A stretch of 44,242 bases of DNA from a virus. The DNA is taken from positions 1 through 44,242 of IMG/VR virus record IMGVR_UViG_3300048912_000251; one strand, written 5' to 3'. A program made the translations under genes and the position numbers. The notes beneath the pieces were generated by a model. The model did no database searches and was not told where the DNA came from. It worked only from the letters and a program-made list of their open reading frames with translations. This document shows positions 1-44,242 of this stretch, piece by piece (the first letter of the stretch is position 1; every line of letters starts with the position of its first letter).

Positions 1-29
1 ACAGTGACGATCGGCTACTGAGAGTTGAT
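1..29. repeat. Left copy of the terminal inverted repeat
   Basis: The first 29 bases are the reverse complement of the last 29 (44214-44242) with one mismatch at position 11 (A here, G in the reverse complement of the right end). The outermost 22 bases also occur exactly, in right-end orientation, at 21068-21089. Joined head to tail, the two ends would form a 58-bp near-perfect palindrome. This resembles hairpin telomere or tel sites of linear phage-plasmids in size, but no protelomerase gene is recognised here. Confidence 0.9.
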
Positions 30-207
30 CTCGATGCTTCTCAATCACATCTGCGCTAGAGTGGCGTCGCCTTCACCGGGCTTCGGTTCGGCACAGGCAC
101 ACGTGGGCCACGCTCGACAACCGCTGTACACGGCCGGTGAGAGCGTGGCTTTCGCGCGTGTGGCCCTAGACTGACCGGGTGACCACCACCGGCCGGAAGG
201 GCAGCGC
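30..207 (+). promoter_or_regulatory. Left-end intergenic region with late-type -10 motif
   Basis: This is non-coding sequence between the terminal repeat and the first tail gene. CTAGACTG at 166-173 is identical to motifs at 3097, 31970 and 39565, and is followed after about 20 nt by a GGAAGGG ribosome binding site. No -35 hexamer is visible at 17 nt, which suggests a late, activator-dependent promoter. A weak TAGAGT box lies at 57-62. Confidence 0.5.
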
Positions 208-1647
208 ATGCTGAAGGACGTGGCGTACGCAGGTGGCCAGGAAGTCTGGAACCTGGTCCGTCTGGCGGCGTACACCGAGAACGTGGGCAGCCCCTTCGAC
301 TCGGGCCCGGTGCTCTGCGGCTGCGACACCCTCACCGCCGCCAACCTGGGTGCCACCGACACGGCTGGCAACCCGGTCACCGCCTACACCCGGCCGGACG
401 ATCCGGCGCAGCCCGCCCCCTGGTTCGACCCCGACCTGCCGGTATCGGCCGAGTTCCTGGGCTTCCTGCCGCTCACGGTCACCGGCACCAACGACAACCC
501 GCGCGGCCGTTCGGTGACCGGCGCGGTGGGCGGCGGCGGGGTGTTCGGCCCCGTCCGCGCGCAGCCGCGCACCATGACGGTGCAGGGTGTGCTCGTGGCG
601 ACGTCCTGCTGCGGCGCCGACTACGGCATGCACTACCTGTCCGAGGCCCTGTCCGGCTGCAACGGCTCGCCGTGCGACGGCGACTGCTTCGAGATGTTCG
701 ACTGCTGCCCCAGCACTGTGCTGTCCGAAGCCCAGCTCAATGCCCTGCACCGCCGTACCTTCCGCCGCACCGCGCTGGTGTCCGGACCTACCGAGGTCAG
801 CCGCCAGGCGGCCGGGTCATGTGCCCGGGGCAACTGTGCGGGCGGTGACCTGGTGACGGTCGAGTTCGTCCTGACGGCCGCCACGCCATGGTCTTGGACC
901 GAGCCGCAGCCGGTGCTGGACGTCGCCTTCCCGGCGGCCGGTGGGGGTGGCTGCGTCGACTGGTGCTTCCCCAGTGCCGATCCGAACGCCTGCTTCGACT
1001 GGGACACGTCGGGGGTCGGCGGCTGCACCTGGGACACCAGCGGGGCGAACCCCTGTATCGACGTGGCCGATCTTCCCACCTGCCCGGCGGGTGACTGCCT
1101 GCACGCTGCCTGCGCGTCACCGCAGGATGCCTGTACGGACCCCCTGCGGCCCGTTCCGGCCCCGCCGCAGCCGTCGGTGCCCACGGCGCCGTTCTGCGTC
1201 CCCCTGGCGCCCGAGAGGGCGTGCTACAGCATCGATCTGTCCTTGCGACCCGCATGGTCCGAGGACGTACCGATCGTCACGGTCACCGCCGGGTTCACCG
1301 ACCTGCGCAACGTCCGGGTCACCTTCTACGAGAAGCCGACCGGCACGAGTCAGACCTGCGACCAGATCGCCGACGCCAACCGCTGCGCCCCGGCCAACGA
1401 CTTCTACATCACCTACGTCCCGGCGGGCGGCGCCGTCACCATCGACGGACAGACCGGCCGCGCGGTGATCGACTGCGGGGGCGACTGCCGCAGCGCGTCC
1501 ACCGTCTTCGGCTCGGGTGACGGCGGCCCCCTGGTGGTCAACCCGCTCACCTGCGCCGAGTACTGCGTCTGCCTAGAGTCGGACCCGATGTTCCCGCCGG
1601 GGCCCGGTTCGGGCTTCGAGCTGTCGGTGAGCGGACGGGGTTACTGA
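208..1647 (+). CDS. Cysteine-rich distal/minor tail protein (Dit-like position)
   Basis: A 479-aa protein with start ATG behind GGAAGGG. It is the first gene of the left arm; on a circular map it is the first tail gene after the tape measure protein, where siphovirus distal tail (Dit) proteins are encoded. The protein has about 29 cysteines, many in CC, CxC and CxxxC arrangements, which is unusual for a tail tip and could bind metal or form disulfides. The N-terminal half has a hydrophilic beta-rich look expected of Dit. Its stop TGA overlaps the ATG of the next gene. The tail assignment rests on position and size; the Dit label is an inference, and minor tail protein is the safer call. Confidence 0.6.
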   Translation: MLKDVAYAGGQEVWNLVRLAAYTENVGSPFDSGPVLCGCDTLTAANLGATDTAGNPVTAYTRPDDPAQPAPWFDPDLPVSAEFLGFLPLTVTGTNDNPRGRSVTGAVGGGGVFGPVRAQPRTMTVQGVLVATSCCGADYGMHYLSEALSGCNGSPCDGDCFEMFDCCPSTVLSEAQLNALHRRTFRRTALVSGPTEVSRQAAGSCARGNCAGGDLVTVEFVLTAATPWSWTEPQPVLDVAFPAAGGGGCVDWCFPSADPNACFDWDTSGVGGCTWDTSGANPCIDVADLPTCPAGDCLHAACASPQDACTDPLRPVPAPPQPSVPTAPFCVPLAPERACYSIDLSLRPAWSEDVPIVTVTAGFTDLRNVRVTFYEKPTGTSQTCDQIADANRCAPANDFYITYVPAGGAVTIDGQTGRAVIDCGGDCRSASTVFGSGDGGPLVVNPLTCAEYCVCLESDPMFPPGPGSGFELSVSGRGY

Positions 1648-2705
1648 TGAGCCTCGGATGCGCTACGCACAGCTACACCGTGACCGACCGCGACGGCGGC
1701 CAGGTCGCATCGTCCGGCACGCTCACGGCCGTGAGCTGGAACCGGGTCCTCAACGACGTCTCGTCGGCCACGGTGGTCGTCGGCGTATCGGGCCCTTCGT
1801 GCTGCGCCGAGCTGGGTTCGGTGCGCTCGTGGCGCCACCGGCTGAACGTCTACCGCCTGACCGCCTTCGGCTCGTCGCTGGTGTGGTCGGGCCCGGTGGT
1901 CAACGTCGACTGGAAGAACGATGAGGTGGTGATCAGCGCGGTTGACCTGATCGGCCTGCTCGACCGGCGGGTCCCGCACCAGGACTTCGACTTCGAGGCG
2001 ACCGACCTGACCGGGATCGCGCGCGCGCTGATCGATGACGGCTTCGCCCCCGACGATCCGGGCCACACGGTAACCGTGGTCGGTCCCTGCGGCGTGACCG
2101 GCGGCCGGGCCTACCGCAGAGACGTCGGCCAGACGGCGGACCACTTGCGCGACCTGGCCGATACCGGCCTGGACTTCACGGCTGTAGGCACGGACATCGT
2201 GATCCTTCCAGACGCGTTCTGCGATGTGGTGGGGCTGCTCTCGGACGACGACCTTCCCGACGGCCTCTCGGTGGCCGAGGACGGCGCCTCGCTTGTCACC
2301 CGTGCCATCGTGGCCGGGCCCGAGGCGGATGATCCCGTCGGGACGGCGGGCGGGGCGAACGACTACTACGGGCTGCTCGAACGGTACATCGAGCAGCGCA
2401 ACATCACCGACCAGACCAGTGCCGACCAGGCGGCGGCCGGGGCACTGACGGCCTCGCTCGCTGTGCCGGTGTTCATCGACACCCAGGACATCACTCTCTC
2501 GCCGCAGGCCGACGTCGAGATCGAGCGGCTGGTACCGGGCTGGTGCCTGGACGTCACCAGCGCAGCCACGTGCCGCACCATCACCCAGCGGCTGAAGATC
2601 ACGGGGGTGCAGGTGTCCGAGGACGGCGGGACCGAGGCCGAGCCCGGCCACGAGAAGGTCACGATCCAGGTGGCGGCCCACGGCGACGAACTGGCGGTGT
2701 CGTGA
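1647..2705 (+). CDS. Minor tail protein, Gp37-like (ReqiPepy6 type)
   Basis: A 352-aa protein whose ATG overlaps the previous stop (TGATG). It opens with a short beta-rich segment (HSYTVTDRDGG) and contains LNVYRL and LIGLLDRRV blocks, followed by repeated VxISAVDL-type beta segments. These are characteristic of actinophage Gp37-like minor tail proteins, which act at the baseplate as a tail-associated hub. It sits directly after the Dit-like gene and before three tip/fibre genes, the usual order for this family. It has only a few cysteines, unlike its upstream neighbour. The family call is from remembered family features, not a search. Confidence 0.65.
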   Translation: MSLGCATHSYTVTDRDGGQVASSGTLTAVSWNRVLNDVSSATVVVGVSGPSCCAELGSVRSWRHRLNVYRLTAFGSSLVWSGPVVNVDWKNDEVVISAVDLIGLLDRRVPHQDFDFEATDLTGIARALIDDGFAPDDPGHTVTVVGPCGVTGGRAYRRDVGQTADHLRDLADTGLDFTAVGTDIVILPDAFCDVVGLLSDDDLPDGLSVAEDGASLVTRAIVAGPEADDPVGTAGGANDYYGLLERYIEQRNITDQTSADQAAAGALTASLAVPVFIDTQDITLSPQADVEIERLVPGWCLDVTSAATCRTITQRLKITGVQVSEDGGTEAEPGHEKVTIQVAAHGDELAVS

Positions 2706-3100
2706 TGGGGCGCCGGACCAGTGCTGCCCGCAGCATCCCCGGCAACCCTCTGGGGGGTGTGTTGCGTGCGACGCAGCGCAGCGCCCGGACCGCGACGCGG
2801 CGCATCGCACCCGTTGCAGGTCCGTCACAGAGCGCGTCACCTGCTGCGACACCTGTCCCTGACCTGTCGTTTCCGCTTGCGACGGTGCTGGCTGCCGACA
2901 CTACGGGGGTGGTGTGGTGGCAGTTCCCCGTCTCGCTTCCCGCAACGCCGGTCGTCACCGCCACGGTGGTCGCGTCGCAGCCGCACACCGTCACAGTGCG
3001 GGTCGCGACACCCCATGCTGTCGCGCTGCATGTCTGGGACACCCGGGGCCGTCCAGCCCCGGGTCTGGCCGTCCACATCCTTGCCTTCCCCAACGCCTAG
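2705..3100 (+). CDS. Small tail-tip protein, function unknown
   Basis: A 131-aa protein whose ATG shares one base with the upstream TGA (GTG at 2702 is an alternative start). The first 40 residues are basic and Arg/Ser/Ala-rich. The rest alternates short beta-strand-like stretches (VVTATVVASQ, TVTVRVATP), suggesting a small beta-sandwich as in tail accessory proteins. It ends just before a late promoter motif at 3097. I do not recognise a family; its position within the tail-tip operon suggests a structural role. Confidence 0.6.
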   Translation: MGRRTSAARSIPGNPLGGVLRATQRSARTATRRIAPVAGPSQSASPAATPVPDLSFPLATVLAADTTGVVWWQFPVSLPATPVVTATVVASQPHTVTVRVATPHAVALHVWDTRGRPAPGLAVHILAFPNA

Positions 3101-3104
3101 ACTG
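3097..3104 (+). promoter_or_regulatory. Late-type -10 motif CTAGACTG
   Basis: This is the second of four identical CTAGACTG octamers, placed over the stop of the upstream gene and about 30 nt before the next start. The hexamer TAGACT matches the actinobacterial -10 consensus. No TTGNNN box is found 17 nt upstream. Confidence 0.5.
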
Positions 3105-3134
3105 GCTCGGGTACAGGCTTCCCGACAGAAAGGG

Positions 3135-3866
3135 GTGAGTCCGATCGCACGCGTTTGTGTTTCCAGCGATGTGTTCGACATTTTGCCGACCGGCGAACTG
3201 ACCATCAAGCGAACCGCCCTCGGGCTGCGCCAGCTCGTCGCGTTCACCAACCCGGGGTCCTTCACCTTCACGAAGTCCAGCTACCCCGGCCTCACCCGGC
3301 TGCGCGTCCGCGTCATCGGCGGCGGCGGTGGTGGCGGCGGGACCGCCGGTGTCGGGTCCGGCGGTAGCACCTGCTCGGCCGGGGGCGGGGGTGGGGGCTA
3401 CAGCGAGTCGGTCCTCGACGCCGCCTCACTGGCCGCCAGCGTCCCCATCACCGTCGGCGCGGGCGGTGCCGGTGGCGTGGGCGGTGCGGCCGGTGCCAGC
3501 GGCGGTGCGTCGTCCTTCGGAACCGTGACCGCCAACGGCGGCCAGGGTTCACCACAAGCTGGCAACAACTCGGCCACCGGTAGCACGGTGGCGTTCGGCG
3601 GCTACGGCGCACCGGTCGGCAGCGGCCAGATCGCTGTTCCAGGCGGCGGGTCGTCCAGTGGGTTCGCTCTCAGCAACTTCGTCTCGGTGGCGGGCGGCGG
3701 CGGCGACGCCAGCGGCGGCTACGGCCCCGGCGGCGCACCCGCCGGACCGGCCAACGGCGGCGGCTACGGCGGCGGCGGGTGCGGTACCGCGACAGTCAAC
3801 GGCGGCGGATCGGCCAACGGCGGCAACGGCGCGGGCGGCGCCGTGCTGCTTGAGCTCTTCTTCTAA
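3135..3866 (+). CDS. Glycine-rich minor tail / receptor-binding protein
   Basis: A 243-aa protein with a GTG start behind AGAAAGG (tight spacing). Residues 1 to about 65 form a globular N-terminus with aromatic beta segments (FTFTKSSYPGL). From about residue 70 onward it is dominated by Gly runs and GGxG repeats, ending in the hydrophobic LLELFF. Glycine-rich domains of this kind occur in phage adhesins and tail-tip proteins, where polyglycine-II bundles expose variable receptor-binding loops. It follows its own late promoter motif. The receptor-binding role is inferred from architecture and position. Confidence 0.6.
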   Translation: MSPIARVCVSSDVFDILPTGELTIKRTALGLRQLVAFTNPGSFTFTKSSYPGLTRLRVRVIGGGGGGGGTAGVGSGGSTCSAGGGGGGYSESVLDAASLAASVPITVGAGGAGGVGGAAGASGGASSFGTVTANGGQGSPQAGNNSATGSTVAFGGYGAPVGSGQIAVPGGGSSSGFALSNFVSVAGGGGDASGGYGPGGAPAGPANGGGYGGGGCGTATVNGGGSANGGNGAGGAVLLELFF

Positions 3867-3877
3867 GGGGTTGCATC

Positions 3878-4711
3878 ATGGCACGCTGCGGCTGCGGCGC
3901 CGGGGAAGGCGCTGTCATCGCCAACGGCCCGAACACGGTCGTCACCGGCTCGGGAACCCAGGCCAACCCCTACATGATCGCCGCGCACACCGACTGCGCC
4001 GAGGCGCGGCTGTGCCTGTCGGGTACCGGCGGCGTGAACTACAACACGGGATCCGGGGTTATCAGCGCCAAGATCTCGGCACAGCTCGGCAACCTGCTGG
4101 GCCTCGGTACCGACGGCGGCCTGTACGTGGCACCCGGCACCGCCACGGTGGCTACCGGCCCCGGCGTGCTCGGCAACGGCTCGGCGGGCAACGCGGTGCG
4201 TGCCAACGTCGCCACGTGGTCGTTCCCCGGAACGGCCGATTCGGGCGGGTCCCGTGTCTACACAGACAGTACCGGCGCCCTTCGGGGTGAGCCGGGATAC
4301 CACGGCTACTACTTCGAGTCACGCGTGACCAGGAACTACGCTTCGGTGGCCGTTCCGACCGCCGCCCTGGTCAATGTGGATACCGCCTTCACACTGGCAG
4401 TCACCAACCCGGACGCCTACCGCACCGTTCTGATGGTGAGTGTGCGCGAGTTCGACGCCCTGGTGGACCTTCCCGCCAGTGCCCGGGCGGCGGCCGGGTT
4501 CGACGGGGCCGAGATGTTCCGTTTCACCAACACCGGCACCACGGCGTCCCAGGGCACCCACTCGTACAGCAGCAAGATGATCTCGCTGGGCACCCTGGCG
4601 CCTGGCGCCAGCACCGTCCTGTCCATGCAGTCCCAGCTCGGCAGCGGTACCAACGGCGCCACCTACACCCAGATCAGCATGTCGCACCGCGTCATGCTGC
4701 TGCCCACCTGA
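3878..4711 (+). CDS. Tail fibre-like minor tail protein
   Basis: A 277-aa protein with start ATG 12 nt after the previous stop. The N-terminus has a CGCGAG cluster followed by a VxGSGTxANPYxI pattern, which I associate with tail fibre N-termini of Streptomyces phages that attach to the tail tip. A low-complexity Gly/Ser/Thr/Asn middle leads to a C-terminal beta-rich domain from about residue 140 that may be the distal head of the fibre. It is in line with the adjacent adhesin and tail genes. Function is inferred. Confidence 0.6.
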   Translation: MARCGCGAGEGAVIANGPNTVVTGSGTQANPYMIAAHTDCAEARLCLSGTGGVNYNTGSGVISAKISAQLGNLLGLGTDGGLYVAPGTATVATGPGVLGNGSAGNAVRANVATWSFPGTADSGGSRVYTDSTGALRGEPGYHGYYFESRVTRNYASVAVPTAALVNVDTAFTLAVTNPDAYRTVLMVSVREFDALVDLPASARAAAGFDGAEMFRFTNTGTTASQGTHSYSSKMISLGTLAPGASTVLSMQSQLGSGTNGATYTQISMSHRVMLLPT

Positions 4712-4726
4712 TCGGGAAGGAACACC

Positions 4727-5020
4727 ATGCCCACCATCTGGTACCGCACGCCCGGCGGGGCCGTGTGCGAGCAGGACGGCTACCCGGAACCCGAGGTACC
4801 CGCCGACTGCACGCGCATCGGACAGGCCGAGTACAAGGCTGCCGTGAAAGCCATCAACACCGACCGACAGGCGCAGCAGGACGCCGACCGGGAAGCAGCC
4901 GCGCGGGCGGCCGCGCTGGTGCAGGAAGCCCTCACGAAGCTGCTGCCGGATGCTGATCCGAGCGACGTTCCGACCGCCGCTGCCCTGCTGCTGAACGCCT
5001 CGGGCGGGGTGGCACAGTAG
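4727..5020 (+). CDS. Small coiled-coil tail-region protein
   Basis: A 97-aa protein with ATG behind GGGAAGG. The N-terminal part is polar with a WYRTPGG start. Residues about 40-75 are Ala/Glu/Gln/Asp-rich and strongly helical, probably a coiled coil. It lies between the fibre-like gene and the endolysin. Small helical proteins here can be fibre chaperones or tail accessory proteins, but nothing specific is recognised. Confidence 0.6.
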   Translation: MPTIWYRTPGGAVCEQDGYPEPEVPADCTRIGQAEYKAAVKAINTDRQAQQDADREAAARAAALVQEALTKLLPDADPSDVPTAAALLLNASGGVAQ

Positions 5021-5060
5021 GGGCAGTAGGATCGTCGCACCCCGAACGAGAGGTACCACC

Positions 5061-5699
5061 GTGGCAGATGTGTGGCTTCCGGGTGCCGATCGGCACCCGA
5101 CGTACAACGGCGGCACGATGAACGGCAGCGGGGGTGCCCGGGCCGTCCACCACATCACGTGGGACCGCAACGGCAGTCCGTCCGAGCCGCTCGACCTCGT
5201 GCCCTTCGACAACCTGGTCTCGTACTTCAGCGGTACCGGCAAGGGCAACGCGCCGCACCTGCTGGCCGACCCGTTCACCGGTCGGACGGCCCAGTTCATC
5301 CCGGCCGACCAGAGCGCCCGGGCGCTGGTCAACCTGAGCGGCGGCGTGCAGACCAACATGCAGGGCAGCGCCTGTATCCAGATCGAGTGGCTGTTCTTCC
5401 CCTGGTGCAGGGTCGACGGCCGTGTGTATCCGACACTGGCGGACACCCCGGCAGCCGGACGCTACCGCATCACGGCGTGGCTGCGCTCGTGGGGCGTGCC
5501 GGACACCTGGCCCATGGGTCAGCCGACCTGGAACGGCAACCGCAACGCCTCGGTGTGGGCCGGTAGCCCGGGGCACTACGGCCACAGCCAGGTGCCCGAG
5601 AACGACCACACCGACCCGGGTCCGATCTTCAACCTGTTCGTCCCGGTGTCCACCCCGCCGTCCGCCGACCGGCGGCGGCTCGATGAAGAGGTCAGGTAG
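5061..5699 (+). CDS. Endolysin, N-acetylmuramoyl-L-alanine amidase
   Basis: A 212-aa lysis enzyme expected to cut the amide bond between muramic acid and the stem peptide. The amidase_2/PGRP signature is visible: VHHITWD near residue 30 supplies one zinc histidine, and GHSQVPENDHTDPG near residue 175 supplies further ligands with the D-P-G ending typical of the family. No separate wall-binding domain is obvious; residues 190-212 form a charged tail. The start is GTG at 5061 with GAGAGG upstream. A TAGGAT box at 5027-5032 gives it a possible own late promoter. It is followed by two or three small lysis-region genes. Confident. Confidence 0.85.
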   Translation: MADVWLPGADRHPTYNGGTMNGSGGARAVHHITWDRNGSPSEPLDLVPFDNLVSYFSGTGKGNAPHLLADPFTGRTAQFIPADQSARALVNLSGGVQTNMQGSACIQIEWLFFPWCRVDGRVYPTLADTPAAGRYRITAWLRSWGVPDTWPMGQPTWNGNRNASVWAGSPGHYGHSQVPENDHTDPGPIFNLFVPVSTPPSADRRRLDEEVR

Positions 5700-5702
5700 C
5701 AC

Positions 5703-6059
5703 ATGTCCATAGCGATCGGAAGCGTCCCGTCCGGATTCGGCGGCGACACCAACGACATGAGCAGGATGCTGCTCATCCCGCTGCCCCCGCGCAACGGCGG
5801 CGCCTTCCACTGGGGCGACTCGTACCTCAGCTTCGGCACCGACTTCCACGACGCCCGGCTGCGCATCGCTGTCTGGAACGACAGCATGCAGGCATGGCGG
5901 GTGAACGACAACTTCATCGTCCCGGCCAACGGCGGCCGGGTGAACCAGGAACTTCTGGACGGCGACTCGAAGGTGTCGATCGCGCGCAAGAAGATGGACG
6001 ACAACGACCCCGGAACTCAGCCGGTGGGTTGGCTGTTCGAGATCGTCCTGAAGGCGTGA
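5703..6059 (+). CDS. Unknown protein between endolysin and holin
   Basis: A 118-aa soluble-looking protein starting 3 nt after the endolysin stop, behind GAGGTCAGG. It contains several Trp, Phe and Asn-rich segments (FHWGDSYLSFG, AVWNDSMQAW) suggestive of a small beta fold, possibly carbohydrate-binding. Tight coupling to the endolysin suggests a late role in lysis or on the virion. No family recognised. Confidence 0.6.
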   Translation: MSIAIGSVPSGFGGDTNDMSRMLLIPLPPRNGGAFHWGDSYLSFGTDFHDARLRIAVWNDSMQAWRVNDNFIVPANGGRVNQELLDGDSKVSIARKKMDDNDPGTQPVGWLFEIVLKA

Positions 6060-6088
6060 CCTTCCCGAAGCACAAGAGAGGTGGATCC

Positions 6089-6334
6089 GTGAAGTACTTC
6101 AAGTCGCTGGCAGAGCTGGTACTGCTGACCTACGCGGTCAGCCTGCTCGGCCTCGCCACCGCCGACAACTTCGACATCACCGACATCAGCTCGGTGCGGG
6201 CCGCCGCAGTGGCCGCCATCCCGTCCGTTCTGGCGCTGCTGTACGGACTCGCGGTCAAGGCGCTCGGTAACAGGGCCAGCGCGCTGGCCGTCGACACGCG
6301 GGAACTGCACAGCCCGTCCGACAACAGGAAGTGA
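6089..6334 (+). CDS. Holin (two-TM membrane protein)
   Basis: An 81-aa protein with GTG start behind GAGAGGTGG. Two hydrophobic helices are visible, residues about 8-25 (ELVLLTYAVSLLGLA) and about 42-62 (AVAAIPSVLALLYGLAV), separated by a short acidic loop and followed by a polar C-terminal tail. Size, topology and position after the endolysin fit an actinophage holin that permeabilises the membrane to release the amidase. The downstream gene encodes a second membrane protein, a common pairing. Confidence 0.75.
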   Translation: MKYFKSLAELVLLTYAVSLLGLATADNFDITDISSVRAAAVAAIPSVLALLYGLAVKALGNRASALAVDTRELHSPSDNRK

Positions 6335-6339
6335 CGTGG

Positions 6340-6642
6340 ATGCCATCGCGGCCGTGGGGGCTCGACATGGCTGACGACGGCATGAACGTCGGGGCAGCCC
6401 TTGCCACGCTTCGAGGGGAAATGGCTGCCGGATTCGAACGGCTGGACGGGAAGCTGAACCTGATCAGCTCGGCACAGGCGACGACCGCGAGGGACATCGA
6501 GGCCACCAACGCCCGCGTGAAGGCCGTGGAAGACCGCACCACGGCCCTGGAAGAGCGGCGGTGGCCATTGGGCGTCCTGACGGTCCTTGCGACCGTTGTG
6601 GCGGCTGTGGCAGCCATCGCCACGTGGGCACTGACGAACTGA
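6340..6642 (+). CDS. Coiled-coil membrane protein, second holin or antiholin candidate
   Basis: A 100-aa protein from ATG 6340, 8 nt after AGGAAG; a GTG at 6331 overlapping the holin stop and an ATG at 6367 are alternatives. Residues about 20-65 form an amphipathic helix (coiled coil), and residues about 75-97 a single C-terminal transmembrane helix (VLTVLATVVAAVAAIATWAL). Such tail-anchored proteins next to a holin often act in lysis timing. Last gene of the late operon before the terminator at 6656. Confidence 0.65.
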   Translation: MPSRPWGLDMADDGMNVGAALATLRGEMAAGFERLDGKLNLISSAQATTARDIEATNARVKAVEDRTTALEERRWPLGVLTVLATVVAAVAAIATWALTN

Positions 6643-6655
6643 TGCCAGCGCGTCG

Positions 6656-6687
6656 AAGGCCCCGCAGGATCGATCCTGCGGGGCCTT
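6656..6687. terminator. Bidirectional terminator between convergent operons
   Basis: A perfect 32-bp palindrome (16-bp arms starting AAGGCCCCGC). It separates the rightward lysis genes from the leftward early operon and, by symmetry, can stop transcription from both sides. Confidence 0.85.
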
Positions 6688-6699
6688 CGGCTGTCCGGA

Positions 6700-7107
6700 T
6701 CAGGCGCGGTAGAAACGACCGCAGTCGGTGCACCGCATGTACGGCTTGCGGGCCACCCACGTCCCGGCGGTCGTGCAGGTCCCGGGGACGCACCGCTGAG
6801 CGTCCTTCAGCGGGTGCGGGTAGAACCCGAGCGCGGCCGAGGCACGCAGGATGAGCCGCTGCGAGGCGCCCGGGACCCAGTGGTCGATCTCGGCTTCCAG
6901 GACCGACAGCATCAGCGCCTCGGCCGCCTCGGTGTCCAGGTCGGCCCCGGTGACCACCAGCGCGGTGCCACCGTTGCCCATCGCTTCGAGCTTCGTGCAC
7001 GCCGCCTGGTCCCCGGGTTCCCACCCGCTCTCGGACAGGATGCGATCCTGCATCGTTTCAGCGGCCGCTGTCATGAAATTCCGGTCCGGGTAGTCGATGT
7101 GAAACAT
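6700..7107 (-). CDS. Unknown protein with C-terminal zinc-ribbon half
   Basis: A 135-aa protein, last gene of the leftward operon. ATG behind CGAGAGG. The first 90 residues are a mostly helical, acidic domain. The C-terminal 35 residues contain CxxxxC and CTDCGRFYRA, suggesting a zinc-binding knuckle. Coupled to five upstream genes with spacing of 0-3 nt. No known family recognised. Confidence 0.6.
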   Translation of the reverse strand: MFHIDYPDRNFMTAAAETMQDRILSESGWEPGDQAACTKLEAMGNGGTALVVTGADLDTEAAEALMLSVLEAEIDHWVPGASQRLILRASAALGFYPHPLKDAQRCVPGTCTTAGTWVARKPYMRCTDCGRFYRA

Positions 7108-7109
7108 GG

Positions 7110-7412
7110 TCAGTACCTCTCGATGTCGGTGGGCTCGCCACGGGTGGCGATTCCCAGATTCCAGTGGCAGCAGCCGGTGTGTCCGGCAACGGCGTTGCAG
7201 CGGACGCGAATGAAACGGTCGCACCCCTGATCGTCCGTGACCACCTTGAGCACCTTCCACGGACAGCGGTCACAGACGCCGTAGGCATACATACCGATGC
7301 AGAACCGAGGGCGGCGGCAACCCCCGTAGCACCCTTCTTCGATGCAACCGTCACAGTCGGGGCAGCGGCCTTCCGCCCGACGGTACGCCCGGCCCTGTTT
7401 CGAGCACAGCAC
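7110..7412 (-). CDS. Small cysteine-rich protein
   Basis: A 100-aa protein from GTG behind GGAAGGAC. It has at least twelve cysteines, including CPDCDGC, CYGGC, CDRC and CC, enough for two or more zinc sites. The start lies 3 nt after the upstream stop and the gene ends 3 nt before the downstream start, showing translational coupling. Probably a nucleic-acid or protein-binding zinc protein; no function assigned. Confidence 0.55.
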   Translation of the reverse strand: MLCSKQGRAYRRAEGRCPDCDGCIEEGCYGGCRRPRFCIGMYAYGVCDRCPWKVLKVVTDDQGCDRFIRVRCNAVAGHTGCCHWNLGIATRGEPTDIERY

Positions 7413-7414
7413 GG

Positions 7415-7660
7415 TCAGTCCTTCCGGTCGATGATCTCGAAGTGGCCGATGTCCCCGTAGGCCATGGCGAGCGCCACCAGGTGCGGCAGCGTCTCGGCGC
7501 CCATGAGCCTGCGCAGCTTCTTCTGCACCTCATAGACCTGGTAGATGGTCAAACCCCGCTTCTTCCCGCTCTGCGCCGCCGTCAGACCCCGTGCGGCGTC
7601 CAGCACGAGGCCCCGTTCCGACGCGGTCAGCGGCCGGGGGCGGAACTGTTCGGTGCTCAT
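7415..7660 (-). CDS. LuxR-type HTH DNA-binding protein
   Basis: An 81-aa protein consisting almost only of a LuxR/GerE-like helix-turn-helix: LTASERGLVLDAARG at residues 10-24 matches the LTxREREVLxLxAxG helix, and LTIYQVYEVQKKLRRLMG followed by LPHLVALAMAYG matches the recognition helix and the final helix. No receiver or ligand domain is present. ATG at 7660, overlapping the upstream stop by 4 nt. A likely transcriptional regulator produced early, in the same operon as WhiB. Confidence 0.65.
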   Translation of the reverse strand: MSTEQFRPRPLTASERGLVLDAARGLTAAQSGKKRGLTIYQVYEVQKKLRRLMGAETLPHLVALAMAYGDIGHFEIIDRKD

Positions 7661-7926
7661 TCCGGGTTCCTCACATGCGGTCGCAGCGAGGCCACGGCTT
7701 CCAGGTAGGCGGCCACGTCGATGTCGCTGCCGAGCGGGTCGCGGTGGTAGCTGTTCCACAGCGGCAGGGTGTCCTCGCCGTCCAGTTCGGCTTCGCGGAC
7801 CCGGGTGAAGACGGACAGGAACCGGGCACGGTCGGCCGCCCCGAGGTCCAGGCGGTCGCAGGTGGCATGTGCCCGTTCGCCGGGCAGCGGCCTCGGCCGG
7901 TGGGCCGGTCGACGGGTAGGAATCAT
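7657..7926 (-). CDS. Unknown 89-aa protein
   Basis: From ATG behind GAGGAAGACC. The N-terminal 18 residues are Arg/Pro-rich and probably disordered; the remainder is helical and acidic (FLSVFTRVREAELDGED). It overlaps the next gene by 4 nt and the previous one by 4 nt, so it is part of the same translationally coupled chain. No family recognised. Confidence 0.55.
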   Translation of the reverse strand: MIPTRRPAHRPRPLPGERAHATCDRLDLGAADRARFLSVFTRVREAELDGEDTLPLWNSYHRDPLGSDIDVAAYLEAVASLRPHVRNPE

Positions 7927-8486
7927 GAGGTCTTCCTCTCGTCCCGATACGCCTGGACGCGGCGCGTCAGGCAGTCGGCGCAGTAGAGCCGCAGGTCGGG
8001 TCGTACGCGGCCCGCACTGTTCCAGTCGGCGCCGCAGACGGGGCAGGCGGACCACGGCGGGCGCAGCCCGCGCATTTCGCGCAGCAGCAGCCGGGTGGAC
8101 AGCCTGATCACGTCATCGGTCAGGTGGCTGGCCGTGAGGCAGTGGGGGTGGCCGCACTCGGGTCGGACAGGTCCGACAGCCTCACGCCTGTGTTTCCGTT
8201 CGAACACGGCGCGACCGGGCTGAATATGGTTTTTGTTGTCGTACATCGTCGGCGCGCCGCGTCCGTTGCTCGGTCCGCACCACCCGGTGTGGCCGTCGGT
8301 CTGCGGAACCAGGTAGGCCGCCAACATCTCGTGCGGGGTCGTGGGACGGCCGTACGGGGCAATGCCCTCGGCCCGCCGTACGGCCGCCACGGTCCGACGG
8401 TCCAGGCGCAGATTCCTCGCGATACCCACATCGGTCAAACCGAAGCGGGCCGCTTTGATGATCTGTTCGTGCAAGGGGTGCTTCAC
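7923..8486 (-). CDS. HTH plus degenerate HNH-like, zinc-binding protein
   Basis: A 187-aa protein, GTG start 6 nt after AAAGGCGG (ATG 8510 is an alternative). Residues about 3-38 form a helix-turn-helix (HEQIIKAARFGLTDVGIARN). Residues about 65-125 resemble the core of HNH endonucleases, with GWCGPSNGRG and PECGHPHCLTASHL in the place of the C..C..NP.HL zinc/HNH block, but the usual catalytic DH pair is absent. A C-terminal CPVCG...CADC ribbon follows (residues about 148-172). Either a DNA-binding regulator derived from a homing nuclease or an active variant; function uncertain. Confidence 0.5.
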   Translation of the reverse strand: MKHPLHEQIIKAARFGLTDVGIARNLRLDRRTVAAVRRAEGIAPYGRPTTPHEMLAAYLVPQTDGHTGWCGPSNGRGAPTMYDNKNHIQPGRAVFERKHRREAVGPVRPECGHPHCLTASHLTDDVIRLSTRLLLREMRGLRPPWSACPVCGADWNSAGRVRPDLRLYCADCLTRRVQAYRDERKTS

Positions 8487-8499
8487 AGCGTGCCGCCTT

Positions 8500-8802
8500 T
8501 CAGGGGGCATCGGTGGTACGGCGGTTGTTGCTCGGCCACGTGGCCCGGGCTTCCCGCCGCTTGAGCTGCTTGCGCTCATCGGCCGAGAGGCCGCCCCACA
8601 CACCCCATGCCTCGTTGGTGCGCAGGGCGCGGTCAAGGCACTGCGCCGCTACTGGGCAGTCGTGGCAGATGCCCTTGGCGAACTCGACAGCCACCGGGCT
8701 GTCCATGAAGAACGCGGCCGGGTTGCGGTCGCGGCAGGCCGCGAAGGCGGTCCACGCGTTGGCATCGTAGGGGCTGATCCTGTCGGGTGCTTCGTCGTCC
8801 AT
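8500..8802 (-). CDS. WhiB-family Fe-S transcription factor
   Basis: A 100-aa protein with all family hallmarks: four cysteines C23, C46, C49 and C55 (Cx22Cx2Cx5C) to hold a [4Fe-4S] cluster, the GVWGG turn at residues 67-71 and a basic C-terminal DNA-binding tail (ERKQLKRREAR). WhiB proteins are confined to actinobacteria and their phages. Phage versions such as WhiB of TM4 act as dominant regulators that interfere with host sigma-factor complexes and septation. ATG at 8802 behind GAGAGG. First gene of a five- to six-gene operon, after a terminator at 8850. Confidence 0.9.
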   Translation of the reverse strand: MDDEAPDRISPYDANAWTAFAACRDRNPAAFFMDSPVAVEFAKGICHDCPVAAQCLDRALRTNEAWGVWGGLSADERKQLKRREARATWPSNNRRTTDAP

Positions 8803-8849
8803 CGCGGGACCTCTCGCTTACCGCCTGCTGGCGAGTCGGGGGTTCGGAA

Positions 8850-8880
8850 GCGGCCCGGCCCCGGTTGCCTGCCGGGCCGC
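8850..8880 (-). terminator. Hairpin terminator upstream of whiB
   Basis: 10-bp stem GCGGCCCGGC/GCCGGGCCGC with an 11-nt loop, located between the zinc-finger gene and whiB. It probably ends the upstream leftward transcript. Confidence 0.6.
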
Positions 8881-8903
8881 TGCTGGCTTGTTGGTGCTGC
8901 TGG

Positions 8904-9266
8904 TCAGTCGCCGATCACGTCGACGTGGGACAGGGCGATCCACGAGCCGTAGCTCTGGACCATCACCACGGGCCGTTCCTGGCCTCTCGGCACCCATGCT
9001 CGGGTGCGGGTCGGGCCGATGACGACCGTCGGGGGCCGCTTGTCCGAGGCGCGCCTGTCTTCCGGCCGCAGCCCGGGGTAGGCCCGGACCATGGTGCCCA
9101 CCGGGTGAGCTGCGTTCCAGGCGTCGACCTCGGCGTTGATCGTCTCGGCCCTCTTGATCCGGGACGCGTGCGGATGGCGCCGATCGCCGTCCGGCTTGCG
9201 ACACGACTGCGAGAAGCCCGATTTGCAGTGCGGGCACGGTACTGCCAACGGTTCCACCCGGCTCAC
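8904..9266 (-). CDS. Zinc-finger DNA-binding protein (phage type)
   Basis: A 120-aa protein whose GTG overlaps the preceding stop (GTGA). Residues about 10-36 match the short zinc finger seen in many actinophage proteins: CPHCKSGFSQSC then a basic GDRRHPHASR. This module is typically fused to, or encoded near, replication proteins and is presumed to bind DNA. The C-terminal half (residues 75-118) is beta-rich (PTVVIGPTRT, PVVMVQSYGSWIAL) and unassigned. Second gene of a two-gene transcript under the promoter at 9634. Confidence 0.6.
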   Translation of the reverse strand: MSRVEPLAVPCPHCKSGFSQSCRKPDGDRRHPHASRIKRAETINAEVDAWNAAHPVGTMVRAYPGLRPEDRRASDKRPPTVVIGPTRTRAWVPRGQERPVVMVQSYGSWIALSHVDVIGD

Positions 9267-9589
9267 GCGGCGGCTGCCAGCGCGTTGCGCACCGCGACGT
9301 ACTCGGCCTTGCGCGGCCGGTAAGCAGCCGCGATGGCGGCGACCTGCGCCACGGTGTAGCGGTAGTTGAGGCGGACCGCCACGCCGATCCGGCGGATCCT
9401 GCGCTGCACCCGGCCGAGCTTGCCCGCCTCGCGCAGCGTCTTGGCCGCCTTGCGCAGTGCGGCGGTCACCGTCTTGCGCGCCTGCACGTTCTCGGTCACG
9501 GTTGCCACAACGCTGCTCAGAGACCGCTTCTTGTTGGCGCGGCGACGGGCGGTGACGATCTGCTGAGCCTTGCGGGCGCTGGCGTTCAT
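9263..9589 (-). CDS. Basic helical protein, putative DNA-binding
   Basis: A 108-aa, strongly basic protein (many Arg/Lys, few acids) composed mainly of Ala-rich helices, reminiscent of nucleoid-associated or transcription-modifying early phage proteins. ATG at 9589 behind GAAGGAAG. It is the first gene after a terminator-promoter cassette with a CTTTCTGTCAGCAGG leader element also found upstream of three other genes. No homologous family recognised. Confidence 0.55.
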   Translation of the reverse strand: MNASARKAQQIVTARRRANKKRSLSSVVATVTENVQARKTVTAALRKAAKTLREAGKLGRVQRRIRRIGVAVRLNYRYTVAQVAAIAAAYRPRKAEYVAVRNALAAAA

Positions 9590-9633
9590 GGCTGCTTCCT
9601 TCACGTTGCTGCTGCTTCCTGCTGACAGAAAGA

Positions 9634-9697
9634 ACACTACATCTAGGGAACGACAAATGCAACACCCCTGGCGGAAGAAGTCATTCCGCCAGGGGTG
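9634..9697 (-). promoter_or_regulatory. Terminator-promoter cassette
   Basis: The hairpin 9663-9697 (14-bp stem CACCCCTGGCGGAA with TTCCGCCAGGGGTG) directly abuts a promoter: -35 TTGCAT at 9657-9662, spacer 17 nt, -10 TAGTGT at 9634-9639 (minus strand). The leader that follows carries the shared element CTTTCTGTCAGCAGG. The cassette separates the 9711-10646 gene from the 9589 gene. Confidence 0.8.
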
Positions 9698-9710
9698 CAG
9701 GTGGTGCGGG

Positions 9711-10646
9711 TCACATGTCCCGGGCGCAGCGTAGGACGTTGTACCACTCGGGCTCGGTGAGGAAGATCCATTCCCCGCCGGTCACCGTGCTGGCCAGGGC
9801 CGGGGTGCTGGCATCCGTCGCCCCCAGCGCGTAGGCCAGCAGCAGCCGGGCCGACTGGTTGAGGCAGTGCACCCGGAATTCCCAGGCGGGCTTCACCGGC
9901 GCGTACTCGGCCACGAAGGCGGCCACGTTCACCGCGATGCTGCCGAACGTCGTGAGGCTGGCCAGCGCCTTGTAGTTCGCGTGCTTCAGGTCCGCCTTGG
10001 CACCGTAGGCCTTGTAGTCGACCAGCGCGGCTACGTGCTCGTCGCGGCCGACCACGGCGAAGTCGATGTCGAGGCACGGCACCCGTTGCGAGAACGGCAC
10101 CGAGACGGCCGGTTCCCAGTTCCGGCGGCGCGTGCTCAGGTTCTGGCCCGGCCACTTCTCGAACTCGGCGGCCGGAAGGGTCATGGTGTGCGGCCGGAAG
10201 TCGTCCAGCCATCGGACGCCGTACGGCGACAGGTCTGGCAGCTCGCGGCCGCGCATCCGGTACAGCACCTCGGCGAAGGTCCGCTCGGTCACCTTCGACC
10301 AGTGCGGCGCGACGCTCTGCTGGCCCAGCAGCGCCTGCGCGGCGTCGTTGTGGGGAAACAGCTCGAACGACCACGTAGCCGCGTCGTAGCGGGCCGTCAG
10401 GAACGGCAGCGTGTCCCAGGCCCCGAGGTCGCCGAGACGGCCGAAGGCGCGGTACGCGGCGCCGACCTCGGGGCCGCGTGGCTTCTCGCTGCCGACCGGG
10501 CCGTAGCTGACGATGCCGACTGCCTTGCCACGGTCGTACTCGATCATGGGAAGCGTCATCCCGGCAGCCGGTGCCTCGAAGCCGTTCAGCCGGTGCCGCT
10601 CGGCCAGCAGGGTGTCCCGCCAGCCGCTGTCAGTCCTGCGGGCCAT
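9711..10646 (-). CDS. PD-(D/E)XK-like nuclease candidate
   Basis: A 311-aa protein from ATG 10646. Near residues 193-212 the pattern CLDIDFAVV ... ALVDYKAYG fits the PD-(D/E)XK core (D, then DxK after a beta strand), the metal-binding fold of many phage and restriction nucleases. The N-terminal half is unassigned. The C-terminus ends in an aromatic LTEPEWYNVLRCARDM segment. It overlaps its upstream neighbour and ends before the strong terminator at 9663. An alternative is a structural or accessory protein with a chance motif; other catalytic residues are not clear. Confidence 0.5.
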   Translation of the reverse strand: MARRTDSGWRDTLLAERHRLNGFEAPAAGMTLPMIEYDRGKAVGIVSYGPVGSEKPRGPEVGAAYRAFGRLGDLGAWDTLPFLTARYDAATWSFELFPHNDAAQALLGQQSVAPHWSKVTERTFAEVLYRMRGRELPDLSPYGVRWLDDFRPHTMTLPAAEFEKWPGQNLSTRRRNWEPAVSVPFSQRVPCLDIDFAVVGRDEHVAALVDYKAYGAKADLKHANYKALASLTTFGSIAVNVAAFVAEYAPVKPAWEFRVHCLNQSARLLLAYALGATDASTPALASTVTGGEWIFLTEPEWYNVLRCARDM

Positions 10647-10788
10647 CGGTGGCCACCACCTTCCGGAAGAGGGCTTCGAAGCGGTCGCAGCTCTGCTCGG
10701 ACTTGCAGCGGTCGCACAGCTCGATGTGCTGGGTACGGTCCTGGACCGCCGTGCGACGGGGGTCGGTGTGGCGCGGAAGGTCACTCAC
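10630..10788 (-). CDS. Small CxxC protein
   Basis: A 52-aa protein from GTG at 10788 overlapping the upstream stop. It contains CDRCKSEQSC, a possible zinc or iron site reminiscent of the first half of Fe-S or knuckle motifs. Translationally coupled on both sides. Function unknown. Confidence 0.45.
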   Translation of the reverse strand: MSDLPRHTDPRRTAVQDRTQHIELCDRCKSEQSCDRFEALFRKVVATDGPQD

Positions 10789-10984
10789 TGCCGTCCACCA
10801 CCTTCGCCAGTTCCAGCAGCACGTCCACGGCGTCGATGGCCCGTACGGCTGCGTCGTTGTAGGGGCAGTCGAACCCGTACACAACGAGCGGGCACTCGGC
10901 GTCGTGGACCGCCATCACCTTGGTGATCCGGTCGCGGGTGGCCCGTAGTTCCTCGGGCGTCTGGGGTGTGTCGAATTCGCTCAC
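10781..10984 (-). CDS. Unknown 67-aa protein
   Basis: GTG at 10984 forms a GTGA overlap with the preceding gene. Mostly helical with one CPLVVYGFDCPY segment; acidic overall. Part of a four-gene coupled set (11193 to 9711) transcribed through from the tRNA-like array. Confidence 0.5.
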   Translation of the reverse strand: MSEFDTPQTPEELRATRDRITKVMAVHDAECPLVVYGFDCPYNDAAVRAIDAVDVLLELAKVVDGSE

Positions 10985-11193
10985 AGCGCACCATCCACGA
11001 TCCCGGACGCCTGCTGCTGGCGCAGAGCTGACAGGCACAGGGCCCGCCACATCGAGTTCGCGGTGCTGCACAGTGCGGGCTGGCAGTCATCGCACCCGGT
11101 GACGTGCTGGTCGAACTGCTGGCGCCGGTGCGCCACGGCCGGATACGGGCTGTCGGCCCGAACGTCCAGGCGGCGCCCTTCGATGATGGCCAT
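10981..11193 (-). CDS. Unknown small cysteine-containing protein
   Basis: A 70-aa protein from ATG 11193 behind CGGAAGGGAAGCAGC, the same leader sequence as that of the SSB-like gene at 12336. It has CDDCQPALC and an HRRQQFDQH segment, so a His/Cys metal site (as in anti-sigma-like zinc modules) is possible. It is the first gene after the tRNA-like array and is presumably cotranscribed with it. Confidence 0.55.
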   Translation of the reverse strand: MAIIEGRRLDVRADSPYPAVAHRRQQFDQHVTGCDDCQPALCSTANSMWRALCLSALRQQQASGIVDGAL

Positions 11194-11223
11194 GCTGCTT
11201 CCCTTCCGCTACTGAGACAGTGG

Positions 11224-11292
11224 CGGCCACGGCGCGGCCGCACGGAATCCAACCGTGCGCCGGGCCTTCGCGGGGCAACCGCGCCGTGGCCG
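11224..11292 (-). ncRNA. tRNA-like element A (minimal: acceptor plus T-arm)
   Basis: Outer 14-bp perfect stem (11224-11237 with 11279-11292). Next to its 3' strand is a 7-bp hairpin with a 7-nt loop TTGGATT (11239-11259), placed as a T-arm would be. Only about 20 nt remain between, too few for a D-arm plus a normal anticodon arm; a GCC/GGC mini-hairpin is possible. Manual fold. Confidence 0.4.
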
Positions 11293-11414
11293 GGAAGCGG
11301 GCGGGATTCGAACCCGCGAGGTACACCGATGGCGTGCAGGCTGAGCGCTCAGCGCATGCCCTCGGTTCCTACCGGATCGCGTCCGGCACCTTGGGCCGCT
11401 CGGTCACCGCTTCC
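11293..11414 (-). ncRNA. tRNA-like element B, Ser/Sec-type with giant variable arm
   Basis: An 8-bp acceptor (GGAAGCGG/CCGCTTCC) stacks on a perfect T-arm GCGGG-TTCGAAT-CCCGC. The D-region reads GTGACCGAGCGGCCCAAGG, very close to bacterial tRNA-Ser. The anticodon arm is abnormal: CCGGA/TCCGG with a 5-nt loop CGCGA, or a 7-nt loop ACGCGAT lacking U33. The variable arm is about 50 nt, a long hairpin ending CTGAGC/GCTCAG, far longer than the usual 10-25 nt. About 122 nt in total. Probably not a conventional translating tRNA. Confidence 0.55.
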
Positions 11415-11416
11415 AG

Positions 11417-11488
11417 AGCCCCCGGCAGGAATCGAACCTGCCACGCGCTGCTTACGAAGCAGCCGCTCTGCCACTGAGCTACGGGGGC
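11417..11488 (-). tRNA. tRNA-Thr (CGT)
   Basis: A canonical 72-nt cloverleaf: acceptor GCCCCCG/CGGGGGC, D-arm GCTC-AGTGGCA-GAGC, anticodon arm GCTGC-TTCGTAA-GCAGC with U33 and anticodon CGU, and T-arm GCAGG-TTCGATT-CCTGC. CCA is not encoded. It decodes ACG, a common threonine codon in high-GC genes. It is the only fully standard member of the array. Confidence 0.9.
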
Positions 11489-11492
11489 TCGC

Positions 11493-11582
11493 GGAAGCCA
11501 CGGCACCGACCCACGGGACTCGAACCCGTCGCCTCGCAGTTCGTGCTCGGACGCTTTACCTGCGGTCGGCGCCGTGGCTTCC
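11493..11582 (-). ncRNA. tRNA-like element D with 19-bp extended acceptor helix
   Basis: Ends pair over 19 bp (11493-11511 with 11564-11582, one G-U). A standard T-arm ACGGG-TTCGAGT-CCCGT follows. The interior can form a short D-like arm CGC-AGGTAAA-GCG and an anticodon-like arm CCGAGC-ACGAACT-GCGAGG containing tandem G-A mismatches, with C instead of U at position 33. A normal tRNA acceptor is 7 bp. Confidence 0.5.
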
Positions 11583-11584
11583 AG

Positions 11585-11653
11585 TGGGACCGGCAGGATT
11601 CGAACCTGCCACCGGGCGCTGATCAGGTCGCCCATCGCACACCGTGCGGTCCC
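11585..11653 (-). ncRNA. tRNA-like element E, short D-region and wide anticodon loop
   Basis: 69 nt with a perfect 7-bp acceptor GGGACCG/CGGTCCC, discriminator A and perfect T-arm GCAGG-TTCGAAT-CCTGC. The D-region has only a 3-nt-loop hairpin (GCAC-GGT-GTGC). The anticodon stem GGGCG/CGCCC closes a 10-nt loop ACCTGATCAG rather than 7 nt. Confidence 0.5.
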
Positions 11654-11657
11654 TCGG

Positions 11658-11740
11658 GGAAGGCACCGCCGGGCGTAGTCGGCCCGGCACTTCCCCCCGA
11701 CGGGTGGGGGCGCTCGACCTTTCGGCGGGCGGTGCCTTCC
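11658..11740 (-). ncRNA. tRNA-like element F, cloverleaf with atypical T-loop
   Basis: 13-bp outer stem (11658-11670 with 11728-11740). The D-like arm is CGC-CGAAAGGTCGA-GCG. The anticodon-like arm is CCCCC-ACCCGTC-GGGGG (7-nt loop, C at position 33). The T-like arm GCCGGGC-CGACTAC-GCCCGGC lacks the TTCRA consensus. The overall geometry is tRNA-like but the conserved tRNA nucleotides are missing. Confidence 0.45.
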
Positions 11741-11742
11741 AG

Positions 11743-11822
11743 CTTCCACACCGGGATTCGAACCCGGATCATTCCGACCGGGGGCTACCCGTCGGCCGCT
11801 CTGCCAGTTGAGCTACATGGAA
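11743..11822 (-). ncRNA. tRNA-like element G, blocked anticodon loop
   Basis: 80 nt. Acceptor TTCCATG/TGTGGAA (two wobbles), canonical D-arm GCTC-AACTGGCA-GAGC and T-arm CCGGG-TTCGAAT-CCCGG. The anticodon stem starts GCCGA/TCGG as in tRNA-Asn, but the loop is 12-14 nt and can fold on itself (GGG/CCC), hiding any anticodon; no standard U33-NNN loop is visible. It is the most 5' element on the transcript. Confidence 0.5.
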
Positions 11823-11868
11823 TCGGGTGCCGCGCCACCCGGGGGACGGGGCGGCGCGGCGGCTCGTG

Positions 11869-12336
11869 CTAGACGGCCCAGGGGTCGTCCTTCTTGTCGT
11901 CGCTGCTGTCGGTCGCGGCCGCGACGGCGCGACCCGCGAGGTAGTCCCGGGCGAGCTGCTTCTGCGCCTCGGACGGCTCGTGCAGTTCGATTGCGTAGTT
12001 GCCCTTGATCTTCTCGGCACTCTGGCCGATGACGGCCAGGTACTTGCGGCCGACACGTCGCTTCAGCGCGCCGATCGGCTTCCCGTTGAAGATCATGACG
12101 TCCTCGAAGACCTCGGGGCCGCCGTCGGCGTCCAGGACCACCAGGTCCGTGATGATGACGTCCTTGCGGCCGTAGTCGGTGGTCATGATCCCGCCGCCGA
12201 TCACGTTCCCGGCAGCGTCCTTTTCCAGCCCCACGTACTCGGTGGGCGAGAAGAGGACCGTCCTGCCCAGGATCTCGGCCAGCTTGACCTGGGCACCGGA
12301 ACCGGCACTGTCGAACTCGTCGCGCTGCGTCGCCAT
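11869..12336 (-). CDS. Putative single-stranded DNA-binding protein
   Basis: A 155-aa protein from ATG 12336 behind CCGAAGGGAAG. The central 100 residues alternate beta strands (KDVIITDLVVLDADG, KYLAVIGQSA) as in an OB fold. The C-terminus DSSDDKKDDPWAV is an acidic tail ending in an aromatic/hydrophobic tip, like the SSB tail that recruits replication proteins. It lies upstream of the tRNA-like array and downstream of recombination-type genes, behind promoter 12533. The SSB call is inferred from fold pattern and tail. Confidence 0.5.
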   Translation of the reverse strand: MATQRDEFDSAGSGAQVKLAEILGRTVLFSPTEYVGLEKDAAGNVIGGGIMTTDYGRKDVIITDLVVLDADGGPEVFEDVMIFNGKPIGALKRRVGRKYLAVIGQSAEKIKGNYAIELHEPSEAQKQLARDYLAGRAVAAATDSSDDKKDDPWAV

Positions 12337-12532
12337 GCTGCTTCCCTTCGGATACTGCTACAGGTGAGGGGTGCGGCGGCACGGGCGGGGTGTGCATTCC
12401 CGCGCCGTCCGGACACTGCATCAGCACTTCCGTGCCGCCGCCGGGACCGCCCGAAACAGCCGTGTCATCGGGTCACGGCTATCTCTCGGTCCCTGTCGGT
12501 AGTGGCTGACCTGCCCCGTTCCGACACATCTG
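12337..12532 (-). promoter_or_regulatory. Structured 5' leader of the SSB/tRNA-array transcript
   Basis: About 200 nt without a gene. A long-range 12-bp stem pairs 12373-12384 with 12430-12441 (GCGGCGGCACGG type). Inside, next to one strand, is a 5-bp GCGGG/CCCGC hairpin. The plan, an outer helix stacked on a small hairpin, resembles the tRNA-like elements downstream, but no T-loop consensus is present. Confidence 0.35.
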
Positions 12533-12561
12533 ATTCTGCTACATCTGGGCTTCCGTGTCAA
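12533..12561 (-). promoter_or_regulatory. Sigma-70-type promoter for SSB and tRNA-like array
   Basis: Minus-strand -35 TTGACA (12556-12561), 17-nt spacer, -10 CAGAAT (12533-12538). It overlaps the 3' end of the 12558-12836 gene. Confidence 0.65.
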
Positions 12562-12836
12562 CCTGTCCACAGGTCGCTATGGGGCTGGCAAGCCGCCTCG
12601 AAGGCTTGGACCGCCTCGGCAAGGCGACGCTGCTCGTCCCAGTCGTCCGGGAACAGGCACAGCACCGACCGGCGCAGCAACCGCTTGCCACGGCGCGCCT
12701 TCATCCGCAGCAGCACCAGCCCGTCGTCCGGACGCGCCCACTCGTGGTCGGCCCACTGATGCCGCCGTCCGGCCACCCCGCAAACGGCGCAGCCGGACGG
12801 CGGCCAGACGGTTTCCACCGTCGCTTCAGTGCTCAC
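12558..12836 (-). CDS. Small protein with CxxC motif
   Basis: A 92-aa protein from GTG 12836, overlapping the upstream gene by 11 nt. It has GCAVCGVAGRRHQWADH near the N-terminus, a possible Cys/His zinc site, then a basic central stretch and a helical C-terminus. Last gene of a four-gene operon starting at 14863. Function unknown. Confidence 0.5.
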   Translation of the reverse strand: MSTEATVETVWPPSGCAVCGVAGRRHQWADHEWARPDDGLVLLRMKARRGKRLLRRSVLCLFPDDWDEQRRLAEAVQAFEAACQPHSDLWTG

Positions 12837-13377
12837 GAGGCGGTTCCAGACCGGCGGCGCGTCGGGCCTCGCCGAGCTTCCAGCTCAGGTAGTCAACCAC
12901 CTGGCCGATGCCCACCCAGTGCTGGACGTTGGCCAGAGGCGCGTCCCGGTACGCCTTCGCCGCCGTGTTGCGCACCTCGCGCAGCACCCGCACCCGCTCG
13001 TCCAGGCGGATCGCTTCCTCACGGGCCCGCACCGAGGCTTCGTCCACCGCCCGGACGTCCTCGATCGGAACGAGCCGGTACTCGGCCGCCAGCAGTTTCC
13101 GCTGCCGCTGCTCGGCCAGGTACTGGTACCGCGCGTCCCAGGCGCCGAGCTGCTGCATGCGCCCGGCGATGTGCAGCAGCTCGGTCCAGGTGCGCGCGTC
13201 GTTGATCTGCACGGTCCAGCTCACCGCGCCGCCGAGGCGCATGTACTGCTCGCGGGCGTACAGCCGGATGCTCTCGGTCAGCAGCTTGTGGCGCGCCAGG
13301 TGGCGGTAGACCCGCAACAGGGCCCGGACGTCCTGAGCACCGCGTAGCGCGCTTCCGGGGTTGATCGTGCTCGTCAC
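12826..13377 (-). CDS. Helical protein of unknown function
   Basis: A 183-aa protein from GTG 13377 in a GTGA overlap. It is almost entirely helical, with a long charged heptad-like stretch near residues 105-145 (EEAIRLDERVRVLREVR), so probably a coiled-coil oligomer. It sits in the operon of the RecB/Cas4-like nuclease, so a recombination or replication accessory role is plausible. No family recognised. Confidence 0.55.
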   Translation of the reverse strand: MTSTINPGSALRGAQDVRALLRVYRHLARHKLLTESIRLYAREQYMRLGGAVSWTVQINDARTWTELLHIAGRMQQLGAWDARYQYLAEQRQRKLLAAEYRLVPIEDVRAVDEASVRAREEAIRLDERVRVLREVRNTAAKAYRDAPLANVQHWVGIGQVVDYLSWKLGEARRAAGLEPPREH

Positions 13378-13790
13378 GGCGCACCGCCTGGGGCCCGCTT
13401 CACGCACTGCTCGCCCACCAGGCGGACAAGTTCCAGTCGGAAGGCGCCGATGTCCTCGAAGCCGCCAGCGGCCCTGTGCAGCTCGATCAGCACCTTCAGG
13501 CGTTCGTCGTCCCGGGCCGCCTGCTCGGGAAGCCCGGGCAGACCCTCGGCGGCCTCGGCGGGGCGCTCGTCGTCCACCGGCTCGGCGAGACGGGCGCGAT
13601 CAGGCCCCGACGCCGAGTGGTACCTGTCGAGTCCGGTCAGTTCTTCCCAGCGGTCCCAGGCGATGCAGGCCAACTCGGGTGTGTACAAGCCCGAGCGCTT
13701 GAGGAACCCCACCGTCACGAAGAGTTCGGACACCGTCCGGGCCGACAGGATGCAGAGCCTCGGGGTGGTGCCGTTGCCTGCGAGCGCCAT
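13374..13790 (-). CDS. Unknown protein of the nuclease operon
   Basis: A 138-aa protein from ATG 13790, which shares its A with the upstream TGA. A hydrophobic N-terminal half (LSARTVSELFVTVGFLKRSG) is followed by an acidic linker and a helical C-terminus. Coupled on both sides; expected to be made together with the PD-(D/E)XK exonuclease. No family recognised. Confidence 0.55.
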   Translation of the reverse strand: MALAGNGTTPRLCILSARTVSELFVTVGFLKRSGLYTPELACIAWDRWEELTGLDRYHSASGPDRARLAEPVDDERPAEAAEGLPGLPEQAARDDERLKVLIELHRAAGGFEDIGAFRLELVRLVGEQCVKRAPGGAP

Positions 13791-14863
13791 CACGCCACCG
13801 CCAGCTCTGCGTCGATGACCCGCGCCTGACCGGCCAGCCGCTCGTTCCACTGGCCGAAGCTGCGGGCTCGCTCGGCCACGGCCACCAGCTCGGCGCGGGT
13901 GCTGGCAGCGTTCATCGCTTCCAGCCAGTGGGCGTCCAGCTCGGCCGGGGACAGTGCGATGCTGTCGACGGCGAAGACCTTGGCCACGTCCTTCGCCCCG
14001 ATCCTGCGCACGTCGCGAACCCGCAGGTTGACCTCGTTGATCTCGCGGCCCAGCGGCAGGCTGACGGCGTACACCGTCACCTCGCTGCGGGTGCTCGGCA
14101 GGTGGACGACGATGCCGAAGTCCGTGCGCACCTTGAGGCCGGTGTCGTAGTGGCGGCCGTTGAAGATGCCGGTGTTGTTGATGCCGTCCTCATAGGCTTC
14201 GAGCTGCGCCGCGATGGACGGGAAGGACAGGTCGAGGCTGTCGCCGGTCTTCAGGTCGCCGATGACGGCCGAGCCGTCCCGAAGGCCGAAGATACGGTCG
14301 AACTTCCCGGCCACCTGGTAGCGCTGGGACGCAGTGACGCGCTCGATCATGTCGGGCAGCACGGTAAGGCCGTTGACGGCGAGCGCGTCCAGGTACTGGC
14401 GGATGCGGGGGCGGTGGCGTTCGGCCACGCGATTCAGGTCACCGCCCGCGAAGTCGGCCAGCTCGGTGCTCTTGTGCAACGCCGTACCCTCTTCGGCCAT
14501 GCGGTACGCGTCGGCCGCGTCGTCGGCCTTCGAGACGACGTTGTTGTACCAATCCTTGTCGACCTTGACGTCCCGACCGGCCAGGTCCTCGATCAGGGTC
14601 GGCCGGGTTCGGGACAGGATGGCGACACCCTTGGCGGTGTTGCGCCGCTTCCACAGGTCCAGGTGGTAGGTGTCGTCCGTCATCTTGACGAAGTTCGTCA
14701 CCCGCTGCCACGACACCGTCTTCCCGTTGTCCGGGTTCGGCAGGTAGTAGCGCCCCCGCCGGGCGTCCGGGCGGGACGGGTCCTTGCCCCGCACCGGGGC
14801 CGCTTCCTCGCTGCCCGCGCTGTCGAAGGGGTCCGCAGTCTGTTCGTCGTACATGTCACCCAT
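13790..14863 (-). CDS. RecB/Cas4-family PD-(D/E)XK exonuclease
   Basis: A 357-aa protein with the family motifs in order: GTALHKS near residue 126 (the H of the G-x-x-x-H motif), AGKFDRIFG near 185 (the catalytic D) and IGDLKTG near 204 (the D-x-K element), followed by AAQLEAYEDG (the Q-x-x-x-Y motif). Enzymes of this type resect DNA ends for recombination. ATG 14863 lies behind GAGAGACGG, close to the divergent HTH gene at 14918. First gene of the leftward recombination operon. Good confidence on family; substrate unknown. Confidence 0.75.
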   Translation of the reverse strand: MGDMYDEQTADPFDSAGSEEAAPVRGKDPSRPDARRGRYYLPNPDNGKTVSWQRVTNFVKMTDDTYHLDLWKRRNTAKGVAILSRTRPTLIEDLAGRDVKVDKDWYNNVVSKADDAADAYRMAEEGTALHKSTELADFAGGDLNRVAERHRPRIRQYLDALAVNGLTVLPDMIERVTASQRYQVAGKFDRIFGLRDGSAVIGDLKTGDSLDLSFPSIAAQLEAYEDGINNTGIFNGRHYDTGLKVRTDFGIVVHLPSTRSEVTVYAVSLPLGREINEVNLRVRDVRRIGAKDVAKVFAVDSIALSPAELDAHWLEAMNAASTRAELVAVAERARSFGQWNERLAGQARVIDAELAVA

Positions 14864-14917
14864 GCCGCTACCGTCTCTCAATCGTGTGATGCTGTGGCAA
14901 CAGCCTATCATGGATGC

Positions 14918-15109
14918 ATGACGGACGACAGGTTTCTGAGCCGCCAGGAAGCGGCGATAAAGCTCGGTGTGGCGGTCGCGGTCGTGGACCGCCTCATTGC
15001 CACCGGACTGCTGCTGCGGTACCGCGTCGCGGGCCGCTGGGTACGCGTGGAAGCGGGGCAGGTGGCCGAGTTGGCTACACTGCCCCGCGAGTACCTGCTG
15101 CGCTGCTGA
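14918..15109 (+). CDS. MerR/excisionase-type HTH protein
   Basis: A 63-aa protein with a single winged-helix motif: LSRQEAAIKLGVAVAVVDRLIATGLL, then YRVAGRWVRVEAGQVAEL, typical of excisionase/MerR-like small regulators. It is the only rightward gene within the leftward block and diverges from the exonuclease operon, so it may control that shared region. A TATCAT box at 14906-14911 lies 6 nt before the ATG, so the mRNA may be leaderless. Its 3' end meets the convergent gene with a 4-nt gap. Confidence 0.65.
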   Translation: MTDDRFLSRQEAAIKLGVAVAVVDRLIATGLLLRYRVAGRWVRVEAGQVAELATLPREYLLRC

Positions 15110-15113
15110 CCGG

Positions 15114-15653
15114 TCAGCCGCCGATCGGGCCGCTTTCCGGCTCGGCGGACGGCGCGGACGCCGTCGCGGCCAGCGAGTCGGCCACCGCCAGCAGGCGCCA
15201 CACCCCGCTCTCGCGGACGTCCCGCAGATCCTCGGTCGCCATGTCCCTGATGCTGGCGGTGATCAGGTAGTACAACCCCTTCAGGTGGTTCAGGGCACGC
15301 TCGGTGTTGTCACTGCTGTACGCCGACAGCGAGCCGACGCCGGGGCTGAGCAGATTCGTGGCCGTCACGTTCAGGTAGCCGGTCAGCTCGGCCACCTTGG
15401 ACACCAGCTTCAGGTTCGGGCCCATGTTGATCCGGGCCGTGTTGCTGGCCGGGCCGATCAGGCGCAGGCCCGTCGGGGGTTGCATCACGGCGAGCACCAG
15501 GCGCTCGATCAGGACGGCCACCTTCGGGTACTCGTTGCGGTCGTTGACGGCGATCGAGCCGTAGCGCTCGATCTCGCGCTCGACCTGCACGAGGACGGTG
15601 CGCAGGTGCGCACTGACGGGGACGATGAAGAGGTTCTGGCTCAGGCTGCTCAT
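15114..15653 (-). CDS. Unknown 179-aa early protein
   Basis: ATG 15653 behind the common leader AACCAACCGAGAGGAA. Mainly helical, with a conserved-looking core (VREIERYGSIAVND-like start, LNHLKGLYYLITAS) and a Ser/Ala/Pro/Glu-rich tail. It has its own promoter (15684-15712). It lies between polymerase and recombination genes. No family recognised. Confidence 0.55.
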   Translation of the reverse strand: MSSLSQNLFIVPVSAHLRTVLVQVEREIERYGSIAVNDRNEYPKVAVLIERLVLAVMQPPTGLRLIGPASNTARINMGPNLKLVSKVAELTGYLNVTATNLLSPGVGSLSAYSSDNTERALNHLKGLYYLITASIRDMATEDLRDVRESGVWRLLAVADSLAATASAPSAEPESGPIGG

Positions 15654-15683
15654 GATGGTGTTCCTCTCGGTTGGTTGCAGAGC

Positions 15684-15746
15684 AAGTATGGCACGGCGAG
15701 GGTGGAATGCAACCCCCGCCGAGGAAGTCAGGCGGCCTCGCCGTGC
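15684..15746 (-). promoter_or_regulatory. Promoter inside the pol terminator region
   Basis: Minus-strand -35 TTGCAT (15707-15712), 17-nt spacer, -10 ATACTT (15684-15689). An 11-bp inverted repeat (15691-15701 with 15736-15746) encloses the -35, giving a terminator/promoter arrangement after the polymerase gene. Confidence 0.65.
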
Positions 15747-17680
15747 GGGCAGTAGTCGTTCGAGTAGCAGGCTGCCCAGCAGTCGCCGACCCGACTGCAC
15801 CCGAAGCTGATGCGTACGCTCTTGAAGTCGAAGGCCATGCTGTCCGCCACGGCCTGCGCCCGCTGCTGCGCGTCACTACCGGCCGGGATGCTCAGGACGA
15901 TCTCGTCGTGCACCACCGCGCGGATGCGGCGGCGGTGGAACGGCGAGAGCTTCAGGATCGCCTCGGCCATGCCGTCGCGGGTGCTGCCCTGACCGATCTG
16001 GGCACACGCCTGGGTGTAGGCCCTGTTCCGCTCGACCCGCACCGGCCGCCCGAAGGCGGTGTACAGGATGCGGTACTCGTCGCCGGGCGGTGGCGCCTCA
16101 TCGAAGCCCAGCGCCCCGGCTGCCTCGCGCGTGGCCTGCTGCCACTCGGCGAGCACCGGGAAGGCCGAGGCCATGCCCGAGCAGAACTGCTGAGCCACCC
16201 GCTCGGCCACACCGTGCTGGCGGACCATCGTCTTCCAGCCCATGCCATAGTTCCAGCCGTGCCCGAACACCTTCGCCCGGTCGCGGTACTCGCAGTCGCA
16301 CCGTCCGCCGTTGCGCGCCATCTCGTCCCGGCACTCGGACCGGTCGAAGACGCGCAGCGCGACCTCGCTGTGCAGGTCGACGCCGGGCGCGAACAGGCGC
16401 ATGTACTCGGGGTCCTGCGACATGGCTGCGATCATGCGGGCGTCGATCTGGTCGGCGTCGATCGCCACCAGCACGTCGCCATCGTCGGCCAGAATCATCG
16501 CCCTCTCGCGCGCCTTGCCACCGCGCTTGCCCAGGACGGTCAGACCTGGGTCCTTCATGGACCAGCGGCCGGACGCCTGGTCGGGCCCGATGTAGGGGTG
16601 GACGCGACCGCCGACCAGGTGCGCCAGCACAGTGCCGTAGACGGTCCGTTCGCCGTTCATGGCCATGACGGTGCGGCACAGCTCTGCGGCGGCGTCGTTA
16701 CGCCCCTCGAAGGTCTCGACCATGGAAGTGAGCACCGGCTTGGCCATGGACAGCGAGCCGTCCTTGTTCAGCGGCCAGTTCCTGTCAAGGGCGCGCTCGC
16801 TGATGCCGGTCGACAGTACGGCCCGGCGGAAGGCCGCCTTGCCCGCGTTGGTGGTGTGCGGCTTCTTCCCCTCGGTGGGCATGCCGTGCTTCTCGGCCAG
16901 CATCTTCATAGACGCTTCCAGGCGGGCCTGCCCCTGGGACCACCGCTTCATCGTCAGACCCTCATCGACCCGGGCGCCTTCGAGGGTCACGCGGCCCATG
17001 GCGGCGCCCGTGTAGTGCTCGCGGCGCAGGTACGCCTGTGAGCCGTCGCCCTCGCGGGGAAGCTGCCGGACCAGCGCGGCCTGCGCCGCGTAGACGCCGC
17101 TCTGCGCGAGCACGTCCTTGACCAGGTACCGGCGGTAGTCGGGGTCGTCCAGCGGGATGCGGTCGTACCCGCCGTACGCGTCCTTCAGCAGATCGAGCAC
17201 GCCGAACTCGGTCTCTTTGCCAGGCTTCATGCGGTCGGCGTACTTGTCGCCCCGAACCCGGCGGTAGACCTCGCGCTTGCCCTCGAAGTCCGTGGTGTCC
17301 TTGCCGTCCACGCCGTAGCGCAGCGCGGTAGAGCCGAGTTTGTAATAGCCGGGCGGCTGCGCACCGCGTGCCGCCACGGGGCTCAGGTGCCTCTCGGTCA
17401 CCAGGGTGTCGAACGTCTTGCGGCACGCAGCTTCGTAGTCGAGGCCGTTCCACTTCGCCAGCGCGAGCAGGTCGAACATGAGGCCGTTGTGCGCCGTGAC
17501 GGCATCGGCCGTTTCGATCAGAGCGACCAGCTCGGCCGGGTCCTCGGTGATCTCGACCGGGCCCTGGGGCCTGCCGTCGCCGTCGATCCACTGGAACCCG
17601 CAGAGACGGACGAATCCGGGCCCGTAGGTGTGCAGGTCGTCCGCCGAGGCGGACTCGATGTCGAACGAGAGCACGTCCAT
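15728..17680 (-). CDS. Family A DNA polymerase with 3'-5' exonuclease
   Basis: A 650-aa replicative polymerase. The start ATG 17680 follows GGAAGGAC; an in-frame extension to 17758 lacks a ribosome site. Exonuclease motifs: FDIES at residues 6-10, NGLMFD near 97-102 and YLVKD near 195. Polymerase motifs: DQIDARMIAAMSQD (motif A, near 403; the usual DYSQIE is altered), RDRAKVFGHGWNYGMG (motif B, near 467) and VHDEI (motif C, near 590). No 5'-3' exonuclease domain, as usual for phage Pol A. Next to the primase-helicase, it forms the replication core. Confidence 0.9.
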   Translation of the reverse strand: MDVLSFDIESASADDLHTYGPGFVRLCGFQWIDGDGRPQGPVEITEDPAELVALIETADAVTAHNGLMFDLLALAKWNGLDYEAACRKTFDTLVTERHLSPVAARGAQPPGYYKLGSTALRYGVDGKDTTDFEGKREVYRRVRGDKYADRMKPGKETEFGVLDLLKDAYGGYDRIPLDDPDYRRYLVKDVLAQSGVYAAQAALVRQLPREGDGSQAYLRREHYTGAAMGRVTLEGARVDEGLTMKRWSQGQARLEASMKMLAEKHGMPTEGKKPHTTNAGKAAFRRAVLSTGISERALDRNWPLNKDGSLSMAKPVLTSMVETFEGRNDAAAELCRTVMAMNGERTVYGTVLAHLVGGRVHPYIGPDQASGRWSMKDPGLTVLGKRGGKARERAMILADDGDVLVAIDADQIDARMIAAMSQDPEYMRLFAPGVDLHSEVALRVFDRSECRDEMARNGGRCDCEYRDRAKVFGHGWNYGMGWKTMVRQHGVAERVAQQFCSGMASAFPVLAEWQQATREAAGALGFDEAPPPGDEYRILYTAFGRPVRVERNRAYTQACAQIGQGSTRDGMAEAILKLSPFHRRRIRAVVHDEIVLSIPAGSDAQQRAQAVADSMAFDFKSVRISFGCSRVGDCWAACYSNDYCPHGEAA

Positions 17681-17738
17681 GTGCTGTCCTTCCGGTGATT
17701 GGGTGGACCGCGCTGTGGCGGCTACCGGGAAAGAGGGT

Positions 17739-17766
17739 GGGCGCCGGTGCGGCAACACCGGCGCCC
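17739..17766 (-). promoter_or_regulatory. Leader hairpin of the polymerase mRNA
   Basis: A perfect 11-bp stem GGGCGCCGGTG/CACCGGCGCCC with a 6-nt loop, lying in the about 120-nt leader between promoter 17809 and the start at 17680. Possible attenuator; there is no clear U-tract. Confidence 0.5.
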
Positions 17767-17806
17767 GTGTTGATCAGTCCTTGTCCGCAGGAACAGGAAT
17801 GCACTA

Positions 17807-17837
17807 CCACCCTACCGTTTCACCGGCAGGGTGGCAA
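17807..17837 (-). promoter_or_regulatory. Overlapping terminator and promoter for pol
   Basis: Minus-strand -35 TTGCCA (17832-17837), 17-nt spacer, -10 TAGGGT (17809-17814). The 7-bp inverted repeat CCACCCT/AGGGTGG (17807-17813, 17828-17834) covers parts of both boxes, so the same bases may end the upstream transcript and start the next. Confidence 0.65.
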
Positions 17838-17852
17838 CCTGGTGTCAGCGCC

Positions 17853-18134
17853 TCACGCCTTCGAGGCGCGCCAGCAGGCGTTGCTGTGGCCGGTCGGTCG
17901 GGTGCAGTTCACGAAGCGGCCGCTACTCAGGTGCAGCATCTTCTCACCGCAGGACGGGACCGTGTGCACCTCGCGCCCGCTGTAGCGGAAGGTGCCGTCG
18001 GTCCACGGGGTCGGGTCGGTCTTGCTACGCGGTTCCAGGCGGACGGCCTCGATCCGGCCGAGGTAGCTGACGACGGCAACCCTGTTGTCGCACATCGCGG
18101 CCAGAATCTCACGGGTGTAGTTGCGGCGGCTCAT
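17853..18134 (-). CDS. Unknown 93-aa early protein
   Basis: ATG 18134 behind GAGAGAGGAA and the AAGCAACCGCGAG leader. The N-terminus (NYTREILAAMCDNRVAVVSYLGRIEAVRLEP) is a helix followed by a strand; four cysteines lie in the rest. Monocistronic between its own promoter and the pol terminator/promoter. No family recognised. Confidence 0.55.
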   Translation of the reverse strand: MSRRNYTREILAAMCDNRVAVVSYLGRIEAVRLEPRSKTDPTPWTDGTFRYSGREVHTVPSCGEKMLHLSSGRFVNCTRPTGHSNACWRASKA

Positions 18135-18168
18135 CAGTGGTTCCTCTCTCGCGGTTGCTTGCAGGAAC

Positions 18169-18205
18169 AGCTAACCACGCAGGGGGTCACAATGCAACCC
18201 CCTGC
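18169..18205 (-). promoter_or_regulatory. Terminator-promoter cassette
   Basis: Hairpin GCAGGGGGT/ACCCCCTGC (18179-18187, 18197-18205) ends the primase-helicase transcript. Its loop and 3' arm contain the -35 TTGCAT (18192-18197), followed after 17 nt by -10 TTAGCT (18169-18174). Confidence 0.75.
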
Positions 18206-18214
18206 CAGAAGAGG

Positions 18215-20449
18215 TCAGAGTTCGTAGTTCAGCCCGAGGCCGCCGCCGAAGGGGTCGCCGCAAGCCGCCGCAGGCTCGGCACCCTGCTGGCCGCCGAGGG
18301 CGTGAGCGGCCGTCTGCGGCTTGCTGGCGGCCGCGTCGGCACCCTGGACCGCCACAGCTTCGGATGCCGCCATGTAGGCCGTCCAGGGGTCCTCACCGGG
18401 CTGCTGCGGCACCACCCCGGACGGCTCGATCGGATCGGCCACCGGCTCGCCGGTCGGGTCCCACACGTCGTCCTCGGCCTTGGCCACCGCCACGTTGAAG
18501 CCGCGCCGGTCCTTCGGGCCGATCTTCACGTCGTGGACGCCTGGGATCTGTGCGAACCGCTGGAAGAAAGCCCGCTCGCCCATGGCGCTGCCGCCGTTGC
18601 GGGCGGCCCAGGCGTTGAAGGCCACGGCCACGTCCCGGCGCCCGGTCGCCTGCTGCTCGGACAGCCGGGCCGCGTGAGCCGACTCGGTGAGCGTGCACAT
18701 GTCCTGGAAGAACTGCACGACGCGGTCGCTCTTGGCCTCGAACAGCGACTGCGTGACGGCATCGGTCGGGGCGTATCCGCCGCGCGCCAGGTAGCGGCCG
18801 TAGGCCCGCACCCAGCGGGCCAGGATGCCGGGAAGCTCGGCCATGAGGCGCCCTTCCAGCGTCTTGTCCTCACGACCCGCGAAGCTGTTCGGAAAGTGGA
18901 ACGGCTTCATGCGCTCGGCGTAGGCCCGGCTGGACTCGGACACCGTGGGCAGCTCGTTGGCCGAGAAGGCGAACATGGCCTGATTGGTGAAGCTGAACTG
19001 CTGCCCGTACTTCCGGTTCGCGTTGATCATGTCCTCACCGGACATCATCTTGAAGGTCGACAGGTCGTTGACGTGCTTGGACGACAGGTCGGCGGCGACG
19101 TTGAGCATCTTGCCGTACACGTTGGCCCGGGCGAACTGGTCGCCGTCCAGGTCGTGCAGCGTCACCGCGCTGGTGTTCACCGCACCGGCCACCGCCTTGA
19201 GCAGGCGCAGCAGGGTGGACTTGCCGGACCGGCTCGGGCCGAACAGGAACAGCGCCTTGGACGGCGTCCTGGACGGGTCGAGCATCGTCCCGGCCGTCTC
19301 TTCCAGGTCGGCCACCAGCGCTTCGACCTCGGCGTCCGTGTGGCCTTCCTGGCGCAGTGCCTCGCGCAGCCACTGGTCGTAGACGGGGGTGATCGCATCC
19401 GGCTCGTACGGCGTCGTCACCTGGACGTGTGACAGGTAGGCCGGATCGTGAGGAAGGATGCGGCCGTCACGCAGGTCGACCATCCCGTTGGGGCAGTTCA
19501 GCAGCGGCTCGGTCATCCGCTCGGGCAGCCGCTTCCCCGCCGCGTGCAACAGCCCGATCAGGGCGTCCTTCGTGGCAGCCATGTGGGCCGGGGTGTAGAA
19601 GTTGCCCAGCATGCCGACCACCGCCGAGAGCACGTCGTCGGCGTGGACGCCGTAGACGCCGCCCCGGTACATGGCGATGTTCCGCTCGGCGGTCAGGGCG
19701 GCCGGGGCCCGCTCGGCGAGGCGCCGCGCGGCACTCACCGGCTGGTAGGACATGCGCCCCTCGATCTTCACGAACAGCGTCGCGGCCTCGGTGTCCACGA
19801 GATCGAGTTGCACCGGCTTGGCCTTCGGGCGCCGCCCGAGCTTGGTCGAAGCGTTGGCCAGCCACGTGCGCAGCATGTACCCACGCCGCTCTTCCGGCAT
19901 GGCGGCCAGGACGTCGTCAACACCCTGCTTGCCGGTGCCGGTGGTGGCGACGTAGCGCACCGAGGCGGCGCCGTGGCGCTTGGCCGCCTTCGTGAACTCG
20001 GATGCGGCCAGCCACACGTCGGCATTGGACTCGAAGTCGGCGTCCAGCAGCAGGTGTACGTCGCGCCCGTCCAGCACGGTGAGGTCCGCGTGCTTGAAAC
20101 CCCAGCACCCCGACATGCCGTAGACGGCGGTGTGGGTGGGGGCGTGCGACAGCACGGCGTACTGCTGCTTCGTCCCCTCGGCGACGACCACCTGCGACAT
20201 GCCCTCGCCGTCGCGCAGCCGGTTGAAGGGGACCCGGGCACCCTTCGGGAAGCGGTACTTGACCGGCTTGCCCGTCTCGGGGTCGATGTGCGGCTGGTCG
20301 GGCCGGGCCTGCCAGACGACCGGCTGGACGCCGTCGTCCCACGGGAAGTACAGGCCGTCGGCGCGCGACTCGATACCGCTGGCGGCCGCCACATCGGGGG
20401 TGATGGCCGATTCCGTCAGAAGTCGCATGTGAGCCGGGTTGATCGCCAC
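18215..20449 (-). CDS. Primase-helicase (TOPRIM/DUF3854-like plus SF3 D5-type helicase)
   Basis: A 744-aa protein from GTG 20449 (weak AGGATA site; ATG 20428 possible). The N-terminal third carries a TOPRIM-like region: VVVAEGTKQQY near residue 86 (catalytic E) and HLLLDADFE near 131 (DxD), as in DUF3854 proteins next to plasmid primases. The C-terminal helicase has GPSRSGKS (Walker A, near 406) and downstream KMLNVAADLSS, MFAFSANELP and FP blocks typical of P4/D5 SF3 helicases. Together with Pol A it should support autonomous replication, which is common in phage-plasmids and satellites. The last 70 residues are low complexity. Confidence 0.85.
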   Translation of the reverse strand: MAINPAHMRLLTESAITPDVAAASGIESRADGLYFPWDDGVQPVVWQARPDQPHIDPETGKPVKYRFPKGARVPFNRLRDGEGMSQVVVAEGTKQQYAVLSHAPTHTAVYGMSGCWGFKHADLTVLDGRDVHLLLDADFESNADVWLAASEFTKAAKRHGAASVRYVATTGTGKQGVDDVLAAMPEERRGYMLRTWLANASTKLGRRPKAKPVQLDLVDTEAATLFVKIEGRMSYQPVSAARRLAERAPAALTAERNIAMYRGGVYGVHADDVLSAVVGMLGNFYTPAHMAATKDALIGLLHAAGKRLPERMTEPLLNCPNGMVDLRDGRILPHDPAYLSHVQVTTPYEPDAITPVYDQWLREALRQEGHTDAEVEALVADLEETAGTMLDPSRTPSKALFLFGPSRSGKSTLLRLLKAVAGAVNTSAVTLHDLDGDQFARANVYGKMLNVAADLSSKHVNDLSTFKMMSGEDMINANRKYGQQFSFTNQAMFAFSANELPTVSESSRAYAERMKPFHFPNSFAGREDKTLEGRLMAELPGILARWVRAYGRYLARGGYAPTDAVTQSLFEAKSDRVVQFFQDMCTLTESAHAARLSEQQATGRRDVAVAFNAWAARNGGSAMGERAFFQRFAQIPGVHDVKIGPKDRRGFNVAVAKAEDDVWDPTGEPVADPIEPSGVVPQQPGEDPWTAYMAASEAVAVQGADAAASKPQTAAHALGGQQGAEPAAACGDPFGGGLGLNYEL

Positions 20450-20635
20450 AGCGTGATATCCTGTCGCTCGTTGGGGTGTCTGCTTCGCGGTTGTCGCGCC
20501 AACTCGTGGGGCCGGTCTCGGGGACCGGCCCTTCGTCGTTGTCGGGGCCGTGCGGCCTGGGTCAACCGCTGCTCGGTGGTGCGCTCGAAGGCGCTCGGGC
20601 AGCGGGACGGACGGTCCGCTGGCGGCGGTGCCAGT
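20450..20635 (-). promoter_or_regulatory. Leader region of the primase-helicase
   Basis: 186 nt with a 9-bp hairpin GGGCCGGTC/GACCGGCCC near 20511-20530. The minus strand has GTAGACTGG over the repressor stop (20632-20640), similar to the late -10 motif, and a TTGACC with no good -10. The promoter is not settled. Confidence 0.35.
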
Positions 20636-21010
20636 CTACTGCCGGGCGGGGACGGCGCGGTCCGGTACGGGCAGCGAGCGGCTGCACGAGGCCATCAGCG
20701 CGGCCATCTCGGTGTCACCCACCGCAGCGAACAGGCGGAACAGGCGCGGGCTGGTCGGGTTCGCGGCACGGTCGCCGATCTGCACGACGGCCGAGGCTGC
20801 GGTCACCCGGGCCGCCAGGTCGGGCCGGTCCACCCCGACCAGGTAGGCAGTCAGGGTCGCGGCGGTCGGGTTGAGCTGCCCCCGTTCCAGGCGCGAGATG
20901 TTGCCCGACGGCAGGCCGAGGCGCTGGGCCAGCTTGACGCCGGACAGCCCCGCGTCGAGTCGCAGGTTCCGCAGAGAGATCGGCGCGTTGTCGCGTTCGG
21001 TTCGCTTCAT
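20636..21010 (-). CDS. Cro/CI-type HTH repressor
   Basis: A 124-aa protein from ATG 21010. Residues about 12-60 are an XRE-type HTH: SLRNLRLDAGLSGVKLAQRLGLPSG, NISRLERGQLNPT, ATLTAYLVGV. It faces the non-coding control region, diverging from the rightward early operon, as a lysogeny/maintenance or copy-control repressor would. A TATGGT -10 ends 8 nt before the ATG, suggesting a leaderless mRNA from a promoter it may autoregulate. No integrase is seen, so it may control an extrachromosomal state. Confidence 0.75.
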   Translation of the reverse strand: MKRTERDNAPISLRNLRLDAGLSGVKLAQRLGLPSGNISRLERGQLNPTAATLTAYLVGVDRPDLAARVTAASAVVQIGDRAANPTSPRLFRLFAAVGDTEMAALMASCSRSLPVPDRAVPARQ

Positions 21011-21067
21011 GGTCAAGACCATACCACGTACCGAATCAGTTGGTAAACAAGGATCAACGTGCACACC

Positions 21068-21089
21068 CTCAGTAGCCGATCGTCACTGT
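21068..21089. repeat. Internal copy of the 22-bp end sequence
   Basis: Exact match to the reverse complement of bases 1-22, and 21 of 22 to the right end (44221-44242), in right-end orientation. It sits 58 bp upstream of the repressor start. Confidence 0.9.
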
Positions 21090-21195
21090 GCGTACTGAAA
21101 GAAGTGGATCTTCCCGCGAAACGCCCGCGTTTTCCCGCGTTTCGCGGGAAGGCGTTTGCGCAGGTCAGAGGCCCTTTAGCTGCGGTTTTCCCACG

Positions 21196-21317
21196 CTTCC
21201 CGACTTCGGTTGGAAGACCAGGACCCCTATACGTATATTACTCGCGCACATGCTCTGTTCATGTCAATGACGTTGATGTGTGTTGCAGCTCGTGGTCTTC
21301 CAACCGAAGTCGGGAAG
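21196..21317. repeat. 24-bp perfect inverted repeat around an AT-rich core
   Basis: Left arm 21196-21219 and right arm 21294-21317 are exact reverse complements. The right arm, extended to 21320, is itself an imperfect dyad (GGTCTTCC ... GGAAGACC). The core holds TATACGTATA and ACATG-N7-CATGT. Confidence 0.85.
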
Positions 21318-21432
21318 ACCGGGAAATCGGCCCTCAAACTGCTTCTGACCTGCGACGATGCCTTCCCACGAAACGCGGGAAAAACGCGGGAAGATCAACA
21401 TTGGCCCTGTTTCGCGGGAAGCTGGTCAGGGG

Positions 21433-21461
21433 TTGCATGCGTGGTGCAGTACCTGTATGGT
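21433..21461 (+). promoter_or_regulatory. Rightward early promoter (leaderless)
   Basis: -35 TTGCAT (21433-21438), 17-nt spacer, -10 TATGGT (21456-21461), with the ATG only 6 nt downstream, so transcription should start at or beside the start codon. Confidence 0.7.
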
Positions 21462-21467
21462 GGTCGC

Positions 21468-21785
21468 ATGACTGACACCGCGAACACCACGCAACCCGAG
21501 ACCGACCCCGTTCAGCCGCAGCTCGCCGTCCTTCCGCTGCGTTGGAAGCGCAGCCTGGTCACGGGCTGCTATGGCACCGCCTACTGTGCCGACATCAACG
21601 TGAACGGCGCCCACTACCGATTCGTCATCGACCAGCCGTCCAAGGGGCGTTGGGCGGCGCGCGGCTGGAAGGACCGTGTGCTCTTCCTGTCCCGCGACAG
21701 GATTGTCACTCTCAAGGGCACGAAGGCGGCCGTGGAAGCTATCGTCCGCAGCTACCTGGACGAGTCCCGGGGCGGCGCGCTGTGA
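21468..21785 (+). CDS. First rightward early protein, unknown
   Basis: A 105-aa protein with ATG 6 nt after the -10 box; no ribosome site, consistent with leaderless translation. A polar 25-residue N-terminus, then a compact beta-rich domain (RWKRSLVTGCYGTAYCADINVNG). By position it is equivalent to a cro or an early anti-repressor, but no HTH is visible. Its stop overlaps the next GTG. Confidence 0.6.
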   Translation: MTDTANTTQPETDPVQPQLAVLPLRWKRSLVTGCYGTAYCADINVNGAHYRFVIDQPSKGRWAARGWKDRVLFLSRDRIVTLKGTKAAVEAIVRSYLDESRGGAL

Positions 21786-22342
21786 ACCGTTGGGACGAGA
21801 TCTATGCCAGCGCCCTGGACTGCGTCGGCGCGACCGGCCCGGGCGACGCCGAGGGCCGCCGCCGCGCCGCCGACCTGATCAAGCTGATCGGCCTCATGGT
21901 CAACGGTGTCGGCAATGCAGCGGCCTCGCACGGCGAGTGCATGCAGTGTTTCGCGCGGCACGCCGTCGACTGCACGTCCGGCCCGAGTGCGGCCGGTTCC
22001 ACCCTCTCGGCCTGCGGCGACTACGGCCTGTACAACGGCTACCACATGGACACCTGCACGGTGCCGGACCGGGACGGCATGGTCGCGTGCGGGATGCCCA
22101 GCTTCGCCCCGAACACCCTGGGTGGTGAGCACTGCCGGTTGCAGCCGGGCCATCTGGCCACGACCCGCCACCAGGACGGCACCGCGTCGTGGCCGGACCG
22201 GTTCATCAACCCGACCGACCACGAGTTCTGTCCGACCTTCGACGGCACAGCCGGGCACCGCGCCCGCTGGGTCGAGAGCCGGGTGTGCCGCATCTGCGGG
22301 CGCAAGAAGCCGATGGCACCCAAGGCGCAGGTGGGCTCGTGA
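21782..22342 (+). CDS. Early protein with Cys/His clusters
   Basis: A 186-aa protein from GTG 21782 in a GTGA overlap. Helical N-terminal 40 residues; then ECMQCFARHAVDC, EHCRLQPGHLATTRHQDG and CRICGRKKP near the C-terminus, suggesting two or three zinc sites. EHCRLQPGHxxxxH is a recurring pattern in actinophage small proteins. Function unknown. Confidence 0.55.
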   Translation: MNRWDEIYASALDCVGATGPGDAEGRRRAADLIKLIGLMVNGVGNAAASHGECMQCFARHAVDCTSGPSAAGSTLSACGDYGLYNGYHMDTCTVPDRDGMVACGMPSFAPNTLGGEHCRLQPGHLATTRHQDGTASWPDRFINPTDHEFCPTFDGTAGHRARWVESRVCRICGRKKPMAPKAQVGS

Positions 22343-22647
22343 AGGGCACCCGTTGCCAGCGCTGCGGCGGGTCCGGCATCGACCCCGAGGACAGCTCACC
22401 CGGCTCGATCTGGGGCGACTACCCCGAGCCGCCTGCGCTGGAACCGTGCCGCGACTGCCAGTTTCCGCTGCGCGTGATGTGCACCTGCGGCTCGAAGAAC
22501 ATCGGCATCGCCTTCGTCCTGGACGTAGACCCCGGCTGTCCGTTGCACGGGGTGCCTTGCGTCGTCCTGCTGGACGGTCAGGGGCCGTCCTGCGACTGGG
22601 ACCCGGACTGCCCCGACTGCGCCAGCAGGGCGGCGAGCGGTGGCTGA
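22339..22647 (+). CDS. Multi-CxxC early protein
   Basis: A 102-aa protein from GTG 22339 (GTGA overlap). Contains CQRCGGSG, CRDC, CTCG, CPLHGVPC and CPDC, a DnaJ-like or zinc-ribbon composition. Third gene of the coupled early set. No specific family. Confidence 0.55.
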   Translation: MKGTRCQRCGGSGIDPEDSSPGSIWGDYPEPPALEPCRDCQFPLRVMCTCGSKNIGIAFVLDVDPGCPLHGVPCVVLLDGQGPSCDWDPDCPDCASRAASGG

Positions 22648-22843
22648 GCCGACCGGCATCCGGTGGGTACACCTGCTGCTGGCCGAGGCGGACGCGTACT
22701 TGCGCCACCCGGCCAGTGCGGCACCCGCTTTCCCGGCACCGGTGGACCGATACGCGGTTGTGCCTGTATTCGTACGGCGCCGTCTGCCCGCTGCACGGGT
22801 GAGTTTCAGCCACTGGGTTGCACCCTGGGATACGATGTCGTAG
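22640..22843 (+). CDS. Unknown small protein, possibly decayed
   Basis: A 67-aa reading frame from GTG 22640, overlapping the previous gene. The first half (IRWVHLLLAEADAYLRHPAS) looks protein-like. The second half becomes Arg/Val-rich, while another frame there reads CLYSYGAVCPLHG before a stop at 22802, so an old frameshift is possible. Its end overlaps promoter 22820. Confidence 0.35.
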   Translation: MAEPTGIRWVHLLLAEADAYLRHPASAAPAFPAPVDRYAVVPVFVRRRLPAARVSFSHWVAPWDTMS

Positions 22844-22848
22844 CGTTG
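22820..22848 (+). promoter_or_regulatory. Promoter for the micro-ORF
   Basis: -35 TTGCAC (22820-22825), 17-nt spacer, -10 TAGCGT (22843-22848), with GGAAGGAACC about 20 nt further on. Confidence 0.65.
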
Positions 22849-22879
22849 GCGGTGCAACCACCGACCGGAAGGAACCGCC

Positions 22880-22957
22880 ATGTCCGACTGGGACGACAAC
22901 AAGCCCGTGATCCCGAAGATCCCTAACCCGCGCTCGCCGTCCGGCTTCATCGCCTGA
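22880..22957 (+). CDS. 25-aa microprotein
   Basis: ATG 22880 preceded by GGAAGGA and a matched promoter. The peptide is acidic at the start (MSDWDDNKP) and proline-rich, ending SGFIA. It is the only coding content between promoter 22820 and the terminator at 22971, so it is expressed alone. Either a real microprotein or a leader peptide; function unknown. Confidence 0.5.
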   Translation: MSDWDDNKPVIPKIPNPRSPSGFIA

Positions 22958-22970
22958 CCCCACACCATCT

Positions 22971-23046
22971 GCACCCCGGTTGCTTCGGCGACCGGGGTGC
23001 TTTCGTTCCTGTTCCGGTTGCTGTTACCTACTGGGTCGGGTAGAGT
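22971..23046 (+). promoter_or_regulatory. Terminator-promoter cassette before the helicase
   Basis: Hairpin GCACCCCGGT ... ACCGGGGTGC (22971-23000) with a UUCG-type loop, then -35 TTGCTG (23018-23023), 17-nt spacer, -10 TAGAGT (23041-23046) and the leader ACAACCGCGAAAGGAA. Confidence 0.75.
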
Positions 23047-23074
23047 GTCACTAACAACCGCGAAAGGAACTGCT

Positions 23075-25987
23075 GTGGGATTCAACCTGCGCGACTACCA
23101 GAGCGAGGCGCTGGCCGCCGTTCAGGCGAGCTGGGCCGAGGGGATCAACCGGCCGGTGGTCGTTCTGCCGACCGGATGCCACCGTGCCGGACAGCGCGTT
23201 CTCATGCACGACGGCAGCTTCAAGACCGTTGAGGACGTGGTGGTCGGTGACCGCCTCATGGGCCCCGACAGCTCGCCCCGGACGGTGCTGCGACTGTGCC
23301 GGGGAACGGGCGCCATGCACACCGTGCGGCCCGTCAAGGGCGAGCCCTGGACAGTCAACGGTGACCACGTGCTGTCCCTTGTCAGCACGAACCAGGGTGG
23401 CCGGTTCCCGTCGCAACAGGGCGGGGTGCTGGTCGACGTGACCGTGGACCAGTGGTCGGGGTGGGCCCGGTACCGCAAGCACGTCCACAAGCTGTTCCGG
23501 GTGAGCGTCGATTTCCCCAAGCGCGAAGAGCCGGTTCTCGATCCGTACATGGCCGGAATCATCCTCGGCGACGGTTCGACCAGTAAGCCGTACCAGGTGG
23601 CTGTGACGACCATCGATCCCGAGATCGAGAACGCCGTGGCGCAGTTGGCCGCTTCGTACGGCCTGTCGGTCCGGCGTGACGGGCGGGGGGACATCACCCA
23701 CCACATCAAGAGCGATGTGCGGACCGGTCGTCGCGGGGGTTCGAACCCGGTCGTGACCGAGCTGAAGCGGCTCGGACTGCTGCCGATCGCGTGTGCGGAC
23801 AAGTTCGTCCCCGACGTGTACAAGCTGGGAAGCCGGGAAGTGCGCCTTGCCGTTCTCGCGGGTCTGCTCGACAGCGACGGCCATCACGACGGGCGGGGCG
23901 GCTTCGAGTTCGCCAGCAAGGGCGCTCGGCTCGCTGCCGACGTGGCGTTCATCGCGCGCAGCCTCGGCCTGGCGGCCACGGTGTCGGCCCGTCCTTCCGG
24001 CCCGGCGGCCGGTCACAGCCGGGTCAAGATCAGCGGGGACACCGACATGGTTCCGACCCGTGTCGCGCGCAAGCGGGCCCCGGCTCGCAAGCAGATCAAG
24101 GACGTTCTGCGTACCGGGTTCACGATCGGGCCGACCGGGACGGTCGAGCCGTTCTACGGCTTCACCCTGGACGGTGACCACCGGTACCTGCTGGACGACT
24201 TCACGGTGACCCACAACAGCGGGAAGACGGTCTGCTTCAGCGCGCTGATCGCGTCCCGAATCGAGCAGCTTCGCAAGGACGGCCTTCGGGTGCTGGTGCT
24301 GGCCCACCGGGAAGAGCTGCTGGACCAGGCTGAGGCGAAAATCAAGGCCATGTGCCCCGGTATCTGGACGGCCGTCGTCAAGGGCGCACGCGGGGCCGAC
24401 AAGCACCGCTTCGCCGATGTGGTCGTGGCCAGCGTCCAGACGCTCGCGCGACCGGCCCGACGCGCGAGCGTCGATCGCATCGGCATGGTCATCGTGGACG
24501 AGTGCCACCGCTACGCCAGCCGCACCTATCGCGAGGTTCTGACGCACTATGGCTGCATGGACGAGCGGGTGGTTCCGACGGTCGGCTTCACGGCGACGCT
24601 GACCCGGATGGACGGCGGCCTGCCGGACGTGTGGCAGTCGGTCGCCTACCAGAAGAAAATCCATTGGATGATCAAGCAGGGGTACCTCGTACCGCCGGTC
24701 GCCAAGTCGATCGAGGTTCCCGGCCTCAACCTGGCCACGACCCGGGTGACGGGTGGTGACCTGAACGCGAAGGACGTGGCCGCCGCCCTGGAAGACTCGG
24801 CGGCCTTCACGGCGATCGCCGAGGCATGGTGCGCCGAAGCGAGCGAGCGGCCGACGATCGTGTTCATGCCCGACGTACACACCGCGCAGATGACCGCCGA
24901 AGCCTTCCGGGCCGTCTGTGGCGCCTCGGTAGAAGTCGTGACGGGCTCGACCCCGACGACCGAGCGGCGGGCCGCCTACACCCGCTTCGCGTCCGGTGAA
25001 ACCCGCATCCTGGTCTCGTGCATGGTCCTCACCGAGGGCTTCGACGCGCCGCACACGAGCTGCGTGGTCATCGGCCGCCCGACCCTCAACCCCGGCTTGT
25101 ACATTCAGATGGTGGGCCGGGGCCTGCGGCTCGACCCCGCCTCGGGCAAGACCGACTGCCTGGTCCTGGACATCGCGGGCGCCTCGCTGAAGCACAATCT
25201 GGCCGGGGTGAACGACCTCGAATCGGATTGCTCGGGCCGGTGTGACTGCAACTGCCTGAGCTGCGGCTGCTCGGACCGCTGCAAGTGCGGCATCAGGCAG
25301 TGCGGGTGCCGCTGCGTCGAGCAGCACGAGGCGCCGTCGAAGCTGTGCCGGTGCGCCGGGTCGGACGACTGCTCGTGCGGCTGCCCGGGCGACACGGACG
25401 GGACCGGCTTGGACGGCTGCGTGTGCTCGGGCAACGACGCCTGCGAGTGCCGTGGTGAGGGCCCCCAGCTTGAGGTGAAGGACGTCGACGTAGCGGTCCT
25501 GAAGACACTGACCGAGGTGGACATCCTCGGCGCCGAGCTGAAGGGCTCGCCGTTTCAGTGGCTCACCACGACCGCAGGCATCCGTTTCCTCGCGGTGGGC
25601 AACGACGCCCACGCCTTTCTGTTGCCCGCACCGGGCGGCGGTGGCTACTTCCAGGGTCTGGTGGAAGGCAGCGGCCGCAACGCGGACGTGCGACGTCTGG
25701 ACGGCGGTGCGACGGAAGCTGCGACGGCCGTTGCGGCTATTGAGGCGTACGCCGAGTCGACCGGCTACAGCTACAACAACCCGAAGGCGTCGTGGCGGCG
25801 GGGCGCTGCCAGTACCGGTCAGCTCGGCCTGCTGCGCTCGCTGGGTGCGCAGCAGGTGAACCCGGACGGCAGGCCGCTGTCGAAGGGCCAGGCGTCCGAC
25901 GCCATCGCCGTCGCCAAGGTGTCACGGCAGCTCGACCACCGTTTCGGCAAGTACGTCGCAGGTGCGACGGACAGCCCGCGAGTGTGA
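23075..25987 (+). CDS. SF2 DEAD-like helicase interrupted by an intein
   Basis: 970 codons from GTG 23075 behind GAAAGGAA. The helicase begins NLRDYQSEAL (Q-motif region). The Walker A motif PTG/SGKT is split by the intein (residues 35-381). After splicing a helicase of about 623 aa remains, with VIVDECHRY (DECH box, near 474), GFTATLTRMDG (motif III) and QMVGRGLRLD (motif VI, near 679). Residues about 717-795 are an extraordinary Cys-rich insert with 20 cysteines in CxC/CxxC spacing, probably several zinc or Fe-S sites. A C-terminal helical domain follows. Early replication or recombination helicase. Confidence 0.9.
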   Translation: MGFNLRDYQSEALAAVQASWAEGINRPVVVLPTGCHRAGQRVLMHDGSFKTVEDVVVGDRLMGPDSSPRTVLRLCRGTGAMHTVRPVKGEPWTVNGDHVLSLVSTNQGGRFPSQQGGVLVDVTVDQWSGWARYRKHVHKLFRVSVDFPKREEPVLDPYMAGIILGDGSTSKPYQVAVTTIDPEIENAVAQLAASYGLSVRRDGRGDITHHIKSDVRTGRRGGSNPVVTELKRLGLLPIACADKFVPDVYKLGSREVRLAVLAGLLDSDGHHDGRGGFEFASKGARLAADVAFIARSLGLAATVSARPSGPAAGHSRVKISGDTDMVPTRVARKRAPARKQIKDVLRTGFTIGPTGTVEPFYGFTLDGDHRYLLDDFTVTHNSGKTVCFSALIASRIEQLRKDGLRVLVLAHREELLDQAEAKIKAMCPGIWTAVVKGARGADKHRFADVVVASVQTLARPARRASVDRIGMVIVDECHRYASRTYREVLTHYGCMDERVVPTVGFTATLTRMDGGLPDVWQSVAYQKKIHWMIKQGYLVPPVAKSIEVPGLNLATTRVTGGDLNAKDVAAALEDSAAFTAIAEAWCAEASERPTIVFMPDVHTAQMTAEAFRAVCGASVEVVTGSTPTTERRAAYTRFASGETRILVSCMVLTEGFDAPHTSCVVIGRPTLNPGLYIQMVGRGLRLDPASGKTDCLVLDIAGASLKHNLAGVNDLESDCSGRCDCNCLSCGCSDRCKCGIRQCGCRCVEQHEAPSKLCRCAGSDDCSCGCPGDTDGTGLDGCVCSGNDACECRGEGPQLEVKDVDVAVLKTLTEVDILGAELKGSPFQWLTTTAGIRFLAVGNDAHAFLLPAPGGGGYFQGLVEGSGRNADVRRLDGGATEAATAVAAIEAYAESTGYSYNNPKASWRRGAASTGQLGLLRSLGAQQVNPDGRPLSKGQASDAIAVAKVSRQLDHRFGKYVAGATDSPRV
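23177..24217 (+). other. Intein with LAGLIDADG-type endonuclease
   Basis: 347 aa in frame inside the helicase. The N-terminal splice block starts with Cys (CHRAGQRVLMHDGSFKTVED, then VVVGDRL), block B has NGDHVL, the C-terminal block YLLDDFTVTHN ends His-Asn, and the +1 extein residue is Ser. Two LAGLIDADG-like helices are visible (MAGIILGDGS and LAVLAGLLDSDG). Insertion in the P-loop makes helicase activity depend on splicing. Confidence 0.92.
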
Positions 25988-25999
25988 TGTACGCATCAA

Positions 26000-26037
26000 A
26001 GAGAGGGCTTGCTTCGGCAGGCCCTCTCTGTCATGCT
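26000..26037 (+). promoter_or_regulatory. Terminator-promoter cassette
   Basis: 13-bp hairpin with a TTCG loop (26000-26029, one G-U). The -35-like TTGCTT (26009-26014) lies in its 5' arm and loop, with -10 CATGCT at 26032-26037 (17-nt spacing). The leader GCAACCAACCGAGAGGA follows. Confidence 0.6.
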
Positions 26038-26067
26038 GGTGTTGCAACCAACCGAGAGGATGGCAAC

Positions 26068-26250
26068 ATGAACGAGAACCACTATCGGATCGAGACCACC
26101 GTCCCGGGTCGGTCCGTCGAGGTGAGGGAACTTCCCGCAGGGACCACCGAATCCGAGGCCAAGAGTGCGGCACGCACCGCCGACGCCATGGGTCGAGGCC
26201 GTGGGGCCGTCGTCGTCCTTCGGCGCAACCGGACGGCGGCGGACCGGTGA
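26068..26250 (+). CDS. Unknown 60-aa protein
   Basis: ATG 26068 behind GAGAGGA. Short beta-helix pattern (YRIETTVPGRSVEVREL) with a basic C-terminus. Coupled by a 4-nt overlap to the membrane protein gene. Function unknown. Confidence 0.5.
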   Translation: MNENHYRIETTVPGRSVEVRELPAGTTESEAKSAARTADAMGRGRGAVVVLRRNRTAADR

Positions 26251-26678
26251 GCACCAGCCAGGCGGCCCGAGCCGCTGTCGCCTACGCCGCGCTGCGCACT
26301 GCCGCGCACGTCGCAGACCACTGGTTCCAGACGGGCCACCAGGCCATGCACAAGGCGGATCCCGGTGTGGCGGGCCACCGGGCCATGGCGGGGCACATCG
26401 CCTCGTACGCGGGCGCTCAGGCCGTTGCCCTGGTGGTCGCCAACCACCTGTTGGACGCCGGGCTGAAGCCGCGCGGGATCACCGCCGCTGTGGCCTTCAG
26501 TGCCGCCACCCACTGGTTCATCGACCGGCGGTGGCCGGTGCGCAAGTTGGCCGAGGCCATGGACAAGCAGAACTTCCACGACCTCGGCGGCCCGCTCGGT
26601 GGCTCTTACATCTTGGATCAGGCAGCACACCACCTGATGGAAGCTGCTGCGGCTGTGGCGGCCGCTCGGACGAGCTGA
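26247..26678 (+). CDS. DUF3307-like membrane protein
   Basis: A 143-aa protein from GTG 26247. Several hydrophobic helices contain conserved His/Asp: HVADHWFQTGHQAMHK, HIASYAGAQAVALVVANHLL and ATHWFIDRRWPVRKLAEAM, the pattern of DUF3307-type integral membrane proteins often found on Streptomyces phages and plasmids. Molecular function is not known. Followed by the strong terminator at 26693. Confidence 0.6.
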   Translation: MSTSQAARAAVAYAALRTAAHVADHWFQTGHQAMHKADPGVAGHRAMAGHIASYAGAQAVALVVANHLLDAGLKPRGITAAVAFSAATHWFIDRRWPVRKLAEAMDKQNFHDLGGPLGGSYILDQAAHHLMEAAAAVAAARTS

Positions 26679-26692
26679 CCCCCGCACTTTCG

Positions 26693-26742
26693 CGTGAGCC
26701 TCGGGCGCTGTTGCACCCGAGGCTCACGTGTGCGAGTATGGT
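26693..26742 (+). promoter_or_regulatory. Terminator-promoter cassette
   Basis: 13-bp hairpin CGTGAGCCTCGGG/CCCGAGGCTCACG (26693-26728) with the -35 TTGCAC in its loop (26711-26716). The -10 is GAGTAT at 17 nt or TATGGT at 20 nt. Confidence 0.6.
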
Positions 26743-26777
26743 CATGAGAAGCAACTACGTCCAGAATGGAACGGATG

Positions 26778-27395
26778 ATGACGAAGGAAGCGAAGGTGCG
26801 GGCACCTGACGAGAATGCCCCTTCCCCGGCCGACGAAGCGACCGCTCGGGCCACTCTGTGGTTCGTGCGCAGCCGATTCGAGGCCGCCGTGTCGGCCTCG
26901 AACAAGGCCACGGGCCGTCTGCGCGCCACGATCATGAGCATGCGCACCACCGGCATTCTGACGGTGGACGAGATGGCGCAGGCCGTCGGCCGCGACCGCA
27001 ACTACATCGACACCATGTGGTCCACCTTCGGCGGGACGAAGCGCTACGCCGACGGCCGGGTTCACCAGACCCGGGTCGCCCCGGCCGAGGCGTCCGAGGC
27101 CCGTCGTGCCGAGGCTCGCAAGACGCTCAAGCGGCTGGGGTCGGCGCAGCAGAAGACTGCCGCATCGGTCAACGACATGCGGGCCGAGCGCAACCGGGTG
27201 ATCGCCATCACCTACGGCTCGAAGGTGCTCGGCCCCTCGGCGATCGCCTCGGCGGTCGGCGTGGACCGCAACCACGTATTGCGCATCGCGCGCAAACACG
27301 GCGTCAAGCCCATGCACCGCGCCGTGACCCGGAACCAGTACTCGGCTGCGCCGGACCAGAACTCGGCTGCGGCTGTCCCGGCGGACGCGGCATGA
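26778..27395 (+). CDS. DNA-binding protein with two HTH motifs
   Basis: About 205 aa from ATG 26778 (ATG 26775 and 26766 also in frame; GGAACGG supports the later ones). Two similar helix-turn-helix units: TVDEMAQAVGRDRNYIDTMW near residue 55 and GPSAIASAVGVDRNHVLRIA near 155, the second followed by a basic stretch. The unit repeat suggests it binds direct repeats or two half-sites. Coupled to the RuvC-like gene by an ATGA overlap, so perhaps a replication or transcription regulator. Confidence 0.6.
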   Translation: MTKEAKVRAPDENAPSPADEATARATLWFVRSRFEAAVSASNKATGRLRATIMSMRTTGILTVDEMAQAVGRDRNYIDTMWSTFGGTKRYADGRVHQTRVAPAEASEARRAEARKTLKRLGSAQQKTAASVNDMRAERNRVIAITYGSKVLGPSAIASAVGVDRNHVLRIARKHGVKPMHRAVTRNQYSAAPDQNSAAAVPADAA

Positions 27396-27970
27396 GCAAC
27401 GTGCGGGTCGTCGGACTCGACCTGTCGCTGCGTTCGACCGGCATGAGCGACGGCCGCGAGACGAAGGTGTTCCGCACCGCCGAGACGATGCCGATCGAAC
27501 AGCGGCTCTACAGAATCGTTGACGAGTGCGTCCGCTTCGTTGACGGCCGCCCGATCGGACGGCCGAGCGACCGCCGCGCGTCCCTGGTGGTGATCGAAGG
27601 ATCTGCCTTCGGCGCCAAGGGCAACGCCCGCGAACAGCTCGCAGCTCTGCGCCTCGTGGTGCGGACCGAGCTGTGGTTCGCGGGCATCGCGTTTGCCGTG
27701 GTCTCGCCGAGCCGCCTGAAGGCGTACACAACGGGCGACGGCAAGGCGGACAAGACTGCCATGGTCCGGGCCGTGCTCGACCGGCACAAGCAGGACTTCA
27801 CCGGGGTGTACATCAAGGACGGCCGCTACGACATGGCGGACGCCTTCGCGCTGGCGGCGATGGGCTACCAGCACCTCGGCCACCCGTTGCTCACCTTCGG
27901 CGCGCCGAACCCCAAGCAGCCGAACCTGTTTGTCAACGACTGGACCACCGAACCCGAGAAGGGTGAGTAG
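27392..27970 (+). CDS. RuvC-like Holliday junction resolvase
   Basis: A 192-aa protein with an RNase H-type fold: VVGLDLSLRSTG near residue 10 (first catalytic Asp), LVVIEGSAFG near 67 (Glu) and YDMADAFALAAMG near 146 (terminal Asp pair). Phage RuvC relatives resolve branched replication and recombination intermediates before packaging. ATG overlaps the previous stop. Length is normal for the family. Confidence 0.8.
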   Translation: MSNVRVVGLDLSLRSTGMSDGRETKVFRTAETMPIEQRLYRIVDECVRFVDGRPIGRPSDRRASLVVIEGSAFGAKGNAREQLAALRLVVRTELWFAGIAFAVVSPSRLKAYTTGDGKADKTAMVRAVLDRHKQDFTGVYIKDGRYDMADAFALAAMGYQHLGHPLLTFGAPNPKQPNLFVNDWTTEPEKGE

Positions 27971-27972
27971 CC

Positions 27973-28176
27973 GTGCGCTTCGACTTGATCTTTTTCACCG
28001 CCTATGCCGTCGTCACTTGGCTGTTGTTGCGCTACGTCCTGGACGTCAACACCGCCGCTTCCGCGCTCGTGGCCGTTCTGGGCACCCTGCTGGGTGCCGT
28101 CCTCTCGGCCATCCTGGACCGCATCGTCCAGCGACGGGCCGCCCGCCGCAACCCCGAGGCCGGGGGCGAGAAGTGA
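27973..28176 (+). CDS. Small membrane protein
   Basis: A 67-aa protein from GTG 27973. Two hydrophobic helices (residues about 3-20 and 25-46), then a basic tail RRAARRN. Overlaps the next membrane gene by 4 nt. Function unknown. Confidence 0.55.
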   Translation: MRFDLIFFTAYAVVTWLLLRYVLDVNTAASALVAVLGTLLGAVLSAILDRIVQRRAARRNPEAGGEK

Positions 28177-28427
28177 CCGCCCGCGTCATGGCCGTGACCG
28201 GCTACCTGCTCGCCTGGGTCGTGGTCTTCCTGGGCTTCTTCCGCCCTGTTCCGATCGGCATGTCGGTGCTGGCCGTCTCGATCGTCTCGATCGGCACCGT
28301 GCTGGCCTTCGGCCAGGCGGCGCAGCGTCCTGCGACGCAGTGCCGTTGCGGCGTTCCGGGCACCGCCTCTATCCCGCACCCGGCGTCTCGCCTGCTGTCG
28401 CACCGGAAGGACGATGCGTCGCAGTAG
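28173..28427 (+). CDS. Small membrane protein
   Basis: An 84-aa protein from GTG 28173. Two transmembrane helices (about 8-24 and 28-48) followed by a polar C-terminus with CRC. Forms a pair with the preceding gene; a membrane stress, superinfection or conjugation-related role is conceivable but not shown. Confidence 0.55.
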   Translation: MTARVMAVTGYLLAWVVVFLGFFRPVPIGMSVLAVSIVSIGTVLAFGQAAQRPATQCRCGVPGTASIPHPASRLLSHRKDDASQ

Positions 28428-28445
28428 CCTCGTGACCAGCAGTTT

Positions 28446-28505
28446 CACCCCCGTAGCACTCGTTGCTGCGGGGGTGTTGCGTTGTAGCGCCACCTGCTGT
28501 AGTGT
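28446..28505 (+). promoter_or_regulatory. Terminator-promoter cassette
   Basis: 13-bp hairpin CACCCCCGTAGCA/TGCTGCGGGGGTG (28446-28476), then -35 TTGCGT (28477-28482), 17-nt spacer, -10 TAGTGT (28500-28505). Confidence 0.75.
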
Positions 28506-28543
28506 TGCTGATGCAAGGGATCAACTACAGAGAAGGAAAACCG

Positions 28544-28909
28544 ATGGACGTTCAGATCGACAGTGTGCAAGCCGTCGCCAACTGCCGGGTGTTGACCGAT
28601 ATCAGCGGGGTGCCGGACACGAAGGCATCGTACAGCGCCTTCACCTTCAGCCCGCAGTGGGTCTCGGTCGACTACTGGCAGAAAGAGCCGGGGGTGTGGG
28701 CAGCGCTGTCGGCCAAGGCAGGCGGCGGCCGGGTGCTCAAGCCGGGCAAGGACGGCGACCGACGCGTGAGCGAGTCGGTCGACGGCCGCGCTAGCTGGAA
28801 CAGCCACTCGCGGGACCTGGCCGACTGCGAGGACGTACCCGAGTGGGTCCGGTCCGTGGTGGCCCGGCTGCGCCCGACCGGTTCCGTCTTTCTTCCGGTG
28901 CGGCCCTGA
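28544..28909 (+). CDS. Unknown 121-aa protein
   Basis: ATG 28544 behind GAGAAGGAAAACC. Beta-rich N-terminus (FTFSPQWVSVDYWQ), acidic middle and a short C-terminal VFLPVRP. It precedes the HicA-like gene in the same transcript, where an antitoxin would be expected, but no HicB features are visible. Confidence 0.5.
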   Translation: MDVQIDSVQAVANCRVLTDISGVPDTKASYSAFTFSPQWVSVDYWQKEPGVWAALSAKAGGGRVLKPGKDGDRRVSESVDGRASWNSHSRDLADCEDVPEWVRSVVARLRPTGSVFLPVRP

Positions 28910-28932
28910 CGGGCGCGAGCTGGGCCAAGGAC

Positions 28933-29106
28933 ATGCGGGCCCTCATGCGCGAGACCGAGAAGCAGGGGGCCGAGGTCACCAGGGCGAAGGGTTCCCACTG
29001 GGTGGTGCGGGTCCCCGGCCGACGCCAGGTGGTCGCGTCGACATCGCCCGGCAACTCGCGCAGCGTCGCCAACACGCGGGCCGACCGCGACGACGCGTCG
29101 CGGTAG
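28933..29106 (+). CDS. HicA-like toxin/dsRBD-fold protein
   Basis: 57 aa from ATG 28933 (AAGGA just upstream); the frame is open back to GTG 28843, so a longer form is possible. It contains the HicA core: a helix (MRALMRETEKQGAEV) then TRAKGSHWVVRVPGRRQVV, including the catalytic-type GSH. HicA proteins cleave or bind mRNA. No HicB partner is next to it. Short solo HicA-like proteins are frequent in actinophages and may be non-toxic RNA binders. Confidence 0.5.
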   Translation: MRALMRETEKQGAEVTRAKGSHWVVRVPGRRQVVASTSPGNSRSVANTRADRDDASR

Positions 29107-29124
29107 CTGTCCCACCAGGTGTTT

Positions 29125-29205
29125 CACCCCCGCAGCACTCGTTGCTGCGGGGGTGTTGCATTGCAACCCTGGGTCAGGTAGGGTTCTTTCTGTCAGCAAG
29201 AAGCA
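29125..29205 (+). promoter_or_regulatory. Terminator-promoter cassette with shared leader
   Basis: 13-bp hairpin CACCCCCGCAGCA/TGCTGCGGGGGTG (29125-29155), -35 TTGCAT (29156-29161), 17-nt spacer, -10 TAGGGT (29179-29184), then the leader TTCTTTCTGTCAGCAAG, shared with 9589, 30177 and 44132. Confidence 0.85.
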
Positions 29206-29224
29206 ACGAACGAGAGGCAAGACC

Positions 29225-30058
29225 GTGGACCGCAACGACACGCACGTCTGGGCCCGCAGCAACACCGGGATGCGCGCGCACGCCTTCCTGCGCACCAACG
29301 AGTTCGGCCAGCACGTCGCGGCCTGCCGGAAGACCATCGTCCGCGAGTCGAGCGCACGCATGCACCCGGCCGAGGCGTTTAGCCTGCTCACCCGCTGCGG
29401 AGTCTGCGAGAAGCTGCACAACGAGTACCTGGACCGGATCGAGGCCAGCATGGCACCGGCCACCGAGGCGGACGACCTCGGCTACGTCCACACCGAGGTT
29501 GAGCAGGTCACTGAGCCGGTGGCGGACCAGGCCCCCGAGGACGTGGCGGCCGGGACCGAGGCCGAGTGCGGTCGCTGCGGACTGCCCATCATGAAGCTGG
29601 CACGCCCCTGGAACAGCCCGTCCGGCTTCCATGCCGAGTGGGGCAACAAATTCGGCTTCCCGTGGTGCCCGACCGAGGAACGCGAGGCGGGACCGGTGGC
29701 TCACGTTCCGGCCGGACCCGATGCGGACCGGTGCTTCCAGTGCGGTGTCCTCATCAAAAAGCTGGCGAAGCCGTATCGGACGGCGGACGGCTTCAAGAGC
29801 GAGTGGACAGCCCGGTACCGTGGCGGACTCTGGTGCCACAACTTCCTCGGCGGCAAGCACGCCCACTCGCCGGTCCTTCCGTTCGAGGCGCAGGCACCCG
29901 GAAACGGGTGCGGCAACTGCGGGGTGCCCATCAAAAAGCTGGCCCAGCCGTATCGGACCTGGGACGGCTTCGTGAGCGAGTGGGCTGCCCTCGACAATGG
30001 CATTCCTTGGTGCCAGAGCACCAAGGGGGTGATGACGGCGCACACACCGGCCGAGTAG
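29225..30058 (+). CDS. Triplicated zinc-ribbon-like protein
   Basis: A 277-aa protein from GTG 29225 behind GAGAGG. The C-terminal two thirds consist of three tandem about 35-residue modules: CGRCGLPIMKLARPW...GFPWC, CFQCGVLIKKLAKPY...GLWC and CGNCGVPIKKLAQPY...GIPWC, each with CxxC, a conserved KLAxP, an FxxEW segment and a closing WC. The N-terminal 80 residues hold HVWARSNTGMRAHAF and CGVCEKLH. The modules probably each bind zinc and contact a nucleic acid or protein. No family name known to me. Confidence 0.65.
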   Translation: MDRNDTHVWARSNTGMRAHAFLRTNEFGQHVAACRKTIVRESSARMHPAEAFSLLTRCGVCEKLHNEYLDRIEASMAPATEADDLGYVHTEVEQVTEPVADQAPEDVAAGTEAECGRCGLPIMKLARPWNSPSGFHAEWGNKFGFPWCPTEEREAGPVAHVPAGPDADRCFQCGVLIKKLAKPYRTADGFKSEWTARYRGGLWCHNFLGGKHAHSPVLPFEAQAPGNGCGNCGVPIKKLAQPYRTWDGFVSEWAALDNGIPWCQSTKGVMTAHTPAE

Positions 30059-30076
30059 CCGCCCGACCCACTGTTC

Positions 30077-30154
30077 CACCCCCGCAGCGCTTGTTGCTGC
30101 GGGGGTGTTGCATTACTGATTCGCCTCGGATAGGATCCTTTCTGTCAGCAAGTC
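30077..30154 (+). promoter_or_regulatory. Terminator-promoter cassette with shared leader
   Basis: 12-bp hairpin CACCCCCGCAGC/GCTGCGGGGGTG (30077-30107), -35 TTGCAT (30108-30113), 17-nt spacer, -10 TAGGAT (30131-30136), leader CTTTCTGTCAGCAAG. Confidence 0.85.
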
Positions 30155-30176
30155 GCAATGAACGAGAGGAACCGTG

Positions 30177-30458
30177 ATGGCGAGCATGGTCAAGTCGGAC
30201 GGACACCTGGCCACCACCCCGCGCTATGTCGCCGAGGCCGTCAACCACCCTCGTTTCGGCCGCCGTGCCGTCGTACGCGACAACTTCCCCCACCTGTCCG
30301 GCCACGCCGATTTCACCAAGGCGCCCCACCCGCTGGACGTACCGGTCGTCGGCGGTGGCAGCTACGTGGACGCCTTCCACACGAACGGGTGGCGGCTCAC
30401 CGGGCCGTGGCGTCCGCGCCGCGATGGCAGCTTCGTGGCCACTTGCGAGCGTGCCTGA
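30177..30458 (+). CDS. Unknown 93-aa protein
   Basis: ATG 30177 behind GAGAGGAACC. Rich in His, Pro, Gly and Arg with short aromatic strands (GSYVDAFHTNGWRLTGPW). Monocistronic, between a cassette promoter and a 17-bp terminator. No family recognised. Confidence 0.55.
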   Translation: MASMVKSDGHLATTPRYVAEAVNHPRFGRRAVVRDNFPHLSGHADFTKAPHPLDVPVVGGGSYVDAFHTNGWRLTGPWRPRRDGSFVATCERA

Positions 30459-30472
30459 CCGGCGCAGCACAT

Positions 30473-30510
30473 CGAAACGGCCGCGACGCAACAGCGTCGC
30501 GGCCGTTTCG
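30473..30510 (+). terminator. Strong intrinsic terminator
   Basis: A perfect 17-bp stem (CGAAACGGCCGCGACGC and complement) with a 4-nt loop AACA. Confidence 0.85.
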
Positions 30511-30618
30511 CTACCCCTTGACAAACTGTAGTAGTGGTGCAACACTCGGGGAAGAAACAGAGCGGGGCGACCGGATGGTTCTGGGCCGGTCGCCCCGCCG
30601 CCAAGAAGGGAAAGCGAC
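30511..30618 (+). promoter_or_regulatory. Promoter and leader hairpin of the Spd-like operon
   Basis: TTGACA at 30518-30523 with only a weak -10 (AACACT at 30541). GCTACCCCTTGAC here resembles GCTACCCTTGAC upstream of the terminase. A 13-bp hairpin (30562-30574 with 30586-30598) lies in the leader, just before the AAGGGAAAG site. Confidence 0.45.
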
Positions 30619-30807
30619 GTGCGACGCACCGCCCCGAAACGCCTGTGGCGCAACTGGAAGAAGCTCAGCTCAGCCATGTGGCTGGCCTTCGTCGGCGCCG
30701 GGATTCTCGCCACGAGCTGTAACGCCGACCCGCACGATGCAACGGTGCTGCCGTTCCGCCTCGCAACGCTGGCGCTGACCTTCTATGCCATCACCCGGAA
30801 GATCTGA
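30619..30807 (+). CDS. Small membrane protein, Spd-like context
   Basis: A 62-aa protein from GTG 30619 behind AAGGGAAAG. Basic N-terminus (RRTAPKRLWRNWKK), one clear transmembrane helix (residues about 18-34) and a second hydrophobic stretch near the C-terminus. Directly upstream of the DUF2637-like/HTH protein, as small spd genes are on Streptomyces plasmids. Function inferred from context only. Confidence 0.5.
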   Translation: MRRTAPKRLWRNWKKLSSAMWLAFVGAGILATSCNADPHDATVLPFRLATLALTFYAITRKI

Positions 30808-30820
30808 AGGGACAACCGCC

Positions 30821-31942
30821 GTGAAGAACACCCGCCTCGGGTGGGGTCAGGTTCTCGTGCTCATGCTGGTGGCCGCGCCCATGGCGGCCGTCGGCATCGC
30901 GGGTGCTGTCGCCACCTACGTCAACATGGACAACGTGCTGCACCGCAGCGCCTCGGCCCTCGGCCTCGTTGCGGCCGGTGAAGGTGCGACGCTCATCTGC
31001 GCGCTTGTCGCGCTGGCTGTCACGCTCATGGGTCAGCACACCCCGGCCACCGTGCGTACCGGCATGTGGCTCGTACCCCTCGGCGCGTCGGCCGTCGGCA
31101 TACTGCTAGCGCCCACCGCGAGCGAAGCGGTGGTGATGGCGTTCACGCCGCTCGCCATGACGGCTTCCGGCGAGGGTGTCGCCTTCGTCGCACGCCGCGT
31201 CGTGGCGCACCGAACCGGCGTCGACCTCGAACAGCAGCGTCGTTCCGGTGCGTTGGTGTGGCACGCCAACCGGCTGCGACAGGGCGGACGGCTCGGGCAG
31301 CGGCGCAGCCGGGCCGCTGTGATGCGGTTGACGAAGCGCTTCGCCGAGACCGACTCGCAGATGTCCGTGCAGCTCGCCGAGACGCAGCGCTACCGGATCG
31401 GCGAGAACGCCGACGCCAACCTGGCGGCCGCGCTCGGCGCGATCGGCGGCCCGGTCGAGCACCGCGCCCCTCAGTGGGTTCTGGACGAACGAACCCGCAA
31501 GGCCCTGGAAGGCCCCTCAGAGGGCCGTTCCACCGGTTCGCTGGCCGAGTGGACGAAGCGCGCCCGCGAGGCCGTTGACGGTGCCGTGGAAGCTCAACGT
31601 GAGCCGTCCCCGTGGTTCGACCGTCCGGCCGCGCCGACCGAGGTGTCGATGCCGCCGGGCGACCTGGGTGAGGCGTTGCGCCGGTCGATCCAGCGGGACG
31701 ACGCGCCGAAGCCGCAATGGGGTGCGGCGTCCGAGACGGTCTACGACGACGGCGAGGGCTGGCAGCCGGTCGAGCTGGACGCCGAGGACAGCGCGCCGAC
31801 GCTGCTCACCACCGCCGACGTGATCGCCATGAAGGGCGTCAAGCCCGGCACCGTCCGCACCTGGGTGCACCGGGGCAAGCTGACCCCGGTCGTCGTGGAC
31901 GGCGCGAAGTACTTCCGGGCCGAAGAGGTCGCCAATCTGTAG
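30821..31942 (+). CDS. Spd/DUF2637-like membrane protein fused to a C-terminal HTH
   Basis: A 373-aa protein from GTG 30821 behind GAAGGGA. Four hydrophobic helices lie in residues about 10-120 (LVLMLVAAPMAAVGIAGAVA, EGATLICALVALAVTLMG, MWLVPLGASAVGILLA, VVMAFTPLAMTASGEGVAF). A charged helical region (residues 130-310) follows, and a MerR/excisionase-type HTH forms the end (LLTTADVIAMKGVKPGTVRTW, GAKYFRAEEVANL). The membrane part resembles proteins involved in intramycelial plasmid spread in Streptomyces. The HTH could tether DNA to the membrane. The family call is tentative. Confidence 0.5.
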   Translation: MKNTRLGWGQVLVLMLVAAPMAAVGIAGAVATYVNMDNVLHRSASALGLVAAGEGATLICALVALAVTLMGQHTPATVRTGMWLVPLGASAVGILLAPTASEAVVMAFTPLAMTASGEGVAFVARRVVAHRTGVDLEQQRRSGALVWHANRLRQGGRLGQRRSRAAVMRLTKRFAETDSQMSVQLAETQRYRIGENADANLAAALGAIGGPVEHRAPQWVLDERTRKALEGPSEGRSTGSLAEWTKRAREAVDGAVEAQREPSPWFDRPAAPTEVSMPPGDLGEALRRSIQRDDAPKPQWGAASETVYDDGEGWQPVELDAEDSAPTLLTTADVIAMKGVKPGTVRTWVHRGKLTPVVVDGAKYFRAEEVANL

Positions 31943-31969
31943 TCGGGGCAGAGCATTCCGGTCCGGGCC

Positions 31970-31977
31970 CTAGACTG
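31970..31977 (+). promoter_or_regulatory. CTAGACTG motif in early region
   Basis: Identical to the late motif before tail genes, but here followed by a terminator and small early genes. Confidence 0.35.
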
Positions 31978-32007
31978 GGTTGCACCCCCACGGCCGGTAG
32001 GCCACAC

Positions 32008-32074
32008 CACCCCACCAGCGCGGTTACGCCGTTGCTGGTGGGGTGTTGCATTTCTCGGGGGCGAAGCGTACAGT
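32008..32074 (+). promoter_or_regulatory. Terminator-promoter cassette
   Basis: 12-bp hairpin CACCCCACCAGC/GCTGGTGGGGTG (32008-32045), -35 TTGCAT (32046-32051), 17-nt spacer, -10 TACAGT (32069-32074). Confidence 0.8.
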
Positions 32075-32109
32075 CTTCCTTGTAAGCAACCGCGAGGAAG
32101 GAAACGACC

Positions 32110-32349
32110 ATGAAGATCCAGCGCCTGGTGTGGAAGTCCGAGACCTTCGGCCCGTCCGAGCCCCACATCGTGGTCGAGGTCGGCAACGGAAGCTTCGGGG
32201 TGTGGGCGGCACAGTTCACCGGCGACGGACGGGCCACCGGCAGTGCCCGCCCGGTCGGTGCGGGATGCCGTCTCACCGAGGCCGAGGCGCTGGCCGGTGC
32301 GAAGCTGGCCAACACCAACGCCCGGCGCGTCGGCGTCGACCGATACTGA
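32110..32349 (+). CDS. Unknown 79-aa accessory protein
   Basis: ATG 32110 behind CGAGGAAGGAAACGACC. Beta-rich first half (IVVEVGNGSFGVWAAQF), helical end with LTEAEALAGAKLAN. First of seven small accessory genes in a row. No family recognised. Confidence 0.55.
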   Translation: MKIQRLVWKSETFGPSEPHIVVEVGNGSFGVWAAQFTGDGRATGSARPVGAGCRLTEAEALAGAKLANTNARRVGVDRY

Positions 32350-32355
32350 TTCCTT

Positions 32356-32392
32356 GGCCCGGGTTGCATATGGCAGCCCGGGCCGTTAGGAT
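32356..32392 (+). promoter_or_regulatory. Terminator-promoter cassette
   Basis: Hairpin GGCCCGGG/CCCGGGCC (32356-32363, 32377-32384) with -35 TTGCAT in its loop (32364-32369); -10 TAGGAT (32387-32392) after a 17-nt spacer. Confidence 0.75.
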
Positions 32393-32430
32393 CGTAACGA
32401 AGCAATCGCGAAGTAGAAACGAGGGAAGCC

Positions 32431-32715
32431 GTGCACGTCACGATCGAAGCCCGCAAGGACGCCGTGGCCGCGATGAACCCCGGGCCGTCCGGCACCCCGC
32501 TGCACACGGCGGCCGTGGCCAAGGCCACGCTGGCGATCGACAGCCTGGCGGGTTTCGCCGACCGCCGGGGCATCGCGGACGCGATGTGGGCCGGGTACTT
32601 CAAGCTCAGCGCCAACGAGCCGCACCGCCTGCCGAAGCTGGTGGCGAGCATCATGCGCGACTTCCGGACGGGTGACGTGGCGTACGCGCTGATCCGCTAC
32701 AACGACGAACACTGA
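32431..32715 (+). CDS. Unknown 94-aa helical protein
   Basis: GTG 32431 behind CGAGGGAAG. Almost all-helical (AAVAKATLAIDSLAGFADRR, LPKLVASIMRDFRTG), acidic C-terminus. Monocistronic with a cassette promoter. Function unknown. Confidence 0.55.
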   Translation: MHVTIEARKDAVAAMNPGPSGTPLHTAAVAKATLAIDSLAGFADRRGIADAMWAGYFKLSANEPHRLPKLVASIMRDFRTGDVAYALIRYNDEH

Positions 32716-32720
32716 TTTCC

Positions 32721-32758
32721 CGGCCCGGGTTGCAAACGGCAGCCCGGGCCGCTAAGCT
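32721..32758 (+). promoter_or_regulatory. Terminator-promoter cassette
   Basis: Hairpin CGGCCCGGG/CCCGGGCCG (32721-32751) with -35 TTGCAA in its loop (32730-32735); -10 TAAGCT (32753-32758) after a 17-nt spacer. Confidence 0.75.
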
Positions 32759-32791
32759 GGTAGCGAAGCAACCAACCGAGAGGAATTGACC

Positions 32792-33007
32792 ATGTACGTG
32801 GTGTATGCGGGGTTCGGGATGGACCGGCGGGTCATCGGCGTGGCGACGTCGGTCGAGCAGGCGGACGTGATGCGTGCCTTCGCTGCGGTCCACCCGTACT
32901 GGGACCAGCTCGTGGTCGAGGGTGGCACGGGTTGGGAAGGGCCGTACGAGGTCGGTGTCCTGCCGGACAACGGCTACAACGCCGTCGGCACGTCGGAAGG
33001 GCGGTAG
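32792..33007 (+). CDS. Unknown 71-aa protein
   Basis: ATG 32792 behind ACCGAGAGGAA. Small alpha/beta pattern (YVVYAGFGMDRRVIGVATS, VEQADVMRAF). First gene of a five-gene coupled operon ending at 34051. Confidence 0.55.
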   Translation: MYVVYAGFGMDRRVIGVATSVEQADVMRAFAAVHPYWDQLVVEGGTGWEGPYEVGVLPDNGYNAVGTSEGR

Positions 33008-33011
33008 GGGC

Positions 33012-33206
33012 GTGAGTTACACCGAGGTCTACCGCATCGTCACCCGCAGCAGCGGGGTCGAGAGCTTCGCGGAACTCGACCCGTCCACCAGCGAGGCCGA
33101 GGCGCTGGCCGCGTGGGAATTTGCTCAGCGGGTGCTGCCCGCGAAGGCCGCCGTCACCCTGGTCCGTGTCGCCACGCTCACCATCGCCAGCGCGAGCAGG
33201 GGTTGA
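33012..33206 (+). CDS. Unknown 64-aa protein
   Basis: GTG 33012, 4 nt after the previous stop. Pattern of a strand (YTEVYRIVTRS), a helix (EAEALAAWEFAQRVL) and a strand (VTLVRVATLTI). Function unknown. Confidence 0.5.
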   Translation: MSYTEVYRIVTRSSGVESFAELDPSTSEAEALAAWEFAQRVLPAKAAVTLVRVATLTIASASRG

Positions 33207-33208
33207 TC

Positions 33209-33352
33209 ATGACCTTCGAACCGATCGACTGGGACGAATTCGAGGACGCCTGCGTGGACGCCGACGGGAACGAGTGGCCGGAACACAGCTTCGGCGTCCT
33301 GGAATGCAAGCGCTGCGGTGCCGAAGCCGCCGACTACGAGAGCGGGGAATGA
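33209..33352 (+). CDS. 47-aa acidic microprotein with CxxC
   Basis: ATG 33209 directly after the upstream stop. Highly acidic (pI clearly low), with Trp residues and one C-KRC site near the end (LECKRCGAEA). Acidic small phage proteins can mimic DNA, but this is speculation. Confidence 0.5.
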   Translation: MTFEPIDWDEFEDACVDADGNEWPEHSFGVLECKRCGAEAADYESGE

Positions 33353-33353
33353 C

Positions 33354-33677
33354 ATGGCCGACAACGAGAAGAAGGTGATCCGCCCGTGCGAATGCGGTGC
33401 CGACCGCTGCACGGGGTTCAAGGACAGCGAGCCGGGGCAGCTCGGCGAGCACGTGGTGCCGGGCGAGCACTTCACCCGGGGGCGGAACACGAAGGTGCTG
33501 CGCGGTACCTTCGAGGTCGTTTTCCACGGCGACTACGTAGCTGCCGAGGACTGCATGCAGTACCTCGACAGTTACATGGACAGCGGCCTGGACGACCGGG
33601 ACGACCTGCGTTCCTGGGAATTCAAGCTGGCGTCCCTGACCCAGATCGAGGGCGACCCGGAAGGGTTCGACCTGTGA
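33354..33677 (+). CDS. Unknown 107-aa protein with CECG site
   Basis: ATG 33354. N-terminal CECGADRC, then FEVVFHGDYVAAEDCMQYLDSYMDSGLDDRDDLR; overall acidic. Coupled to the following gene by 4 nt. No family recognised. Confidence 0.55.
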   Translation: MADNEKKVIRPCECGADRCTGFKDSEPGQLGEHVVPGEHFTRGRNTKVLRGTFEVVFHGDYVAAEDCMQYLDSYMDSGLDDRDDLRSWEFKLASLTQIEGDPEGFDL

Positions 33678-34051
33678 GCGGCAAGAGCGGCGTGACTGAA
33701 GCGCCCTACGACCGCGACGGCAACCTGTGCCACCACGAGAGCGACGGCGGGTGGTTCGAGACGGTCGAGCCCACCAGTCCCGGCCAGCGGGACTGGGTGG
33801 CCCACGGGCCCGAGTGGCGACCCGTCGCCGAGTTCATGGCGACGCTGGCCTACGACGGCTACAGCCGGGGCCGGTCGGCCGCCTACACCTGGTGGACGGA
33901 CACCAGGACCGGCAGCCGGTACCCGATGTTCATGACGGACCTGGACGAAGTCCTGTCCAGCGGCCTCATGCGCGGCATGGTCTTCACCGGCCGGTTCACG
34001 GTCGTCAAGCGCGGCCGGAACTACGGCATCAAGCTGCTCGGCGACCACTGA
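33674..34051 (+). CDS. Unknown 125-aa protein
   Basis: GTG 33674 in an overlap with the previous stop. Contains AAYTWWTDTRTGSRYPMFMTDLDEVL and GRFTVVKRGRNYGIKLLG, a small alpha/beta fold with a basic end. Last gene of the rightward early region, followed by the terminator at 34065. Confidence 0.55.
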   Translation: MSGKSGVTEAPYDRDGNLCHHESDGGWFETVEPTSPGQRDWVAHGPEWRPVAEFMATLAYDGYSRGRSAAYTWWTDTRTGSRYPMFMTDLDEVLSSGLMRGMVFTGRFTVVKRGRNYGIKLLGDH

Positions 34052-34064
34052 GCCGCCGACCGGA

Positions 34065-34095
34065 AAACCCTGTCAGCAGCTCGCTGGCAGGGTTT
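34065..34095 (+). terminator. Intrinsic terminator closing the early region
   Basis: 13-bp stem AAACCCTGTCAGC/GCTGGCAGGGTTT (one G-U) with a 5-nt loop and A/T-rich flanks. Confidence 0.8.
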
Positions 34096-34270
34096 CATCG
34101 TGCGGTCACCGCGCCGGTCGCGGGTGTCGGACGCGGTCACGCCTTCTCGGGCCGTGTGACCACCTCTGAAACTCTCTGACCTGCATCGTGTACGCGGTGA
34201 CCACCGTGACCGATAGAGCCCCGCAGACGGCCGCACAGGGCCCCGAGGCCCTATCGGCCACGCCGGTCAC
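34096..34270. repeat. GGTCAC/GTGACC repeat cluster
   Basis: Six copies of GGTCAC or its complement at 34104, 34135, 34156, 34197, 34206 and 34265 lie in a convergent, gene-free gap at the 3' end of the FtsK/TraB-like gene. Iteron-like; could be a transfer (clt-like) site, a regulator array or part of a terminator (CCGATAG/CTATCGG also flanks 34210-34260). Confidence 0.45.
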
Positions 34271-36207
34271 GAGGCCTCGGTGTGCTTGGCCACCCACGCC
34301 TTCGACATGCCGACAGCGGCGGCCACCTCGGACAGCGACTTGCCAGTGTCCCGCAGGTGCTGCGCGTCCTCGGGGCCGTAGGCCGGGACGAACCGCTCGA
34401 CGGCCGACGGCGACCCGACCGGCCGCCGGTAGGCGCGCGAGCGCCACGGCTCGACGTCCGGCTGCGCGGCGATGTGGTCGCCGGTCACGTGCCAGAGCTG
34501 GACCGGGTACGAGCCCCGGTCCAGGTACTTGACCATGGCCCGGCCCGGCTTGCCGTTGCAGTACTTCGACGGCGACCAGCCACCGGCACCGGCCTCTTCG
34601 CCGAAGAGCATGCGGTCGCCCTCGCCGCCCAACGTGGTGAGGCCGATCACCGCGCCGACGTTTTCCTTCACGAGCTGCGGAATCGACGTTCCCTTCGCCA
34701 GGTATTGGCTGGCCCAGTTGAACCACATGCCGACGAAGCGCGCTTCGCCGTAAAGGGTCTCGGCGATTTCCATTGCGTCACCGAAAGGCTTGTACTTCTT
34801 TCCGTCCAGGTCTTCCCGGGTCACTTCCGCCATGCGCTTGAGGGCGGCGCCCTCATCGATCGTGATGAACAGTGTCGGGTATTCCTCGCTCGCCTTCCAG
34901 TAGAGGCCCGGGAAAATGGTCTGCCGGTGCCGGAACTCGGCCAGCAGCTCGCACAGCAGGTCGTAGATCTCTTCGTAGCGCTCGTCCAGGTCGGCAGCGG
35001 CACCGGCCACCCGCAGCTTCCCCGCCCACGCCATGGCCTCGGCCCGCTTCGGGTCGATCACGATCCCCGCGCGGCACGGGTCCGGCAGGGTACGCATGAG
35101 CTGGATCCGGGCGTAGGCCGACTTGCCCATGTTGGTCCGGCCGCCGGTCATCGAGTGGACGCCTTCGACCGGCACGTCCACGACCTCGCCGGTCACGGTG
35201 CACAGGCCGATGCCCGCACGGCCCGGGTACCAGTCGGTGTTGCAGTCGAAGCTGTCGGCCGCGACGTACCGCACTTCCACCTGGTGGCTGAAACGGCCGT
35301 CCGCGACGATGAAACGGCCGTCCGACCGCAGGGCCGTGGCCATCTTGTCCCACGCGCTGCGGAAGGTGTTGCGCGGGACGTCGACCGGCAGGCCGAGAAC
35401 CGCGACGTACCCCGTCGCGGTGAGCGTCACGTCGCAGTCGGGCAGGTGCACGCCGAACACCGAGTGGAACGCGCGTCGCAGACCGGCTTCCTCGGACGTC
35501 GCACCGGCGAACGAGAGCGTTTCGGGGGTCTGCGCCCGCTGCGCCTCTTGCAGCTTCAGCAGCGCCAGCGCGTCGGTGACGGCCGAGCGGGTGCGCACCG
35601 CGTCCCGCTTCGCCTCGGTCAGGGACACCTTCGCCTCGGTGAGGCGCACCTTCGCCTTGTCGGCCGCGTGGCGCCGGTTCCAGACCAGCTTGAAGGCCAA
35701 CGTGGCACCGGCGGTCGCCAGCCACGCCATGACCTCGGTCCAACCGCCACCGGCTGCCGAGGCGGACCAGGCGGCCCCGCCGACGATTCCGGCCGCCATG
35801 AAGGCGGGCGCCTGGCCGCGCCAGTGGTGGTTGAGACCGTAGATGCCGAACACCGTGGACAGGGCTGACACAGCCGCACCCGTGAAGGCGGGACCGGCGG
35901 CACCCCACTCGTGGGCCGACAGGTTGGCACAGGCGGTCACCACAGTCGGGACAGCGGCGCACCAGTAGACCGTCTTCGCCGTCTCGTGCTTGGACCACGG
36001 TGGCAGGGTGCGCGCCCGGGGCGCGAGGACGGCCGACTGGACGGCCTGCGTCTGTTCGACCAGCCGGATCATGGCGTTCACGTCGATGCCCGGCGGGACA
36101 GCGGCCTTCGGCTTCGAGCGAGGCTTGACGGGTGGGCCGTCGTGCGCCTCGGCGAAGTCGTTCCAGGCCGGATCGTTGCGCTTGCTGGGGTAGGGGTCGA
36201 CAGCCAT
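34267..36207 (-). CDS. FtsK/TraB-like DNA translocase with N-terminal TM segments and C-terminal HTH
   Basis: A 646-aa protein from ATG 36207. Hydrophobic helices lie in residues about 78-175. A motor domain has GGRTNMGKS (Walker A, near 353-361), GIVIDPKR and LFITIDEGAAL (Walker B, near 451). The last 35 residues (LSEVAAAVGMSKAWVAKH) form an HTH-like DNA reader. The layout matches Streptomyces TraB/FtsK proteins that move double-stranded plasmid DNA between hyphae. It is transcribed alone, against the flow, between early and late regions. It may serve conjugal spread or segregation of the element; a packaging role is less likely. Confidence 0.75.
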   Translation of the reverse strand: MAVDPYPSKRNDPAWNDFAEAHDGPPVKPRSKPKAAVPPGIDVNAMIRLVEQTQAVQSAVLAPRARTLPPWSKHETAKTVYWCAAVPTVVTACANLSAHEWGAAGPAFTGAAVSALSTVFGIYGLNHHWRGQAPAFMAAGIVGGAAWSASAAGGGWTEVMAWLATAGATLAFKLVWNRRHAADKAKVRLTEAKVSLTEAKRDAVRTRSAVTDALALLKLQEAQRAQTPETLSFAGATSEEAGLRRAFHSVFGVHLPDCDVTLTATGYVAVLGLPVDVPRNTFRSAWDKMATALRSDGRFIVADGRFSHQVEVRYVAADSFDCNTDWYPGRAGIGLCTVTGEVVDVPVEGVHSMTGGRTNMGKSAYARIQLMRTLPDPCRAGIVIDPKRAEAMAWAGKLRVAGAAADLDERYEEIYDLLCELLAEFRHRQTIFPGLYWKASEEYPTLFITIDEGAALKRMAEVTREDLDGKKYKPFGDAMEIAETLYGEARFVGMWFNWASQYLAKGTSIPQLVKENVGAVIGLTTLGGEGDRMLFGEEAGAGGWSPSKYCNGKPGRAMVKYLDRGSYPVQLWHVTGDHIAAQPDVEPWRSRAYRRPVGSPSAVERFVPAYGPEDAQHLRDTGKSLSEVAAAVGMSKAWVAKHTEAS

Positions 36208-36480
36208 GGTGCGCCGCCTCGGGGTAGCGGTTTCTGTGGTGGTCTATCAACGATACCCCATACCACAAGATGGGTTGCACGCACGGCACAGGCGCGCAGG
36301 GTGGTGCGAACGACGTGTGCGGCCGGTTACCTGCGCTACCCTGGACGCGTCCGCTCTCGGTTCCGGTGGTACCTCGGGTGGTTGCACGGCAGAGCCCCGG
36401 CTTCAATCCGGCCTTACCCGTCGGTCACGCCGGGGCTCTGCTGTGTCCGGCTACCCTTGACCCGACGAGAGGGGTCCGCG
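36208..36480. promoter_or_regulatory. Divergent region between ftsK-like gene and terminase
   Basis: 273 nt. TGTGGT-N21-ACCACA (about 36237-36269) in front of the translocase gene is a candidate operator. A 12-bp inverted repeat (36390-36401 with 36429-36440) with a 27-nt loop lies ahead of the terminase. CTACCCTGGA (36336) and CTACCCTTGA (36451) resemble the late -10 motif. If the virion has a cos or pac site, this is the expected place. Confidence 0.45.
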
Positions 36481-36945
36481 ATGGCCGACAGCGACAACGT
36501 GGCCGCCGAGCTGGTGGCGCAGCAGAAGCTCGACCGGGCCGTGAAGCTGCGGGTGCGCGGCGCGCACTGGAACGAGATCGCCGAGCGCTGCGGCTACCCG
36601 GGACCGGCTGCCGCGCTGCGCGCCGTCGGCGACGCCATGGCGGCGGCCACCCTGCGGGCCGAAGAGACCGCCGACATGATGCGCGACACCGCGAACCTGC
36701 GGCTCGAACACCTGCTCGGTGAGACGCTGTCCATGCTGGACCAGCCCGCACCGTCGGTCATCAACGACAACGGCGACGAATACACGCCGGACGACCGGCC
36801 GGTGAAGCTGCGCGCGGTGGACGAAGCACGCCGCCTGGTCGAGTCGCTGGCCAAGCTCAACGGCGTCACCGCGCCGAAGGCCGAGGAAGCGGGGTCCGTG
36901 CCTACGATCCGCATCATCGGGCTCGACCCGAAGGACATCATCTGA
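36481..36945 (+). CDS. Terminase small subunit (TerS)
   Basis: A 154-aa protein from ATG 36481 behind GACGAGAGG. Residues about 15-50 include an HTH-like region (RGAHWNEIAERCGYPGPAAAL), then a long helical oligomerisation part and a flexible C-terminus (PTIRIIGLDPKDII). Size and position, ending 1 nt before the large terminase start, fit TerS, which recognises the packaging site. The call depends mostly on context. Confidence 0.7.
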   Translation: MADSDNVAAELVAQQKLDRAVKLRVRGAHWNEIAERCGYPGPAAALRAVGDAMAAATLRAEETADMMRDTANLRLEHLLGETLSMLDQPAPSVINDNGDEYTPDDRPVKLRAVDEARRLVESLAKLNGVTAPKAEEAGSVPTIRIIGLDPKDII

Positions 36946-36946
36946 C

Positions 36947-38320
36947 GTGACCGAGTTCGAGTTCCGGGGCTCGGCCGTCGACCTGCTGACGGCCCGTGAG
37001 CCCATCGTGATCGCCTCGGGCGCGGCCGGTACCGGCAAGACCTTGGCCGCGCTCTGCAAGGCGCACCTGACTGCCTTGCAGGTGCCGCGAAGCGTCCAGC
37101 TCATCGTGAGGCAGACACACGCTTCGCTCAAGGGCAGTACCCTCGCCGAGTTCGAACGCAACGTGGTGGCGCAGGAACTCGCCTCGGGCGAGGTCGTGTG
37201 GTTCGGCGGCTCGGGCCGCAAGCCCGCTGCCTACAACTACCGCAACGGCAGCCAGATCCTGGTGGGCGGTCTGGACCAACCGGCCAAGTTCCTGAGCATG
37301 TCCCTGGACCGCATCTACGTGGACGAGGCCACTGAGATCAGCATCACGGCACTGGAAACCCTGCTCACCCGCCTACGTGGCAGCGCGCCCACTTACAAGC
37401 AACTGCTGTGCATGACCAACCCGGCCCACCCGGAACACCACCTGAAGAAGCGGGCGGACACCGGGGAAGCCCGGATCATCTACAGCAGGCACGAGGACAA
37501 CCCCTACCTCTGCGGCCGGGACGGCGCCTGGACGGCGGCCGGGACCGACTACCTGAAGTTCCTCAGGACCCTCACGGGGACGCGCCGCGAACGGTACCTG
37601 CACGGCCGTTGGGTCGCTCAGTCCGGTCTCGTGTTCTCGTCCTGGCGCGACGACGCCAACCGCATCGAGCCCTTCGAGGTCCCGCCCGAGTGGCCGCTGT
37701 TCCTCTCGATCGACTTCGGCTACAGCAACCCCTTCGTGTGCCAGTGGTGGCGCGTCGATCCGGACGGCCGCCTGTACCTGACCCGCGAGATCCACCAGAC
37801 GCAAACCCTGGTCGAGGACCACGCCAAGCGGATCAAGCAGATCCTGATCGAGAACCGCGACACCGAGGGCTGGCCGACGCACACCGTCTGCGACCACGAC
37901 GCCGAGGACCGGGCCACGCTGACCCGGCACAGCGGACTCGCCACCACGGCGGCGCGCAAGGCCGTCTCGCGCGGCGTCCAGCTCATGGACAGCCGGTTGC
38001 GTCCGGCCGGTGACGGCCGCCCCCGGCTGTTCGTGTTCCGCGACTGTGTTCTCGGACGCGACCTCAACGGCGAAGCGCAGAAGCGTCCGCGCGGCTTCCT
38101 CGGTGAGGTGAACGGCTACGTGTGGGCAGTCGAGCGCGGGGCCGACGGTATCCCGCGCGAGGTACCGCTCAAGGTGCACGACCATTCGATGGACGCAGCC
38201 CGCTACGCCGTCGCACACCTGGACTGGAACGAGCCCGTGCGGACGCACAACCCGGCCGCGCAACGGCAGTCCGCACCGACGGCGGCCGCGTCGAAGTGGG
38301 GGCGGCCGGTCGGCCGGTGA
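36947..38320 (+). CDS. Terminase large subunit (TerL)
   Basis: 457 aa. ATPase: SGAAGTGKT (Walker A, residues 24-32), DRIYVDEAT (Walker B near 122-127), LCMTNPAHP (motif III near 160). Nuclease: SIDFGYSNP (near 254), DHDAED (near 316), DHSMDAARY (near 410), together the acidic triad of the RNase H-like domain. GTG start. The protein is complete in length, so packaging machinery is intact. Its 3' neighbour is a tail chaperone rather than a portal gene. Confidence 0.9.
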   Translation: MTEFEFRGSAVDLLTAREPIVIASGAAGTGKTLAALCKAHLTALQVPRSVQLIVRQTHASLKGSTLAEFERNVVAQELASGEVVWFGGSGRKPAAYNYRNGSQILVGGLDQPAKFLSMSLDRIYVDEATEISITALETLLTRLRGSAPTYKQLLCMTNPAHPEHHLKKRADTGEARIIYSRHEDNPYLCGRDGAWTAAGTDYLKFLRTLTGTRRERYLHGRWVAQSGLVFSSWRDDANRIEPFEVPPEWPLFLSIDFGYSNPFVCQWWRVDPDGRLYLTREIHQTQTLVEDHAKRIKQILIENRDTEGWPTHTVCDHDAEDRATLTRHSGLATTAARKAVSRGVQLMDSRLRPAGDGRPRLFVFRDCVLGRDLNGEAQKRPRGFLGEVNGYVWAVERGADGIPREVPLKVHDHSMDAARYAVAHLDWNEPVRTHNPAAQRQSAPTAAASKWGRPVGR

Positions 38321-38366
38321 CCGGGTAGTCTGGAACAGCAACGCAACCACCGGAAAGGGGCCCGCC
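38321..38366 (+). promoter_or_regulatory. Junction between TerL and tail chaperone with late-like promoter
   Basis: 46 nt that replace the expected 10 kb or so of head genes. GTAGTCTGG (38325-38333) resembles the late motif CTAGACTGG, and CGGAAAGGGG is the ribosome site. No repeat or scar is obvious. Confidence 0.5.
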
Positions 38367-38771
38367 GTGGCCGAACGCACTTTCAACATCAACACCGAGC
38401 CGCACACCGCACGCATCGGTGAGCACGTGCTGCTCTTCGAACCCGAGGTCATCGGCTCGGACTTCATCCAGGCCTACACCGCGCTTCAGGACGTCCAGCA
38501 GCGGGCCAGCGCCAGCAACCGCCCCGCCCGCAAGGCCAGCGCCACCCAGCACGCCAAGGCGTCCGAGGTTCCCGACACCAAGATCCTGAAAGAGCTGGAC
38601 AGCGCCATGCGCGCCTTCCTGGAAGAGCTGCTGGTCCCCGAGTCGCGCGAGACCTTCCGCACCATGCGGCTGCCGCAGCGGGTGCTGGTCCAGTTGATCG
38701 AGTGGGTCACCGAGCTGTACGGCGGCGGCTCGGGAAACCCGGACGCCGCTGGTGGCACGTCCAGCGGCTGA
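38367..38771 (+). CDS. Tail assembly chaperone, short form
   Basis: A 134-aa protein from GTG 38367 behind GGAAAGG. N-terminus FNINTEPHTARIGEHVLLFEP is typical of phage G-type tail assembly chaperones; then a linker and an acidic helical end (FLEELLVPESRETF). Corresponds to lambda gpG and binds the tape measure protein during tail assembly. Near its end is the slippery heptamer GGGAAAC (38732-38738) in the X-XXY-YYZ frame. Confidence 0.8.
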   Translation: MAERTFNINTEPHTARIGEHVLLFEPEVIGSDFIQAYTALQDVQQRASASNRPARKASATQHAKASEVPDTKILKELDSAMRAFLEELLVPESRETFRTMRLPQRVLVQLIEWVTELYGGGSGNPDAAGGTSSG

Positions 38772-39082
38772 TCCTGCTGGCGGCCGACGCGTGGGACGGG
38801 TGGACCGGCGACCTCGCGCTGTCGGGGGTGGATCCGCGTGGCTGGGACCTCAACCTGCTGCTCGCCGCCTTCGAGGCGTCGCTGCGCCGCAGCGCGAAGG
38901 ACGAAGCCGAGCACCGACGCCTTCAGGCGCAGCTCACCGCCGAACCGAGGGAAGTCCGCGAGGAACGCCGCAGGGCGGCCGCAGCGGGCCGCGCAGTTCC
39001 GTCCGGAAGCGGCATGTCGGTCGAGAGCGCAGAAGCGATGCTGGCCCGCTTCGCGGCCGCCGACGCGTCTTTCGGCCAGTAG
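38367..39082 (+). CDS. Tail assembly chaperone, -1 frameshift product (G-GT type)
   Basis: Slippage by -1 at G-GGA-AAC (38732-38738) continues translation as GKPGRRWWHVQRLILLAADA to the stop at 39082, giving about 238 aa. The added T domain (WWHVQRLILLAADAWDGW, DLNLLLAAFEASLRRSAKDEAE) is the classical second chaperone part. The second frame has no convincing start of its own. A perfect terminator follows at 39084. Confidence 0.85.
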
Positions 39083-39083
39083 C

Positions 39084-39120
39084 GCGAGGCCCCCGCAGCA
39101 TCTCGCTGCGGGGGCCTCGC
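39084..39120. terminator. Bidirectional terminator
   Basis: A perfect 16-bp stem GCGAGGCCCCCGCAGC/GCTGCGGGGGCCTCGC with a 5-nt loop, between the chaperone and the convergent 39128-39490 gene. Confidence 0.9.
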
Positions 39121-39127
39121 CGTCCGG

Positions 39128-39490
39128 TCACGAGCAGTCCGGAACCGTGACCCAGCCGAACACCAGCTTGGACGGGTCGTAGTCGGCTGCGGTGGCTGCC
39201 AGCGAGAGCGCCCTGTCCCATTGCGGCAGAACCGGAAGCTGTTGCGACAGCCTGAACTCGCCGAGCTGCACCACGGGGCTGAGTTCCTTGATCCGGATGA
39301 TCAGGAAGAGCATGTCGCGGTCGTAGTTGCCCGCCGTCAGCACACCCAGCGAAGCGGTGCTGTCCTTCAGGCCGAGAGATTTCAGCACACCGCGCAGGCG
39401 ATCGGCCTCGAACCACGCGTGGTCGCAGTACCACTCGTCCGCCGGAACGTGCGCCCCGTAGAAGTGGTAGGTGCTGTAGATCATGCCCAT
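39128..39490 (-). CDS. Moron-type early gene within the tail region
   Basis: A 120-aa protein on the strand opposite to the tail genes, from ATG 39490 (ATG 39484 possible). Its own promoter TTGGCG-N17-TACTGT (39527-39555) and a terminator shared with the chaperone make it an autonomous unit. Contains HFYGAHVPADEWYCDHAWFEADRL and LFLIIRIKELSPVVQLGEF. A separately expressed cargo gene, possibly for exclusion or host interaction; no family known. Confidence 0.6.
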   Translation of the reverse strand: MGMIYSTYHFYGAHVPADEWYCDHAWFEADRLRGVLKSLGLKDSTASLGVLTAGNYDRDMLFLIIRIKELSPVVQLGEFRLSQQLPVLPQWDRALSLAATAADYDPSKLVFGWVTVPDCS

Positions 39491-39526
39491 GCCGTCACCG
39501 GTCCTTTGTGGTTGCGTGTTGCCACC

Positions 39527-39572
39527 ACAGTATCGCGTAGCGAACCACACGCCAAGGGCGGTCGCTAGACTG
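39527..39572. promoter_or_regulatory. Divergent promoters between moron and tape measure gene
   Basis: Minus strand: -35 TTGGCG (39550-39555), -10 TACTGT (39527-39532). Plus strand: late motif CTAGACTG (39565-39572), 55 nt before the TMP start. Confidence 0.6.
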
Positions 39573-39627
39573 GCCGTGTCTGCTGGCGCTAGGCCGGGGC
39601 CCTTTCCACCACCGAGAGGCGACGGCC

Positions 39628-42600
39628 TTGGCAGACGAAGACCTGGGTGCCGGGTTCGTCACGATCACGCTGGAAGACCAGCGGGCCGTCGACAGTGCCG
39701 AGAAGCTGGCCGACCGGTTGGCACGCGTCCTGGACCGGGGCGCCCGCATCGCCGGACAGCGGATCGAACGCGCCATCAACCGGGCCGTGCGCAGCGTCTC
39801 GCCGGTCACCATCGCGGTGGACGCCGACTTCAGCGCCTTCAACGCAGCCATCACCCAGAACATCCGGTTCGGCAAGTTCCCGGCCGTCACTATCCAGGTG
39901 CTGCCCGACGTCGACCGGGCGCGGTTCGAAGCCGCCATCAACCGGGCGCTGCGCGGGCTCACCGTGACGGTGCGGGTCGTCCCCGACCTGACCGGCTTCA
40001 ACGAGCGGATCCGGGCCCTGCGTCCGCCGACAGTCACCGTCGACGTAGAGACCCGGGTCGACAACGACCGGTTGTCCAGGTCGCTGTCCGCGCTGGGCAG
40101 CGCGTTCGGCAGGGTGGGCGGTGCGGCGAAGACCGCCCTGGGCATCGGCACCATCGGCATCGCGGCGGCGCAGGCCGCCGTGTCGGTGGCCAACCTGGTC
40201 GCCGCCCTGGCACCGGCTGCGGGCATCCTCGCGGCGGGCCCGGCCGCCGCCCTCGGCTTCGCTGGGGCACTCGGCGCCCTGAAGCTGGCCACCGCCGGGG
40301 TGGGCGACGCACTCGGGTCGGCACTGACCGACGACGCCGACAAGTTCCAGAAGGCGCTGGACGACATGTCGCCGGTCGTCCGCAAGGTGGCACTAGAGGT
40401 ACGTACCCTCAAGCCAGCCTTCGAGGACCTGCGCAACACCGTACAGGGCGCGTTCTTCGGTCAGTTCGAAGGCCAGATCACCAGCACCGCCAAGGCGCTT
40501 CAGGGTCCGCTGAAGGACGGTCTGTCGGGTATCGCCACCGAGTACGGCCGGGCGGCGAAGGCTGTACTGGACTACATCGGCAGCAGTGCGGGTGTGGCAG
40601 ATGTCACCAGCAGCCTCAACGCCACCCGCAGCGCAGTTGCTGGACTGGCCAGTGGAACGAGCGACCTCGTGGCCGGGTTCCTTCAGGCCGCCAGCGTGAT
40701 CAGCGACAACTTCGGCGCACGGCTCGGCACCAGCATCGCCAGCGTCACGACCCGCTTCGGAACGTTCCTTCAGGCGGCGGCCGGTGACGGTCGGCTGACT
40801 GCGTGGGTTGACGGTGCTATCGCTGTCTTCTCGCAGCTCGGCGCGATCGTCGGCAACGTGGGAAGCATCCTGGTCAACGTCTTCTCGGCCGCCAACACCG
40901 CCGGTGGCGGCTTCCTCGCCAACCTGGCACAGATCACCGGCCAGGTGCGCGAGTTCGTCGCCTCGGCCGCCGGACAGGACGCGGTCGCCAACGTCTTCCG
41001 GACCCTGGCCACAGTGGCTTCCCAGCTCGGACCGATCATCTCGGCACTGGTGGCACAGCTCGGATCGATCGCGCCCGCGCTGGCGCCCCTGTTCACCGCC
41101 ATCGGCCCGGCCGTTGTATCGGTGATCAACGCGATCGGTCCGGCCCTGCAAGGCATCCTGCCGGGCCTTCAGGCGCTCGTGGACGGGCTCTCGGCAGGAT
41201 TGGACCAGATCGCCGCATCGGGCGCGCTGGCGGCTCTCGGGCAATCGCTGGGGGACCTCGGCAAAGCGCTGGCACCCCTGCTTCCGCTGCTCGGGCAGTT
41301 CGTCGGCGAGATCGGCACGGTTCTGGCGCCGGTCGTCACCGCGTTGGCGGCGGCTCTCGCACCGCTGATCGACGCGCTGTCGACCGGGCTCGCGCCAGTT
41401 CTGGCCTCGCTGTCGGGTGCGCTGGTCCAGCTCGTGGCCGCCGCCGCACCGCTGCTGACACTGATCGGCAACGCACTGGCCGGGGCTGTCACAGCCCTGC
41501 TGCCACTTCTCACGGCGGTGTCCGATGCCTTCGGGTCGATCTTTGCGGCCCTGGTGCCGCTGGCGTCCCAGCTCGCATCGGCCCTTCAGCCGGTGCTCGC
41601 CGCCATCGTCCCGGTCCTTTCGACCGTTGTGGGTGTTCTGTCCGAATTTGTCACAACTGTCGTATCTGCCCTGCTTCCTGTGCTTCCGCCGCTTGTCGGC
41701 GCCGTTCTCAGCCTGGTTCAGGCGCTGACCCCGCTCATCGCGCTGGGTGGCCAGCTCATCACCTCACTGGCGCCGGTCGTCACACTCATCGGCCAGGCGA
41801 TCGGCCAGGCGATCACCGCGCTGCTGCCGCTGGTCACCGGGCTGGCCGACTCGTTCTCGCAGATCGTGACGGCGATCGTACCGATCGTCACGCAGGTGCT
41901 GGGTGCGCTGCTGCCAGCCTTCCAGGCGTTCACCGGCCTGCTGTCCTCGCTGCTGGCCTCGCTCGCACCGGTCGTCACCGAACTTGTCGGGGCTCTGCTG
42001 CCTGTCCTGCCGAAACTCACCGACTCTGTCGTCCAACTGCTTCAGGCGCTGCTGCCGCTGGCGCCCGTGTTCGCTCAACTCGTGGCCGCCGCCGCGCCGC
42101 TGGTGGCCCAGCTCGGCGGCCTGCTGGGCAAGGCGCTCGCCGAGCTGGCCAAGTTGGCGATCCAGGTCGTGGGCCCCGTGGCCGAGCTGGTGGCCACCAT
42201 CGTCAACTTCGCCGTGGTCGATGTCGTCGTGCCCGTGATCGAGGGGATCGTCTCGGCGATCACGGGGCTGGTGGACGCCGTGCTGGCCGCACCGGGCGCC
42301 ATCGGACGGTTCGTGTCCGACACGATCTCGTTCTTCGCCGACCTCGGGTCGAAGGCGGGATCGGCGGTATCTAGCTTCGTCACCTCGATCAGTGAGTTCT
42401 TCGGCCGCATCCCGGGCGCCGTGAGCAGCGCGCTCGACCAGGCGCTGGCGTTCTTCACCGCGCTGCCCGGGCAGATCCTGACGGCCCTGGCCGCGCTGCC
42501 CGGGCAGTTGCTGTCGTTCTTCACCACCGCTCTCAACGACGTGGCCTACGCAGTCGGCTTCGCCATCGGCACGGTGGCGAAGTTCTTCCTCGATCTGCCG

Positions 42601-43560
42601 GGGCTGATCACGACCGGGCTGATCACGCTCGGCGATACCTTGATCAACATCTTCACGGCGGCGTTCGACTTCGTCTATGACGCGGTCTCGACCGGCATCT
42701 CGGCCACCGTCGACTTCTTCGCCGCACTGCCCGGACGCATCACAGGGGCTCTGACCGCCCTGGGCAGCGCGATCATCAGTGCCGTCACCACGGCCTTCAG
42801 CGCCACCTATGACGCGGTGTCCTCGGGAATCTCGGCCACGATCGACTTCTTCGCCGCGCTTCCCGGCCGGGCCGCATCGGCACTGACCTCGCTCGGCGGC
42901 GCCGTCGTCCGGGTCGTCTCGGGTGCCTTCACGTCTGTGTCCGACGCGGTGTCGGCCGGAATCGACAGCACGGTCAAGTTCTTCACCGACCTTCCGGGGC
43001 AGATCGTCTCGGCCCTCGGCAACGTCGGCAGCTACCTGTACGACGTAGGGGTGAACCTGCTCAAGGGCCTGATCGACGGCATCAAGTCGGCAGTCAGCGC
43101 AGTGGTCCAGACCGTGAAGGATGCCGTGAACAGCGCGATCCGGGGCGCGAAGGACGCCCTCGGCATCAAGTCGCCGTCCCGCGTCTTCCGCACCATCGGC
43201 CAGCAGACGGCGCAGGGGCTGATCGACGGCCTGGACAACATGTCGGCGGCGGTCACCAGGGTGTCGCGCGACATGGCCGGGTCGCTGGCGGCGCCGTTCG
43301 CCGACGCCGTGCTGCGCCCGGTGGCACCGGTGACGGCCCCTGCGCTCGCCTCGAAGCCGTTCACCGGGCCGATGGACACCGGCCCTGCCGGAACCCGTTC
43401 GAGCCGCCGTACGACCGCTCAGGCGGTTCCACAGGGCCAGGACGCCACGGCCCCGACGGTGGTCAACAACTTCACCATCAACGAGGTCGGCGACGCCACC
43501 GTGACCGCGCAGCGGGTGATCAACCGGATCGCCACCGCCGACGGAACCTACCTGCTGTGA
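39628..43560 (+). CDS. Tape measure protein
   Basis: A 1310-aa protein from TTG 39628 behind GAGAGGCG. N-terminal charged region (residues 1-150), then very long hydrophobic alpha-helical stretches rich in Ala/Leu/Val with repeats of the type LAPLxxLIGxALxxxxTALLPL (residues about 460-880), then repeats FFAALPGRITxALTALG (residues about 940-1130), and a C-terminal SPSRVFRTIGQQTAQGLIDGL typical of TMPs. At about 0.15 nm per residue it implies a tail near 200 nm. Terminator immediately after. Very confident. Confidence 0.95.
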   Translation: MADEDLGAGFVTITLEDQRAVDSAEKLADRLARVLDRGARIAGQRIERAINRAVRSVSPVTIAVDADFSAFNAAITQNIRFGKFPAVTIQVLPDVDRARFEAAINRALRGLTVTVRVVPDLTGFNERIRALRPPTVTVDVETRVDNDRLSRSLSALGSAFGRVGGAAKTALGIGTIGIAAAQAAVSVANLVAALAPAAGILAAGPAAALGFAGALGALKLATAGVGDALGSALTDDADKFQKALDDMSPVVRKVALEVRTLKPAFEDLRNTVQGAFFGQFEGQITSTAKALQGPLKDGLSGIATEYGRAAKAVLDYIGSSAGVADVTSSLNATRSAVAGLASGTSDLVAGFLQAASVISDNFGARLGTSIASVTTRFGTFLQAAAGDGRLTAWVDGAIAVFSQLGAIVGNVGSILVNVFSAANTAGGGFLANLAQITGQVREFVASAAGQDAVANVFRTLATVASQLGPIISALVAQLGSIAPALAPLFTAIGPAVVSVINAIGPALQGILPGLQALVDGLSAGLDQIAASGALAALGQSLGDLGKALAPLLPLLGQFVGEIGTVLAPVVTALAAALAPLIDALSTGLAPVLASLSGALVQLVAAAAPLLTLIGNALAGAVTALLPLLTAVSDAFGSIFAALVPLASQLASALQPVLAAIVPVLSTVVGVLSEFVTTVVSALLPVLPPLVGAVLSLVQALTPLIALGGQLITSLAPVVTLIGQAIGQAITALLPLVTGLADSFSQIVTAIVPIVTQVLGALLPAFQAFTGLLSSLLASLAPVVTELVGALLPVLPKLTDSVVQLLQALLPLAPVFAQLVAAAAPLVAQLGGLLGKALAELAKLAIQVVGPVAELVATIVNFAVVDVVVPVIEGIVSAITGLVDAVLAAPGAIGRFVSDTISFFADLGSKAGSAVSSFVTSISEFFGRIPGAVSSALDQALAFFTALPGQILTALAALPGQLLSFFTTALNDVAYAVGFAIGTVAKFFLDLPGLITTGLITLGDTLINIFTAAFDFVYDAVSTGISATVDFFAALPGRITGALTALGSAIISAVTTAFSATYDAVSSGISATIDFFAALPGRAASALTSLGGAVVRVVSGAFTSVSDAVSAGIDSTVKFFTDLPGQIVSALGNVGSYLYDVGVNLLKGLIDGIKSAVSAVVQTVKDAVNSAIRGAKDALGIKSPSRVFRTIGQQTAQGLIDGLDNMSAAVTRVSRDMAGSLAAPFADAVLRPVAPVTAPALASKPFTGPMDTGPAGTRSSRRTTAQAVPQGQDATAPTVVNNFTINEVGDATVTAQRVINRIATADGTYLL

Positions 43561-43562
43561 CG

Positions 43563-43596
43563 AAAGGCCGCCCCACCTTCTGGTGGGGCGGCCTTT
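43563..43596. terminator. Terminator after the tape measure gene
   Basis: A perfect 15-bp stem AAAGGCCGCCCCACC/GGTGGGGCGGCCTTT with a TTCT loop; works in both orientations between convergent genes. Confidence 0.9.
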
Positions 43597-43604
43597 CAGT
43601 CGGT

Positions 43605-44132
43605 TCAGACCGTCCGGTGGACGTACCGGGCGTAGCTCGACCCCTTGCCGTCGCTGATCTCGATCCGCCAGTTGCCGTCCTCGTTGCGACCGGCCCGGAC
43701 CACCAGCCCCGCCGACACGGCCGCCCGGACCTTGCGGGCCACCCGGCCGGAAGCGACCGGCGACCAGGTGTGGTCCCGGCGCATCACCTGGTAGTCGTCC
43801 GATCGGGCCAGGACTGCGGCGACGACCGCTTCGCCCTCGATTTCGCCGTCCAGCTCAGTGGCGTCCATGTGGGCCATGGCCTCGGCCATGTCGGCGGCGG
43901 CCCGCTCGATCAGGTCGGCGTCGATGTCGGCGCCCCACACAACGGCCTCGGCCTCGAAGAACACCATCAGGTCGCCTTCGGTACCGTCCAGCTCGCCGCA
44001 GGCGATGGCGATCGGACCGGCGTACACCGCGTACCGGCCCCGGCTGTCGACCTCGGCGTGGATGGGCGCGCCGTGGACCACCAGGTTCGCGGGGGCGTAG
44101 GTACCGGCGGCGGGGTGGGTGGTGGTGGTCAT
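43605..44132 (-). CDS. Right-end early-type gene, unknown function
   Basis: A 175-aa protein from ATG 44132 behind GAGAGGCAAGACC. N-terminal domain is acidic and beta/alpha (AVYAGPIAIACGELDGTEG, then a helical AAADMAEAMAHMDATE). C-terminal 60 residues are basic (RVARKVRAAVSAGLVVRAGR) and resemble a winged helix, suggesting DNA binding. It uses the same promoter and leader as the early genes and lies 80 bp from the end repeat, so a role at the termini is possible. Confidence 0.55.
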   Translation of the reverse strand: MTTTTHPAAGTYAPANLVVHGAPIHAEVDSRGRYAVYAGPIAIACGELDGTEGDLMVFFEAEAVVWGADIDADLIERAAADMAEAMAHMDATELDGEIEGEAVVAAVLARSDDYQVMRRDHTWSPVASGRVARKVRAAVSAGLVVRAGRNEDGNWRIEISDGKGSSYARYVHRTV

Positions 44133-44149
44133 GGTCTTGCCTCTCGTTC

Positions 44150-44201
44150 GCTGCTTCCTGCTGACAGAAAGAACTCTACCCGGTGCCATGCTGGAATGCA
44201 A
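44150..44201 (-). promoter_or_regulatory. Promoter with shared leader at the right end
   Basis: Minus-strand -35 TTGCAT (44196-44201), 17-nt spacer, -10 TAGAGT (44173-44178), followed by TTCTTTCTGTCAGCAGG. Nearly identical to cassettes at 9634, 29156 and 30108 but without a hairpin in front. Confidence 0.8.
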
Positions 44202-44213
44202 CCCCATCACAGA

Positions 44214-44242
44214 ATCAACTCTCAGTAGCCGACCGTCACTGT
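44214..44242. repeat. Right copy of the terminal inverted repeat
   Basis: Reverse complement of bases 1-29 with one mismatch (position 44232, C versus T). It lies 13 bp beyond the -35 of the right-end promoter. Confidence 0.9.

Follow-up and report, generated by a model that had tools for sequence, protein, structure and literature searches.

The window, meaning the whole stretch of 44,242 nucleotides that was analysed, is a virus record from IMG/VR and has relatives in the Streptomyces phage genus Woodruffvirus, with a nuclease that is 51–64% identical. On its minus strand, an array of tRNA-like units and a strong hairpin sit between two genes, P0001 and P0002 (Table 1). P0001 had been labelled as SSB-like from the sequence alone, a name that finds no support: family and structure searches lead to a family without assigned function, Pfam gave no match and the PDB nothing convincing. 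The 32-nt leaders before P0002 (11189–11220) and before P0001 (12332–12363) are 88% identical, so the two genes have a common ribosome-binding leader. A consensus scan found a promoter-like site 5' of P0001 and none between P0001 and P0002; co-transcription of the array with the upstream gene is plausible on this sequence evidence. The hairpin is a possible mRNA 3' end or terminator.

Table 1. Features of the array and its surroundings in the window
Feature	Position	Strand	Description
Promoter-like site	12533..12561	-	TTGACA-17-CAGAAT, 5' of P0001; consensus match only
P0001, upstream gene	11869..12336	-	phrog_870
Strong hairpin	11825..11868	-	Between P0001 stop codon and array; at the same place in relatives
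Unit G	11742..11822	-	tRNA-like; canonical D and T arms; 8-bp anticodon stem over 5-nt loop
Unit F	11658..11740	-	Long-acceptor tRNA-like; 12–13-bp closing helix GGAAGGCACCGCC/GGCGGTGCCTTCC; inverted repeat I2
Unit E	11584..11653	-	Perfect 7-bp acceptor and T-arm; without normal anticodon loop
Unit D	11493..11582	-	Acceptor and perfect T-arm within 19-nt helix; without anticodon arm
Unit C	11416..11488	-	Canonical tRNA-Thr(CGT); ARAGORN and Rfam
Unit B	11292..11414	-	Class II-like; D-arm GACCGAGCGGCCCAAGGT; perfect acceptor and T-arm
Unit A	11224..11292	-	Closing helix of ~14 bp and T-arm hairpin; without anticodon arm; inverted repeat I4
P0002, downstream gene	10981..11193	-	phrog_36691; syntenic in most relatives

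Structure of the seven-unit array

The sequence-only reading had described seven consecutive structured units filling 600 nt with gaps of 0–4 nt, and their positions were borne out, on the minus strand; the order of transcription is G, F, E, D, C, B, A. The single canonical tRNA that it claimed was recovered with both programs named in Table 1, and a 7-nt anticodon loop with U33 on a 5-bp stem is present in unit C only, being missing from A, B, D, E, F and G. A 7-bp acceptor with a T-arm carrying a TTCRANY loop is found in B, C, D, E and G. The scan and the folds thus agree with the earlier description of B, D, E and G as perfect T-arms and acceptors joined to abnormal anticodon arms, and also with its remark that A and F lack some consensus nucleotides. 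Unit A has the T-loop TTGGATT, one change from consensus, and unit F has a T-arm-like hairpin without the consensus loop and a 7-nt loop, ACCCGTC, without U33. The anticodon loop of G counts as 12 nt when only the canonical 5 bp are considered, the anticodon arm of E has a 10-nt loop or an alternative fold, B combines the 5-nt loop CGCGA with a long variable-arm hairpin, and the helix of D is an inverted repeat (I1) of 19 nt that is 95% complementary.

Every exact GGTTCGANTCC T-loop in the window, five in number, lies inside the array, and a scan for a T-arm with a 7-bp acceptor gave five matches, all in the array, compared with 0.03–0.2 per Markov-shuffled window. The folding energies are unusual for D (z of -6.1), A (-4.2), F (-3.8) and E (-3.1), weakly so for B (-2.1) and not for G (-0.9), so the case for G rests on homology. 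ARAGORN calls this last unit a 'tRNA-Ala', and it scores 44 bits against the Rfam tRNA model in a focused search, being absent from the whole-window gathering list. Rfam matches to Plastid-ycf2, YrlA, mascRNA and tRNA-Sec in the array fell below gathering scores and were put down to chance or T-arm similarity.

Strong inverted repeats and a terminator-like hairpin 5' of an array might also be expected of palindromes that act on DNA or transcription and merely resemble tRNA, such as terminators, recombination sites, att remnants or an origin; halovirus HF2 has a separate tRNA-like attP (PMC8707807). We regard this explanation as very improbable, since a plain hairpin does not need the conserved T-loop TTCGANT, the complete acceptors pair over 30–90 nt in several copies, and no integrase was found among the proteins searched around the array. 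Seven units with complete acceptors count against a tRNA-derived attP, and an att site or an origin is probably not what the array represents. The idea that the units are decoys for anticodon nucleases fares poorly as well: apart from the tRNA-Thr, every unit has either lost its anticodon loop or rebuilt it, and it is on this discarded part that such nucleases act, which disfavours decoys of that kind.

The same gap in related phages

Relatives were gathered with nuclease, primase and P0001 alignments; P0001 as a single query gave no match against viral contigs, and its family none against bacterial genomes. The gene order P0001, strong hairpin, variable RNA and P0002 is preserved in most of these relatives. 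Decoding-dead tRNA-like units occupy the gap in phages Xkcd426, phiSAJS1, YDN12, Geonosis and Abt2graduatex2, whose GenBank records annotate no tRNA there, and also in L014, L015, L017, L018, L023 and L045. The content of the gap shifts fast from one relative to another. Xkcd426, phiSAJS1, L017, L018 and L023 have one orthologous unit each, that of Xkcd426 and of phiSAJS1 lying on the minus strand; YDN12, Geonosis and Abt2graduatex2 have a unit bearing two T-arm-like hairpins; and L015 has one unit with a 5-nt loop and one longer unit. In L014 there is an ortholog of unit E (7389–7455) with an anticodon loop of 4 nt, and an extra unit with a 12-bp acceptor helix that is the counterpart of F, with a different helix sequence. 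The tRNA-Thr(CGT) is present in the gap of L012–L014 as the sole intact tRNA, and a tRNA-Thr(CGT) is annotated in phage TG1. In Maih, TP1604 and Mischief19 the gap contains nothing but plain hairpins, hence the elements are dispensable there. Relatives of B, D, E, F and G with intact anticodon loops, which the sequence-only reading had named as the mark of random pseudogenes, were looked for and none was found.

The gap of L038 holds a different structured RNA (~1720–1940), which shares a conserved core with one in the gap of Geonosis (L051, ~3070–3190). Their closing stems are unrelated in sequence yet complementary in both cases (GAGAGCAGCGTCCG/CGGACGCTGCTCTC versus CAACAGGCG/CGCCTGTTG), and neither RNA matched Rfam. 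In a distant phage contig, L063, a tRNA-like unit at 9650–9715 has a GGAA tetraloop where the anticodon loop would be and sits just 5' of a normal tRNA-Lys(CTT).

Five orthologs, picked by position and D-arm similarity, independently of the non-canonical helix, retain the acceptor, the D-arm (GCTC/GAGC), the T-arm, C32 and a CCCG/CGGG anticodon stem, while the loop is replaced and the helix runs on for several pairs past a bulged C. A normal tRNA of contig L050 shares this stem (CCCCG-CTTGCAA-CGGGG) and by sequence is likely to represent their ancestral form. An intron inserted in a normal loop was considered and rejected: the extended orthologs have no U33 after C32, so removal of the insert restores no loop. 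Across the five orthologs 98.3% of cells are paired, and changes on both sides occur at 7 pairs, compared with 2.2 in shuffled and 0–2 in slid alignments; three of these seven pairs lie in the non-canonical helix. For Xkcd426 alone, the fold of the anticodon insert is not better than shuffled sequence (0.13; the others 0–0.06). R1, a covariance model made from the five orthologs only and containing no unit of the window, was searched against 413 kb and matched units C (E-value 1.7e-6), G (6e-5) and E (1.3e-4) of the window. In a set of 12 units that includes those of the window, the acceptor and T-stem show 9 double-change pairs (5.1 shuffled) and 33 double-change cells (9.4 shuffled) with 98.6% paired; some rows of this set come from a pairing-based scan, which biases the paired percentage upward and the variety of pair types less so.

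The covariation across related phages that the sequence-only reading had asked for is therefore present in both sets, and its main argument, that units which lose the anticodon loop yet keep acceptor and T-arm are not simply decaying, holds in that the pattern recurs in most relatives and covaries. The units of the window are not random pseudogenes of one phage. A relic origin, in which a former tRNA cluster erodes after losing its role in codon supply while its GC-rich helices decay slowly, would account for an intact tRNA-Thr adjoining defective units, for the quick turnover of units and for relatives that have none. Covariation has already weakened this reading, which we consider improbable: compensatory changes are seen in the acceptor, in the T-stem and even in the non-canonical helix, and the T-loop and C74 stay conserved in units that have almost always lost the anticodon loop. 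The covarying extension of the anticodon helix suggests that it has a role or a folding constraint of its own, beyond what RNase P alone would impose.

Minihelices beyond the genus

Shorter elements of ~41 nt, formed by an acceptor and a T-arm only, were found in intergenic positions in phages of Gordonia, Mycobacterium, Corynebacterium and Streptomyces and in haloviruses; this spread over several host genera also counts against relics. Several occur in a metagenomic phage contig (G009, primase 50% identical), each lying after a stop codon and before the ribosome-binding site that follows, and contig G007 has three larger elements, intergenic too. TG1 and Trine had been chosen as negative controls and proved to carry elements; of the other controls, TPA2 has none and Phlyer gave one match, a unit without a tRNA-like 3' end. 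BLAST with one Trine element retrieved unannotated copies in MakoManhole, Cafasso, Aleemily, ObLaDi, Morgana, VanLee, Indlulamithi, SWU2 and StAB, as well as in haloviruses HHTV-2 and HF1/HF2. Where both flanking genes are annotated, the minihelices lie between co-oriented genes (TG1, MakoManhole, Cafasso, Morgana, VanLee, SWU2, Indlulamithi, HHTV-2, HF2 and G009), often 10–25 nt past the stop and ~10–45 nt ahead of the next start. The exception is Trine, in which three copies overlap the annotated gp40. Minihelix copies are located in L105 (Trine) at 31977–32249 on the minus strand, and in L112, L113, L116–L120, L055, L114 and L115; gp40 spans 31440–32243 of L105, and its start has probably been called too far upstream.

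Twelve members from actinobacterial phages, most of them found through sequence similarity and not through pairing, have the linker AYGGTCGYA in common, and 7 of their 11 pairs covary, with 26 cells compared with 7.7 when shuffled. No Rfam family matched the minihelices. The family model R2 (acceptor, ATGGTCGYA-type linker and T-arm, ~41 nt) finds HHTV-2 (5e-6) and HF2 (0.001), neither of which was in its training set, and gives a few strong matches in 297 actinobacterial genomes. Its chromosomal matches are in L121, L122 (two copies) and L123–L128; judged by eye, some adjoin genes that resemble those of integrative elements, and the two loci inspected look like the surroundings of mobile elements. 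R2 has no match in the window's own units, so that the link between array and minihelices consists in a common module and placement and is not proven descent. Judged by sequence, the minihelices may be analogous or distant to the array, whose units would be larger relatives or analogues. The primase search of bacterial genomes led to a single remote locus, in Micromonospora, around which no element was found; that genome served as host tRNA control. A C after the discriminator is present in nearly all units and in 34 of 34 tRNAs checked in an actinobacterial genome.

The elements might also be stable decoy or regulatory RNAs, i.e., processed tRNA mimics that accumulate and occupy host factors whose recognition is limited to the acceptor and T-arm; tRNA nucleotidyltransferase, RNase P or RNase Z, modification enzymes and acceptor-end defence toxins are candidate targets. 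We think that this is rather unlikely. It would explain why the acceptor, T-arm and C74 are kept and why the extended anticodon helix is itself selected, seven copies would increase the dose, and other structured RNAs occupy the same gap in L038 and Geonosis. However, single short minihelices set tightly between genes in many phages look cis-acting, no target is known, and the loss of the anticodon loop counts against anticodon nucleases as targets. A role in RNA processing fits the intergenic minihelices of many phages better than decoys do.

A possible role in transcript processing

The elements have dropped the decoding arm, and the minihelices lack the D-arm too, while the acceptor, the T-arm and the C are kept in nearly every element. 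The explanation that we favour, at somewhat less than even confidence, is that the array is made of tRNA-derived processing elements that punctuate the transcript and whose anticodons have been disabled to keep them out of translation. The units would owe their retention to the acceptor and T-arm module, with decoding playing no part. Transcribed along with the phage genes on either side, they would fold like tRNA precursors and be recognised by the host enzymes that mature tRNA ends: RNase P would cut on the 5' side, and RNase Z or an exonuclease would form the 3' end beyond the discriminator. RNase Z recognises the same acceptor/T-arm module as RNase P. Excision would yield two separate mRNAs, the upstream one still carrying the strong hairpin at its 3' end, and the shortening, extension or removal of the anticodon arm would leave the excised RNAs unable to act in translation; the tRNA-Thr(CGT) would stay an ordinary tRNA. 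For RNase P, an enzyme that also cuts phage and polycistronic RNAs, a hairpin made of the acceptor stem, the T-stem and the T-loop suffices as a model substrate (PMC11143913). The retained module is the one present in that model hairpin, which makes transcript processing between genes the best-supported reading. The position where RNase P would be expected to cut shows no consensus. Moreover, punctuation requires one element and not seven, and processing alone does not explain the size of the array.

Plant mitochondrial t-elements are tRNA-like structures at mRNA ends that are recognised by tRNA-end processing enzymes, with no requirement for decoding. By analogy, the array would work in the way of t-elements, with which it has in common a tRNA-like structure at an mRNA boundary, and it is offered as a candidate and not as a member of the class. 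Its elements lie, apart from the Trine copies, at mRNA boundaries between co-oriented genes, as a processing element of this type should, and their covariation indicates a structure under selection without a requirement for decoding. The array differs in its phage and operon context, in its tandem arrangement with an intact tRNA and in that its cleavage is one that we infer. More tentatively still, we propose that anticodon-free tRNA elements form a widespread, unannotated class in actinobacterial phages and some haloarchaeal viruses, used as operon-punctuating cut sites that recruit host tRNA-maturation enzymes and ranging from full cloverleaves with rebuilt anticodon arms to 41-nt minihelices, with the seven-unit array as the extreme case.

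Why phages carry tRNA genes is an old question, and the answers so far have been codon supply or evasion of host tRNases. Here the shape of a tRNA persists without its decoding function, at one intergenic position in a phage genus and, in smaller versions, in phages of several host genera and in haloviruses. This suggests that the shape serves a purpose outside translation, which would most likely be to let the host's tRNA-trimming enzymes cut phage messages apart. Should the elements prove to be processing sites, RNase P and RNase Z would be tools with which phages cut mRNA in general, and the annotation of phage tRNAs would overlook a functional RNA class.

In the openly searchable literature, neither acceptor/T-arm minihelices in phage intergenic gaps nor such an array was found; older work on phage RNAs and haloviruses may mention such elements. 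The minimal module is identical to that of the RNase P model substrates, which are synthetic, whereas here it is a repeated natural intergenic element; the M3 and C4 RNAs of phages are also cut by RNase P, but they are other RNAs (PMC11143913). Actinophage tRNAs with changes in the anticodon loop evade host tRNases (PMC10264068); those changes are small and the tRNAs still decode, whereas the loops considered here, also altered and also from an actinophage setting, are lost or rebuilt. The pseudo-tRNA tRNA-Other of Bacillus cereus is a tRNA-like structure inside a longer transcript and outside translation (PMC3399842), but it still has a Trp anticodon, borders a genomic island and forms no array. 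For HF1-group viruses, the accessible parts of two reports describe conserved tRNA-like sequences without known function and a probable processing of long transcripts (PMC7230728, PMC8707807); the sequences described in those parts are near-full tRNAs or attP, with no mention of minihelices. In cluster K mycobacteriophages, the SAS and ESAS, a 13-bp sequence and 17-bp repeats, are repeated just upstream of start codons (PMC3203893). They resemble our elements in being repeated near phage gene starts, with inverted repeats in the case of ESAS, but are described without a T-loop or an acceptor. As a minor observation, the leader that follows elements of contig G009, CCAGATAGGGGAACACC or CCAGATAGGGGAACACCATG (L055, 2048–2110 and 2423–2490), resembles the SAS.
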